DNA from: an uncultured Acidimicrobiales bacterium
GTDB lineage: Bacteria > Actinomycetota > Acidimicrobiia > Acidimicrobiales > SHLQ01
Reading direction: 5' to 3'
DNA length: 46,846 bases
NCBI GenBank assembly: GCA_938040365.1
Contig: CALHXU010000030.1
Location: 1-46,846, forward strand
A model generated the notes under the pieces. That model was not told where the DNA came from, searched no databases, and saw only the letters and a program-made list of their open reading frames with translations. A program made the translations under genes and the position numbers. Shown here one piece after another: positions 1 through 46,846 of this stretch (its first letter is position 1; the number at the start of each line of letters is the position of its first letter).

Positions 1-1
1 G

Positions 2-100
2 GAGCCTGTCGATGAGGAACCTGTCGATGAGGAGCCTGTCGATGAGGAGCCTGTCGATGAGGAGCCTGTCGATGAGGAGCCCGTTGATGAGGAGCCTGTC
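2..100 (+). repeat. In-frame 15-bp tandem repeat (EEPVD)
   Basis: Six complete 15-bp units plus a partial one, period exactly five codons, run from the edge of the window. Copies are nearly identical (one GAA for GAG, one CCC-GTT variant), which points to recent slippage or recombination. The array continues to an unknown extent upstream. Confidence 0.95.
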
Positions 101-1909
101 GTCGATAACGAACAGGGCAACGAGAGCGGACAAGAGCTCGAGGAGCAACTCGTCGACTTGATCGAAGAGATCCTCGAAGAGATCGACGAGATTTCCGTAG
201 AGATCCCCGTTCCCGTCGACGTCGATGTCACAGCGGATGCTGATGTCACAGCGGATGCTGATGTCGAAACCGAACTGAGGGCGGAAGCCCAAGTCGAGGA
301 GGAAACCCCGGCCGACAACAACCTCGAGTTTGCAAGCCGTTCCCTCCAGCTTCCGAATATTCCAATGTTCGTCAATACGCCGGGCGAACTCAGGTCCGAG
401 ATACGCCAGGTACAAACGTCGAGTGGCGTAACCACGCTCGACGACCTCGCCGTGGCAATTGTTCGAGCGGACGCATGGTTGAGCGGCACTCCCGACGAAC
501 GCGCCATCGTCGTCCGGGCGAGCTCGCTCGAACTCACCGACGGAGACCGGGATGGCTTTGTCGATGTCGTGTCGACGGTGACTGGTCCAATCGAGTTCAT
601 AGCGCCCGACGTGGACGCTGCCGTTGCGCTCAGCGAACTGCTAATCGGCACTGGCGCTATCGTCCGGTCGAGCTCAACCGCTGAGCTCGGCACTGCGCTC
701 CCCGCGCCAGATCCCGTACCTCAGATCGTCGACCTCTCGGTCGCCGAACGCATCGAGGCGGTCCAACGTCGGGCCACGCCTCTTCAGGTCGCAATCGACA
801 CGTCAGAGCCAGCGAGCGCCGCGGTGACATGGAGCGTCGGTGGCGAGGTGGTCGCCGTTGGCCAGCAGACGTTACTCGAACCAGGTGCGCTCCCCGTCGG
901 GCTTCATCGCATCTTGGTCACTGTCGCTACCGATCGGGAAGAGCGAACCGCAGCAACAACGCTTCTCGTCACCCTCGACGGTGACGGTTTCTCGCTCCCC
1001 GATGCCTGCCCAGGGTTCTTTGACAACTCCCAACTAGACCTCGACCAAGACGGTCTCGCAGCGAGGTGCGACACCGACGACGACGGGGACGGGGTTCACG
1101 ATCTGCTCGATCCGTGTCCGTCGGTTGCAAATACGAGCTTGGCCGACGCTGACCTTGACGGCCTGCCCAACGCCTGCGACCTCGAACCAGGGGACGGCCC
1201 AAATGCAGACCGCGATGGTGACCTCGTTGCCGACATCGTCGACAACTGCATCGAGGTTGCGTCCCCGGGCCAAGCCGATGCCGACGCTGACGGCATTGGC
1301 GACGTGTGCGAAGCGGGCTCGTTCGCCCCATCGTGCACGATCATTGGAACCGCCGGTGACGACTTCCTCGTCGGAACGACCGGCAACGATGTCATCTGCG
1401 GCCTCGGCGGAAACGACATCGTTACGGGCCGTGGTGGCAACGACCTGATCTTTGGAGGCGCCGGCGACGATCGCCTACTCGGTGGTGCCGGTGACGACCG
1501 AATCTTTGGGGGCACTGGCAACGATGAGATCTTTGGCGCGGATGGCGAAGATGATCTCCGCGGCGAGTCCGGGAATGATTCACTCTTCGGCCAAGGAGAT
1601 GACGACGTCCTTAGCGGTGGGCTTGGAGACGACCTGGTCCGAGCCGGCCTCGGAAACGACATCGTCTTTGGTGGGGCGGGCAGCGACGACCTCTTTGGTT
1701 CGATCGGAAACGACATCTTCGACGGTGGCCGCGGCGATGACCGAATTCGCGGCGAACAAGGGAACGACCTTATTTTGGGCGGCGGTGGGAATGACCGGCT
1801 CAATGGCGGCCGCGGCGACGACACATTTACTGCGGTTGGGCCTCTCGACGAGGTTCTCGGTGGACCAGGCGTAGACCTCAGCGACGGCGAAGGGGTGATC
1901 GTCGACTAG
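2..1909 (+). CDS. RTX / thrombospondin type 3 repeat secreted protein, 5'-truncated by the window
   Basis: The reading frame is open from base 2, so the true start is upstream of the window; a TTG at 158 is only an internal codon. The visible protein (about 635 aa) begins with a pentapeptide repeat EEPVD, followed by an acidic stretch with a duplicated DVTADA motif. A middle globular part of unknown fold follows. Next is a cysteine- and Asp-rich thrombospondin type 3-like segment around 960-1310 (DGDGVHDLLDPCP, DADADGIGDVC). The last part, 1336-1860, holds about 18 consecutive RTX nonapeptides of the form GGxGxDxUx (for example GGAGDDRLL, GGRGDDRIR), which are known to bind calcium and fold as a beta-roll after secretion. 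The protein is therefore probably extracellular or surface-bound. I see no sorting signal or enzymatic domain. It ends 10 bp before glgB; a shared transcript is possible but a functional link is not evident. Confidence 0.85.
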   Translation, partial: EPVDEEPVDEEPVDEEPVDEEPVDEEPVDEEPVVDNEQGNESGQELEEQLVDLIEEILEEIDEISVEIPVPVDVDVTADADVTADADVETELRAEAQVEEETPADNNLEFASRSLQLPNIPMFVNTPGELRSEIRQVQTSSGVTTLDDLAVAIVRADAWLSGTPDERAIVVRASSLELTDGDRDGFVDVVSTVTGPIEFIAPDVDAAVALSELLIGTGAIVRSSSTAELGTALPAPDPVPQIVDLSVAERIEAVQRRATPLQVAIDTSEPASAAVTWSVGGEVVAVGQQTLLEPGALPVGLHRILVTVATDREERTAATTLLVTLDGDGFSLPDACPGFFDNSQLDLDQDGLAARCDTDDDGDGVHDLLDPCPSVANTSLADADLDGLPNACDLEPGDGPNADRDGDLVADIVDNCIEVASPGQADADADGIGDVCEAGSFAPSCTIIGTAGDDFLVGTTGNDVICGLGGNDIVTGRGGNDLIFGGAGDDRLLGGAGDDRIFGGTGNDEIFGADGEDDLRGESGNDSLFGQGDDDVLSGGLGDDLVRAGLGNDIVFGGAGSDDLFGSIGNDIFDGGRGDDRIRGEQGNDLILGGGGNDRLNGGRGDDTFTAVGPLDEVLGGPGVDLSDGEGVIVD

Positions 1910-1919
1910 TGCACCTAAG

Positions 1920-3833
1920 GTGTCGGAGGTGACCACCACTTCGAGCGATTCGCTCCCCTTCTTCGGTGAAGACGACCAGTTTCTCTTCAACGCCGGCAAC
2001 AACACCCGTCTTTGGCACGGGCTTGGCGGTCGTCTCGATGTCGTCGACGGCGACCCTGGTGCGCGGTTCGCCGTGTGGGCACCGAACGCAGTGTCGGCTT
2101 CGGTCATTGGCGACTTCAACGGCTGGACCCACCCCGGCCACACCCTGACCCCCATTGGCTCGAGCGGCGTTTGGGGCGGCTTTATCCCCGGTCTCTCAGA
2201 AGGGACGAAGTACAAGTTCCGGATCGAATCGCACTTTGGGCGAGTGGTCGAGAAAGCCGACCCGATGGCGTTTCGAAGCGAGACAGCTCCCTCGACGGCG
2301 TCGATCCTCACCGACCTTTCCCACGAGTGGACAGACTCGAAATGGCTTGCGAGCCGCAAAGATCAGAATCGGTGGGACCAGCCGATCTCGATCTATGAAG
2401 TGCATCTCGGTTCATGGCGCAGGACCGTGCCCGACCATCTGCCTCTCACGTACACCGAGCACATCGACGCCTTGGTCAACCATGTCTCAGCAATGGGGTT
2501 CACCCACGTCGAGTTTCTCCCGATCACCGAGCACCCGTTGTATGCGAGCTGGGGCTACCAGACGACGGGCTATTTCGCAGCGACGTCTCGGTACGGCGAA
2601 CCGCAAGAACTGATGGATCTCATCGATGCATTCCACAACGCGAACATCGGGGTAATCCTCGATTGGGTGCCGTCGCACTTCCCCACCGACGAGTTTGCGC
2701 TCAGCGCATTCGATGGAAGCGCGCTGTACGAGCACGCCGACCCTCGGGAAGGGTTCCACCCCGATTGGAAGAGCGCAATCTTTAACTATGGTCGGCACGA
2801 AGTCCGAAGCTTCCTGTTGTCCAGTGCCCGGTTCTGGCTGGAGGCCTTCCACATCGACGGCATTCGCGTCGATGCCGTTGCATCCATGCTGTATCGAGAT
2901 TACAGCCGCGGCGACGATTGGATCCCCAACCAGTTTGGCGGACGCGAGAACTTGGAGGCAATCAGTTTCCTCCAGCAGCTCAATGCTGAGATGTACCAGG
3001 CGTTTCCCGACATTTTGATGATCGCCGAAGAGTCGACCGCGTGGCCAGGCGTCACGCGTCCGACCGAGCACGGCGGACTTGGATTTGGGTTCAAGTGGGA
3101 CATGGGCTGGATGAACGACACGTTGGAGTACTTCTCCGAGGACCCCGTCCATCGCCGCTACCACCATTCGAAGCTGACGTTCCGAGCCGTCTACGGCTTC
3201 AGCGAGAACTTCGTCCTTCCGCTCAGCCACGACGAAGTAGTGCACGGCAAAGGCTCACTCCTCGAAAAGATGCCAGGCGATGACTGGCAGCAGTTTGCGA
3301 ACCTGCGTTGCCTGTACGGCTGGATGTATGGCACGCCGGGGAAAAAGCTGTTGTTTATGGGTAGCGAACTCGCGCCGCGCTCGGAGTGGAATCACGATGA
3401 CAGTCTTCCGTGGCACCTGACGGCTTTCGATTCTCATGAGGGTGTCTTGCAGTGGGTTTCGGCGCTCAATCACCTCTATCGGACCGAACCTGCGCTCCAT
3501 GTTCTCGACAATGATCCGGCTGGCTTTGGCTGGGTTGATGCAAACGATGCAGACCGGAGCATCATCAGTTTCTTACGCCACGACGGCGACGGAGCGAGCA
3601 TGCTCATCGTGATGAACGCAACGCCGGTTCCGCGCCACGATGTGATGACCGGCGTGTCGTCCAACGGTGAGTGGGAAGTTGTGTTGTGTAGCGATGACGC
3701 CAAGTACGGCGGCTCAAGCTATGCACATCCCGAGTCGTATACGACCACGAACCACCACCACAATGGCTATGAGCAGTCGCTGTGGTTGACCCTTCCGCCG
3801 CTTTCGGTCACGTTCTTACGAAAGACCACCTGA
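1920..3833 (+). CDS. glgB: 1,4-alpha-glucan branching enzyme
   Basis: Forms alpha-1,6 branches in glycogen by cutting and transferring alpha-1,4 chains; cytoplasmic. The 637-aa product has a CBM48 module at about residues 40-110 (RFAVWAPNA, GDFNGW) and a GH13 catalytic barrel. Visible catalytic landmarks are DGIRVDAVASMLY with the nucleophile at Asp318, AEEST with the acid/base at Glu370, and SHDEVVHGKGS with Asp438. These are diagnostic of GlgB rather than of TreZ or amylases. Length fits the shorter GlgB type that lacks the extra N1 module (E. coli GlgB is about 728 aa). The GTG start is 10 bp after the RTX gene stop. No other glycogen genes are in the window. Confidence 0.96.
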   Translation: MSEVTTTSSDSLPFFGEDDQFLFNAGNNTRLWHGLGGRLDVVDGDPGARFAVWAPNAVSASVIGDFNGWTHPGHTLTPIGSSGVWGGFIPGLSEGTKYKFRIESHFGRVVEKADPMAFRSETAPSTASILTDLSHEWTDSKWLASRKDQNRWDQPISIYEVHLGSWRRTVPDHLPLTYTEHIDALVNHVSAMGFTHVEFLPITEHPLYASWGYQTTGYFAATSRYGEPQELMDLIDAFHNANIGVILDWVPSHFPTDEFALSAFDGSALYEHADPREGFHPDWKSAIFNYGRHEVRSFLLSSARFWLEAFHIDGIRVDAVASMLYRDYSRGDDWIPNQFGGRENLEAISFLQQLNAEMYQAFPDILMIAEESTAWPGVTRPTEHGGLGFGFKWDMGWMNDTLEYFSEDPVHRRYHHSKLTFRAVYGFSENFVLPLSHDEVVHGKGSLLEKMPGDDWQQFANLRCLYGWMYGTPGKKLLFMGSELAPRSEWNHDDSLPWHLTAFDSHEGVLQWVSALNHLYRTEPALHVLDNDPAGFGWVDANDADRSIISFLRHDGDGASMLIVMNATPVPRHDVMTGVSSNGEWEVVLCSDDAKYGGSSYAHPESYTTTNHHHNGYEQSLWLTLPPLSVTFLRKTT

Positions 3834-3859
3834 CCCGCCCAGGAGCCATTCAGCGCGCC

Positions 3860-3886
3860 TGGTTAGGACCGTGCTTGGTTAGGACC
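3860..3886. repeat. Tandem copy of the lysR stop region
   Basis: An identical 11-mer (GGTCCTAACCA on the minus strand) occurs twice, 16 bp apart, at 3876-3886 and 3860-3870. The first copy contains the TAA stop of the LysR gene; the second repeats that stop downstream. It is short enough that chance is not excluded, but it fits the pattern seen at four other gene ends here. Confidence 0.55.
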
Positions 3887-4817
3887 AGAGGGTGATGTGC
3901 ACGCGTGGTTTGAAACGGCCGACGTTGCTACCTGAGCCGGTGAGCATTGCTTGGATTGAGCGTGGGGTCGCGACGAAATTGATCAACTCACGGGCTACTT
4001 GGGTCGAGCGGTGCGCAGGCAACGCCGTTGCTACCCACGTGCCGGTCGCTTCGCTTTGGTCGTCAGAAACAATGACGAGGTCACCGTGTTTGACCGCATC
4101 TCGAACCGAGAACTTTGGCACGAGCGCAACACCATTCCCGTTTCGGGCCTCCTCGACCGCGGCTGCGTGGCTTGTGTAGACCCGTTGCATCTCTTCGCGA
4201 ACGCCGACGCGTTCGAGGATGAATTGGGAGACGCCTAACGGTTCGACCGCTGAAGGCCCGAGGAACCAGGTCAGTTCGTCGAGGCGCTCATAGCTGAGGT
4301 CCGGGTCGATGACCGCGACGACGGTGTACTGCAGAATCTCCTGGCCAATGATTGCAAACGGCGCAAGACCCGAAGCCTTTGGACCAATCGCGACGTCGAC
4401 GGCGTGTGAATTTAAGAGTTCGGGGAAGCGCCGGCTGGACTCGACGAGCAACTCCACCTCGAGATCATCGGCTCGTTTGGAAAACAGTTCGATCAACCCG
4501 GGCGCCGCATACTCTGCGAACAGGCTGGTGGCAGCAATCCGAAGCACACGGCGGCCGTCGTTTGCGTCGCTGACCTCTCGGATGGTCTGTTCTTGCAGTC
4601 CGAGCATCTCGACGGCGCGCTGTGCGAGCCGCAACCCGCCGGGCGTAAAGACCAACCCCTTTCGAGACGGGCTAAAGAGAGGGTCGGAAAGCTCTTTGCG
4701 GAGCGATCCCACGTTTCCCGAGACGGCCGCTTCGGAGACACCGAGTTCTTTTGCCGCAGCTCGTACCGAACCGAGCCGCACAACCGTGGCGAAACTACGC
4801 AGCTGTGTCGGCGTCAA
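3879..4817 (-). CDS. cutR: LysR-type regulator of the CO dehydrogenase operon (CutR-like)
   Basis: Transcription factor with an N-terminal winged helix-turn-helix (residues 1-60: QLRSFATVVRLGSVRAAAKE, then VSEAAVSGNVGSLRKEL) and a LysR substrate-binding domain. I place the start at the TTG of 4817 because AAAGGGGAG sits about 4 bp upstream and the HTH begins immediately. This gives 312 aa, the usual LysR length; the frame is open to 5006 but that extension looks non-coding. The gene is divergent from coxMSL, the arrangement described for cutR beside the CO dehydrogenase genes in mycobacteria. Two matching inverted repeats lie between them, one just upstream of this start, so autoregulation plus control of cox is likely. 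The ligand is unknown. The symbol rests on context and family, not on an alignment. Confidence 0.85.
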   Translation of the reverse strand: MTPTQLRSFATVVRLGSVRAAAKELGVSEAAVSGNVGSLRKELSDPLFSPSRKGLVFTPGGLRLAQRAVEMLGLQEQTIREVSDANDGRRVLRIAATSLFAEYAAPGLIELFSKRADDLEVELLVESSRRFPELLNSHAVDVAIGPKASGLAPFAIIGQEILQYTVVAVIDPDLSYERLDELTWFLGPSAVEPLGVSQFILERVGVREEMQRVYTSHAAAVEEARNGNGVALVPKFSVRDAVKHGDLVIVSDDQSEATGTWVATALPAHRSTQVARELINFVATPRSIQAMLTGSGSNVGRFKPRVHITLWS

Positions 4818-4837
4818 ACCGCTCCCCTTTTCGTGAC

Positions 4838-4853
4838 TTAAGCGATCCCTTAA
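4838..4853. promoter_or_regulatory. LysR-type operator, site 1 (TTAAG-N6-CTTAA)
   Basis: Perfect 5-6-5 inverted repeat, TTAAG CGATCC CTTAA, 21 bp upstream of the cutR-like start. The same arms and spacing recur at 4942-4957, and both sites are followed by TCG. Inferred regulator: the adjacent LysR protein. Confidence 0.7.
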
Positions 4854-4940
4854 TCGTTGTCGACGACAGTAGCGAGCGGTTGAAATCATGTCGACACCGA
4901 GCCGGTCAGTGCTGCGGTTATTTCCGTGGGCGGAGCGCGA

Positions 4941-4958
4941 ATTAAGTGAATGCTTAAT
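4941..4958. promoter_or_regulatory. LysR-type operator, site 2 (ATTAAG-N6-CTTAAT)
   Basis: Perfect 6-6-6 inverted repeat with centre 104 bp from the centre of site 1, close to ten helical turns, so both sites would face the same side of the DNA. It lies about 87 bp upstream of the coxM ATG, suited to activation of the operon. Confidence 0.72.
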
Positions 4959-5044
4959 CGCAATTGACGGCGGCCGAGCGAGCGGCAAGTGTGTCGAAGG
5001 ACACAACTATCACCATCGGTTCTTTAGACTCAGGGGGTCACACC

Positions 5045-5923
5045 ATGCAAGTACCCGCACCGTTCGAATATGAGCGGGCCGAAAGCGTCGACCACGCAAT
5101 CGGCCTACTCGAACGACTCGGCTCCGAGGCCCGCCTCGTCGCTGGAGGCCACAGCCTCATACCAATGATGCGTTTACGGCTCGCCAACCCCGAGTACATC
5201 ATCGACATCAACGATCTCGCGAGCGAGCTTGGCTACATCAAGGTCGAGGGCGACCACCTCCACATCGGCGCTATGGCCCGACATCAAGAGCTACTCGAAA
5301 GCGATGTCTTGGCCCAGCACTTCCCGATCTTCCGAGACGCCGAAAAAGTCATTGCCGACCCCGTTGTTCGCAACCGTGGCACCCTCGGCGGTTCGCTCTG
5401 TCAAGCTGACCCTTCCGAGGACCTTTCGGCGGTGTGCTCAACACTCGACGCCATGTGCGTTATCCAAGGCTCGGGCGGCGAACGGATCGTCTCGATGCAC
5501 GACTTCCATCAAGGGCCCTACGAGACTGCGGTAGGCGATGCTGAAATGCTCACCGAGGTCCGGATTCCAATTCGGGCAAATGGAAGCAGCGCGTACAACA
5601 AAGTCGAACGACGCGCTGGCGATTGGGCGGTTGTCTCTGCCGGTGCTGCGGTCTGGATGGACGGCGGCGTGATCGCCGATGGCCGGGTTGGCCTTGCTGC
5701 GGTCGGCCCGAACACAACGACGATCGATGCCGCCCGCGACCTCCTCCAAGGCGCGACGCCATCTGACGAGCTGTTCGCTCAGGTCGGCGCGGTGTGCTCG
5801 GAGAACTGCGATCCCGACACCGACATGCGCGGAAGTGCCGAATACAAGAAACATCTCGCAAGCGAACTTACACAACGATCGCTCCGCACCGCCGTGGCGC
5901 GAGCAACAGGACAGGGGGCCTAA
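5045..5923 (+). CDS. coxM: Aerobic carbon monoxide dehydrogenase, medium FAD-binding subunit
   Basis: The FAD subunit of Mo-Cu CO dehydrogenase; it passes electrons from the iron-sulfur subunit toward the respiratory quinone pool. The ATG at 5045 has AGGGGG 8-13 bp upstream, giving 292 aa, typical for CoxM/CutM. The two flavin-binding glycine motifs are present: AGGHS at residues 33-37 and TLGGS at 113-117, the latter in RNRGTLGGSLCQADPSED. It is first in the order M-S-L, the arrangement of form I cox operons (form II is usually S-L-M). Two bases separate it from coxS, indicating a tightly coupled operon. Regulation probably comes from the divergent LysR gene through the paired TTAAG-N6-CTTAA sites. 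Confidence 0.95.
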   Translation: MQVPAPFEYERAESVDHAIGLLERLGSEARLVAGGHSLIPMMRLRLANPEYIIDINDLASELGYIKVEGDHLHIGAMARHQELLESDVLAQHFPIFRDAEKVIADPVVRNRGTLGGSLCQADPSEDLSAVCSTLDAMCVIQGSGGERIVSMHDFHQGPYETAVGDAEMLTEVRIPIRANGSSAYNKVERRAGDWAVVSAGAAVWMDGGVIADGRVGLAAVGPNTTTIDAARDLLQGATPSDELFAQVGAVCSENCDPDTDMRGSAEYKKHLASELTQRSLRTAVARATGQGA

Positions 5924-5925
5924 CT

Positions 5926-6411
5926 ATGGAAATTACCGTCAATGTAAATGGCGTAGACCAGACCAAAGAGATCGAGGGCCGTCTGCTGCTCGTGCATTTC
6001 TTGCGCGACACGCTCGGCCTCACCGGCACGCACTGGGGTTGTGATACCTCGAATTGTGGAACGTGTGTCGTATGGATGGACGATGAGCCGGTCAAGAGCT
6101 GCACCGTTCTGGCTGCTATGGCGGGTGGACGTACGGTCCGCACCGTCGAAGACCTCGAGCAAGGCGGGGTCCTCGATCCGGTCCAGCAGGGCTTTATCGA
6201 AGAGCACGGCTTGCAGTGCGGCTACTGCACGCCAGGAATGCTCATGACCGCCCGAGCATTGCTCGATAAGAATCCCGACCCGAGCGAAGAAGAGATTCGT
6301 GAAGCAATCAGCGGCCAGATTTGCCGCTGCACCGGCTATTCGATGATCGTTCGGGCCGTCCAGTGGGCAGCAAACACCGAGAACGCCGTAACCGTAGGAG
6401 CATCAGCATGA
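5926..6411 (+). CDS. coxS: Aerobic carbon monoxide dehydrogenase, small [2Fe-2S] subunit
   Basis: Carries two [2Fe-2S] clusters that relay electrons from the Mo-Cu site in CoxL to FAD in CoxM. The plant-type cluster is bound by Cys39, Cys44, Cys47 and Cys59 (GCDTSNCGTC); the second, helical domain cluster by Cys98, Cys101, Cys133 and Cys135 (CGYCTPGM, ICRCTGY). The 161-aa length matches the family. The ATG at 5926 is preceded by AGGGGG, and the stop overlaps the coxL start as ATGA, so translation is probably coupled. Confidence 0.97.
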   Translation: MEITVNVNGVDQTKEIEGRLLLVHFLRDTLGLTGTHWGCDTSNCGTCVVWMDDEPVKSCTVLAAMAGGRTVRTVEDLEQGGVLDPVQQGFIEEHGLQCGYCTPGMLMTARALLDKNPDPSEEEIREAISGQICRCTGYSMIVRAVQWAANTENAVTVGASA

Positions 6412-8804
6412 CCGTTACCGACGACCCACAATCAGCCGGCGAATCACTCTCGCCCGAGGGCAACCCCATTGGCTTTGGCAAGATGCTTCGCAAAGAAGAC
6501 GCTCGCCTCGTGCGTGGCAAGGGCCAATTCGTCGACGACGTCGTGCTGCCAAACATGTTGCACCTCGCAATCCTGCGATCGCCTATTGCTCACGGCACGA
6601 TTGTCAACATCGACAAGAGCGCGGCCGAGGCTCACCCCAAGGTGGTCGCCGTCGTAACCGGCGCCGACCTCGCCGAGCACGGACTGGCGTGGATGCCAAC
6701 GCTGTCGAACGACGTGCAAGCGGTGCTCGCAACCGACAAGGTGCGATTCCAGCATCAAGAGGTCGCGTTCGTCGTTGCCGAAGACAAGTATTCGGCGCGC
6801 GACGCACTCGAACTGATCGATGTCGAATACGACTTCCTCGATCCAGTGGTCGATGTGCGCAAGGCAATGGATGCCGAAACTGGCGTGATCCGAGATGACC
6901 TCGAAGACAAGGCCGATAACCACGTCTTTGACTGGGAGGCCGGAGACAAAGCCGAGTTCGACCGAATCTGGGAGAGCGCGGATGTCAAGGTCGAACAAGA
7001 GATCATCTACCCGCGCGTCCACCCAGCACCGATGGAGACCTGTGGCGCGGTTGCCGACCTCGACCCAGTGTCGGGCAAGCTCACGTTGTGGAGCACGACT
7101 CAGGCGCCGCATGCACACCGCACGGTGTACGCGCTGGTCGCTGGCCTTCCCGAGCACAAGATCCGTGTGATCGCTCCCGATATCGGCGGGGGCTTTGGCA
7201 ACAAGGTGCCGATCTATCCCGGCTATGTGTGTGCGATCGTTGCGTCACTGCTCATTGGCCGCCCGGTCAAGTGGATGGAGGACCGCACCGAGAACCTGGT
7301 GTCCACCGGCTTTGCTCGTGACTACATCATGGACGGCAAGATCTGCGCGACGAGCGACGGCAAGATCCTCGCGGTCGGCGGTCACGTGCTTGCCGATCAT
7401 GGCGCGTTCAACGGAACGGCAGCTCCGGTGAAGTATCCGGCCGGATTCTTTGGCGTGTTCACCGGCAGCTACGACCTCGAGGCTGCGTACTCCGACATGC
7501 AGGCGGTGTATACCAACAAGGCGCCTGGTGGCGTTGCATATGCGTGTTCATTCCGCATCACCGAAGCGGTGTACATGGTCGAGCGTTTGGTCGATTGTTT
7601 GGCCTATGAGCTCGACATGGATCCAGCGGAATTGCGAATCAAGAACTTCATCCAACCCGACCAGTTTCCCTATGAGACAAAGACTGGCTGGGTGTATGAC
7701 TCGGGCGACTACGAGCCAACGATGCGCTTGGCTATGGAGATGGCGGGTTATGACGAGCTTCGTCGTGAGCAGGCCGAAAAGCGTGAGCGTGGCGAGTTGA
7801 TGGGCATTGGCCTGTCGTTCTTCACCGAGGCAGTGGGAGCAGGTCCGCGAAAGGACATGGACATCTTGGGTCTTGGAATGGCCGATGGTTGCGAGCTTCG
7901 CATCCACCCGACGGGCAAGGCCGTCGTTCGGTTGTCGGTCAAGACACAGGGTCAGGGTCACGAGACTACCTTTGCCCAAATCATCGCCGAGGAGACGGGC
8001 ATTCCGCCCGAGGACATCGACGTGGTCCATGGCGATACCGACAACACGCCGTTCGGTCTTGGAACCTACGGTTCGCGGTCGACGCCGGTGTCTGGTGCGG
8101 CAGCGGCGTTGGTCGCACGCAAGGTTGTCGACAAGGCCCAGATCATTGCCTCAGGAATGCTCGAGGTCGCGGTGACTGACCTCGAGTGGAAGAAGGGATC
8201 ATTCGCCGTGAAGGGCGACCCTTCGAAGTCGGTGACGATTCAAGATATTGCGATGCGCGCGCACGGCGCTGGCGACCTGCCCGAAGGTATCGAGGGTGGT
8301 CTCGACGCTCAGGTTTGCTACAACCCTGACAACCTCACCTATCCGTTCGGTGCCTACATCTGTGTCGTCGATATCGATCCTGGTACCGCCGAGGTCAAGG
8401 TTCGACGCTTCATCGCGGTCGATGACTGCGGCACGCAGATCAACCCGATGATCATCGAGGGGCAGGTCCACGGTGGCCTCGCCGACGGTGTCGGCATGGC
8501 GCTCATGGAAATGATTGCCTTCGATGAGGACGGCAACTGCCTCGGTGGCTCTCTGATGGATTACCTCATTCCTACGGCGATGGAGACTCCTGATTGGGAG
8601 ACTGGTCATACGGTCACGCCATCGCCGCATCACCCAATCGGAGCGAAGGGTATTGGCGAGTCTGCAACGGTCGGCTCACCGCCTGCTGTTGTGAATGCGG
8701 TGGTCGATGCGCTGAAGCCATTCGGAGTTCGCCACGCAGACATGCCGCTGACACCTTCACGGGTGTGGGAGGCCATGCAGGGCAACCACAAGGCGCCGAT
8801 CTAA
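6408..8804 (+). CDS. coxL: Form I aerobic carbon monoxide dehydrogenase, large Mo-Cu catalytic subunit
   Basis: Oxidises CO with water to CO2, two protons and two electrons at a [CuSMoO2] centre with molybdopterin cytosine dinucleotide. The 798-aa protein has the active-site loop AYACSFR, the signature that separates form I (true CO dehydrogenase) from form II (AYxGAGR). Its Cys380 corresponds to the copper-binding Cys388 of Oligotropha carboxidovorans. The C-terminal GAKGIGES places Glu751 at the position of the conserved catalytic glutamate (Glu763). The cofactor-binding stretch QGQGHETTFAQI and GTYGSRSTPVSG is intact. The start ATG at 6408 overlaps the coxS stop, with GTAGGAG upstream. The enzyme supports energy conservation from atmospheric or dissolved CO rather than necessarily autotrophy; no Calvin-cycle gene is in the window. 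Confidence 0.97.
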   Translation: MTVTDDPQSAGESLSPEGNPIGFGKMLRKEDARLVRGKGQFVDDVVLPNMLHLAILRSPIAHGTIVNIDKSAAEAHPKVVAVVTGADLAEHGLAWMPTLSNDVQAVLATDKVRFQHQEVAFVVAEDKYSARDALELIDVEYDFLDPVVDVRKAMDAETGVIRDDLEDKADNHVFDWEAGDKAEFDRIWESADVKVEQEIIYPRVHPAPMETCGAVADLDPVSGKLTLWSTTQAPHAHRTVYALVAGLPEHKIRVIAPDIGGGFGNKVPIYPGYVCAIVASLLIGRPVKWMEDRTENLVSTGFARDYIMDGKICATSDGKILAVGGHVLADHGAFNGTAAPVKYPAGFFGVFTGSYDLEAAYSDMQAVYTNKAPGGVAYACSFRITEAVYMVERLVDCLAYELDMDPAELRIKNFIQPDQFPYETKTGWVYDSGDYEPTMRLAMEMAGYDELRREQAEKRERGELMGIGLSFFTEAVGAGPRKDMDILGLGMADGCELRIHPTGKAVVRLSVKTQGQGHETTFAQIIAEETGIPPEDIDVVHGDTDNTPFGLGTYGSRSTPVSGAAAALVARKVVDKAQIIASGMLEVAVTDLEWKKGSFAVKGDPSKSVTIQDIAMRAHGAGDLPEGIEGGLDAQVCYNPDNLTYPFGAYICVVDIDPGTAEVKVRRFIAVDDCGTQINPMIIEGQVHGGLADGVGMALMEMIAFDEDGNCLGGSLMDYLIPTAMETPDWETGHTVTPSPHHPIGAKGIGESATVGSPPAVVNAVVDALKPFGVRHADMPLTPSRVWEAMQGNHKAPI

Positions 8805-8837
8805 GCCGCGCTAAGCGCTTTGGACAAAGGACAGAAC

Positions 8838-9734
8838 GTGACCGCGTCTCGACGAGTAAATGCACGAGTGGCTGAACTCGTTGGGGCGCGCGTCCCGTTC
8901 GTTCTTGCGACGGTCGTGCGCGCCGAGATGCCGACCTCGGCTCGGCCTGGCGACGCCGCAATTATTCAGGCCGATGGTTCTGTCGAAGGTTTCGTCGGCG
9001 GTCAGTGCGCGGAAGGGTCGGTGAAGCTTGCGGCCCTCGATGTACTCGATGGCGGCGAGGCACTTCTTCTGCGGGTTTTGCCCGAGGATGGCGATGAGTT
9101 TCCGGATCGTCCGGGCGCGCGGGCTGTGGTAAACCCGTGTCTTTCCGGTGGAGCAATCGAGGTGTTTTTGGAACCGAAACTTCCGGCTGCGCAGTTGTCG
9201 ATCGTGGGTAGTACTCCGATTGCTGAGGCGTTGGCCCAGTTCGGGGCTCAGCTTGGGTATCGCATCGAGCACACGCCAAATGCTGTTGCGAAGGCGAGCG
9301 GTTCGGTAGCTGTGTTGATTTCGAGCCATGGGCGCCATGAAGAGGATTCGATTCGGGCGGGACTCGACGCTGAGGTTGGGTTTATTGGATTGGTGGCGAG
9401 CAAGAAGCGCGGGGAGGCAGTGGTTTCGTCGCTCGATCTCGATCCGTCGGCGCGGGCGGTCGTCCATAGCCCTGTGGGTCTCGAGATTGGCGCTCGGACT
9501 GCCGAGGAGGTTGCGCTTTCGGTGCTCGCTGAGGTGACGAAGGCAATTCGTGTCGACGGGTTGACGGCGCCAGAGGGAGCACCGCTTGCAGCGCCGGTCG
9601 AGGCGATCGATCCTATTTGTGGCATGACCGTTTTGGTCAGCACCGACACGCCGCATCTTCATCACGAGGGTGAGGACTATTGGTATTGCAATGTGGGGTG
9701 CCGTACTCGGCACACTGAGGAACTCAGCGTATGA
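8838..9734 (+). CDS. XdhC/CoxI-family molybdoenzyme maturation protein with C-terminal YHS domain
   Basis: The XdhC/CoxI family inserts or sulfurates the Mo cofactor of xanthine and CO dehydrogenases. The N-terminal domain shows the family pattern ATVVRAEMPTSARPGDAAI, then GFVGGQCAEGSVKLAA; a Rossmann-like domain follows (LSIVGSTPIAEALAQFGAQL). The last 40 residues are a separate YHS-type module, DPICGMTV then HHEGEDYWYCNVGC, with cysteines that in other YHS proteins bind metal such as copper. In a CO dehydrogenase operon a metal-binding tail is suggestive, because the active site needs copper. I prefer the GTG start at 8838 (AAAGGA upstream) over the TTG at 8820. The stop codon lies in the first unit of a 20-bp tandem repeat. 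Confidence 0.88.
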   Translation: MTASRRVNARVAELVGARVPFVLATVVRAEMPTSARPGDAAIIQADGSVEGFVGGQCAEGSVKLAALDVLDGGEALLLRVLPEDGDEFPDRPGARAVVNPCLSGGAIEVFLEPKLPAAQLSIVGSTPIAEALAQFGAQLGYRIEHTPNAVAKASGSVAVLISSHGRHEEDSIRAGLDAEVGFIGLVASKKRGEAVVSSLDLDPSARAVVHSPVGLEIGARTAEEVALSVLAEVTKAIRVDGLTAPEGAPLAAPVEAIDPICGMTVLVSTDTPHLHHEGEDYWYCNVGCRTRHTEELSV

Positions 9735-9810
9735 ATGTGGAACTCAGCGTATGAATGTGGAACTCAGCGTATGAATGTGGAACTCAGCGTATGAATGTGG
9801 AACTCAGCGT
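9719..9810 (+). repeat. 20-bp tandem repeat across the xdhC-type stop codon and the mocA start
   Basis: The unit AACTCAGCGTATGAATGTGG is present four times without a mismatch, plus a half copy, from 9721. Every complete unit regenerates the codons for ELSV followed by TGA, overlapped by ATGA. Since 20 is not a multiple of three, copy number changes which upstream ATG is in frame with the next gene; at present only the one at 9775 is. Confidence 0.97.
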
Positions 9811-9813
9811 TCG

Positions 9814-10407
9814 GTGAAGGTTGCTTGCTTAGTGCTCGCTGCGGGTTCGTCGCGTCGGTTGGGTCAACCAAAACAGTTGCTTGCTTTCGCGGGCGCGACA
9901 TTGCTCGATGCATCGCTCGATGTTGCGCGCCAGGTACCGGCTGATCGGCGGCTTGTGACCGTAGGGGGCGCTGGTCCAGAGGTCCGGGATGCAGTCGATT
10001 TCGCAGGCTTTGAGGTGGTCGAGAGCGTCCATCACACGGCTGGTTGCTCGTCGTCGATCGTTTCGGCGGTTGCCCAACTCGATGACGTCGATGGCTTCGT
10101 CTTGTTGCTCGGTGATCAGCCCGGTGTTGATGCCTCGGTCGTGGAGCTTGTGATCGAGCAAGGTCGAGCTGGACACCCGATCGTGGTGTGTCGATACCGC
10201 GATGGCATTGGTCATCCGTTCTTCTTCTCGCGCGAGACGTTCGAGGTCCTACGCGACCTGCACGGCGACAAAGCGGTGTGGAAGGTTATCGAATCGGGTG
10301 CGTTCGATGTGTTCGAAGTTGCTGTGGCTACCGACGTGCCGCTCGACGTCGACACGTGGGAAGACTACGAACGCCTTGTGGCTTCGGTTGAAGGAAGTAC
10401 GCCATGA
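9814..10407 (+). CDS. mocA: MocA-like molybdenum cofactor cytidylyltransferase
   Basis: A nucleotidyltransferase of the MobA/MocA type, predicted to join CTP to molybdopterin to make the cytosine dinucleotide cofactor used by CO dehydrogenase. The diagnostic N-terminal loop LAAGSSRRLGQPKQLL and the metal-binding GDQPGV are present. The likely start is the GTG at 9814, directly before VACLVLAAG (197 aa). An ATG at 9775 inside the upstream 20-bp repeat is in frame and would add 13 residues derived from the repeat. There is no strong ribosome binding site, so coupling to the upstream gene is plausible. The gene ends in an ATGA overlap with coxD. CTP rather than GTP specificity is inferred from context. 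Confidence 0.85.
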   Translation: MKVACLVLAAGSSRRLGQPKQLLAFAGATLLDASLDVARQVPADRRLVTVGGAGPEVRDAVDFAGFEVVESVHHTAGCSSSIVSAVAQLDDVDGFVLLLGDQPGVDASVVELVIEQGRAGHPIVVCRYRDGIGHPFFFSRETFEVLRDLHGDKAVWKVIESGAFDVFEVAVATDVPLDVDTWEDYERLVASVEGSTP

Positions 10408-11270
10408 CGAGCTTTTCATCGATTGCCGAGCTCCAAGCAAAGCTCGATGGCGAGGCCTATATCGTCGATGAGGGCCTCGCTACTGCGCTCTTTTTGGCAC
10501 AGACGCTTGGCCAACCGCTGCTGCTCGAGGGCGAACCTGGAGTTGGGAAGACCGCCGCAGCGAAGGCAATGGCTACGGCGCTCGATACCGATTTGCTCCG
10601 CCTGCAGTGCTTCGAGGGGATCGCTGCGAACGAGGCGTTGTACGAGTGGAACTACCCGCGCCAGATGTTGTCGATTCGGCTCGCAGATTCGAATGACTTA
10701 AAGCTCACCGACGACGATTTGTTTACTGCAGATTTCTTGACCGAGCGGCCGCTTCTCGCCGCTGTTCGTTATCCGGGGCCGACCCCGCCGGTGGTGCTCA
10801 TCGACGAGATCGATCGGGCTGATGACGAATTCGAAGCAATGCTCTTTGAGTTCCTCGGCGAGCAGTCGGTGACTGTTCCTGAACTCGGAACTATCCACGC
10901 AACCGTCGCGCCGATCGTGATTCTGACGTCCAATCGGTCTCGGGAGCTTCACGATGCGCTGAAACGGCGATGCCTGTATCACTGGATCGACTATCCCGAG
11001 ACGGCTCGTGCCGCCGAGATTGTTCGCCGAAATGTCGCCGATGCTGACCACAATCTCGTCGATGCTGCGACGGCGTTCGTGGGCCGGGCGCGGGGCCAAG
11101 GTCTCGATAAGCCGCCCGGGCTCGCCGAGACCATCGATTGGGTGAGTGCGCTCACCGTTCTTGGTGTGTCGACGATCGACCAAAGCGCTGAACGCACGCT
11201 CGGGCTCCTCGCAAAGACACCTGATGACCTCCAGCAACTTCGAGGCGATCTACATGGCGGTGCGTCATGA
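10404..11270 (+). CDS. coxD: CoxD, MoxR-type AAA+ ATPase for CO dehydrogenase maturation
   Basis: In O. carboxidovorans CoxD is an AAA+ ATPase needed to build the Mo-Cu cluster. Here the 288-aa protein has Walker A GEPGVGKT (residues 43-50), Walker B VVLIDEID (130-137), sensor-type ILTSN, and an arginine-finger region typical of MoxR ATPases. It pairs with the VWA protein CoxE, as MoxR proteins commonly do. Start and stop both lie in ATGA overlaps, with mocA upstream and a 36-codon ORF downstream. Confidence 0.93.
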   Translation: MTSFSSIAELQAKLDGEAYIVDEGLATALFLAQTLGQPLLLEGEPGVGKTAAAKAMATALDTDLLRLQCFEGIAANEALYEWNYPRQMLSIRLADSNDLKLTDDDLFTADFLTERPLLAAVRYPGPTPPVVLIDEIDRADDEFEAMLFEFLGEQSVTVPELGTIHATVAPIVILTSNRSRELHDALKRRCLYHWIDYPETARAAEIVRRNVADADHNLVDAATAFVGRARGQGLDKPPGLAETIDWVSALTVLGVSTIDQSAERTLGLLAKTPDDLQQLRGDLHGGAS

Positions 11271-11377
11271 TCCTTGCGCACCACGAGCTCCTCATCGCCG
11301 TCGAGTACTCGCTATTTGCCGGCGGCGGAGCATTTTGGGCGATCCGACATTTGTGGAAGAGCCGCGGGCCGAAGTGA
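11267..11377 (+). CDS. 36-aa putative membrane microprotein between coxD and coxE
   Basis: Not a known family. An ATG at 11267 overlaps the coxD stop (ATGA), and its TGA at 11375-11377 overlaps the GTG start of coxE (GTGA). The ORF therefore fills exactly the gap between two coupled genes. The peptide starts MILAHHELLIAVEYSLF, continues through a Gly-rich hydrophobic stretch AGGGAFWAI, and ends in the basic tail RHLWKSRGPK. That profile suits a short single-pass or membrane-surface helix with a cytoplasmic C-terminus. It may be a real accessory or anchoring peptide, or only a translational bridge that keeps coxE coupled to coxD. Both are inference. Confidence 0.6.
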   Translation: MILAHHELLIAVEYSLFAGGGAFWAIRHLWKSRGPK

Positions 11378-12579
11378 GCCAAAGCAGTCTCCTCGACGGC
11401 ATCGATCGAGCGGTCTTTGCTGCAGCCCTCATCGACCGGTTACGAGGCGCTGGCCTCGCCGTATCGATTCATTCTGCAGAACGGCTCGCCGAGGCGATTG
11501 GAGCGGTACGCCCGACTGCTCGTAGCGAACTGTACTGGCTGTGCCGGGTGAGTCTCGTTCGCGACGTTCGGGACCTCGAGACGTTCGACCGGGCGTTCGC
11601 CGTTATTTTCGAAGGTGGCGCGTTGCCCGTCGGGCGAAGCGCTCGCAAGTCCAATCGTCAGCCGCCTCCCACTCACAGCAACGACCAGCAGGTCAAGCTT
11701 GCGGCTCGTAATCAGGCGGCCGAGGGTGCAGGTGGTGTGCCGTGGTCGTCGGCGCCTTCGGCTGGGCCCGACGACGCGTTGGTTGACGACAACGATGAGG
11801 ACGTCGTCCTGCCAGAGTTGTTGCCGTCCGAACTCGCGATCTTCGCCGACACTCCGTTCGATCAGCTCAGCGATGTCGAGCTCGCTACGATTGGTGAGTG
11901 GCTGGAGGGTGCGATCATCTCATGGCCGACCCGTACGGTTCGACGGACTCAACGAGACCGCCGCGGGGTGATGCTCGACCGTCGGGCGACGCTTTCGGCT
12001 GCGCGACGGACCGGTGGGGATCCGTTAGACCTGATCTGGCAAAAGAAGCGGCAGCGACCTCGAAGGGTCGTTATGCTCGCCGATGTCAGCGGCTCGATGC
12101 AGACCTTTGTGCGCCCCTACATGCACGTCATGCGCGCACTTGCCCGCCATGTGAATGCGGAAACGTTTGCGTTCTCGACCGATCTAACCAGAGTTACGAA
12201 CGCCCTAGGCCAAGACGATGTGCAAGATGCCATCACAGCTGCTTCGGAACTTGTCGATGACCGTTTCTCGGGCACGCGCATCGCGACGAGTTTCACGACG
12301 CTGATTGCGAACCCGACGTGGTCGACGAGTGTTCGCGGGGCCGTGGTCTTGGTTGCCTCCGATGGCTGGGATACCGATGAGCCAGAAGCGCTCGCTCGGG
12401 TAATGGCGCGGCTGGAGCGAATGAGCCACAAAATTGTGTGGGTCAACCCGCGTGCATCGCTCGAGGATTTCGAACCTTTGGTCGGCGGTATGGCAGCGGC
12501 ACTTCCGCACTGTGCGAGCTTTCTATCCGGTCACAGCCTCATGGCGATGCGAGACGTCATTCTTGCGTTGGGGCGTTAG
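11374..12579 (+). CDS. coxE: CoxE, VWA-domain protein for CO dehydrogenase maturation
   Basis: CoxE works with CoxD in maturation of the CO dehydrogenase metal cluster. The 401-aa protein has a variable N-terminal half and a C-terminal von Willebrand factor A domain with the metal-ion-dependent adhesion motif DVSGSM (Asp237, Ser239, Ser241) and the later threonine and Asp regions (GTRIATSF, ASDGWDTDEPE). The GTG start at 11374 overlaps the stop of the 36-codon ORF. The frame is open upstream to 11146, but that part is the shadow of coxD. It is the last gene of the operon; a palindrome and a hairpin follow. Confidence 0.92.
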   Translation: MSQSSLLDGIDRAVFAAALIDRLRGAGLAVSIHSAERLAEAIGAVRPTARSELYWLCRVSLVRDVRDLETFDRAFAVIFEGGALPVGRSARKSNRQPPPTHSNDQQVKLAARNQAAEGAGGVPWSSAPSAGPDDALVDDNDEDVVLPELLPSELAIFADTPFDQLSDVELATIGEWLEGAIISWPTRTVRRTQRDRRGVMLDRRATLSAARRTGGDPLDLIWQKKRQRPRRVVMLADVSGSMQTFVRPYMHVMRALARHVNAETFAFSTDLTRVTNALGQDDVQDAITAASELVDDRFSGTRIATSFTTLIANPTWSTSVRGAVVLVASDGWDTDEPEALARVMARLERMSHKIVWVNPRASLEDFEPLVGGMAAALPHCASFLSGHSLMAMRDVILALGR

Positions 12580-12610
12580 CTAACAAGCGCTCGCATTCGC
12601 GAGTGCGAGC
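12575..12610. terminator. Bidirectional hairpin between coxE and the methyltransferase gene
   Basis: GTTAGCTAAC (12575-12584) is a perfect palindrome over the coxE stop. It is followed by a 7-bp stem, GCTCGCA (12589-12595) with TGCGAGC (12604-12610), loop 8 nt. It separates two convergent genes. There is no T-tract, so termination is inferred from position. Confidence 0.5.
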
Positions 12611-13626
12611 TACCAAAGGTGAGCGACGGTCAACGCGTCGGCGCCAACGATGACCTGTGATTCTGCTGGCCGGATTCCGCCGGCGACATAGCGCTGTTCG
12701 TGGGACACGATTCTTCCAGCAAAGCCTCGACCCCGAATGGCATAGACCGCGTCCGAGACCGCTTCTGCGGGGATGAACAAAAAGATCACCGAGGCGCCAT
12801 CTAGCGGATAGGTCGCACCATCGGCTTCGACGATCTTGACGCGCTGGCGGTCGAGCCCCGAGGATGCGAGTCGTTTCTCGGCGAGGTCGACCAGGCGCGG
12901 GTCTTTCTCGACTCCGGTGGCACGGCAGTTGCGTTGCTCCGCTGCTGCAAAGACGACACGACCTTCTCCGCAGCCGAGATCGATGAGATGGTCGGCTGCA
13001 CCTACCTCGGCGAATTCGAGAAGTGGTGCGAGCAACGACTCGGGAGTGCTCAAGATTGGACCGAGAATCGATTCTGGAGGCTTTGAGCGAACGCGTTCTT
13101 TCACAAGTCGAACGGGACGCAGGGCAACGTAGGCGGGCCACATCTTTGCGGGAAGACTGACAAACCGGTGATCGGCGGCGGACGGCCGTAGCTGCCGGGG
13201 TAGCGCTCCCGCGCGTCGGGATTTGCCCCACTTGATGACGACGGTAAAGGCGGTTCCTTCGAGGCGAACAAGTGTCGCTTGCTCTTCGTGCCGGAAGAAC
13301 GATTCGGCCGCAGCACCATCGAAATCTTGCCAACCCATGTAGCCGTCTCGGCGAATACGTTGCACGAACCGCTTTGCGTCGTCGCGGCGAGCTGCTTGCA
13401 CCTCGATGAGGTGGAGCTGACCGCTGCGATCAGCCGAGACTTCTGCGTCGAGGTCGGCGGCCAACCGAGAGAGCCGCTGCGCTTCGATTTCGGTGGCTTC
13501 GAATATCTGGGAACAAAGGTTGCTGAGCGCGAGCGCTTCCTCGTCACCGTCGAGCGCGAGCTCTTGGGAGACCTTCCACGCCGTGCCATCTGACACTGCC
13601 TGTATCAGTTGTTCGCTTAGCGTCAT
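12610..13626 (-). CDS. Class I SAM-dependent methyltransferase, substrate unknown
   Basis: The 338-aa protein has an uncharacterised N-terminal half and a C-terminal Rossmann methyltransferase fold. SAM motif I is LIDLGCGEGRVVFAAA (from residue 214), followed by the acidic motif II GVEKDPRLVDLAEKRL and a motif for the adenine pocket EADGATYPL. I choose the ATG at 13626 because GAGG lies 6 bp upstream; a TTG at 13641 is the alternative. It is convergent with coxE and therefore not part of the cox operon. There is no family clue to the substrate. Confidence 0.8.
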   Translation of the reverse strand: MTLSEQLIQAVSDGTAWKVSQELALDGDEEALALSNLCSQIFEATEIEAQRLSRLAADLDAEVSADRSGQLHLIEVQAARRDDAKRFVQRIRRDGYMGWQDFDGAAAESFFRHEEQATLVRLEGTAFTVVIKWGKSRRAGALPRQLRPSAADHRFVSLPAKMWPAYVALRPVRLVKERVRSKPPESILGPILSTPESLLAPLLEFAEVGAADHLIDLGCGEGRVVFAAAEQRNCRATGVEKDPRLVDLAEKRLASSGLDRQRVKIVEADGATYPLDGASVIFLFIPAEAVSDAVYAIRGRGFAGRIVSHEQRYVAGGIRPAESQVIVGADALTVAHLW

Positions 13627-13698
13627 ATCGAACCTCGGCAAATAGTGTGCACCATCGAGGACGACGACACCCAGTCGCTCAAGTAAGGGTTGGGCTTC

Positions 13699-14166
13699 CT
13701 AGTCGGGTCGCTCGGGTTGACCATGTTGGGCAAAGGTGTCGCCCAATGACACGTCGCCACCGCGGATTGTTCGATAGACGACCCCGGCGCGCTTATGCAT
13801 TGCGAGTTTTGCGCCTCGACCGATGTCATCTTCGAGGAGTTTGCACGGCGCTGCGTCTCGAACGACCTCGAGTTCGACGATGTTGCCGTCCTTGCCCGTG
13901 AACGTCGCTCGCGCGCCGGGAGTCCGGTCGAGCAGTCCGCTGTCGACCGTAATATTACGTCGGGTGTGGAAGGGGTCGATCGGCTCGCCGTGTTCGGCTT
14001 CGGCGAGCGCGATTTCTTCGAGGGTTTGCACCGTGACCTGACGGTGTCGAGCGTTCTCGTACCGGTCTCCGGTTATGCCATGGCCATCTCGGATCACGAC
14101 CGCTTCGACGGCGCGCTGATCCATTCGCGCAGCGAACGCAATTTGGAGGGCAACGACCTTTCCCAC
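13699..14166 (-). CDS. MOSC-domain protein
   Basis: MOSC domains (from the C-terminus of Mo-cofactor sulfurase) bind molybdopterin or carry a persulfide on a conserved cysteine. Family features here are VVIRDGHGITGDRYE, the TRRNI segment, and the conserved cysteine in DAAPCKLLEDDIGRG followed by GVVYRTIRGG. The GTG at 14166 gives 155 aa, the size of stand-alone MOSC proteins; no strong ribosome binding site is visible and the frame is open to 14238. It lies between two molybdoenzyme loci, which supports a role in cofactor handling, and is divergent from the DUF2889 gene. Confidence 0.8.
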   Translation of the reverse strand: MGKVVALQIAFAARMDQRAVEAVVIRDGHGITGDRYENARHRQVTVQTLEEIALAEAEHGEPIDPFHTRRNITVDSGLLDRTPGARATFTGKDGNIVELEVVRDAAPCKLLEDDIGRGAKLAMHKRAGVVYRTIRGGDVSLGDTFAQHGQPERPD

Positions 14167-14204
14167 AGCAACAGAGACTAGCGCCCAACGAGTACGGTGG
14201 CCCT

Positions 14205-14873
14205 GTGAGTAGCGAACAAAGCCGCATCCCTCCCCCACCTGGTGAAGACGAGATTCCGATTCACTCGCGAACCTATGCAGTGCGCTGCTACCGAGTCGAT
14301 GCGACGAGGATGCGTATCCGCGGGCGACTCACCGATACGAAGCCGGCCGGGCTGTACGTCCATGGCGACACCGAGCCGCTCGACGCACACGACATGGTCG
14401 TTGACTTGGTGGTCGGCTTTCCAACCCTCGAGATCGAATCGGTCGAGGTGGTTCTCGACACCCACCCAGATGTGATGTGCCCGTCGATCGAACCCGCATT
14501 TCAGCAGATGGTCGGCCTGTCGATCGCACGGGGTTTCGGTCGAAAGCTCACCGAACTCTTCGGCGGTCCACGCGGCTGCACACACGTGGTTGCACTCCTT
14601 CGGGCTATGGCGCCGACGGCGATCCAATCGATCTATTCGATGGAGTTAGCCGACCCGGATAGAGACCCCGTCGAAGCGTGGACTCGTGCGAGAAGCGAGG
14701 CTCGAAACGACGGCGCCGCATCGACGTTCGTCAAGAACTCGTGTCATGTGTGGGCCGATGGTGGGGAAAAGATGCGCGCCGCCGAAGCTGGCGAGTGGAC
14801 CGAGGTCCCTATCTGGATCAAGAACCGGCTCGACGAACTTGGCCGTGCAGACGAGCTGACCGACTGGCCCTAG
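14205..14873 (+). CDS. DUF2889 family protein
   Basis: A 222-aa protein starting at GTG 14205, recognised by the DUF2889 layout: an N-terminal beta segment (HSRTYAVRCYRVDATRMRI, LTDTK), the middle VVDLVVGFPTLEIESVEV, and the conserved GGPRGCTHV motif. The function of the family is unknown to me. It is divergent from the MOSC gene with 38 bp between starts. Confidence 0.75.
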   Translation: MSSEQSRIPPPPGEDEIPIHSRTYAVRCYRVDATRMRIRGRLTDTKPAGLYVHGDTEPLDAHDMVVDLVVGFPTLEIESVEVVLDTHPDVMCPSIEPAFQQMVGLSIARGFGRKLTELFGGPRGCTHVVALLRAMAPTAIQSIYSMELADPDRDPVEAWTRARSEARNDGAASTFVKNSCHVWADGGEKMRAAEAGEWTEVPIWIKNRLDELGRADELTDWP

Positions 14874-15022
14874 CGGGAGTCGCACCTTCGAGTCACCTGA
14901 GCGCCCGAGAACGCCCTTCGCGCGCAACGATTTACCGACCTGCAGAAATGCCCGCACAAAGTGGCAAATTTCTCAAAATAGTCGTGTTCGCGCTGTGAAG
15001 TGAAGGCATTTTTTGTGATAGA

Positions 15023-15039
15023 CAACATTCGGATTGTTG
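15023..15039. promoter_or_regulatory. Inverted repeat upstream of the 34-aa ORF
   Basis: CAACA TTCGGAT TGTTG is a perfect 5-7-5 inverted repeat, 30 bp upstream of the ATG at 15069. Size and spacing resemble a LysR or similar dimer site. It does not share arms with the cox operators. Confidence 0.45.
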
Positions 15040-15068
15040 ACCGTCGGAGATGAAAGAGCGGAGATCGC

Positions 15069-15173
15069 ATGAAAACCATGTTGAAGGCAGCGGTTGGCTC
15101 GCTCACCTTTGGCTTGGTGGCACTCGTTGCCGCCCTCGTGAGCGAAGAAGGCAACGACCTCTACGTCCCTTAG
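15069..15173 (+). CDS. 34-aa putative single-pass membrane microprotein
   Basis: ATG at 15069 with GGAG 7 bp upstream; stop TAG at 15171. The peptide begins MKTMLKAAVGSLTFGLVALV, continues AALVSEEGND, and ends LYVP. It has a positively charged start, a hydrophobic span of about 18 residues, and a short acidic tail, so it could be a small inner-membrane protein or a cleaved signal-like peptide. It is convergent with the molybdoenzyme gene 38 bp away. I do not recognise the family; the ribosome binding site and hydrophobic profile are the only support. Confidence 0.55.
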   Translation: MKTMLKAAVGSLTFGLVALVAALVSEEGNDLYVP

Positions 15174-15182
15174 GGCAGGGCT

Positions 15183-15231
15183 TTAGGCATCGTGGCTGAG
15201 ATGCGGCCTCTCTAAGCGTCGGGGCTGAGAT
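15183..15231. repeat. Degenerate second copy of the molybdoenzyme gene's 3' end
   Basis: The last five codons and stop of the minus-strand molybdoenzyme gene (LSPDA-stop, 15212-15231) are repeated 29 bp downstream (15183-15202) with 16 of 20 bases identical. The second copy reads LSHDA-stop: three of the four changes keep the same meaning (GAC/GAT, GCT/GCC, TAG/TAA). Confidence 0.75.
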
Positions 15232-18148
15232 AGGTCGGCGCAGTCGGCTTGAGTGGCCGCGCATACCAGAGCGGCCGTCGGAGCCCTCCCGGTCCAGGCG
15301 CTGGTCGAGTCTTTCCGAGCCAGTCTTGGTACGCCTCGCGCGACTTGTTGGTGTCGACCACGACATCGCCGTACTGATCTCCTGATTCGGCCGGGGTCAC
15401 CCGAACACGCTGGTGCCAGCACTGCATACCCGAGATTGGGTCAGGCTGAACCGAGAACGTCAGGTTCTGGTGCACGCCCGTATCGGTCCACCAGATGCGG
15501 TTGGTGTCGCCATCATCTGAGTCCCACGTTCGAATTCCGTCAGTGCGGCGCAATCGCCACACACCTTGGGCGACTCCATCATCGGCGGCGGACCCACTTC
15601 CTGGAGCCGCGCCTGTTTTGGAGCCAGCACCGTTCGCCACCGGCGACGAAGTCGCTGGCGGAGCACTGATGTCGGCCTTGCCTGCGCCCCATGAGCGGGC
15701 CTTGTCCTCTTCGAGGCGCCAACGGCCCATGTGATGGCTCGCCGCGACGATGCCGGGGCGGATGCCTTCGGTTTGCCACGCGCTGATGACAAAGTGCCCA
15801 ATGCGCGTCGTCACTCGGACGAGGCCGTTCTCGGCTATGCCGAGCTTCTCTGCGTCTTCGGGGTGCAACCACAACGGATGGCGGTGGCTAATTTCTGAGA
15901 GCCATTTCGAGTTCGCCGAGCGGGTGTGAATGAGCGTTGGGATTCGAAAGGTTGGCAACAAGATGCGCTCGTTGCCGAGTGAGCCCTGACCGTCGGGCTC
16001 CATGTCGAGGTCTTCCCAATGGACGTGGCTCGGAATCCACTTTGGGGTGGCGTACTCGGGCCATCCCCATTCTTTGAGTGTGGTCGAGTAGAGCTCGAGC
16101 TTCTTTGATGGAGTGACAAAGCCTTCTTTTAGTTCGCCGTCGATTTCGATCGCGGGTGAGCCGTCGCCGAGTCCAGCGAGCTTGATATCGGCGAGTCCTT
16201 CGGGCGTACCATCCCACATTCCGGAGGTGCCGGGCTTGCGATAGACACCGCTTTCATCTTTCTCGCATCCCTCGATTGCCGACGGGTCGATGTCTCGCTC
16301 GTAGGGCGTCTCTTGATCACCAGCGATCGAATACGCGCCGCGGTTGCGCATGTACTCGAGTGGGCTTTCGCCTGCCGCTGCGGCATCTTCGGCCAAGCCG
16401 GGCACGTTCTCGGTGAACATGATCTCGTAGTACTCATCGACGCCGATGGGCTTGCCAGGGTTCTTCTTGCTCTCGAACCATTGCCGGATTCCCATATCGC
16501 CGTCGGGGTCGATCTTCCAGCTGAGGTCGATCCAGAATTCGTTCTCTTCCCAGACCTCGCCGGGGTTGAACTCGTGGGTGCGGCTGTCTTCGTTGACCTC
16601 TTCGCCCTGAATCTCGGCGAAGCGACGGAAGACGCTTTGTCGAAACGCAATCCAACGGCCCTGATGGGTCTCGTAGCTGACGACGTCATGGCGTTCGGCG
16701 CCGACGCCCATGGGGAGGACGTAATCGGCAAACCACGCCGTCTCGTTCCAGGTGGGTGTGAGCGCAACGTGGCACTCGACCTTCTTCGGGTCGGTGAGCG
16801 CTTCCATCCAGCTAAAGCCGTCGGGGTTGGTCCAGATTGGGTTGTAGACACGGGAGAAATACGTGTCGAGCTTGCCGCGTCCTTCGTTGAGGAAGTGCGG
16901 CAACAGGATCGACATCTCGTGGTAGGCGAGCGGAAATTCCTTTGGCCACTCGAGGTCGTTCCATCGTTCAATGCCGGGCGCTCCAAGGGGCGCTGCTGGC
17001 TTGAACTTGTTCCAGCCGTTTCCGCTGGTTCCGCCTTCGGTCGCGACCGAGCCGGTCATGACCGCAATGAAGAAGAGGCAGCGAGCGACCTGCCAGCCGC
17101 CCTGGTTTCCCGCTCCCGCTGCTCGCCAGTTGTGCGACGCAAACTTGGTCGGGTTCTGCCCAATGACCGTTGCGATCTCTCGAATTTGTGATGCCGGAAT
17201 GCCGGTGATGTGTTCGGCTCGCTCGGGGGTGTACTCGGCGTAGTGCGCTTTGAGTGCGGGACCGACGCTCGCGAACTCGTTTGGCATATCGGGGAACTCT
17301 TCGGCGAGGAAGGTCTCCCAGTTCACCCAGCGCTCGACGAAGGCTTTGTTCCAAGTGTCATCTTCGAGCATCTGATGGATGATCGACAGGCACAGGAACG
17401 GTTCGGTTCCCGGCCAGGTGGGAAGCCAGTGGTCGGCCTTCGAGCCAGTGTTCGACAAGCGCGGGTCACAGACGATGACCGTGGCGCCGTTTTGTTGGGC
17501 TTCGATGATCCGTTGCGCGTGCGGGTTGAAGTAGTGGCCCGACTCGAGGTGCGCCGAGATCAAGAAGATGACCTTCGCGTTTGCATAGTCGGCGGACGGC
17601 CGGTCATGGCCCATCCAGCTCTGATAGCCAATGCGAGCGTTCGACGAGCAGATGTTGGTGTGACTGTTGTGGCCGTCGACGCCCCACGCCTGCAGGACGC
17701 GGTTGGTGTAGCCCTCTTCGCCGGGCCGGCCAACGTGGTACATGATCTCGTTGTGACGGTCTTCTGAGATTGCTTTGCGGATGCGCCCGCCAATCTCTTC
17801 GAGCGCTTGGTCCCAGCTGATCCGCTCCCAGCCGCCCGAGCCCCGTTCGCCGACCCGTTTCATCGGGAACATGATGCGCTCGGGGTCATAGATCTGGTTC
17901 AGCGTTGCCGGGCCCTTGGCGCAGTTGCGGCCACGACTGGCGGGGTGTTCGGGGTTACCTTCGACCTTTTCGATCTCGCCGGTGTCTTTGTTGAACCATG
18001 CGGTTAGGCCGCACCCTGCTTCGCAGTTAAAGCAACTGGTCGGCACGAGGGTGTGATGCTTCTCGACCTTGGTCGGCCACGCCTTCGCGTCGTAGCTCGT
18101 GACATCGTGCCAGTCTTCGAGCGGCGGGTACTTTTCGAGATCGGTCAT
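15212..18148 (-). CDS. DMSO-reductase-family molybdopterin oxidoreductase, catalytic subunit
   Basis: A complex iron-sulfur molybdoenzyme (CISM) catalytic subunit of 978 aa. Start ATG at 18148 with AAGGA upstream. One [4Fe-4S] cluster is bound by Cys39, Cys42, Cys46 and Cys76 (CFNCEAGC, NCAKG). The Mo ligand is predicted to be Cys167 in NICSSNARIGY; the residue after it is Ser, not the His of formate dehydrogenases. The family signature WFADYVLPMGVGAERHDV is present. There is no twin-arginine signal peptide, so the catalytic side should be cytoplasmic, as in SoeABC sulfite dehydrogenase. A Gly/Ser/Ala/Pro linker at about residues 826-856 interrupts the C-terminal cofactor-binding domain. The substrate is unassigned: sulfite, formate, and polysulfide or thiosulfate are candidates. 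It is the second gene of an operon after the ferredoxin/NrfD gene. Confidence 0.9.
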   Translation of the reverse strand: MTDLEKYPPLEDWHDVTSYDAKAWPTKVEKHHTLVPTSCFNCEAGCGLTAWFNKDTGEIEKVEGNPEHPASRGRNCAKGPATLNQIYDPERIMFPMKRVGERGSGGWERISWDQALEEIGGRIRKAISEDRHNEIMYHVGRPGEEGYTNRVLQAWGVDGHNSHTNICSSNARIGYQSWMGHDRPSADYANAKVIFLISAHLESGHYFNPHAQRIIEAQQNGATVIVCDPRLSNTGSKADHWLPTWPGTEPFLCLSIIHQMLEDDTWNKAFVERWVNWETFLAEEFPDMPNEFASVGPALKAHYAEYTPERAEHITGIPASQIREIATVIGQNPTKFASHNWRAAGAGNQGGWQVARCLFFIAVMTGSVATEGGTSGNGWNKFKPAAPLGAPGIERWNDLEWPKEFPLAYHEMSILLPHFLNEGRGKLDTYFSRVYNPIWTNPDGFSWMEALTDPKKVECHVALTPTWNETAWFADYVLPMGVGAERHDVVSYETHQGRWIAFRQSVFRRFAEIQGEEVNEDSRTHEFNPGEVWEENEFWIDLSWKIDPDGDMGIRQWFESKKNPGKPIGVDEYYEIMFTENVPGLAEDAAAAGESPLEYMRNRGAYSIAGDQETPYERDIDPSAIEGCEKDESGVYRKPGTSGMWDGTPEGLADIKLAGLGDGSPAIEIDGELKEGFVTPSKKLELYSTTLKEWGWPEYATPKWIPSHVHWEDLDMEPDGQGSLGNERILLPTFRIPTLIHTRSANSKWLSEISHRHPLWLHPEDAEKLGIAENGLVRVTTRIGHFVISAWQTEGIRPGIVAASHHMGRWRLEEDKARSWGAGKADISAPPATSSPVANGAGSKTGAAPGSGSAADDGVAQGVWRLRRTDGIRTWDSDDGDTNRIWWTDTGVHQNLTFSVQPDPISGMQCWHQRVRVTPAESGDQYGDVVVDTNKSREAYQDWLGKTRPAPGPGGLRRPLWYARPLKPTAPTYLSPDA

Positions 18149-18201
18149 TTTTAGATCCTTCAAATTCTGTGGTCGCCGTGCAGCAAATAGCGCGGCTGAC
18201 G

Positions 18202-18219
18202 AACCACAGATTCGTGGTT
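18202..18219. terminator. Hairpin between the two molybdoenzyme genes
   Basis: AACCAC (18202-18207) pairs with GTGGTT (18214-18219) around a 6-nt loop, directly at the stop of the ferredoxin/NrfD gene and 54 bp before the next start. It could tune the ratio of the two subunits; it is short and without a T-tract. Confidence 0.35.
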
Positions 18220-19763
18220 TAGGAGAGGGGGACGGATTGGCCAGCGCGAACGAAGGCCGTCTCGGACAGGAACATGCCAACGAGGGCGAGGAGTCCAGCG
18301 AGGACGCCAATAGCGATCGCACCGCTGGAGCCAGCTCCCACGACGAGAGCGACGATGGCGAGCACGAGCGGAATCACCGTGCCGAACACGATGCCACCCC
18401 AGAACAACGAGCTGTGCTTGCCCTTGACCATTTCGTGGACGGCGAGTTCGACATGGCGACTTCCGTGGCTCACCGTTTCCATCCAACTGAGCGCCATGAC
18501 CGCAACCACGCCACCGATCAATGCCCACAGCACGGCTGCGGGAGCAGGAACGTCGATGACGAGATCGGCTATGAGCCAGGTTGCGGCTCCAGCGGTTACT
18601 GCTCGGGCGAGCAGCATGGGAAGCAGTAGTGGCGTCTGCCAGAGGTCTCGCCCCTCGCACTGTGCGAAGAGGAATGCGGTGTACCCCGCCGTTGCGAGGC
18701 CGGTGATCGCCGCGGGGATCGCCAAGATCTCGAGCAATGAGCCGCTATCGAGAATTCCGCCGAGCAGCCAGATCGTGGTCACGAGGCCAAATGCCATGAG
18801 GACGTAGGCACCTTTGACAAGCCAAGAGCTCCAGTTGCCCTTGGTGAGGAGGTAGTAGAAGCGTCCGGGTTGCTTGAGATCGAAGACGAGTAGCGCACTC
18901 GTGATTCCGAGGAACGCGAGCGCAACGAGTGGCGGCATCACGCCGACACTTCCCTGCTCGTCGCTGTAGCCGAGCAACACCATGAGCGCTGCGATGAGCA
19001 TGACACCGCCGGCCACGGCTTTCGTGACGAGATAACCCGAGACCATCTGCCCCCAGGTCGGCGTGTGTTTGGTGGTGTAGGCCGTGCGAGCAACGACTCC
19101 GTCGAGATCGGTTGGCTTCTTTCCGATCGAAACAGGCACCGACGGGTGGTTCTCGGTCGTATCGGCCCAGATCATCCCGTCGTTGGCGATTGCGGTTCGG
19201 GTTGGGTCGAGGGCTGCCTGGTCAGCGCCCTTGTAATAGACCTTTGGCTTGGTGTTTTGTTCGGGTGCCCGCACCGCAACGTCGTTTCGGCTGATCATCT
19301 GGCTGATCTTCGACGTTGGGTCATCGAGGTCGCCAATGATGATTGCCTCGGTCGGGCACACGACCTGGCACGACGGTTCGAGGTTCTGTTCGAGCCGGTG
19401 GTTACACATGTTGCACTTGTGTGCCGTGTTGGTCTCGGGATTGATATAGAGCGCGTCGTATGGGCACGCATTCATGCACGACTTACATCCAATGCAATCG
19501 TCGTCTTGGAAGTCGACAACACCGTTGTCTGACCGGAAGAGCGCCGACGTTGGGCAGATCGTCATACATGGGGCGTCATCGCACTGGTTGCATCGCATGA
19601 CGTTGAACTTGCGGGCGACATCGGGGAACGTGCCCGTCTCGATGTACTTAACCCACGTGCGGTTTACACCGAGCGGCACATCGTGCTCGCTCTTGCAAGC
19701 CACGGTGCATGCATGGCACCCAATGCAGTTGTCACTATCGAGAAGAAATCCGAGACGCGTCAC
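18219..19763 (-). CDS. Fused four-cluster ferredoxin and NrfD-type quinone-reactive membrane subunit
   Basis: The N-terminal 200 residues form a DmsB/PsrB-type ferredoxin with four cysteine groups for four [4Fe-4S] clusters: CIGCHACTVAC, CNQCDDAPCMTIC, CIGCKSCMNAC and CNMCN with CQVVC. After a linker, the C-terminal 280 residues have about eight hydrophobic helices of the NrfD/PsrC/DmsC type, with FDLKQPGRFYYLL near one helix end as in NrfD proteins. The protein therefore combines the electron-transfer and membrane-anchor subunits that are usually separate (B and C), and would exchange electrons with menaquinone. I favour the GTG at 19763, directly before the family-typical RLGFLLD; GTG 19781 and TTG 19790 are alternatives and none has a clear ribosome binding site. 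It is transcribed before the catalytic gene and divergently from a LysR gene. Confidence 0.9.
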   Translation of the reverse strand: MTRLGFLLDSDNCIGCHACTVACKSEHDVPLGVNRTWVKYIETGTFPDVARKFNVMRCNQCDDAPCMTICPTSALFRSDNGVVDFQDDDCIGCKSCMNACPYDALYINPETNTAHKCNMCNHRLEQNLEPSCQVVCPTEAIIIGDLDDPTSKISQMISRNDVAVRAPEQNTKPKVYYKGADQAALDPTRTAIANDGMIWADTTENHPSVPVSIGKKPTDLDGVVARTAYTTKHTPTWGQMVSGYLVTKAVAGGVMLIAALMVLLGYSDEQGSVGVMPPLVALAFLGITSALLVFDLKQPGRFYYLLTKGNWSSWLVKGAYVLMAFGLVTTIWLLGGILDSGSLLEILAIPAAITGLATAGYTAFLFAQCEGRDLWQTPLLLPMLLARAVTAGAATWLIADLVIDVPAPAAVLWALIGGVVAVMALSWMETVSHGSRHVELAVHEMVKGKHSSLFWGGIVFGTVIPLVLAIVALVVGAGSSGAIAIGVLAGLLALVGMFLSETAFVRAGQSVPLS

Positions 19764-19820
19764 GTGAACAGTCTGTGTCACGCGACACAAATACGAAAGA
19801 GTGCTTCGATCAATGGCTCC

Positions 19821-19835
19821 ATAGCTATGATCTAT
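19821..19835. promoter_or_regulatory. LysR-type T-N11-A box at the second lysR gene
   Basis: ATAG CTATGAT CTAT is a 4-7-4 inverted repeat with T-N11-A spacing, and it overlaps the palindrome CATAGCTATG (19820-19829). It lies between the divergent LysR and molybdoenzyme genes, immediately upstream of or over the lysR start, which suits autoregulation. Confidence 0.5.
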
Positions 19836-19838
19836 GAC

Positions 19839-20735
19839 ATGCCACTCTCTGCGAGCTTCCCCGAGTTATCTGCCCTCGACGTGTTTGCTTCGGTGATAAA
19901 GCACGGCAGCTTCGGCAAGGCAGCAAAGGCGCACAACATTGCGCAGCCATCGGTGACTAGCCGAATGCGCAACCTCGAACGCCAGCTCGGCGTCACCCTC
20001 TTCGACCGTGGCCCTAATGGGTCGACGCCAACTCCCGAAGGCGTCGTGGTGTCGGGGTGGGCCGACGCAATCCTGCTCGCTGCCCACGAGCTCGAAGCTG
20101 GGCTCGTTGCACTCAAGGCCGAACAGGCAGGAAAGCTTCGTATCGCGGCGAGCTACACGATTGCCGAGTACCTCCTTCCCGGCTGGCTGTCCCGATTCAC
20201 CCGAGAACATCCTGAGGACACCATTTCACTCGACGTCGAGAACTCGACCCATGTCCTCGATCAGCTCCGGCGAGGCGAGGCCGATCTTGGCTTTATCGAG
20301 ACGCCACTGGAGACTCCCGAGATGAACGAACTGGTCGTTGCTCATGATCAGCTCGTGACCGTCGTCCCGCCGAACCATCCGTGGGCAAAGCGGCGTTCGA
20401 TCGACATGTCCGAACTCGCCGACACCCCGTTGGTTATGCGCGAGCAGGGCTCGGGTACTCGAGAAGCATTGGAACAAGCATTGGTCGAAGCAGGACACAG
20501 CCCACCGGCGTCGGTGCTTGAACTGGGTTCGACCTCTGCGGTTCGCAGCGCGGTCTTGAACGGCCAGTCACCAACGGTAATCAGCCGTCTCGCTGTCGCC
20601 GACCAAATTACGCTCGGCCACCTTCACGAAGTCCGGGTGAAAAACCTCAAGATCGAGCGAAATCTTCGTGCTGTGTGGCCGTCGGGCAAGCCACTCGCAA
20701 AGCTCGCATCGAGCCTCTTGGGCGAACTCACCTAA
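19839..20735 (+). CDS. LysR-type regulator, probably of the adjacent molybdoenzyme operon
   Basis: A 298-aa protein with an N-terminal HTH (ALDVFASVIKHGSFGKAAKA, then IAQPSVTSRMRNLERQLGV) and a C-terminal substrate-binding domain (GKLRIAASYTIAEYLLPGWL, DLGFIET). ATG 19839 is chosen as the codon nearest the HTH; ATG 19827 is an alternative that would put the start inside the T-N11-A box. It is divergent from the ferredoxin/NrfD-molybdoenzyme operon, the usual arrangement for a LysR gene and its target. A hairpin follows the stop. Confidence 0.87.
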   Translation: MPLSASFPELSALDVFASVIKHGSFGKAAKAHNIAQPSVTSRMRNLERQLGVTLFDRGPNGSTPTPEGVVVSGWADAILLAAHELEAGLVALKAEQAGKLRIAASYTIAEYLLPGWLSRFTREHPEDTISLDVENSTHVLDQLRRGEADLGFIETPLETPEMNELVVAHDQLVTVVPPNHPWAKRRSIDMSELADTPLVMREQGSGTREALEQALVEAGHSPPASVLELGSTSAVRSAVLNGQSPTVISRLAVADQITLGHLHEVRVKNLKIERNLRAVWPSGKPLAKLASSLLGELT

Positions 20736-20752
20736 GCAAGAAATCGCAGGAT

Positions 20753-20787
20753 AACGGTAAGGGAGGGTCTGACCCCGATTTACCGTT
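20753..20787. terminator. Bidirectional terminator hairpin
   Basis: AACGGTAA (20753-20760) pairs with TTACCGTT (20780-20787), with an inner GGGTCTGACCC palindrome, followed by TT on the plus strand. It sits between the convergent lysR and lysozyme-like genes. Confidence 0.65.
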
Positions 20788-20791
20788 TTGG

Positions 20792-21643
20792 TTAGCGGTT
20801 GCGCCAGCAGGTCCAGGCGGTCAGGCCTTGGACGTTTTCGATGTAGGCAGCCATGTAGCCGTTGAGTACCGGTTGGACGATGCCCTCTTCGAACACTTGG
20901 CCGGTGAGGTCTTGGAATGTGGTCCGCCATACTGGCCGGTTGACCTGCGCTCGACCCCAGTCGTCGGTTCGACCAACGGCGGTGTCAGGGTTTGGCTGGC
21001 TTCCCGACTCACACGGCAAGATCGTGTTGTGGAATGCCGACAGGTTTCGACCACCACCGATTTGGTAGCCCTCGTCCCACGCGGCTTGAGCTGCGGCGTT
21101 GGTCGACGGCGACCCGAGTTCGCCAGAGCGCAGAACAGCGCGTTCTCCCGCTGAGAGTCCCGAGAGCGCAACTTGGCGATTCGCTTCTTCAGCCGCCGCG
21201 ACCTCTGCTGCGACCTTCTCGGCGGCTGCGAGCTCGATGGCACCTTCGACAGCGGCTGCGATGTCTGGCGCATCAGCTTCGATAGCGGCGATGGCGGTCG
21301 TGAATGCTTTGACGCCTTCGAGTGCAGCGAACCGGTTCTGGAAGGTTTCGGTTCGCAGCGTCATCAACCGCGTCTCGGTGAGTTCGAGTTCGTCGAGCCG
21401 GTTTCTGTCGATCACCTTTGGCTCATCGTCGACCGTGCCGAAGTCGCCAACGGGTTCGTCGAGCGTTGTCGGCGCTGCGCTTGGCGCAACGAACGCCGCT
21501 TGGCCAGCGCCAGATTCGACGAAGCTTCCGACCGAGGCTGCACCGACCGATGCTCCAAAGATCACCATGGCCAGAAGTGCCCCGAGCACGACGCGGATTA
21601 CAGGACGTCGCTTAGGCGTAACAGATTCGTAACTATGTAACAC
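20792..21643 (-). CDS. Membrane-anchored lysozyme/transglycosylase-like protein
   Basis: 283 aa from a GTG at 21643. A basic N-terminus (TPKRRPVIR) precedes a hydrophobic segment at about residues 15-37, so the protein is exported and anchored or cleaved. The middle part is Ala/Glu-rich and probably helical (EGAIELAAAEKVAAEVAAAE). The C-terminal 80 residues resemble the lysozyme-like fold of actinobacterial Rpf/SLT proteins: a putative catalytic Glu in LPCESGSQPNPDTAVGRTDD, then WGRAQVNRPVW. Two cysteines (CESG and CWRNR at the end) may form a disulfide. A role in peptidoglycan turnover is predicted. Confidence 0.7.
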   Translation of the reverse strand: MLHSYESVTPKRRPVIRVVLGALLAMVIFGASVGAASVGSFVESGAGQAAFVAPSAAPTTLDEPVGDFGTVDDEPKVIDRNRLDELELTETRLMTLRTETFQNRFAALEGVKAFTTAIAAIEADAPDIAAAVEGAIELAAAEKVAAEVAAAEEANRQVALSGLSAGERAVLRSGELGSPSTNAAAQAAWDEGYQIGGGRNLSAFHNTILPCESGSQPNPDTAVGRTDDWGRAQVNRPVWRTTFQDLTGQVFEEGIVQPVLNGYMAAYIENVQGLTAWTCWRNR

Positions 21644-21712
21644 AACACGTGAGCATAGGCACCAATAGTGGTGACTGCACTACTTAGAGGGGTGCTCTCC
21701 GTCACTATTTGA

Positions 21713-21735
21713 CAAAAAGCATTGATTTATCAATG
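21713..21735 (-). terminator. Rho-independent terminator of the gntR gene
   Basis: On the minus strand CATTGAT-AA-ATCAATG forms a perfect 7-bp stem, followed by CTTTTTG. It lies 54 bp after the gntR stop. Confidence 0.6.
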
Positions 21736-21788
21736 GAAAAAGAGCGCGACAAAACCGCGTCACAACCGTCGCAAACCGCACTCTTTGG

Positions 21789-22571
21789 CTACGGGCGTGG
21801 GGTAAATGGCAGTCCGGTCGCAACACTTGTTGACCAATCTGCAACAAAGCGATAGCGATCGCCACGGATCGTCGTCGTACGCCACTCGACCGGACGATCG
21901 TCATGTTGGCCGAGTCGTTCGAGGAAGAACGCCGCATCATTTCGCTTCAGTTCGAGCCGCTCGCGATCGGCGAAGCTCGGCAATACCGGCGTGAGTCGCT
22001 CCCACCCTTTGTTCGGCCGCAGCGAGCCGACTCGTTCGAGTTCGTCATAGAGCGCCGTGCGGGTGAAGTCGGCGTCGAGTAGGTCTTCGGCGATCTCGAG
22101 GGGCATCCATGCCCGGTCCACGGCGAGGGGTGCCTCACCTGCACAGCGAATGCGCTCCAAATAAAAGAGTTCAGCGTCTGACTCGAGGCCGAGATAGCTC
22201 GCCGCCGTTGCGTCGGTTGCTCGCTCGAGCGCAAGGACGATGCTCGTCTGCTCGACTCCAGCAGCTTCGATCGAGGAGAACAAACTGTAGAGCCCGCCCA
22301 ATGGCTGCTCGAACTCGCTTCGATTCACGACCGTGCCGCGGCCTCGCTCTCGCCGTAGCACCCCGGTCGAATTCAGGTGGCGAATAGCCTCGCGCACCGT
22401 GTGGCGACTGACCTTGTACCTGCTGACGAGTTGAGCGTCGGTGGGAAAGCCATCGTCGAACTCGCCTTCGTCGAGGCGGCGCCGAAGTTCGGCTTCGAGT
22501 TGGGCCCACAATGGGAGCGGGCTACTTCTGTCGAGTGAGAACGTCACGGCATGAGCGTAGTCCGGTTCCAT
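21789..22571 (-). CDS. GntR/HutC-family transcriptional repressor
   Basis: 260 aa: N-terminal winged HTH (PLWAQLEAELRRRLDEGEF, VSRHTVREAIRHLNSTGVL) and a C-terminal UTRA ligand-binding domain (SSIEAAGVEQTSIVLALERA, ELFYLERIRCAGEAPLAVDR). HutC-type repressors sense small metabolites and usually control uptake or catabolism. The ATG at 22571 lies inside the left arm of a long perfect inverted repeat, so the gene probably represses itself. If the ATG is used, the message must be leaderless or nearly so; the GTG at 22547 is an alternative start beyond the operator. A nitroreductase gene lies 103 bp upstream on the same strand. The regulated metabolite is unknown. Confidence 0.88.
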   Translation of the reverse strand: MEPDYAHAVTFSLDRSSPLPLWAQLEAELRRRLDEGEFDDGFPTDAQLVSRYKVSRHTVREAIRHLNSTGVLRRERGRGTVVNRSEFEQPLGGLYSLFSSIEAAGVEQTSIVLALERATDATAASYLGLESDAELFYLERIRCAGEAPLAVDRAWMPLEIAEDLLDADFTRTALYDELERVGSLRPNKGWERLTPVLPSFADRERLELKRNDAAFFLERLGQHDDRPVEWRTTTIRGDRYRFVADWSTSVATGLPFTPRP

Positions 22572-22597
22572 ACAAATGGACTCAGTTGTATGGAACC
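22564..22597. promoter_or_regulatory. 12-bp perfect inverted-repeat operator over the gntR start
   Basis: GGTTCCATACAA (22564-22575) and TTGTATGGAACC (22586-22597) are perfectly complementary with a 10-bp spacer. At 12 bp per arm this is far beyond chance for an intergenic site. It covers the gntR start codon. Autoregulation by the GntR protein is inferred. Confidence 0.85.
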
Positions 22598-22674
22598 AGA
22601 TGTGGTGCTCAGCGAAGGTTTTCTCGTGACGGCTTTGCGGAAGGATGCCCAGCGCAAGCGGACTCGAAGTTGGA

Positions 22675-23322
22675 CTACAGGTCCGCTGCCTTATTTCCCC
22701 AGCGATCGATAAAGGTGATGTCGGCGGCGGGTCGGCGAGGTGTTACCGAGAAGCTGTCGCCGGTGTAGTAGCCAACGGGCATGAGTACCGCTTGGGTCAC
22801 GGTGTCGGGGATACCCAACAATTCGCCGACTTCGGCCTCGGAACCGAGGTGAAGCGTGGTCCAACACGAGCCGATGCCCCTCGACCGGAGTGCCATCTGA
22901 AAGCTCCAGGCACCGGGAAGCACCGACCCATAGAAGCCGGCCTGTTCGCCTTGAGTGGCGTTCTCGACTCGGTCGAGGCGAAGCGGGATAACCATGGCGG
23001 GGACTTCGTGCATGTGATCGGAAAGGTGTTGCGCCGACGAGATAACACGCTCGCTGCGGTCGTCGCTGGTGAGCGCCCGTCCCTCTTCGAAGTACGATTC
23101 GGCGTTCTTGCGATAGAGCTCGGCGATCGATGCCTTGAGGTCGGCGTCCTCGACGATCAGCCATTTGTTTCGCTCGAGGTTCGACCCCATTGGGGCGCGG
23201 CTCGCAATGTCGATGCACTGGAGCAGGATTTCACGAGGTACCGGCCTCGTCATGTCCATCCGTTTGCGAATTTGCTTAGTTGTGAGCAAGAGGTGGTCGG
23301 TATGTTCGAGGTCCAAGTCCAT
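22675..23322 (-). CDS. Nitroreductase-family FMN oxidoreductase
   Basis: 215 aa. FMN-dependent NAD(P)H oxidoreductase fold with the N-terminal phosphate-binding RKRMDMTRPVP, the SRAPMGSNLERNKW flavin-contact segment, and the C-terminal GIPDTVTQAVLMPVGYYTGD typical of this family. The substrate is unknown; members reduce nitroaromatics, quinones or enones, or dehalogenate. ATG at 23322. It precedes gntR on the same strand; the operator between them could affect both only if transcription reads through. Confidence 0.85.
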   Translation of the reverse strand: MDLDLEHTDHLLLTTKQIRKRMDMTRPVPREILLQCIDIASRAPMGSNLERNKWLIVEDADLKASIAELYRKNAESYFEEGRALTSDDRSERVISSAQHLSDHMHEVPAMVIPLRLDRVENATQGEQAGFYGSVLPGAWSFQMALRSRGIGSCWTTLHLGSEAEVGELLGIPDTVTQAVLMPVGYYTGDSFSVTPRRPAADITFIDRWGNKAADL

Positions 23323-23392
23323 TCGTCGACCCTAGGGGATACACCTGCGTGCAATGAACTCGTCACCTCGTGTTCACCCGGCGGAAAGACCC

Positions 23393-23429
23393 CGGTCACA
23401 GGGGCTGCACGTCGGTCACAGTGTGACCG
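23393..23429. promoter_or_regulatory. Palindromic operator in the nitroreductase/usp divergent region
   Basis: CGGTCACA G TGTGACCG (23413-23429) is a perfect 8-1-8 inverted repeat. An extra half-site CGGTCACA lies exactly 20 bp upstream (23393-23400). The regulator is not in the window or not recognisable. Confidence 0.6.
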
Positions 23430-23541
23430 CTGTTGCCCTCTCCTCACGTCGCTACCAACGAGTAGTCGCGTAGCGTTTTGGGTGACGGATCCGGCCCGAA
23501 ATACCCCCTTACACGAAACGCCGGACTCCGAAAGGTAGACC

Positions 23542-23961
23542 ATGTACAAGAAAATTGTTGCTGGATATGACGGCTCAGAGCGTGCAATGCGCGCCGTAGA
23601 AGAGGCAGCCGACCTCGCAACTGCAGTCGGTGCCCAACTGCACCTCGTGTCTGCGTGCGACAAGTCAGACAAGATCCACAAGATCGGCGAGTCCTCCGAT
23701 CAGCGCTTCCTCAGCGATTCAGAGATCGCAATGGATCAGCTCACAAATATTGCGTCGAAGTACAGCCACCTCAACATTTCGACCGCGGTGACCCCTGGGC
23801 CTCCTGCAAAGGTGCTCGTCAACGAGGCTGAGGCAGCTGGCGCTGACCTCATCATCGTTGGCAACCGCCACGTGCAGGGCATTAGCCGTGTGCTTGGTTC
23901 GGTCGCAGAAGATGTTGCTCAGCGCGCCGAGTGCGCCGTGCTCATCGCGAAGACTGCGTAG
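23542..23961 (+). CDS. Universal stress protein, UspA family
   Basis: 139 aa, single Usp domain. It starts MYKKIVAGYDGSERAMRAVE (Asp of the nucleotide pocket) and has the C-terminal phosphate-binding loop GNRHVQGISRVLGSVAEDV, so it probably binds ATP. AAAGG lies 8 bp upstream of the ATG. The stop codon TAG is the first of four tandemly repeated copies (see the repeat entry). Confidence 0.92.
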   Translation: MYKKIVAGYDGSERAMRAVEEAADLATAVGAQLHLVSACDKSDKIHKIGESSDQRFLSDSEIAMDQLTNIASKYSHLNISTAVTPGPPAKVLVNEAEAAGADLIIVGNRHVQGISRVLGSVAEDVAQRAECAVLIAKTA

Positions 23962-24017
23962 GGCAGCGCAACACTGCGTAGCAGCGCAACACTGCGTAGC
24001 AGCGCAACACTGCGTAG
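23953..24017. repeat. 18-bp tandem repeat spanning the usp stop codon
   Basis: The 9-mer ACTGCGTAG (codons T-A-stop of the usp gene) occurs at 23953, 23973, 23991 and 24009, with intervening GCAGCGCAAC-type spacers; periods are 20, 18 and 18 bp. The array ends at the base before the stop codon of the convergent SRPBCC gene. Confidence 0.95.
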
Positions 24018-24527
24018 CTAGCTGCCTGGCTGTTCTCGGCGGGCAACTACGACGTCGAGCAGGTTCTCGAGGCTGGGTCCCCAGTTCTTAAGAAAGAGTG
24101 TCTCGACGATCGATTTTGCTGGCCGTAGGTAGATGGGCAGGTCGAAAGCGCCTGTCCATCTGACCTCGGTTCGCGTTTCGCCGTTGCGCGACGTGTCGGA
24201 GAGCTCGAGCTTCTCGAGCGCTTTGGTCGCCATTGGCAGGTTCGTCTTTGCGAGCTGCATCGCCCAGAGTGTGGGTGCCTCGATCGCGACGGCCGTCTCG
24301 CGAATCTTGAACGGCGTGACACGAATGGTTCGAGATTGCCCGGCCGCGGTCCACGGGTTGTGCGAGCTTTCCATTGCCGTGCAGTTGTGGAACCAGTCGG
24401 GCCATGAGCTGTTGTCGGCAATGACCGCCCACACCTCGTCTATCCCTGCGGGAAGGTCGACCTCGGTCGAGATGACGAGTTCTGCGGTCTCAACGAATTC
24501 GAGGCTGGCTCGTTGCAGTATCGGCAT
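24018..24527 (-). CDS. SRPBCC-family (START/polyketide cyclase-like) protein
   Basis: 169 aa. The helix-grip pattern is visible: STEVDLPAGIDEVWAVIADN then SWPDWFHNCTAMES, and a C-terminal long helix (PAKSIVETLFLKNWGPSLEN). Such proteins bind hydrophobic ligands. CoxG, the CO dehydrogenase membrane partner, is also SRPBCC, but this protein lies 11 kb from coxE on the other strand and lacks an obvious membrane tail, so I do not call it CoxG. Confidence 0.75.
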   Translation of the reverse strand: MPILQRASLEFVETAELVISTEVDLPAGIDEVWAVIADNSSWPDWFHNCTAMESSHNPWTAAGQSRTIRVTPFKIRETAVAIEAPTLWAMQLAKTNLPMATKALEKLELSDTSRNGETRTEVRWTGAFDLPIYLRPAKSIVETLFLKNWGPSLENLLDVVVARREQPGS

Positions 24528-24574
24528 GGTCTGAGCATAGGAGCAGTTGGCCTTGCCACTGCTAGCTTTCGACC

Positions 24575-25345
24575 ATGACCCAATCTCGCGTCCTCACCAG
24601 CCTCGACGACCGTGGTGTCCTGACGGTCACCCTCGATGACGTCGACAAGCGGAATGTGCTCAGCCAGGCACTCACGGCCGAGTTCGTCGAGGTGTTGGAT
24701 CGCGTCGACTCCGATGACGCAGTTCGGGTCGTCGTGCTCACCAATAGCGGACGGATCTTCTGCGCTGGTGCTGATCTCGATGAGCGGGTCGCTTCTGGCG
24801 GCCAGCCAGGGCCGGTCGACTCGCTCGCGCTCTTTCGCCGCATTCAGCTGTCGCCAAAGCCGTGGATTGGACGTATTGCAGGCCACGCCGTCGCCGGCGG
24901 AACCGGGTTGGCGGCGGCCCTAGATATTTCGGTATCGCTCACCGATATCAAGTACGGCTTCACCGAAGTGCGGTTGGGAATCGCGCCTGCGATCATGTCG
25001 GCGATTTGCCTGCCAAAGATGCGACAGGGCGAGGCGAGGGCTACCTTCCTTCGTGGCGCGTTGTTCGACGGCGCCGAGGCGGTTCGCCTCGGGTTGATCA
25101 CGACCGCGGTCGACTCGATCGAGGAACTCGATACCGAGGTCGATGCGGTGGTCGCCGACATTCTCCTCGGCGGACCGGGCGCACTCGCTGCGACCAAGGA
25201 CCTGTTCGAGCAAGTTCCGGCGATGACGCCGAACAATGCCATTGCCTGGGCGAGCGTTCGATCGGCCGAACTGTTCGGTTCCGACGAAGCCGCCGAAGGA
25301 ATGTCGGCGTACCTCGAGAAGCGTCCGCCTAGCTGGACGGTCTGA
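24575..25345 (+). CDS. Enoyl-CoA hydratase/isomerase family protein
   Basis: 256 aa crotonase-fold enzyme acting on acyl-CoA thioesters. The two oxyanion-hole regions are FCAGADLDE and AGHAVAGGTGLAAALDI; the active-site helix region is YGFTEVRLGIAPAIMSA. The C-terminal helices have the usual AVRLGLITTAVDSI. Exact reaction (hydratase, isomerase or lyase) cannot be read from the sequence. No clear ribosome binding site precedes the ATG at 24575. Confidence 0.88.
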   Translation: MTQSRVLTSLDDRGVLTVTLDDVDKRNVLSQALTAEFVEVLDRVDSDDAVRVVVLTNSGRIFCAGADLDERVASGGQPGPVDSLALFRRIQLSPKPWIGRIAGHAVAGGTGLAAALDISVSLTDIKYGFTEVRLGIAPAIMSAICLPKMRQGEARATFLRGALFDGAEAVRLGLITTAVDSIEELDTEVDAVVADILLGGPGALAATKDLFEQVPAMTPNNAIAWASVRSAELFGSDEAAEGMSAYLEKRPPSWTV

Positions 25346-25364
25346 GAAGAGGGCCGACAGGCGC

Positions 25365-26222
25365 TCAGCCCATCGACAGGTAGTCGATGACCGCGCCGAC
25401 TCGGCCCGCCGCTGCCTTGTTGGCGAGTGACCGCGGGCTGGCGGCCTGGAGAAACTCGACCATCTGGGCAGAGACTTCGGGACGGGCCTGCACCTGTTCG
25501 AACGGAGCGAACTGGGTCTTCACGGTGAAGACGATTGCATCGCTCTCGGGCAGGCGCCGCAGCGTTTGGCGCTCCGAGCGAATGCACAGGTTCGCTACGT
25601 CGGCGGCATCGATGAGGCCGCGGGCCCCGAGCTTGCCGTCGAGAAAATAGGTCGCCTCGTCGTGGATAAACCAGTTGCGCCGCTGCACGAGCCTGCCGAC
25701 GGCGAGCCGGTCAAAGAAGTGATCGACCTTTGATTCGAGGAGTTCGTCATAAGCGTCGGTCGGTTCGTGAATCGCGGCGAGCGACCGCCCGATCTTGTCG
25801 GTCAGCTTCCACTGATCGGGAAAGAGCAGCACTCCTCCGGCAAGGAACCAATGCGCATCGTTGCGAACCATGAGCAAGACGTCTTCAGGAACGGTGACGG
25901 CGAGGTTCGACAGCTCGCTTCGTACCTCGGGGACTACCGGCCCAATCCGAAGCTCGGAGCCACGATCGTGCTCGACGAGTGAGAGGAGTTCAGCGAGCGG
26001 TTGTTCGTGGCCGGGGAGCATTTGCGCGAACTGTGGATGCTCGACGAGCAGTCGGCTTCGCCGGACAAGTTCTTCCTCGGTCTTGTGATCGGTGGGGAGC
26101 CAGTCGGCTTCGTCGATCCCGCGAGTGCCCATTCGAAGATCGGGACTACCGGGAGGAAGCGGAAGCTCGCCGAGCCAGTCGTAGTTCGAGTCTGGAACTG
26201 GCCCCATTTGAGCTGCGTCCAT
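25365..26222 (-). CDS. DUF3445, haem-dependent oxidative N-demethylase-like protein
   Basis: 285 aa. Recognised as DUF3445 from MGTRGIDEADWL near the N-terminus, VPEDVLLMVRNDAHWFLAGG, SLAAIHEPTDAYDELL and the basic motif RRNWFIHDEATYF. Characterised members (HODM) use haem b to oxidatively demethylate dimethylamine-type substrates to formaldehyde. It is 14 bp downstream of the trans-sulfuration enzyme gene on the same strand, so the two are probably co-transcribed. The substrate here is unknown. Confidence 0.8.
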   Translation of the reverse strand: MDAAQMGPVPDSNYDWLGELPLPPGSPDLRMGTRGIDEADWLPTDHKTEEELVRRSRLLVEHPQFAQMLPGHEQPLAELLSLVEHDRGSELRIGPVVPEVRSELSNLAVTVPEDVLLMVRNDAHWFLAGGVLLFPDQWKLTDKIGRSLAAIHEPTDAYDELLESKVDHFFDRLAVGRLVQRRNWFIHDEATYFLDGKLGARGLIDAADVANLCIRSERQTLRRLPESDAIVFTVKTQFAPFEQVQARPEVSAQMVEFLQAASPRSLANKAAAGRVGAVIDYLSMG

Positions 26223-26236
26223 TTGAAAAGGCGTAA

Positions 26237-27334
26237 CTACGCGGTTGCGTCGAGCGCTTCGGAAATGTCAGACCACAGGTCGTCGACGTGCTCACAGCCC
26301 ACCGAGATTCGGATGAGCGTTGGTGGCATGTCTTCTTGGCCCGCGATCGCAGCTCGCCGTTCCCAGGTCGATTCGATTCCGCCGAGGCTCGTGGCGTGCT
26401 TGATGATCGTGCTGTGCTCGACAACCGCCGTCGCTCGCTCGGCGGTGCCCTCGACTTCGAAGCTGATCATGGCACCAAAGCCATTCATGAACTTCTTTGC
26501 GTTCTCATAAGTGTCGTGGCTTTCAAGGCCCGGATAGCGAACTTTGACGATGTGCTCACTGGCTTCGAGCCGCGTTGCGAGCTCACCGGCATTTGCCATT
26601 GCGCGCTCCAATCGAAGGGCCAGTGTTCGAGCGCCGCGAGTTGCGAGGAAGGCTTCGAGGCCGCCAATCGTGGCGCCGTTGAGCAGTCGAGCTTCATAGA
26701 GACGGTCATAGAGCACGTCGTCGACGACGGTCAAGAGGCCAGCCATAAGGTCGGAGTGGCCGCCGATGTATTTGGTCGCCGAGTGCATCGAGATGTCGGC
26801 GCCGAGTTCGAGCGGGCGTTGAACGAGTGGCGTTGCAAACGTGCCGTCGACCGCGACGAGGCAGCCGTCCTTGCGAGGTGCCGCACAGATCGCCGGGAGA
26901 TCGGCGACGGTGAGCAGCGGGTTCGCCGGAGTCTCGACCCACACCAGATCAGCTCGAGAGCACGCTTCGATCCATGCGTCGGTGTTAGCGGGGTCGAGGC
27001 GTTCGACCGTCCAACGACCTTGTTCGGCACCAGCATCCGCGATCATCCCGGTTGCGTGGTACGGATGATCGTTCATCACGACCGTGGCGCCGACCGGCAG
27101 AAGCGAGAAGACGTTGGTGACTGCAGCCATGCCCGAGGCGAACGCCAGCGCTCGACCGCCTTCGAGGCCACCGAGAAGATCCTCGAATGCCACCTGGGTG
27201 TCGGTGCCTTCGATGCGGTTGTAGTAACGATCGCCGGGCAGTCGAAAGCTCGACGCCATCACCGGCGCAACGTTGAGCGGGTCGCCAGATTCGGTCGGTC
27301 GACCCTTCGAAATCAGCCAAGTATCAGGATGCAT
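26237..27334 (-). CDS. PLP-dependent trans-sulfuration enzyme (cystathionine gamma-synthase/lyase family)
   Basis: 365 aa from ATG 27334 (AGGGGG upstream; GTG 27340 is an alternative). The PLP lysine is Lys188 in SATKYIGGHSDLMAG. Other family features are NRIEGTDTQVAFEDLL, ALAFASGMAAVTNVF, VWVETPANPLL and the C-terminal IRISVGCEHVDDLWSD. The family includes cystathionine gamma-synthase, gamma-lyase and methionine gamma-lyase, and the sequence alone does not decide between them. It is the first gene of a two-gene operon with the DUF3445 protein. Confidence 0.9.
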   Translation of the reverse strand: MHPDTWLISKGRPTESGDPLNVAPVMASSFRLPGDRYYNRIEGTDTQVAFEDLLGGLEGGRALAFASGMAAVTNVFSLLPVGATVVMNDHPYHATGMIADAGAEQGRWTVERLDPANTDAWIEACSRADLVWVETPANPLLTVADLPAICAAPRKDGCLVAVDGTFATPLVQRPLELGADISMHSATKYIGGHSDLMAGLLTVVDDVLYDRLYEARLLNGATIGGLEAFLATRGARTLALRLERAMANAGELATRLEASEHIVKVRYPGLESHDTYENAKKFMNGFGAMISFEVEGTAERATAVVEHSTIIKHATSLGGIESTWERRAAIAGQEDMPPTLIRISVGCEHVDDLWSDISEALDATA

Positions 27335-27677
27335 CTCCACCCCCTCACACTAGGCCGTGGTCGCAAACCTTTGACCCTGCTCACAACCGATGCGCAGCGG
27401 CGGACGACGCTCGCCTTGCTGGCAACCACGGTGGTGCGAAATTGCTGGTCCTTGCGCTGATCGTGCTCCCGATCGATCAGGGAACGGTGAAGATGCCCGC
27501 GCAGCCGTCACACGAATCCTTGAAAATTTTGTGCCAAATGACCCCTTAGCAGATATTTAGGTCGGATGGCTCAAGTTCCTGAAGTTTTAAGAAGTGGGCT
27601 CTGTACGGGCTCATTTACGCGCGGTACCTTCAGAAATTGGAGCGCGCCAAATTGAGCGCCCCGAGGAGAATTTTCTG
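27335..27677. other. 343-bp intergenic region between divergent genes
   Basis: It holds the start regions of the trans-sulfuration gene (left) and the secreted propeller gene (right). The AT-rich part around 27520-27595 is the likely promoter area. GAGGAGAA at 27663-27670 is the ribosome binding site for the right-hand gene. I see no convincing riboswitch, RNA gene or long inverted repeat. Confidence 0.5.
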
Positions 27678-30203
27678 ATGACAATGAAACTTCGCACCAT
27701 GCCGATTGCAGCGAATGTCGCTTTGCTTGCAACGCTGATGGTCACCGTTGCCCTGGGACTCATGCTCGCCTATCAGCAGATCGCAGGAGCGATCGTTACC
27801 GAGGAGCCTCGTCGAGACCTTCCCATTGCGCTCGATGGCCAAGTCTGGGCCGTGGAACAGGTCGGCGACTTCGTCGTCGTGGGCGGCAACTTCACCCGTG
27901 TGCAGGTCTCACGCGGTGGGCCGATCGTCAACCAAGCTGCGATCTACGCGTACCACATCGACTCCGGCACATTCCTCGACACGTTCCGCCCAACGCTCAA
28001 TCGCAACAACGGCCTTCCTGTGGTCCGGGCGATTCAGCCCACCCGCGATGGCACCGGGCTCTACATCGCAGGCACGTTTGGCTCAATCAATGACGGGTCC
28101 GATGGAAGGACTCGCATCAGAGACCGTATTGCCCTCCTCGAGCTCGAGACCGGGCGCCTCGATCGCAACTTTGCCCGCACCGGCCTTAACGCCCAGGTAA
28201 ACAGCCTGGCAATGGACCGGCTCGGCCGGCTCTACGCAGGCGGCAACTTCACCATTGCATCGGATCTGGCGCCCGGACGTCCGCCCATTAACCAACCGGT
28301 CCGTGGCCTCGCCCGGCTCGACCCAGTAACCGGAGCGTTCGATACAACCTGGCGCTACGAAACCCACGTCGACATCGGCCGTGCCGCGGACGATGCCGAT
28401 GGGAACCGAACCCGATCGATGGGCGTTTCTCGAATCTTGTTCGCTCCTGACGGTAGACAGTTGATGATTGCCCACCGCGGTGAAGAGATTCGCAACGCCA
28501 ACACTGGACGGGTTCTTAACTCTCCTGGTCTTGCATGGCTGACAGTGTTTGCCGAGAGCACCGCAGAAAGGGATTTCAAAGTCCTCTACACCGATCCCGC
28601 CGATCCAAACCAAGACTTCTATCACGCCGGCCAGTGCAACGGCCGTGGCGTACAGATTCGAGACATCGCATGGTCCGATGGTGCGGTGTTCGCCGTGCAA
28701 CAGGGAGCGGACCTCGGTCCTCAATGTGACACCGTGATTCGTGTTCCTCTCGTTCAGGGTGGAGTCCGTCCCGATTGGGTCGCACGCGCCTTCGACTCGG
28801 TCTTCTCGATCGAAATCGTCGACGACGATGTGTATATCGGTGGCCACTTCCGATACCTCGTGAACAACACGGCACCGTCGCCGTACCCTGGAGTCTCCCT
28901 CCTAAATAACACTGCACCTCTCGAATGGACCTACGACGGCCAGACTGTGGCCTTCAACCGTGGTGAGGGGTACACCGCAGATCCGACCAACCCCGCAGAT
29001 GGCGGAGTGCGGTTCAATAACGAACTGGTCCAGCCAGGCTTCGTCTTTGAGTCCAACCAATTCGGTGTGCTCGATGCGAACACCGGCTTCGCCGACCCGA
29101 GCTTCAACCCTGGTTCGAATGCACAACTCGGTGTCTTGGCACTGACCGCTATCGACCGCGGCCTGCTGATTGGCCAGGACAACGATCGAATCAACGATGT
29201 ACTTACCGGTACATCAGCGTTCTTGGACGACACCCCAACCGCTGGCCTGCCGCAATGCTCGGTGTCGTTGAACGCTGCGGGCGCTCCGGTCGTGACCTGG
29301 CAAAACCTTAGTGACGTTCGCCAATGGAACATTTCGGTCAACGGAAACTTCACCGCTTCAGTGCCTGGCACTTCGAGCCAGTTCGTAGATGACGATGCAG
29401 CTCGCGGAGAGCGATTGACCTACCAGCTGCGTTACCGACAGGACAGGTTGTCGCTGACCGACGACTGCGGAACGGTCGAACGCGAACCAGTAACGCTGAC
29501 CTGTTCGGTTCGGTTGAACGGTGATGGTGACGCCGTCATCGATTGGAACGATGCTGGTTGGGGCCGAGTATCGCTTCGACGTGATGGCGGCTTCTTGACC
29601 GGCGTCGATGTTCGCTCCACATCATTTACCGACACGCCGCCAGCTGGCACGTCAAACTACGCGGTTCGAGCATTCGTTGGAGGCGAGCAGTTCAATTCCC
29701 AATGTGGATCGGTGACTGTCAGCCCTCCACCCCCTCCACCAGTTCCAAACCTCGAGTGCTCGGTGCGTCTAACCGCTCAAGGCAATGCGATCATCGATTG
29801 GAACGACGCTGGTTGGAGCCGAGTATCGCTCCGACGTGATGGCGACTTCTTGACCAGCGTCGCTCCTCGCTCCACAACGTTTAGCGATGCTGCGCCTACC
29901 GGCACCTCGACCTACTCGGTTCGAGCATTCGTTGCAGGACAACGCGCCGAAACAGAATGTGGAACGATCAACAACACCCAGGCTCCGACGGCCAGCGTGA
30001 CCTGCACGAGTCAAGTCAACGGAGACACACTCGTGTTGACCTGGAACGACGAGGGTGCACGGTCCTACCAAATCCGAACAAACGGAGCTTGGACCGAGAC
30101 GCTCAACGCCGGAACTACTCGTTATGAGACGGCAAATACCGGAGACAGCATCGTGCTCCGCTATCGCTTAGGTGGAACCCAGTTCGACGTGAGCTGCAAC
30201 TAA
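27678..30203 (+). CDS. Large secreted protein: beta-propeller-like domain plus tandem Fn3-like repeats
   Basis: 841 aa from ATG 27678 (GGAG about 10 bp upstream). A Sec-type signal or anchor, with the hydrophobic core PIAANVALLATLMVTVALGL, comes first. Residues about 50-500 form repeated blade-like units with VVVGGNFTRV, LYIAGTFGSIND, LYAGGNFTIAS and VYIGGHFRYL, the pattern of delta-60/NHL-like propellers. The rest has about four Fn3-like domains of about 85 aa, each beginning with a Cys (CSVRLNGDGDAVIDWNDAGW) and ending near another Cys (SQCGSV), so each probably has one disulfide. Two of them are near-identical at DNA level. A PPPPPP linker separates domains. An adhesive or surface role is likely; no enzyme motif is visible. 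Confidence 0.82.
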   Translation: MTMKLRTMPIAANVALLATLMVTVALGLMLAYQQIAGAIVTEEPRRDLPIALDGQVWAVEQVGDFVVVGGNFTRVQVSRGGPIVNQAAIYAYHIDSGTFLDTFRPTLNRNNGLPVVRAIQPTRDGTGLYIAGTFGSINDGSDGRTRIRDRIALLELETGRLDRNFARTGLNAQVNSLAMDRLGRLYAGGNFTIASDLAPGRPPINQPVRGLARLDPVTGAFDTTWRYETHVDIGRAADDADGNRTRSMGVSRILFAPDGRQLMIAHRGEEIRNANTGRVLNSPGLAWLTVFAESTAERDFKVLYTDPADPNQDFYHAGQCNGRGVQIRDIAWSDGAVFAVQQGADLGPQCDTVIRVPLVQGGVRPDWVARAFDSVFSIEIVDDDVYIGGHFRYLVNNTAPSPYPGVSLLNNTAPLEWTYDGQTVAFNRGEGYTADPTNPADGGVRFNNELVQPGFVFESNQFGVLDANTGFADPSFNPGSNAQLGVLALTAIDRGLLIGQDNDRINDVLTGTSAFLDDTPTAGLPQCSVSLNAAGAPVVTWQNLSDVRQWNISVNGNFTASVPGTSSQFVDDDAARGERLTYQLRYRQDRLSLTDDCGTVEREPVTLTCSVRLNGDGDAVIDWNDAGWGRVSLRRDGGFLTGVDVRSTSFTDTPPAGTSNYAVRAFVGGEQFNSQCGSVTVSPPPPPPVPNLECSVRLTAQGNAIIDWNDAGWSRVSLRRDGDFLTSVAPRSTTFSDAAPTGTSTYSVRAFVAGQRAETECGTINNTQAPTASVTCTSQVNGDTLVLTWNDEGARSYQIRTNGAWTETLNAGTTRYETANTGDSIVLRYRLGGTQFDVSCN
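29500..29965 (+). repeat. 255-bp in-frame duplication of an Fn3-like domain
   Basis: Two adjacent domains repeat with a period of 255 bp (85 codons). In the core (29536-29607 against 29791-29862), 67 of 72 bases match, much closer than protein similarity requires, which indicates recent duplication or gene conversion. Confidence 0.9.
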
Positions 30204-30248
30204 TCACCAACGCCGCCACTCGATGAGTTCGGCCAACTACGTGCTCGA

Positions 30249-30277
30249 GCAGCGTCTCTCTTCGTGAGAGGCGCTGC
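30249..30277. terminator. Terminator-like hairpin after the propeller gene
   Basis: GCAGCGTCTCTC pairs with GAGAGGCGCTGC (one G-T wobble) around a TTCGT loop, 46 bp after the stop. There is no T-tract. Confidence 0.6.
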
Positions 30278-30336
30278 GACGGCGAAGTGGCTGGGAGCAG
30301 AGGCACCCCTGCGCATCGAAGCCGTATGCTGATCCG

Positions 30337-31581
30337 ATGCTGATACCTCCAATCGATCTCATGGGCGGCGAAGCCGTACAGCTCATCGGTGGCAAAGACC
30401 ATGCACTTTCGGCCGGAGATCCTCGTCCGCTCGCCGAGAAGTTCGGCCGGGTAGGCGAGATCGCAATCGTCGACCTCGACGCAGCGCTCGGGACCGGCGA
30501 CAACACCGAACTCATCAAAGAGCTCCTACCCCTCGCACCGTGCCGAGTGGGTGGCGGAATCCGCAGTGTCGAAGCTGCCATCACCTGGCTCGACGCCGGA
30601 GCGACCAAGGTCGTGCTCGGCACTGCCGCAACTCCTGAGGTGCTTTCGCAATTGCCTCCTGAGCGCACCGTCGTCGCCCTCGATAGCTTCGACGGCGAGG
30701 TGGTCACTCACGGTTGGACAAAGGGCACCGGCCAGCGCGTCGGAGACAAGCTCGAAGAGCTCCGGGACCTGACCTCTGGGTTCCTCCTGACTTTTGTGGA
30801 GCGAGAAGGCCGCATGACCGGCACCGACCCCGAGGTCCTCGCCCGCTACCTCGAAGCAGCCGGCGACTGCCGGGTCACCTTCGCTGGCGGAATCACCGGC
30901 GCCGAAGAGATTGGCCAAATCCACCAACTCGGCGCCGACGCCCAAGTTGGAATGGCGCTCTACAAAGATGAGGTGACGCTCGGCGAAGCGGTCGCTGCCT
31001 GCCTGAGATCTGACCGGCCCGACGGACTGTGGCCAACGATCGTCAGCAACGAACGAGGCCAAACCCTCGGGCTTGCGTACTCGAACCTCGAAAGCCTGAG
31101 CGCATCGATCGATACGGGCAACGCGCACTACTGGAGCCGAAGCCGCAGTGAGCTGTGGCAAAAGGGACTCACCTCTGGAGCCACCCAAACCTTTCACGCC
31201 CTCGACCTTGACTGCGACAGTGACGCGCTCAAGTTCACCGTCACCCAGACCGGCCGCGGTTTCTGCCACCTCGACCAAACCGCCTGCTTTGGCGACTTCG
31301 ATGGTTTCACCGAACTCGAACGGCGACTCTTCGACCGGGTCGTCAACGCACCCGATGGAAGCTTCACCAAGCGACTGTTCGAAGACCGCGAGCTGCTCGC
31401 TGCAAAGATCAGCGAAGAGGCCGCCGAATTGAACGAGGCGACCGACCGGGCCGAGATCGTGCACGAAGCCGCCGACGTCTTGTTCTTCGTCATGACCCGA
31501 CTCGCCGCCGAAGGAATCCCCCTCGACGAAATCGAACGCGAGCTCGATCGGCGTTCACTCAAGGTCACTCGGCGCGACTAG
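30337..31581 (+). CDS. Trifunctional histidine biosynthesis fusion HisA-HisI-HisE
   Basis: 414 aa with three consecutive enzymes of histidine biosynthesis. Residues 1-230: HisA barrel (ProFAR isomerase) with IPPIDL (Asp7) and VALDSFDG (Asp116), the two catalytic aspartates. Residues 231-322: HisI (phosphoribosyl-AMP cyclohydrolase) with LAYSNLES, YWSRSRSELWQKG, the metal site DCDSD (292-296), and Cys310 and Cys317. Residues 325-414: HisE (phosphoribosyl-ATP pyrophosphatase) with KISEEAAEL and VHEAADVLFF. These catalyse steps 4, 3 and 2, so the domain order is the reverse of the pathway. HisIE is common; the HisA fusion is unusual. In the HisA part the usual DISRDGTL-type loop reads FVEREGRM, a deviation to check. 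The gene stands alone, with no other his genes nearby. Confidence 0.9.
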   Translation: MLIPPIDLMGGEAVQLIGGKDHALSAGDPRPLAEKFGRVGEIAIVDLDAALGTGDNTELIKELLPLAPCRVGGGIRSVEAAITWLDAGATKVVLGTAATPEVLSQLPPERTVVALDSFDGEVVTHGWTKGTGQRVGDKLEELRDLTSGFLLTFVEREGRMTGTDPEVLARYLEAAGDCRVTFAGGITGAEEIGQIHQLGADAQVGMALYKDEVTLGEAVAACLRSDRPDGLWPTIVSNERGQTLGLAYSNLESLSASIDTGNAHYWSRSRSELWQKGLTSGATQTFHALDLDCDSDALKFTVTQTGRGFCHLDQTACFGDFDGFTELERRLFDRVVNAPDGSFTKRLFEDRELLAAKISEEAAELNEATDRAEIVHEAADVLFFVMTRLAAEGIPLDEIERELDRRSLKVTRRD

Positions 31582-31625
31582 CTCACTCCGGAGCGTCGTC
31601 GTTCTAGTCACTGTTTGCAGTTTTG
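31576..31625. terminator. Possible terminator after the his fusion
   Basis: GACTAG (31576-31581, including the stop codon) pairs with CTAGTC (31604-31609), followed by ACTG-TTTG-CAGT and TTTT. The stems are short. Confidence 0.35.
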
Positions 31626-31704
31626 TAACACAAGTCAGTGGACACTCCGTCGTGCGCGAGCAAGGATGGCCGTGCACGTAATTTCTTGACGACTTGGGGA
31701 CACG

Positions 31705-34038
31705 ATGAGACTGAAAGCAGCGGGCCTTGCGCTCGCCTTGGTGGGAGCAACCGTTGCGGCAGTGCCGACCGTTGCTGCCGAAGATGCCGTTTCTGGCGAA
31801 GGCACGATCTGTAACGGACTAGAGGCGACGATCATCGTCCAAGAGTCGGGCATCTTGACCGAAGGTACCGATGGCGACGACGTCATCATTGGAACGTTCG
31901 GCGCCGACGCAATCGACGGTGGAGCCGGCAACGACACCATCTGTGGTCATGCTGGCAACGACATCTTGGTTGGCGGTGCAGGTGACGATCATATCCAAGG
32001 CGGCAACGACGACGACACGATCTCGGGCAGCGACGGTAACGACTTCCTCTTCGGCGGCAACGGCAACGACACCGTTGCGGGCAATGGCGGAGCAGACTTT
32101 GTTCTCGGCGAATCCGGAAACGACTCACTCGAAGGCGACCCAGCGGTCGACAACCTTTACCCCGGTCCCGGAGACGACAGCGTCATTGAGGTCAGCGACC
32201 AAGCACCGGCACCCGAAGCACCAGCTCCAGCACCGGCTCCTGAAGCACCGGCACCCGAAGCACCAGCACCGGAAGCACCAGCACCCGATGGCGGTCCGTT
32301 CGACCTGACGATCCTCCATGTCAACGACACCCATAGCCACCTCGATCCCGACTCGGGCGATCTCGAACTGCCCGGCGGCGAGACCCGCGTCCAATTCGGC
32401 GGCTTCCCAAGTGTCGTTTCAAAGATCGACGAGCTCGAAGCCGAAGCCAGCGGAGATGTAGTCAAGCTCCACGCTGGCGATGCCATCACCGGCACCTTGT
32501 TCTTCAGCCTGTTCGAGGGCGAAGCTGACGCAGCGCTGTTGAACGAAGCCTGCTTCGATGTGTTTGCGCTCGGAAACCACGAGTTCGACAATTCCGACCA
32601 AGGTCTGGCCGACTTCCTCGGCCACCTCAACGGATCAGCAAATTGCAACACCGCCACAGTCGCAGCGAACGTCGTCCCAGCACCTGGCACTCCCCTCGCT
32701 CCAGAGGGCGACAAGATCTTCGAAGACAACGTGATCATCGAATATGACGGTGGCGAGCGCGTTGGCTACGTCGGAATCGATATTGCGGGCAAGACCCAGA
32801 ACTCGTCGAGCCCACTCGACACGACCGAGTTCCTCGACGAAATCGAAACCGCGCAGGCGCAGGTCGATCTCTTAACCGCTGCCGGAGTGAACAAGATCGT
32901 TCTGGTCAGCCACATTGGGTTGGACAACGATCTCGACCTCGCAAGCCAAGTCAGCGGCGTCGACGTCATCGTCGGTGGCGATAGCCACTCGCTGCTCGGC
33001 AACTTCGACGACCTCGGCCTGAACACCAGCGGCGAATACCCACAACGCACCACCGATGCCGACGGCAACCCGGTCTGTGTCGTGCAGGCGTGGCAGTTCA
33101 GCTGGGTCGTCGGCGAACTCAACGTCAGCTTCGACGAAGACGGTGTCGTGTCGGGCTGTGAAGGTACACCACACCTGATCTTGGCCGACTCGTTCCAGCG
33201 GGAACCGTCCGAGGACGCAGACCGCGAAGAACTCACTGGCGAGGCACGCGACGAAGTCGTTGCGTTCGTCGAGGCACGCCCAGAACTTTCGATCGTGACC
33301 CCCGATGCCGACGCCGAAGCGGTGCTCGACCAATTCTCGGGCCAGGTAGACGAACTGCAGATGCAGGTCATCGGCGCAGCAACAGACGACCTGTGCCTCG
33401 AACGAATTCCAGGTCAGGGTCGAAGCCAGCTCTGCGATGTGTCAGAAACTGCAGACAACGGCGGCGACATTCAGCAGCTCGTGACCAACGCGTTCCTGGC
33501 CCGGGCCTTCCGAGCCGACATCGCGATTCAGAACTCGGGCGGCATTCGTATCGACATCCCAGAAGGTGACGTGACGATCGCCGATGTCTTTGAGCTCCTG
33601 CCATTTGCAAACACGGTGGTCGAACTCGAGATGACCGGTGCTGAGGTCGCTGCCGTAGTCGAAGAGGCGATCGCGTTCTCGATCGACCCCGATGGCTCGT
33701 CGGGCGCCTACCCGTACGGCGCGGGAATTCGCTGGGACGTCGACCTCAACGCGGCCGACGGAGAGCGACTGTCGAACATTGAAGTGCTCGTCGACGGTGC
33801 CTATGTGCCGCTCGATCCAGCCGACACGTTCATCGTTGCGACCAACAGCTTTACCGCAGGAGGCGGCGACGGCTACGCCACGTTCGAGTCGGTTGTCGAT
33901 GATGGCCGTTCGGTTGACACGCTGCTCGAATATGCCCAGGTGTTCATCGACTACATCGAACAGGACGTAGCGGGCGAACTGACCTTGCCAGACCCCGCCA
34001 CATACTCAACCCAGAGCATCATTCCTTTGACCGAGTAG
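31705..34038 (+). CDS. Secreted UshA-type 5'-nucleotidase with N-terminal RTX repeats
   Basis: 777 aa. Sec signal peptide (RLKAAGLALALVGATVAAVP, cleavage near AAEDA). Residues about 50-160 hold about ten RTX calcium-binding nonapeptides (GGAGNDTIC, GGAGDDHIQ). A low-complexity linker of APAPEAP-type repeats follows. The metallophosphatase domain has NDTHSHL (Asp208, His210), HAGDAITG, LGNHEFD (Asn291-His292), VSHIG and GGDSHS, the five metal/phosphate motifs. The C-terminal 5'-nucleotidase domain has NSGGIRID and NSFTAGGGDGY. It probably releases phosphate and nucleosides from extracellular nucleotides. RTX modules are normally C-terminal, so an N-terminal array is notable. A nucleoside-type ABC importer lies 8 kb downstream. 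Confidence 0.92.
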   Translation: MRLKAAGLALALVGATVAAVPTVAAEDAVSGEGTICNGLEATIIVQESGILTEGTDGDDVIIGTFGADAIDGGAGNDTICGHAGNDILVGGAGDDHIQGGNDDDTISGSDGNDFLFGGNGNDTVAGNGGADFVLGESGNDSLEGDPAVDNLYPGPGDDSVIEVSDQAPAPEAPAPAPAPEAPAPEAPAPEAPAPDGGPFDLTILHVNDTHSHLDPDSGDLELPGGETRVQFGGFPSVVSKIDELEAEASGDVVKLHAGDAITGTLFFSLFEGEADAALLNEACFDVFALGNHEFDNSDQGLADFLGHLNGSANCNTATVAANVVPAPGTPLAPEGDKIFEDNVIIEYDGGERVGYVGIDIAGKTQNSSSPLDTTEFLDEIETAQAQVDLLTAAGVNKIVLVSHIGLDNDLDLASQVSGVDVIVGGDSHSLLGNFDDLGLNTSGEYPQRTTDADGNPVCVVQAWQFSWVVGELNVSFDEDGVVSGCEGTPHLILADSFQREPSEDADREELTGEARDEVVAFVEARPELSIVTPDADAEAVLDQFSGQVDELQMQVIGAATDDLCLERIPGQGRSQLCDVSETADNGGDIQQLVTNAFLARAFRADIAIQNSGGIRIDIPEGDVTIADVFELLPFANTVVELEMTGAEVAAVVEEAIAFSIDPDGSSGAYPYGAGIRWDVDLNAADGERLSNIEVLVDGAYVPLDPADTFIVATNSFTAGGGDGYATFESVVDDGRSVDTLLEYAQVFIDYIEQDVAGELTLPDPATYSTQSIIPLTE

Positions 34039-34066
34039 GCCGAAGCGATGAACTCGTAGCGCTGTC

Positions 34067-34091
34067 GGCGCCTGCGACGAAGGCAGGCGCC
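34067..34091. terminator. Strong hairpin after the 5'-nucleotidase gene
   Basis: GGCGCCTGC (34067-34075) pairs perfectly with GCAGGCGCC (34083-34091), loop 7 nt, 29 bp after the stop. Confidence 0.6.
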
Positions 34092-34136
34092 GCGCTCGCC
34101 ATGTCGTAACCGAAACCAACTCGTAGACTCAGTTAC

Positions 34137-34928
34137 GTGAGCGATCGCGTACAACGGGGCCGGACCCGCAAGGTGTTTGTGCAACGTTTCGGGCCGACAG
34201 GGCAGCGACGACGACCCGACGAGGTCATCGTCGAAGAGCCAATGACAATTCAGCTCGACGGCACCAAAGTCGCAACAACGATGCGGACGCCGGGCAACGA
34301 CTACGAACTCGCCGTCGGCTTTTTGCACGCCGAGGGCATGCTTGGCAATGCCGCCGTGAGCTCGGTTCGGTACTGCGCCGATGGCTCGGCCCTGGAAAGC
34401 GAGTTCAACACCGTGACCGTCGAAACCGGCGGCAAAGCACCAACGCCCACGCCCCGCCTTGGCTCGACCAGTTCGTCGTGTGGCATCTGCGGCGCCGACG
34501 CCATCGACGAACTCACCGACAGGCTCACCCCGCTCGACACCGAACCGTTCGATGCCGAACTGCTTATCGAAGTCGCCGAGAACGTTCGGGAACGCCAAGA
34601 GCTGTTCTCAAAAACGGGCGCGGTACACGCGGCGGCCACATTCGATCAAGACGGCAAGATCTGGTTGGTGCGCGAAGACATTGGGCGTCATAACGCCGTC
34701 GACAAGATCGTTGGCCGGATGATCCTCGACGGCCAGATGCCTTCGCCCGAGCTCGGCCTGTATGTCAGTGGTCGAGCCAGTTTCGAGATGGTGCAAAAAG
34801 CATGGGCGGGGGGCTTTGGCACAATCGTGTCGGTCAGCGCACCTTCGGCGCTCGCCGTCGACACCGCGCACGCTGGAAACGTCACCCTCGCCGGCTTTAT
34901 CCGCGACGGCGAGATCAACTTGTACTGA
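34137..34928 (+). CDS. fdhD: Formate dehydrogenase accessory sulfurtransferase FdhD
   Basis: Transfers sulfur from a cysteine desulfurase to the bis-MGD cofactor, required for formate dehydrogenase and related Cys/Sec-ligated molybdoenzymes. 263 aa from GTG 34137. The catalytic pair is Cys115 and Cys118 in SCGICGADA. Other signatures are EEPMTIQLDG, GNDYELAVGFLHAEG, REDIGRHNAVDKIVG and YVSGRASFEMVQKA. It could serve the molybdoenzyme at 15212, whose predicted Mo ligand is Cys167. It stands apart from that locus by 16 kb. Confidence 0.95.
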   Translation: MSDRVQRGRTRKVFVQRFGPTGQRRRPDEVIVEEPMTIQLDGTKVATTMRTPGNDYELAVGFLHAEGMLGNAAVSSVRYCADGSALESEFNTVTVETGGKAPTPTPRLGSTSSSCGICGADAIDELTDRLTPLDTEPFDAELLIEVAENVRERQELFSKTGAVHAAATFDQDGKIWLVREDIGRHNAVDKIVGRMILDGQMPSPELGLYVSGRASFEMVQKAWAGGFGTIVSVSAPSALAVDTAHAGNVTLAGFIRDGEINLY

Positions 34929-34954
34929 CTGGGGATCTGCTGAATGGCAGCGAA

Positions 34955-35308
34955 TTACCGCTCCGCAGCGATCACGCAGATTTCGACGAGTAGACCAGGT
35001 CGAGCCATGTGCGCTTCAACACAGGCTCGGGCCGGAGCATGGCCGGTCGGTACCCACGCGTTCCATACCTCGTTCATCGGGGCGAAGTGATTGTCGATGT
35101 CGCGGAGGAAGATCGTGGCCGAGAGGAGATGCTCCTTGTCGGTGCCCGCATCGGCGAGGGTCGCGTCGATCCGTTCGAGCGTCGACCGGGTCTGTTCGGA
35201 AATGTCGGCCTCGGGATCTTCGGGAACGTGGCCGGACAAGTACACGGTTCCACCATGCTTCACGATCTTGCTGGCACGTTCCGATGTATGCATTCGCTCG
35301 ATGTTCAT
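34955..35308 (-). CDS. RidA/YjgF-family enamine/imine deaminase
   Basis: 117 aa. RidA proteins hydrolyse reactive enamines such as 2-aminoacrylate. Family pattern: [31 protein letters not shown], and [19 protein letters not shown] with the substrate-binding Arg. It is convergent with fdhD, 26 bp apart. Exact substrate unknown. Confidence 0.88.
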
Positions 35309-35347
35309 CGACCCAACCTAGACCACGAACGTCGTCGAACAGTCGGG

Positions 35348-35968
35348 TCACAGACTCGAGGGGCGGATCTGGCCTCGGACCGCCCGAAGGGCATACTGCT
35401 CGCCGTCGACCATGAAGCCGCTGCTCGTCACTCGGCCCGATGGCGTCGCCGTGAGGTCAAGCCGGTGCACGTCTAGCTCTCGACGTTGGCCTCGTTTCTC
35501 GGTCACCGCCAGCACGCCATGGTTCGTAGCGTAAATGCCGACCTGGGTCGCCGAACGACCAGCGCTGAGCGGACCCGACCCGAGCAGCACACCACTTGCA
35601 ATATGGGTCGCGTCGCCAGACTCCTCTTCGTTCGTAATGCGACGCTGAGCGATGAGATTTTGGAGGCTGACGATGCCGAACACCGCCGCTGCAAGAACGA
35701 TTGTCAGCACGGCGACCGATTGCGGGTCGCTGCCTTCGGTGAGGCCGCGGTAGATCCGGGGAGCAAAGAGGAGCGCAAATCCGACCACATACCGGCGGGG
35801 TGCTTCGGTAAGCCAGCGGTGTTGGTCGACCTGTCGGCGGGTGATGGTTCCGGTCACATGACGTTCGCCAGCGCGACCAAAAGTGGAGACGGGGATGGTG
35901 TTCGACGATGGACTGTCGGCGCGTGCAAACTTCGCTTCTGGTGAAGTGAATGGCGTCCGTGTGTCCAT
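35348..35968 (-). CDS. Hypothetical membrane protein
   Basis: About 206 aa from ATG 35968; a TTG at 36013 would add 15 residues. Two hydrophobic segments (RYVVGFALLFAPRIYRG and VAVLTIVLAAAVFGIVSL) are preceded by a polar N-terminus and followed by a soluble C-terminal domain ending VDGEQYALRAVRGQ. I recognise no family. The plus-strand frame opposite lacks hydrophobic or domain features, so I prefer this strand. Confidence 0.55.
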   Translation of the reverse strand: MDTRTPFTSPEAKFARADSPSSNTIPVSTFGRAGERHVTGTITRRQVDQHRWLTEAPRRYVVGFALLFAPRIYRGLTEGSDPQSVAVLTIVLAAAVFGIVSLQNLIAQRRITNEEESGDATHIASGVLLGSGPLSAGRSATQVGIYATNHGVLAVTEKRGQRRELDVHRLDLTATPSGRVTSSGFMVDGEQYALRAVRGQIRPSSL

Positions 35969-36086
35969 AGCTCGTAAAGCCACCATCGGCGACCATTCTT
36001 CCCAGTTGAGCAAACCGTAATAACGGCCAGCGCAGGTAACTCGCCGTTGGTCGACACTTTAGAGGCGCCCGGTAGCATTCGTGCCC

Positions 36087-37274
36087 ATGTCATCGACGAC
36101 CGACCGCTCCCCTGTCGATTCGTCGTTCGCGCCCGCGGTCCGCCAGATGCTGCCGTGGGTCATCCTCTTGCGCTTAACGGTCAATACGGCGCTGCGAATG
36201 GGCTACTCGTTCCTGCCCGCATTTGCCCGCGGCGCGCAAATATCGAACGGGACAATGGGCGCGGTCCTCGCCGCCCGCGACCTTTCTGGACTTGCTGCGC
36301 CGCTGGCTGGCCGGGTGATCGACCGGCGAGGCACCGGCCGCATACTCGCGGCGGCTGGCGCCGGTAGCGCTATCGGCATGGCGATTTCGGCGACGGCACC
36401 GCTCGGCCTCATCATTGGATTCCTCATCGTTGGCTTTGGCTCGGTCGTCGTGAACATCGCAACCGGAGCGTGGATTGGCCACGCCGTTGCCTATGAACGA
36501 CGCGGCAAAGCAACCGGCCTCGTCGAGCTTTCTTGGGGCGGAGCGGCCCTGCTCGGCATACCGCTGATGGGCGTCCTTATCGACGCATTTGGCTGGCGAG
36601 CCGCGCCGGCAGCACTCGCCGTCGTCGCATTCCCCGCAAGCCTCGTCACCAGCCGGAACAGCGCATCGCTGTCGGCGACCGATCCGGTGCAATCGACGAA
36701 ACCCACGATGACCCGAACCGCCTTCGCGAGCCTCGCCTCCTTCGCGCTGCTCATCGCGTCGGCACAGTTCATGTTCATTGGACATGGGCTCTGGCTCGAA
36801 GACACCTACGGGCTCTCGGCGACCGGCATTGGCTTGGTCGTGTTCGCTGGGGCGGTCACCGAAGTAACCGCCACGTTGGCCACCTCGCGCTTCACCGACG
36901 GCCTCGGTAAACAGCGCGCAATCGCACTTGGCACCTCGTTGATGGTGGTTGCCATGATCGCCCTCGCGATCGCTCCCGCCGCTCCGCTCGTCTTCGCCGT
37001 GCTCTTTCTCGCTGCGATGTTTCTCGGCTTTGAGTTCGCCATCGTTTCGGCAATCTCGCTGATGTCTGAACTCGACCCGAACGCACGAGCTGCGATGGTC
37101 GCCCGCTCCACGGCAGTTTCGATCTTGGGGCGAGCGGGAGTATCGCTCGTCGCCGTCGGCATTTACGAACGGTTCGGCTTTGGCACGCTCATGGCCATCG
37201 CAGCAGCGGTTGGCGTGCTCACATTGTTCTTGACCGTGTTCGTCGCCGACGAGCCAGCCGGCACTACCGCTTAA
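36087..37274 (+). CDS. Major facilitator superfamily transporter
   Basis: 395 aa, about twelve hydrophobic helices. The MFS loop after helix 2 reads AGRVIDRRGTGRIL (the GxxxDRxGxR-like motif), and a similar GLGKQRAIALG occurs in the second half. Probably a proton-coupled exporter; substrate unknown. ATG 36087 is preferred to GTG 36081. Confidence 0.88.
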   Translation: MSSTTDRSPVDSSFAPAVRQMLPWVILLRLTVNTALRMGYSFLPAFARGAQISNGTMGAVLAARDLSGLAAPLAGRVIDRRGTGRILAAAGAGSAIGMAISATAPLGLIIGFLIVGFGSVVVNIATGAWIGHAVAYERRGKATGLVELSWGGAALLGIPLMGVLIDAFGWRAAPAALAVVAFPASLVTSRNSASLSATDPVQSTKPTMTRTAFASLASFALLIASAQFMFIGHGLWLEDTYGLSATGIGLVVFAGAVTEVTATLATSRFTDGLGKQRAIALGTSLMVVAMIALAIAPAAPLVFAVLFLAAMFLGFEFAIVSAISLMSELDPNARAAMVARSTAVSILGRAGVSLVAVGIYERFGFGTLMAIAAAVGVLTLFLTVFVADEPAGTTA

Positions 37275-37291
37275 GACCGAACGCCGGAGAG

Positions 37292-38542
37292 CTAAGCCAC
37301 TCGATAGGCATGGACGTTTCCATCATGGGCGCCAAAGAAGAGATGACCGTCGACAACAGCTGGTGAGGTCCACACCAATTCGCCAACGGGAAGTTGCGTG
37401 ACCGAGGCCCCGCTGCGGTCGAGAATGTGAAGCGATCCATCGCTCGACCCAACATAGATCCGGCTTTGGTCAACCGCAGCCGACGAAAGCACCTCGGTGA
37501 GATTGGTCGACCAAGTCACCTCGCCCGAGCCTGCATCGATACTGAGGAATGATCCGTCTCGAGAACCAACGATCACTTCGCCGTCGGCTACCGCCGGGGT
37601 TGCGAACACCGGCCGCGCCGTTTGTAAATTCCATCGTTGTTCGCCGGTATCGGCATCGACGGCATAGACCCGACCGTCGTCAGAACCAAAAGTCACAGCG
37701 GCACGACCATCGGGTCCGCTTCCCGCTGGGATGAGTGCACCAGAACTGAAGACCGAGCCACCCGTTGCAACGTTCCAGCGTTCGGTGCCGTCGGCTGCGT
37801 CGATCGCATAAAAGCGTCCATCGATCGAACCGATGTACACGATGCCGTCGACGACGAGCGGCGACGACAAGATTCCGGCGCCGGTCTCGAACCGCCAGAT
37901 CTCATCTCCGGTAGCTGCGTCGAGCGCGTAAACGAAGGCGTCAAAGCCCCCGAAGAAGACCACACCATCAACGACCGCAGGAGAACTCTGCTCGCCTCCA
38001 CCGCCGAGCGCAAAGCGCCACAACTCGGTGCCCGTGTCGGCATCGACCGCGTAGAAGAGGTCATCGTCAGCACCGAAGAACACTCGTCCATCGACAACCG
38101 CAGGTGATGCTCGAACCAATCCGCCGACCTCGAACGTCCAGCGTTGCTCCCCGGTGGCCGCATCGATTGCGAAGAGCTGCTCATCGAAGGTGCCTACATA
38201 GACCGTCCCGTCGACTACTGCGGGAGATGACTCGACCACGCCGCCGGTCGGGAACTGCCAAAGCAACTCGGGTTCTGAGAGGGGCGTGGCCGTCTCGACT
38301 TCTACCGCCCGGCGGCCGGCATCGAGACCAAAGGTAGGCCAGGCATCGGCCCCAATCTGGCGTTGCGGTTCGGACAAATCGGACCCTTCTGCACCAGCTT
38401 CGAGAGTGGATGGGGTCGTGTTGTCCGTCGAGCCGTTCGTGGTTGCATCGGACGCCGTGCTGGAGCACGCTGCGAACAACAGCGACAGACCAGCGATGTA
38501 TTGAATCCACTGCCTTCGTCGCATTGGGGAGCGTTCTGCCAT
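37292..38542 (-). CDS. Lipoprotein with PQQ-like beta-propeller
   Basis: 416 aa. Lipoprotein signal with lipobox LLFAAC (Cys26), then a Ser/Thr-rich spacer. Seven to eight propeller blades follow, with the repeated phrase SSPAVVDGTVYVGTFDEQLF and variants, and AIDAATGEQRWTFE-type turns, as in BamB/PQQ-like proteins. No PQQ-binding catalytic residues are evident, so it is likely a scaffold or sensor on the outer face of the membrane. Confidence 0.88.
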   Translation of the reverse strand: MAERSPMRRRQWIQYIAGLSLLFAACSSTASDATTNGSTDNTTPSTLEAGAEGSDLSEPQRQIGADAWPTFGLDAGRRAVEVETATPLSEPELLWQFPTGGVVESSPAVVDGTVYVGTFDEQLFAIDAATGEQRWTFEVGGLVRASPAVVDGRVFFGADDDLFYAVDADTGTELWRFALGGGGEQSSPAVVDGVVFFGGFDAFVYALDAATGDEIWRFETGAGILSSPLVVDGIVYIGSIDGRFYAIDAADGTERWNVATGGSVFSSGALIPAGSGPDGRAAVTFGSDDGRVYAVDADTGEQRWNLQTARPVFATPAVADGEVIVGSRDGSFLSIDAGSGEVTWSTNLTEVLSSAAVDQSRIYVGSSDGSLHILDRSGASVTQLPVGELVWTSPAVVDGHLFFGAHDGNVHAYRVA

Positions 38543-38621
38543 GGATGGTCAAACACGTCGACGACCGCCCCGACTTCCCGATCGAGTGCCGGACCACCGC
38601 TGAGCTTCGTAGAATGGCGCC

Positions 38622-39302
38622 ATGACTGAACCTGTTGCACCGTCCGAGGGCCGTGGCGTCGTCCACCTCTTTTGCAAGCCGGCCGCCGACTTCGATTCCG
38701 AAGCCGCAATCGCCGCGATCGAGAAAGCTCAGGCGAACGACGTGCAGGTCATCACCGTGTCGATGCTCGGGCACAAAGCCGATGTCGCGATCATGGCAAT
38801 GCACCCCGACTGGTGGGCACTCCGTTCATTCCAGTCTGAGGTGGCAAAGGCCGGTCTCGACATCGTCGACTCGTTCGTTTCGCTCACCGAGATCAGCGAG
38901 TACGCCGCCGGTGTGCCCGAGGAAATGCGCAACATGCGTCTCTACCCCGACCTCAGCGACGTCGTCGGCGACAAACCTGCGTGGTGCTTCTACCCAATGA
39001 GCAAGAAGCGCGAAGGCCACGCCAACTGGTTCACGCTCCCATTCGCCGAACGCCGTAAGCTCATGTACGAACACGGCACGTCAGGCCGAAAGTTCAGGGG
39101 CCGCATCCTCCAAGTCATCACCGGCGCCACCGGCGTCGACGACTGGGAGTGGGGCGTCACCCTCTTCGGACAACACCCCGACGACCTCAAAGACTGCGTC
39201 TACTCGATGCGTTTCGATGAGGCATCCTCGGTCTACGCCGAGTTTGGCCCCTTCTACACCGGCATCGCCGCGCCGCCAGCCGAGGTCTTCGCCGCCCTCT
39301 AA
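38622..39302 (+). CDS. hemQ: Coproheme decarboxylase HemQ (ChdC), chlorite dismutase fold
   Basis: Converts coproheme to haem b in the coproporphyrin-dependent pathway of monoderm bacteria. 226 aa. Signatures: CFYPMSKKREGHANWF (the catalytic Tyr region), ERRKLMYEHGTSGRKFRG (proximal His), and LFGQHPDDLKDCVYSMRFDE. The family type argues for an actinobacterial host. The stop is immediately followed by the left end of the palindrome-bounded nuclease cassette. Confidence 0.92.
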   Translation: MTEPVAPSEGRGVVHLFCKPAADFDSEAAIAAIEKAQANDVQVITVSMLGHKADVAIMAMHPDWWALRSFQSEVAKAGLDIVDSFVSLTEISEYAAGVPEEMRNMRLYPDLSDVVGDKPAWCFYPMSKKREGHANWFTLPFAERRKLMYEHGTSGRKFRGRILQVITGATGVDDWEWGVTLFGQHPDDLKDCVYSMRFDEASSVYAEFGPFYTGIAAPPAEVFAAL

Positions 39303-39311
39303 CCCCCAACC

Positions 39312-40268
39312 TCAGGATTTGTCCCCCGTTTGATACCGCATAGGTTCCAAAGTAGGGACAGATCCTCTGGTGGAGTTGATGAGACGGGCGCAAAAGCCAG
39401 GGCGCTCGGTGAGGTCGGCGTAGGTGAACCGTAACGGTGTCCAGCCGGCCTGAACGAGAAGGTTCTGGCGACCTCCATCGTTCGCTATTTGTGCTGGGGA
39501 CGAATGGAAGGCAGCCCCATCGATCTCGACAAACACGCGATCGGTTACCCACGCAAAATCGAGACGGAAGTCGCGTCCGAAAACTCGGACGGGAAGCTGA
39601 GCGACAGGGCTCTCAATATTGAACCGCTCGCATAGTTCGGCGAAGAGCAGTTCTAATCCTGATTCAGCAAAGGCCGTTTGGGAAGGAAGATAGGCCAGCA
39701 CCCGCTCCAAGACTCCGGTTCCGTTCCTCCCCTGCTTGCTCGTTCGTTGTCGCATGGACCAGAGATCACGGGGCAGAACGAGCCCGGTCGCGATGGCGTG
39801 CAGGAGTATCCGATGCACCTCGGTCTCGGGGAAGATGAGGCCGAGATCACAAATCGTGCGCTCGGGTGTAGTTACTGGGATACCACTGATCTCGGTTCGA
39901 TCGGATAGTTCAAGATCGCGTATGGAATGCACGATGGCTCCTGCGGCCGACGCTTTTCTTGGGTACCGAATCGAAAGCTCGATGTCTGGATCGACCGACC
40001 GAAACCCCCACAGTCGGGCCGCTGAGCGATGCGAGGCCAGTCCGTCACGCGAAACGCTCAGCACCGCAGCGAGAAGATCCTGCTCCCAAGACTCACGAGT
40101 TCCTGCGAGCTGCACGACTCCTCTCCCGCGTCTGCGAAATTCACCTCGACTCACACGCTGAGCGACCATTCGTTTCGAATAGCCGGCTTCCAAGAGTTGC
40201 TCGGCGCTGAGCAATCCGAACTGCGCCGAGGCCCGCCGATCAAGTTCTGTAAAATCTGCCATCGCCAT
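39312..40268 (-). CDS. AbiEi-antitoxin-like N-terminal domain fused to DUF559 (Vsr-like) nuclease domain
   Basis: 318 aa. The N-terminal 60 residues form an AbiEi/AbiEi_4-type wHTH (FGLLSAEQLLEAGYSKRMVA, RVSRGEFRRRGRGVVQL). The middle is a linker domain typical of this group (SHRSAARLWGF, IPVTTPERTICDLG). The C-terminus is a DUF559/Vsr-like PD-(D/E)xK fold: DFRLDFAWVTDRVFVEIDG with the acidic catalytic residues, then RQNLLVQAGWTPLRFTYADL. The final codons (TLEPMRYQTGDKS) lie inside the left palindromic element, and the TGA is the triplet just beyond it. No partner toxin gene (AbiEii) is adjacent. Function unknown; a role linked to the flanking palindromes is plausible. Confidence 0.85.
   Translation of the reverse strand: MAMADFTELDRRASAQFGLLSAEQLLEAGYSKRMVAQRVSRGEFRRRGRGVVQLAGTRESWEQDLLAAVLSVSRDGLASHRSAARLWGFRSVDPDIELSIRYPRKASAAGAIVHSIRDLELSDRTEISGIPVTTPERTICDLGLIFPETEVHRILLHAIATGLVLPRDLWSMRQRTSKQGRNGTGVLERVLAYLPSQTAFAESGLELLFAELCERFNIESPVAQLPVRVFGRDFRLDFAWVTDRVFVEIDGAAFHSSPAQIANDGGRQNLLVQAGWTPLRFTYADLTERPGFCARLINSTRGSVPTLEPMRYQTGDKS
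39315..39365 (+). repeat. 51-bp palindromic element, left copy
   Basis: Left arm GGATTTGTCCCCCGTTTG, 15-nt loop ATACCGCATAGGTTC, then a right arm that differs from perfect complementarity at four positions. Left arm and loop are identical to the other copy. It encodes the C-terminus of the nuclease on the minus strand. Confidence 0.95.
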
Positions 40269-40305
40269 TGTTTAGTCAACCCCTCTGACAACGCACCCCG
40301 CCCCC

Positions 40306-40356
40306 GGATTTGTCCCCCGTTTGATACCGCATAGGTTCCAAACGGGGGACAAATCC
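40306..40356 (+). repeat. 51-bp palindromic element, right copy
   Basis: A perfect 18-bp stem, GGATTTGTCCCCCGTTTG with CAAACGGGGGACAAATCC, around a 15-nt loop. It lies 37 bp upstream of the nuclease start and in the same orientation as the left copy. Such a long stem would strongly fold as single-stranded DNA or RNA. Confidence 0.97.
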
Positions 40357-40443
40357 TTGGTTGGGGTGGTGGTGGGTGGTGTTTTGCGGAGGGAGGGCCC
40401 GTGACGTGCCTTGGCGCTGTGGTGGCTGCGGTAGGGTACCGAT

Positions 40444-40707
40444 ATGGCAACAGAGGCAGAGATTGCGCAGGCGCACCACAAGCTCGAGAAGGAATACAAA
40501 GACGTCATGGAGTCGCTCGGCGATCTCTATGTTGCGGTCGAGGCGGTGAAATCGGCCGGCATTGGCGATGACATCAGTGGCCTTCTCGAGGCAGTCCAAT
40601 CCGAAGCGAAGAAAGCGCGGACGGGCGGCGTGATTGGGTCCGGAGCGAAGGGTCATGCAAAGGCCTTGAAGAACTACCGAGAGTTGACCGCACCAGACGC
40701 TAGCTAG
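40444..40707 (+). CDS. Hypothetical small soluble protein
   Basis: 87 aa, charged and helical in appearance (AQAHHKLEKEYKDVMESLGD, LLEAVQSEAKKARTGG). GTAGGG precedes the ATG by 8 bp. No family recognised. It lies 21 bp upstream of the M20 peptidase gene and may share its transcript. Confidence 0.65.
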   Translation: MATEAEIAQAHHKLEKEYKDVMESLGDLYVAVEAVKSAGIGDDISGLLEAVQSEAKKARTGGVIGSGAKGHAKALKNYRELTAPDAS

Positions 40708-40728
40708 CGCCTTTGCTAGTTTCGTTCC

Positions 40729-42084
40729 ATGACCGCCGATCCAAGCACGCTCGACACGTTGACAGGCGAGGTCGTCGATCTGCTCCAAGTGCTCATCAGG
40801 AACGAGTGCGTCAACGACGGCACCCCAGATTCTGGCCACGAGAGTCGCAACGCCGACGTCTTGAAGACGGTGATCGAGGGCCCAAGCGTCGACCTCGAGG
40901 TACTGCCGGGCCTACCCGACCGGGACTCCATCGTTGCTCGCCTTCCCGGCACCGACCCCGATGCCCCAGCGCTGATGCTTATGGGCCACACCGATGTCGT
41001 GCCCGTTTCGCCTGAAGGATGGAAGGTCGATCCGTTCGGGGGCGAACGCATCGGTGACGAGATTTGGGGTCGGGGCGCAGTCGACATGTTGAACGTGACG
41101 GCATCGATGGCTATCGCGTTTCGCCACATCGCCTCATCGAAGCGTCGCTACGCGGGCGACATCATCTACTTCGGTGTCGCCGACGAAGAAGCGGGCGGGC
41201 TGTACGGCGCGAAACCGCTCGTCGAGAGTCGCTGGGACGTCCTGCACACCGACTATGTCTTGACCGAGTACGGAGGCTCGCCGCTCGTCAGCGACGACGG
41301 CATCAAGGTCCTTCTCACGACGGCAGAAAAGGGCGTGTGCGCGCAGCGGCTCATCGTGTCGGGCGAGCCGGGGCACGGCTCGATGCCCTACAAGACCGAC
41401 AACGCCATCTCGAAGGCAGCCGAGATCGTCCGACGAATCGAGGCCTACAATCCGGGCGCCCGAATCGATGAGCTTTTCGAAGGCCGAATCAAGGCACAGG
41501 GTTTCGACGCCGACCTCGAGGCAAAGCTGCTCGACCCCGGTCGTATCGACGAAGCGCTCGACGAGATGGAACCGGCTCTTGCCCGCAACCTGCACTCGTG
41601 CTGTCACACGAGCTTTTCACCGAACCTCATTTCGGGTGGAACCAAACACAATACGATCGCCGACCGGGTCGAACTCACCGTCGACATTCGGGTGCTGCCC
41701 GGCGAGAACGTCGACGACGCCCACGCGCACCTTCGCGAGGCGATCGGTCCGGCGCTTATGGGGTCGGTCGAGATCGAGCCGATTCACTCGGACTCGGCGA
41801 GCATGTCGCCCGCCGTTGGCCCGCTTTGGGACGCGCTCACCGACGCAATCCAGATGACGTACCCGGGAGCCAGCGTTCTGCCGTCGATGGTGACCGGCGG
41901 AACAGACGCCCGCTACTTCCGCGAAAAAGGGGCGCCGAGTTATGGTGCTGGCCTGCTCAGCCCAGAGGTAAGCCTCGGCGAGTTTCTCAATCGCTTCCAC
42001 GGTCACAACGAACGAATCGACGTCGAATCGTTGCGTCTCACGACGAAACTTTGGCTCGACGTACTCGACCGATTCTGGGCATAA
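40729..42084 (+). CDS. M20/M28-family zinc metallopeptidase (ArgE/DapE/carboxypeptidase-like)
   Basis: 451 aa. The dinuclear zinc site of M20 peptidases is visible in order: GHTDVVP, GRGAVDM, ADEEAGG (catalytic Glu and metal Glu), and FHGHNERID near the C-terminus. The dimerisation lid domain sits between (GHGSMPYKTDNAISKAAEIV). VTGGTDARYFR is a further family motif. Substrate (dipeptide, N-acyl amino acid) not determined. Confidence 0.9.
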   Translation: MTADPSTLDTLTGEVVDLLQVLIRNECVNDGTPDSGHESRNADVLKTVIEGPSVDLEVLPGLPDRDSIVARLPGTDPDAPALMLMGHTDVVPVSPEGWKVDPFGGERIGDEIWGRGAVDMLNVTASMAIAFRHIASSKRRYAGDIIYFGVADEEAGGLYGAKPLVESRWDVLHTDYVLTEYGGSPLVSDDGIKVLLTTAEKGVCAQRLIVSGEPGHGSMPYKTDNAISKAAEIVRRIEAYNPGARIDELFEGRIKAQGFDADLEAKLLDPGRIDEALDEMEPALARNLHSCCHTSFSPNLISGGTKHNTIADRVELTVDIRVLPGENVDDAHAHLREAIGPALMGSVEIEPIHSDSASMSPAVGPLWDALTDAIQMTYPGASVLPSMVTGGTDARYFREKGAPSYGAGLLSPEVSLGEFLNRFHGHNERIDVESLRLTTKLWLDVLDRFWA

Positions 42085-42123
42085 CCACCCGCCCGAACCC
42101 CCTCACCGACGCCGACCTAAGAG

Positions 42124-42142
42124 ACACCGGTTACATCGGTGT
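42124..42142. promoter_or_regulatory. Inverted repeat upstream of the BMP operon
   Basis: ACACCG GTTACAT CGGTGT, perfect 6-7-6, 70 bp upstream of the bmp start; a plausible repressor site in the promoter region. Confidence 0.45.
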
Positions 42143-42211
42143 TTCCTGCGTGGCATTATTTCGGCGGAGCGACTAGAACAGGGTGCTTATTCAACCTGGA
42201 GGGGTTTAGCA

Positions 42212-43420
42212 ATGACGAAGATGAGACGAACGCTGTTCGCGTTTCTCACAATCCTGGCTCTCGTAGCCGCCGCGTGTGGAAGCGATAGCACCGCAACGTC
42301 GACCGACGCCGGATCAGAAACCGACGACTCTGGAGAGGCCGAGGGATCTGACGAAGGATCTGGCGGCAGCGAAGTACGAGCGGCATTCGTGATGGTCGCC
42401 CCCGTTGGCGATGCTGGCTGGAACTTCCAACACGACCTCGGCCGACAAGGTGCAGAGGCACAAACCGGCGCCGAGACTGCGTTTGTCGAGAGCGTGCCAG
42501 AGAACAGCGCCGAGTTCGACACCGCCGTGCAGGGCTTCATCGACGACGGCTACAACCTCATCTTTGCAACCTCATTCGGCTACCAAGACGCGACGCTCGA
42601 GTTTGCCAACAACAACCCTGACGTGACCTTCGAGCACATCTCGGGCTTCCTCATGAACGACACCAACATGGGCAACACGTTCGGCCGCATGTACCAGCCT
42701 CGCTACATCGCGGGTATGGCAGCCGGTGCAGCTACCGAGTCGGACACGATTGGTTACGTCGCTGCGTTCCCAATCCCCGAGGTCATTCGTGGCATCAACG
42801 CCTTCGCACTCGGCGTGCAAGAGACGAACCCCGACGCGGTCGTCGAGGTCAACTGGACCGGCACGTGGTTCGGCATTCCAGAAGAGACCGCTGCCGCGCA
42901 GGCGTTGATCGACGCTGGCGCAGACGTGTTGTCGATGCACCAAGACTCCACCGCAACCGGCCAGGCAATTTCTGAAGCCGGTGGCACCTTCATTGGCTAC
43001 CACAGCGACATGAGCGCGCAGGTCGACGCCTACCTCACCGCACCCGTATGGGACTGGACCCCTCGCTACAGCCAAGTCATCGAGGCGGTCGAAGCCGGCA
43101 CCTACACCCCAGAAGCATGGTGGGGCGGCATGGCCGATGGCGTCGTCGACATCGAGATTCCCGAATCGTCTCCAGCAGCAGCCGAGATGGAAACGGTTAA
43201 GGACGCAATTCTCGCTGGCGAGTTCGACGTCTTTGATCAGGGCACCATCACCGATCAGGACGGAAACGTCATCATCGAAGACGGGGTCATCCAGACCGAG
43301 CTCACCGATCCGTTCGCTCCCGACGTCGTCGTTGCGAGCGAGGGCGACGCCATCCACGATGGTGTGCTTCTCACCATGAGCTTCTTCGTCGACAATGTTG
43401 TCGGGTCGCCCGAGGGCTAA
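42212..43420 (+). CDS. BMP-family substrate-binding lipoprotein of a nucleoside-type ABC importer
   Basis: 402 aa. Lipoprotein signal with lipobox LALVAAAC (Cys22), then an acidic Ser/Gly linker and the BMP (PnrA-like) fold: AAFVMVAPVGDAGWNFQHDL, FATSFGYQDATLEFA, AFPIPEVIRGINAFALG. BMP proteins bind purine nucleosides or related compounds outside the membrane. GGAGG precedes the ATG. The next genes encode the ATPase and two permeases of the same transporter. The 3' end including the stop is duplicated (see repeat), and a strong hairpin follows. Confidence 0.92.
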   Translation: MTKMRRTLFAFLTILALVAAACGSDSTATSTDAGSETDDSGEAEGSDEGSGGSEVRAAFVMVAPVGDAGWNFQHDLGRQGAEAQTGAETAFVESVPENSAEFDTAVQGFIDDGYNLIFATSFGYQDATLEFANNNPDVTFEHISGFLMNDTNMGNTFGRMYQPRYIAGMAAGAATESDTIGYVAAFPIPEVIRGINAFALGVQETNPDAVVEVNWTGTWFGIPEETAAAQALIDAGADVLSMHQDSTATGQAISEAGGTFIGYHSDMSAQVDAYLTAPVWDWTPRYSQVIEAVEAGTYTPEAWWGGMADGVVDIEIPESSPAAAEMETVKDAILAGEFDVFDQGTITDQDGNVIIEDGVIQTELTDPFAPDVVVASEGDAIHDGVLLTMSFFVDNVVGSPEG

Positions 43421-43444
43421 GTGTCGTCGGGTCGCCCGAGGGCT
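43400..43444 (+). repeat. Tandem copy of the bmp gene's 3' end including the stop
   Basis: A 19-bp sequence (GTCGGGTCGCCCGAGGGCT) at 43400-43418 is repeated without mismatch at 43426-43444, period 26 bp. The first copy runs into TAA, the second into TGA, so both carry a stop in the same place. Confidence 0.95.
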
Positions 43445-43500
43445 GAGCCGATAGTTCACCCGTTGGCGAAATAGCCACTGGGCAGAGTTTCGAATAGCTT

Positions 43501-43533
43501 CGGGGCCGTTCCGCAATCGCTGGGACGGCCCCG
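43501..43533 (+). terminator. Attenuator-like hairpin between binding protein and ATPase genes
   Basis: CGGGGCCGT (43501-43509) pairs perfectly with ACGGCCCCG (43525-43533), and the stem extends three more pairs inward with one wobble. It would let the binding protein be made in excess over the membrane parts. Confidence 0.6.
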
Positions 43534-43557
43534 TTTGCGTTCCCGACGAGGAGAGAA

Positions 43558-45048
43558 GTGACCGCTGTAGAACTCGAGGGAATCTGGAAGAGGTTCCCCG
43601 GAGTCATCGCCAACGCCGGAGCGTCGCTCTCGGTGCGTTCGGGCACGGTCCACGCAGTGCTCGGCGAGAACGGCGCGGGCAAGACGACGCTGATGAACGT
43701 GCTCGCCGGCGTCTACACCGCCGATGAGGGATCGGTCCGCCTCGATGGAGTCGAGCAACGTTTCGCAAACCCGGCGGCTGCGATCGCCGCTGGTGTTGGG
43801 ATGGTGTACCAAGAGTTTCGGCTCATTCCGACGTTCTCGGTCGCGGAGAACGTTGCGCTCGGCGCCGCTCCTGCCATTGTTGCCAAGGGAGCGATCGAAA
43901 AGCAGGTCGGCGAGCTGGCCGAGCGTTTCGGGCTTGCGACCGAGCCGGGCCGGCAGGTCTGGCAGCTCTCGATGGGCGAGCGCCAGCGCGTCGAGATCCT
44001 AAAGGCGCTATGGCGGGACGCAAAAGTTCTCATCTTGGACGAGCCGACCGCCGTGCTCACCCCGGCCGAAGCAGAAGAATTAGGCCGTATCACGAGCGCA
44101 ATGGCGAGCGAGGGGCGGAGCATCATCTTCATCAGCCACAAGCTCGATGAAGTGAAAGCCTTCTGCGACGAAGCCACCGTGCTCCGGGGCGGCAAGACCG
44201 TCGCGTCATCGCTGCCCGTCGACGAACTCGACCCAGCGAGCATGGCCGAGCTGATGGTGGGTGAGGCCACCGCGGTCTCGCAGCGGCGAGTCCGCACGAC
44301 CGAGGTCGGCGCAACTGCACTTTCGGTCACGAACGTCACGGTCGTCGATGTACACGGACGCCACGTGGTCGACGATGTGTCGCTTAGCGTCGGTGCTGGG
44401 GAGATCGTCGGGATTGCCGGCGTTGCGGGCAACGGGCAACGCCCTCTCGCCGATGCTCTCGCAGGGCTGACCTCGCTCCGGTCGGGCACGGTCAGCGTAT
44501 CGGGAACCGACGTGTCTGCACTCAGCCCCGGAGACCGCAACGATGCCGGGCTTGCGTACGTGCCTGAAGACCGTCTCGGGGTCGGCCTCGCACCACGAAT
44601 GGACGCGGTCGAAAACGCAATGATGCGCAACTACAAAACGCTCGGGTCGGGTGCATTCGTCGATCGGAAGGCCGCCTTCGACCAAGCCGAGGGTCTGATC
44701 GACCGCTACCAGATCAAGGTAGGCAAGATCGATGCACCGCTCGCTGGCCTGTCGGGTGGCAACCTGCAACGACTGCTCGTCGGCCGAGAACTCGACGGCG
44801 AACCAGAGGTCCTGATCGCCGCACAGCCCACGCGCGGCCTCGACGTCCAAGGCGTCGCAGCAATACAAAACATCCTTGTCGAACAGGCGGCTGCCGGAGT
44901 TGGGATCTTGCTCATCAGCGAGGACCTCGAGGAACTCTTTGCACTGAGCGATCGCCTCCTCGTCATGCACGAGGGCAAGATCGCCGCCAACTTCGATCCT
45001 GACGCCGCAACCCGCCACGCTGTCGGCGCCGCAATGACAGGAGCATGA
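43558..45048 (+). CDS. Nucleoside-type ABC importer, duplicated ATPase subunit
   Basis: 496 aa with two ABC domains, as in RbsA/YufO-type proteins. First half: Walker A GENGAGKT (36-43), signature LSMGERQR, Walker B LILDEPTAVL. Second half is degenerate at Walker A (GVAGNGQRPL) but keeps LSGGNLQRL and a Walker B-like segment VLIAAQPTRGLD in which Glu is replaced, typical of the second half of this family. GTG start at 43558 with GAGGAGAG upstream. The stop overlaps the permease ATG. Confidence 0.94.
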   Translation: MTAVELEGIWKRFPGVIANAGASLSVRSGTVHAVLGENGAGKTTLMNVLAGVYTADEGSVRLDGVEQRFANPAAAIAAGVGMVYQEFRLIPTFSVAENVALGAAPAIVAKGAIEKQVGELAERFGLATEPGRQVWQLSMGERQRVEILKALWRDAKVLILDEPTAVLTPAEAEELGRITSAMASEGRSIIFISHKLDEVKAFCDEATVLRGGKTVASSLPVDELDPASMAELMVGEATAVSQRRVRTTEVGATALSVTNVTVVDVHGRHVVDDVSLSVGAGEIVGIAGVAGNGQRPLADALAGLTSLRSGTVSVSGTDVSALSPGDRNDAGLAYVPEDRLGVGLAPRMDAVENAMMRNYKTLGSGAFVDRKAAFDQAEGLIDRYQIKVGKIDAPLAGLSGGNLQRLLVGRELDGEPEVLIAAQPTRGLDVQGVAAIQNILVEQAAAGVGILLISEDLEELFALSDRLLVMHEGKIAANFDPDAATRHAVGAAMTGA

Positions 45049-46172
45049 TGTTCGGTTATCGACTTGCGAGACGTGAAAAGCCGCTTCCCGGTGGCCAACT
45101 TGTCGCGTTTCTTGTCGGGCTCACCGGAGCGCTCATCGTCGGAGCGATCCTGCTGATCGCCACCGGCTTCTCCCCCATCGAGATCTACATCGAGATGGCA
45201 GATTCGGCCTTCGGTAGCCGCCAAGCGTGGTCGAGCACCCTCACCCAAGCAGTGCCGCTCGGGCTGGCTGGGCTCGCCGTTGCGGTCGCCGGCTCGATGG
45301 GGTTGTGGAACATCGGCGCCGAGGGTCAGATCATTGCAGGCGCTATCGCGGGCGCGTGGGTTGCTCGCCTCGGGCCTGATCTTCCCGGTCCGCTGCTCAT
45401 CGTCATCATGTTGGTCGCGGCCGTTGTCGGCGGTGGCCTCTTGGCCCTCGGTCCGGCGCTCGCCCGCGCGCACCTTGGGGTAAACGAGATCATCACCACG
45501 CTCATGCTCAACGAGATCGCGATCCGGATGGTCCGTTACCTCGTGAATGGTCCGTGGCAGGACCCGACGGCGGTTGGCTTCCCCGTGGCTCCCGTGCTGC
45601 CTGAACAAGCTGCCCTGCCGGTCTTGTTCAACCGAGCGAATATCGGTGTGCTCATCGCCGCGGTTGTGCTTCTGGTGTTCGGCGTCTTTGCCTCGCGCAG
45701 CAAATGGGGTTTCGAACTGCGGGTAGCAGGTTCGTCAGCGAAAGCGGCCGAGTACATCGGCATCTCGCTCAAAGCCAAGATCATGACCGTGCTCATCTTG
45801 TCCGGTTCCATCGCCGGACTCGCTGGCGGGATCCGCCTCAACTCATCTGACCGCATCGTCGAAGGCATCTCAGAGGGTTGGGGGTTCGCCGGCATCATCG
45901 TCGCCGCGCTCGCACTGATGCGACCGTCGGGGGTTGCCGCCGTCGCCATAGCGTTCGGCGCGTTGCGGGTGGGCGGTACGGCGATCCAGACCCAAGGCGT
46001 CTCGGCATCGATCAGCGACATCATTCAGGCGCTGGTCTTAATGGGCGCGCTCGCCGCTGCAGTGTTCACCACCTACCAGATCACCCGAGTCGGGTCGGGA
46101 GGACAGGCCGAAGATAATTCGGCTCCCGATGTCTCGGCGACAGGCCCCGCAACCATCGAGGCCGGCCAATGA
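45045..46172 (+). CDS. Nucleoside-type ABC importer permease 1
   Basis: 375 aa, about ten hydrophobic segments, BPD_transp_2 family. Family motifs: SMGLWNIGAEGQI and HLGVNEIITTLMLNEIA, and the cytoplasmic GSSAKAAEYIGISLKAKIM coupling region. ATGA overlaps at both ends, coupling it to the ATPase and to permease 2. Confidence 0.93.
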   Translation: MMFGYRLARREKPLPGGQLVAFLVGLTGALIVGAILLIATGFSPIEIYIEMADSAFGSRQAWSSTLTQAVPLGLAGLAVAVAGSMGLWNIGAEGQIIAGAIAGAWVARLGPDLPGPLLIVIMLVAAVVGGGLLALGPALARAHLGVNEIITTLMLNEIAIRMVRYLVNGPWQDPTAVGFPVAPVLPEQAALPVLFNRANIGVLIAAVVLLVFGVFASRSKWGFELRVAGSSAKAAEYIGISLKAKIMTVLILSGSIAGLAGGIRLNSSDRIVEGISEGWGFAGIIVAALALMRPSGVAAVAIAFGALRVGGTAIQTQGVSASISDIIQALVLMGALAAAVFTTYQITRVGSGGQAEDNSAPDVSATGPATIEAGQ

Positions 46173-46846
46173 CTTCTGAGACCATCATCGGGCTGATCAT
46201 CTCGGTCTTCGAATTCGGCACACTGCTTTACCTCGCCGCCCTCGGCGAAACGATCGCTGAGAAATCCGGTGTGCTCAACCTCGGCGTCGAAGGCATGATG
46301 GCCGTCGGCGCGATGGCATCGTTTTGGGTCGGCGCCGAAACCGGCAGCCCATGGCTCGCACTCCTCTTTGCCATTGCCGCAACCGCCGCATTCGCAACGA
46401 TCCATGGCATTGCCTCGGTCGTGGTCGGCGCCGATCAGGTAGTGAGCGGGCTCGCCCTCACGATCCTCGGTCTCGGCCTCGCCGCATTCTTTGGCCAGAG
46501 CCTCCAGCTCACGAGCATCCTGTCGACCGCACGGTTTGAACCGGTAAATCTCGGCCCGCTCAGCGACATTGCATGGGTTGGCGAAACCATTTTTTCGATC
46601 GATGCGCTGAGTTGGCTCGCAATCGTGCTCGGCATCGTCACCTGGTTCGTGCTCAGCCGGACTCGAATTGGCCTTTCGCTTCGTGCCGTCGGTGAGAGCG
46701 CCGCGACCGCAGATGCTGCGGGAACCAAAGTGGCTGCAACTCGCTTGGCCGCAGTAGCGATCGGCGGTGGCTTTGCCGGCATGGCGGGCACGTACCTGAG
46801 CTTGGTGGTTGCACCAGGCTGGAGCGAGGGCGCAACTGGCGGCCTC
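46169..46846 (+). CDS. Nucleoside-type ABC importer permease 2, 3'-truncated by the window
   Basis: ATG at 46169 overlaps the stop of permease 1; the frame is open for 226 codons to the window edge. The translation has the family motif SGVLNLGVEGMMAVGA, the loop GADQVVSGLALTILGLGLAA, and the coupling segment LRAVGESAATADAAGTKV. It is the second BPD_transp_2 permease that completes the heterodimeric channel, as in the YufP/YufQ pair. Confidence 0.92.
   Translation, partial: MTSETIIGLIISVFEFGTLLYLAALGETIAEKSGVLNLGVEGMMAVGAMASFWVGAETGSPWLALLFAIAATAAFATIHGIASVVVGADQVVSGLALTILGLGLAAFFGQSLQLTSILSTARFEPVNLGPLSDIAWVGETIFSIDALSWLAIVLGIVTWFVLSRTRIGLSLRAVGESAATADAAGTKVAATRLAAVAIGGGFAGMAGTYLSLVVAPGWSEGATGGL

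Follow-up and report, generated by a model that had tools for sequence, protein, structure and literature searches.

The stretch of DNA analysed here (46,846 nt from an uncultured Acidimicrobiales bacterium, hereafter the window) is probably, at odds that we would put near 0.6, home to a gene-bearing copy of a selfish palindrome-spreading system that resembles the REP/RAYT 'REPtrons' but is built around an unrelated nuclease. The gene is bounded by matching end palindromes that are specific to its lineage, solo copies of these palindromes follow the gene from genome to genome, copies are present in some genomes and absent from others, and the nuclease has a conserved active site and bears the mark of purifying selection. 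We are highly confident of this association between gene and palindrome, which we regard as new in kind, and we propose a mechanism for it with moderate confidence. The features of the window on which the analysis is based are as follows.

39315..39365, + strand: left palindromic element, 51 bp, with a partly decayed right arm; it encodes the C-terminal residues of the nuclease
40306..40356, + strand: right palindromic element, 51 bp, a near-perfect inverted repeat and a direct repeat of the left copy
39312..40268, − strand: AbiEi_4 + DUF559 (Vsr-fold) nuclease gene, 318 aa, with a putative, family-conserved active site (D237, E248, D250, H255, D264)
40269..40305, − strand: leader, from the right element to the start codon
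39304..39311, + strand: outer flank CCCCAACC, not unit-specific
40359..40366, + strand: outer flank GGTTGGGG, whose GGTTGG tail is also found after the solo copy at C249
38622..39302, + strand: hemQ-like gene (chlorite dismutase family), the host site, with its stop codon 12 bp before the left element
40444..40707, + strand: 87-aa ORF, the next gene rightward, which in genome G004 lies a short gap after hemQ (empty site)

The two 51-bp palindromes flank the DUF559 gene in direct orientation on the same strand, as the original prediction had it, and their first 37 bases are identical (GGATTTGTCCCCCGTTTGATACCGCATAGGTTCCAAA). The left copy shows decay in its right arm (GTAGGGACAGATCC versus CGGGGGACAAATCC). 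A 20-base core probe, allowed up to 3 mismatches, matched twice in the window and not at all in 100 shuffled sequences. The gene had also been described as bounded by both elements; it is flanked by them but does not lie wholly between the copies, since its last codons and stop codon run through the left palindrome. The window protein matches the Pfam models AbiEi_4 (residues 9–54) and DUF559 (residues 234–290) above their cut-offs and MTES_1575 below its cut-off, and the gene has no Pfam match to Y1_Tnp. Pfam analysis of the neighbours identified a member of the chlorite dismutase family, the 87-aa ORF without a match above cut-off, a Peptidase_M20 protein and a PQQ-repeat protein, with no AbiEii toxin gene adjoining the nuclease gene among the immediate neighbours scanned. 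The leader may hold the gene's own promoter, and the leaders at loci L060, L061, L064 and L077 appear alike by eye.

The outer flanks CCCCAACC and GGTTGGGG form an inverted pair that had been taken to define the ends of the unit. The pair is present, but it is weak as a unit end and was rejected as a defining feature because parts of it also stand beside solo copies: the one at C249:27157 has GGTTGG after it, and the one at C37 has ACCTCA before it. Better evidence for the unit ends is provided by the near-constant inner palindrome-to-palindrome distance, which is 985–995 nt in 7 of the 8 close-clade units, L063 being missed by the pattern. These 8 units occupy 5 host sites, with L060, L061, L062 and L077 on one site and the other four sharing none, in a comparison for which the upstream flank of L076 was too short.

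Copies of the element elsewhere in the host genome, the search for which had been proposed as a check, were found at 13 places (3.63 Mb, 277 contigs), which reduce to 12 distinct ones because the ends of C145 and C158 are the same place. Two protein matches in this genome, at C249 and C110, were considered as further DUF559 genes and rejected, as they consist only of translated element. Of the 19 family genomes, 17 have a homolog with an E value no higher than 1e-20, for 38 matches in total; the 30 matches for which DNA was available were tested, comprising 9 of a close group that includes the window (at least 50% identical) and 21 distant members (about 27–34% identical). In all 30 loci, which are partly non-independent in that L061/L062, L078/L079/L083 and L071/L074 each have one palindrome type, a stretch common to the two flanks outscores all shuffles. 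Under a single scoring scheme the left/right score was at least 18 in 30 of 30, a value reached in 0 of 103 sliding 900-bp intervals of the window and in 0 of 9 hemQ loci; 5 of the 103 intervals beat their own shuffles. RAYT loci, which served as a positive control with wider flanks, beat the shuffles in 4 of 6 cases. The shared stretches are palindromes of about 45–60 bp, some of them imperfect, and only 18 of the 30 family loci have a strict ungapped hairpin score above the shuffle maximum in both flanks. The remaining family loci, together with the remaining phylum loci that passed the flank test described below, exhibit imperfect palindromes or just left/right repeats.

The sequence of the palindrome varies by lineage, with the CCCCC type in the window, GTGAAGG in G005, GTACAG in G010 and G007, GTACACGG in G009, GTGAGCG at the second gene of G010 and TTTTCTG in another genus. 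Loci L060, L061, L062 and L077 occupy an orthologous host site, where the outer flanks are 74–96% identical upstream and, for the three loci that reach there, 69–72% identical downstream; at this site the left and right palindromes have changed in concert from one species to the next. The pattern GATTTGTN{33,40}ACAAATC, counted with the gene-flanking copies included, occurs at 10 places in G000, 18 in G004, 20 in G005, 23 in G007, 15 in G009 and 23 in G010. It is found at 0 places in the other 13 family genomes, and the reversed pattern is found at 0 places in all 19. A gene with 62% or more identity to that of the window was detected in exactly these six genomes. The predicted association of the palindrome with DUF559 genes is thus borne out, both by the close clade (6 of 6 genomes with the gene and 0 of 13 others) and by the 30 flanked family loci.

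A second pattern, TCTGTGGN{30,42}CCACAGA, derived from distant members of the family, occurs at 4–36 places in 8 of the 19 genomes (G000, 20; G001, 30; G003, 23; G005, 4; G007, 11; G010, 8; G009, 36; and G004, 5) and at none in the 11 others, and a matching flanked gene was seen for 6 of the 8, that is, for all except G004 and G005. The reversed control gave 0 in 16 genomes, 24 in G012, 4 in G013 and 1 in G018; the reversed sequence in these three genomes (GGTGTCT...AGACACC) is perhaps another palindrome family. When 89 solo elements, a part of all those counted by pattern, were compared with the gene-flanking palindromes, 57 matched best, or tied with, those of their own genome (permutation mean 19.5, maximum 33), and 76 did so when the sister species G007 and G010 were merged (mean 31.1, maximum 44). 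The other 32, or 13 after merging, fit the gene of another genome better, and the own-type share was weakest in G005 (12 of 22). Some palindrome types occur where no corresponding gene was detected, namely TCTGTGG in G004 and G005, GTGAGCG in G007 and GTACAGACTTTC in G005; these may be orphans left by gene loss, or the gene may be missing from incomplete MAGs. Solo palindromes often form tandem pairs with a 60-bp period (L145, L151, L164, L175, L180, G005:C80, G005:C96 and G009:C39), and the same layout occurs beside some DUF559 genes. At L155/L166 (G007:C204 and G010:C45), a site that aligns between the two species, palindromes of two different types are separated by about 770 bp.

To characterize the site itself, we compared the two arms of each element. 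The half-sites are ACTTCGGGtnnTtantGTCGCTA in G074, TCTGTGGAGnntgnggtGcgnn in G001 and TCTGTGGACnnncaGCCcCgcn in G003. Arm identity within the same element was 0.819 in G074, 0.703 in G001 and 0.781 in G003, versus 0.844, 0.726 and 0.788, respectively, for randomly paired arms, and in the test of all 18 G074 elements 1926 of 2000 shuffles reached the observed value. Compensatory changes between arms were therefore rejected as evidence for a hairpin, and the hairpin part of the original prediction is not supported, complementarity within an element being no higher than that of random arm pairs. Because an element's own arms pair no better than random ones, the arm sequences suggest a symmetric site in double-stranded DNA, as a protein dimer would read it, in which one half-site occurs twice in opposite directions, rather than a stem.

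hemQ was found in 10 of the 11 genomes of the genus, and the unit lies behind it only in the window's genome; it is absent there in 9 of 9 other hemQ genomes, with the contig of G001 ending about 350 bp after the gene. The window's order of hemQ, 87-aa ORF and peptidase gene recurs in G004 without the unit, the peptidase gene comes after hemQ in G007, G009 and G010, and G003 has, between hemQ and the peptidase gene, a solo palindrome of the type of its own gene. Since the element occurs at further places in the genome, is linked to DUF559 genes and relatives have the hemQ site without the unit, a compact mobile unit whose protein would recognize the palindrome, as originally proposed, is the best-supported reading.

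Solo copies also differ between genomes. At G010:C270, two tandem palindromes are present where G005 has two convergent reading frames whose overlapping stop codons form CTAG, and CTA is found on both sides of the insertion; the other of the two junctions available, at a gene site shared by G007 and G010, exhibits no clear duplication. A DDE-type IS or MITE with terminal inverted repeats would be expected to leave a fixed target duplication. The latter site has one 49-nt palindrome in G007 that is absent in G010, reflecting either gain or loss. In G074, loci L227 and L228 share 61 identical bp within flanks that are otherwise unrelated; beyond one end of the 46-bp palindrome the copied stretch continues for about a further 14 nt. 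Movement is slow: of 20 G007 element regions retrieved, 18 have an aligning counterpart among the element regions retrieved from G010.

The elements are concentrated at gene ends. Of 72 elements with sufficient flanking sequence, 56 have, at most 40 nt away, a stop codon that ends an ORF of at least 100 codons, compared with 638 of 2730 random positions in the same DNA, and 18 of the 56 have one on both sides; the commonest gap between stop codon and TTTGT is 2–3 nt. In G074, 10 of 14 elements are close to a stop codon versus 147 of 1400 controls. Next to the arms, the tetranucleotide CTAG is overrepresented (19 of 154 sides versus about 0.3% in the control), in the register of a TAG stop. Considered as the target, CTAG was kept as a hint only because its enrichment is tied to stop codons in a fixed register. 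In a flank profile built from 77 close-clade elements, TTTGT is preceded by (A/G)GA in the setting of a stop codon, and no GTAG tag appears.

The gene family extends across the Actinomycetota. With a profile built from 29 homologs, matches at E 1e-20 were obtained in at least 89 of 296 genomes of the phylum, gene counts per genome being lower bounds that refer to the candidates scored, at most 7 in each. A further 29 phylum loci, each from a different genome, were put through the flank test, and 19 exceeded the maximum of 200 shuffles, where about 1–2 passes would be expected by chance at the rate of the window-interval control; 10 failed, including one with only 81 bases of upstream flank. 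A separate locus, from Streptomyces canus, also failed and has no matching palindromes. The strict hairpin score was high on both sides in 7 of the 19 passing loci. Genome G074, a single contig of another family that is 99% complete, has 18 elements, of which 2 are at its detected gene and 16 are solo, versus one gene match at E 1e-20 among the candidates scored. As controls, the G074 pattern gave one match in 1 of 6 other genomes, and the reversed pattern gave one match in G074. In a cultured strain of Tsukamurella tyrosinosolvens (L232, NZ_LR134454.1), inverted matching palindromes of 42 bp flank both ends of the DUF559 gene WP_068740572.1; these are identical at 39 of 42 positions (score 34.5 versus a shuffle maximum of 17), and similar sequence occurs at 6 places in three records of that species. 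An alignment-based search of the viral collection found no relative; two Meiothermus phage matches to the nuclease domain were found. Plasmid searches matched 2 and 9 records, 10 of them distinct, and flanks were examined in 2 of the 10.

In an alignment of 29 proteins, D237, H255 and D264 are invariant, and E248 and D250 are nearly so. A profile search of solved structures gave I-Bth0305I (3r3p) as the best match to the nuclease domain (E 1.2e-6), followed by NGO0050 (3hrl; E 6.7e-5), and weakly matched AbiGi and AbiEi structures to the N-terminal half, the match to the AbiEi structure 6y8q having an E of 0.049. PADLOC assigned only AbiEi models to the window protein, the best at E 6.3e-28, again in the N-terminal half. 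A fold model built from an alignment of 3 sequences was poor overall (pLDDT 53.8), with the nuclease part mostly at 74–86 per ten residues between positions 211 and 300 and dips to 42 (251–260) and 66 (261–270); Foldseek with this model placed 3r3p in the first row (E 3.8e-3, probability 1.00), and no match was found at E 0.001. Ratios of dN/dS were 0.07–0.16 in the 12 of 21 pairs with a computable dS, a rough estimate since dS was 1.7–4.4, and in the other 9 pairs, in which dS was saturated, pN/pS was 0.26–0.33. These substitution ratios indicate that the nuclease is under purifying selection. I-Bth0305I dimerizes on a target of nearly 60 bp according to a review (PMC3943268), which fits a symmetric site of about 50 bp.

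AbiEi proteins bind inverted repeats. As in the AbiEi antitoxins of type IV toxin-antitoxin systems, the N-terminal half of the protein matches AbiEi models, but here it is fused to a nuclease domain and no AbiEii is among the immediate neighbours. The suggestion that this is a defence gene carried by repeats finds its sole support in that AbiEi-like N-terminus, and the neighbours scanned include no AbiEii. The DUF559 protein NGO0050 of Neisseria (3hrl) has a nuclease domain of the same type, but its solved chain comprises 104 aa without an AbiEi part. The EDxHD (Vsr-like) homing endonuclease I-Bth0305I shares the nuclease domain and the conserved E/D/H/D residues and, in the review from which the EDxHD name is taken (PMC3943268), acts as a dimer on a very long target; in contrast, the gene described here is free-standing between two palindromes rather than inside an intron or split target, carries an AbiEi-type N-terminus and has target-like sites that are dispersed. 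A gene for an EDxHD homing endonuclease interrupts its own target, which is intact only in alleles that lack the gene; the close-clade palindromes, a candidate target here, look whole on both sides of the gene, which would speak against such an arrangement. The nearest parallel is REP/BIME with RAYT (TnpA_REP), for which a REP paper describes a nuclease-type gene beside cognate palindromes, many intergenic solo copies, pairs and gene specificity (PMC8266576); dispersed solo palindromes cognate to the gene are likewise found here. The enzyme differs, being an AbiEi-type plus Vsr-fold nuclease and not an HUH/Y1 transposase, as do the absence of a GTAG-type tetranucleotide from the 77 close-clade elements profiled and the site, which is larger (about 45–55 bp), symmetric, placed at stop codons and without sign of selection for arm pairing. 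Because the Y1 enzyme and the GTAG tag were looked for and are absent, we describe the system as REPtron-like and do not class it as a REPtron.

We propose the following mechanism. An AbiEi-type DNA-binding part and a Vsr/EDxHD-type nuclease would sit between two copies of their own symmetric site of ~50 bp, and a dimer of the nuclease would bind the palindrome via its two half-sites. The nuclease would then break DNA at or near a target at a gene end, often C-T-A/G at a stop codon, and repair would copy a palindrome of about 50–60 bp into the new place. On occasion a tandem pair of 60-bp period would be copied and, in rare cases, the gene together with its two palindromes. One difficulty is that a hydrolytic nuclease does not by itself join DNA. 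For REP dissemination, too, the REP paper leaves this step open (PMC8266576). Whether this system is a separate class, spread throughout the Actinomycetota and convergent with REP/RAYT, in which each lineage of AbiEi-Vsr nuclease drives its own symmetric double-stranded site of ~50 bp into gene ends without a transposase, integrase or recombinase, is to us an evenly balanced question.

The least unlikely of the alternatives is homing, in which solo palindromes, spread by other means, serve as landing pads that the nuclease cuts; the gene would then be copied into them with its flanking palindromes as homology arms, turning a solo copy into palindrome-gene-palindrome. The best solved match is indeed an EDxHD homing endonuclease, which according to the review acts as a dimer on nearly 60 bp of target (PMC3943268), and the unit length is near-constant at 5 host sites; however, the donor palindromes remain whole and would themselves be cleaved, palindromes greatly outnumber gene matches (in G074, 18 elements versus one match among the candidates scored), and no other spreader is in sight because the RAYT loci of the host genome lack the element. 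We regard as unlikely, too, and a little more so, that the system is domesticated and non-mobile, its palindromes being selected protein-binding sites at gene ends with a role in termination, nicking, nucleoid structure or defence marking. Its proximity to stop codons (56 of 72 elements versus 638 of 2730; 10 of 14 versus 147 of 1400 in G074), the sharing of most of the retrieved sites by G007 and G010 and the apparent purifying selection on the nuclease would all be accounted for, but these points are compatible with mobility as well. The sites that are present in one species and absent in another, the 61-bp identical copy in unrelated flanks and the occurrence of the whole unit at different places within the genus argue against immobility.

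Spread of the palindromes by a RAYT (Y1 transposase) or another transposase, with the DUF559 gene as a passenger or inserting beside them, appears improbable, although the host genome has 6 Y1_Tnp matches and the elements are REP-like and form tandem pairs. These matches (L025–L030, on contigs C273, C99, C201, C13, C94 and C60, other than the contig of the window) are of RAYT type and lack the element, the best match to which in the 6 loci is only 10–14 nt; moreover, the palindrome type tracks the DUF559 gene, and the close-clade flank profile has no GTAG tag. Several of the RAYT-type loci are near their own, different palindromes or repeat arrays, of the GGTGCCTGGCACC, GGGGTCAGACCCC and GGGGCCTGTCCCC types, and hence REP/RAYT-type and DUF559 palindromes coexist in the host genome. 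RAYT as the mobilizer was rejected, for the host genome only, on the short element matches and these separate repeats. If ordinary terminator hairpins happened by chance to lie beside genes of a widespread actinobacterial family, the palindromic form and the position behind stop codons would be explained, but such a coincidence is very hard to credit given a left/right match over about 40 nt with lineage-specific sequence, the flank controls (0 of 103 and 0 of 9), the reversed pattern (0 of 19) and the lack of excess arm pairing.

In the open-licence PMC literature, we found no report linking DUF559/AbiEi genes with palindromes, and to our knowledge no such palindrome-spreading role has been described for Vsr/homing-type nucleases. 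If the selfish palindrome-spreading system proposed here is correct, it would provide a second answer to the question of how such small palindromes are multiplied within bacterial genomes. As spread would take place without a transposase, integrase or recombinase, a hydrolytic nuclease and host repair would suffice to multiply DNA. The finding also suggests a function for a common, nameless actinobacterial family annotated as 'DUF559' or 'AbiEi antitoxin' and would make available a large natural set of enzymes with their sites on which to test how such proteins recognize about 50 bp of DNA.
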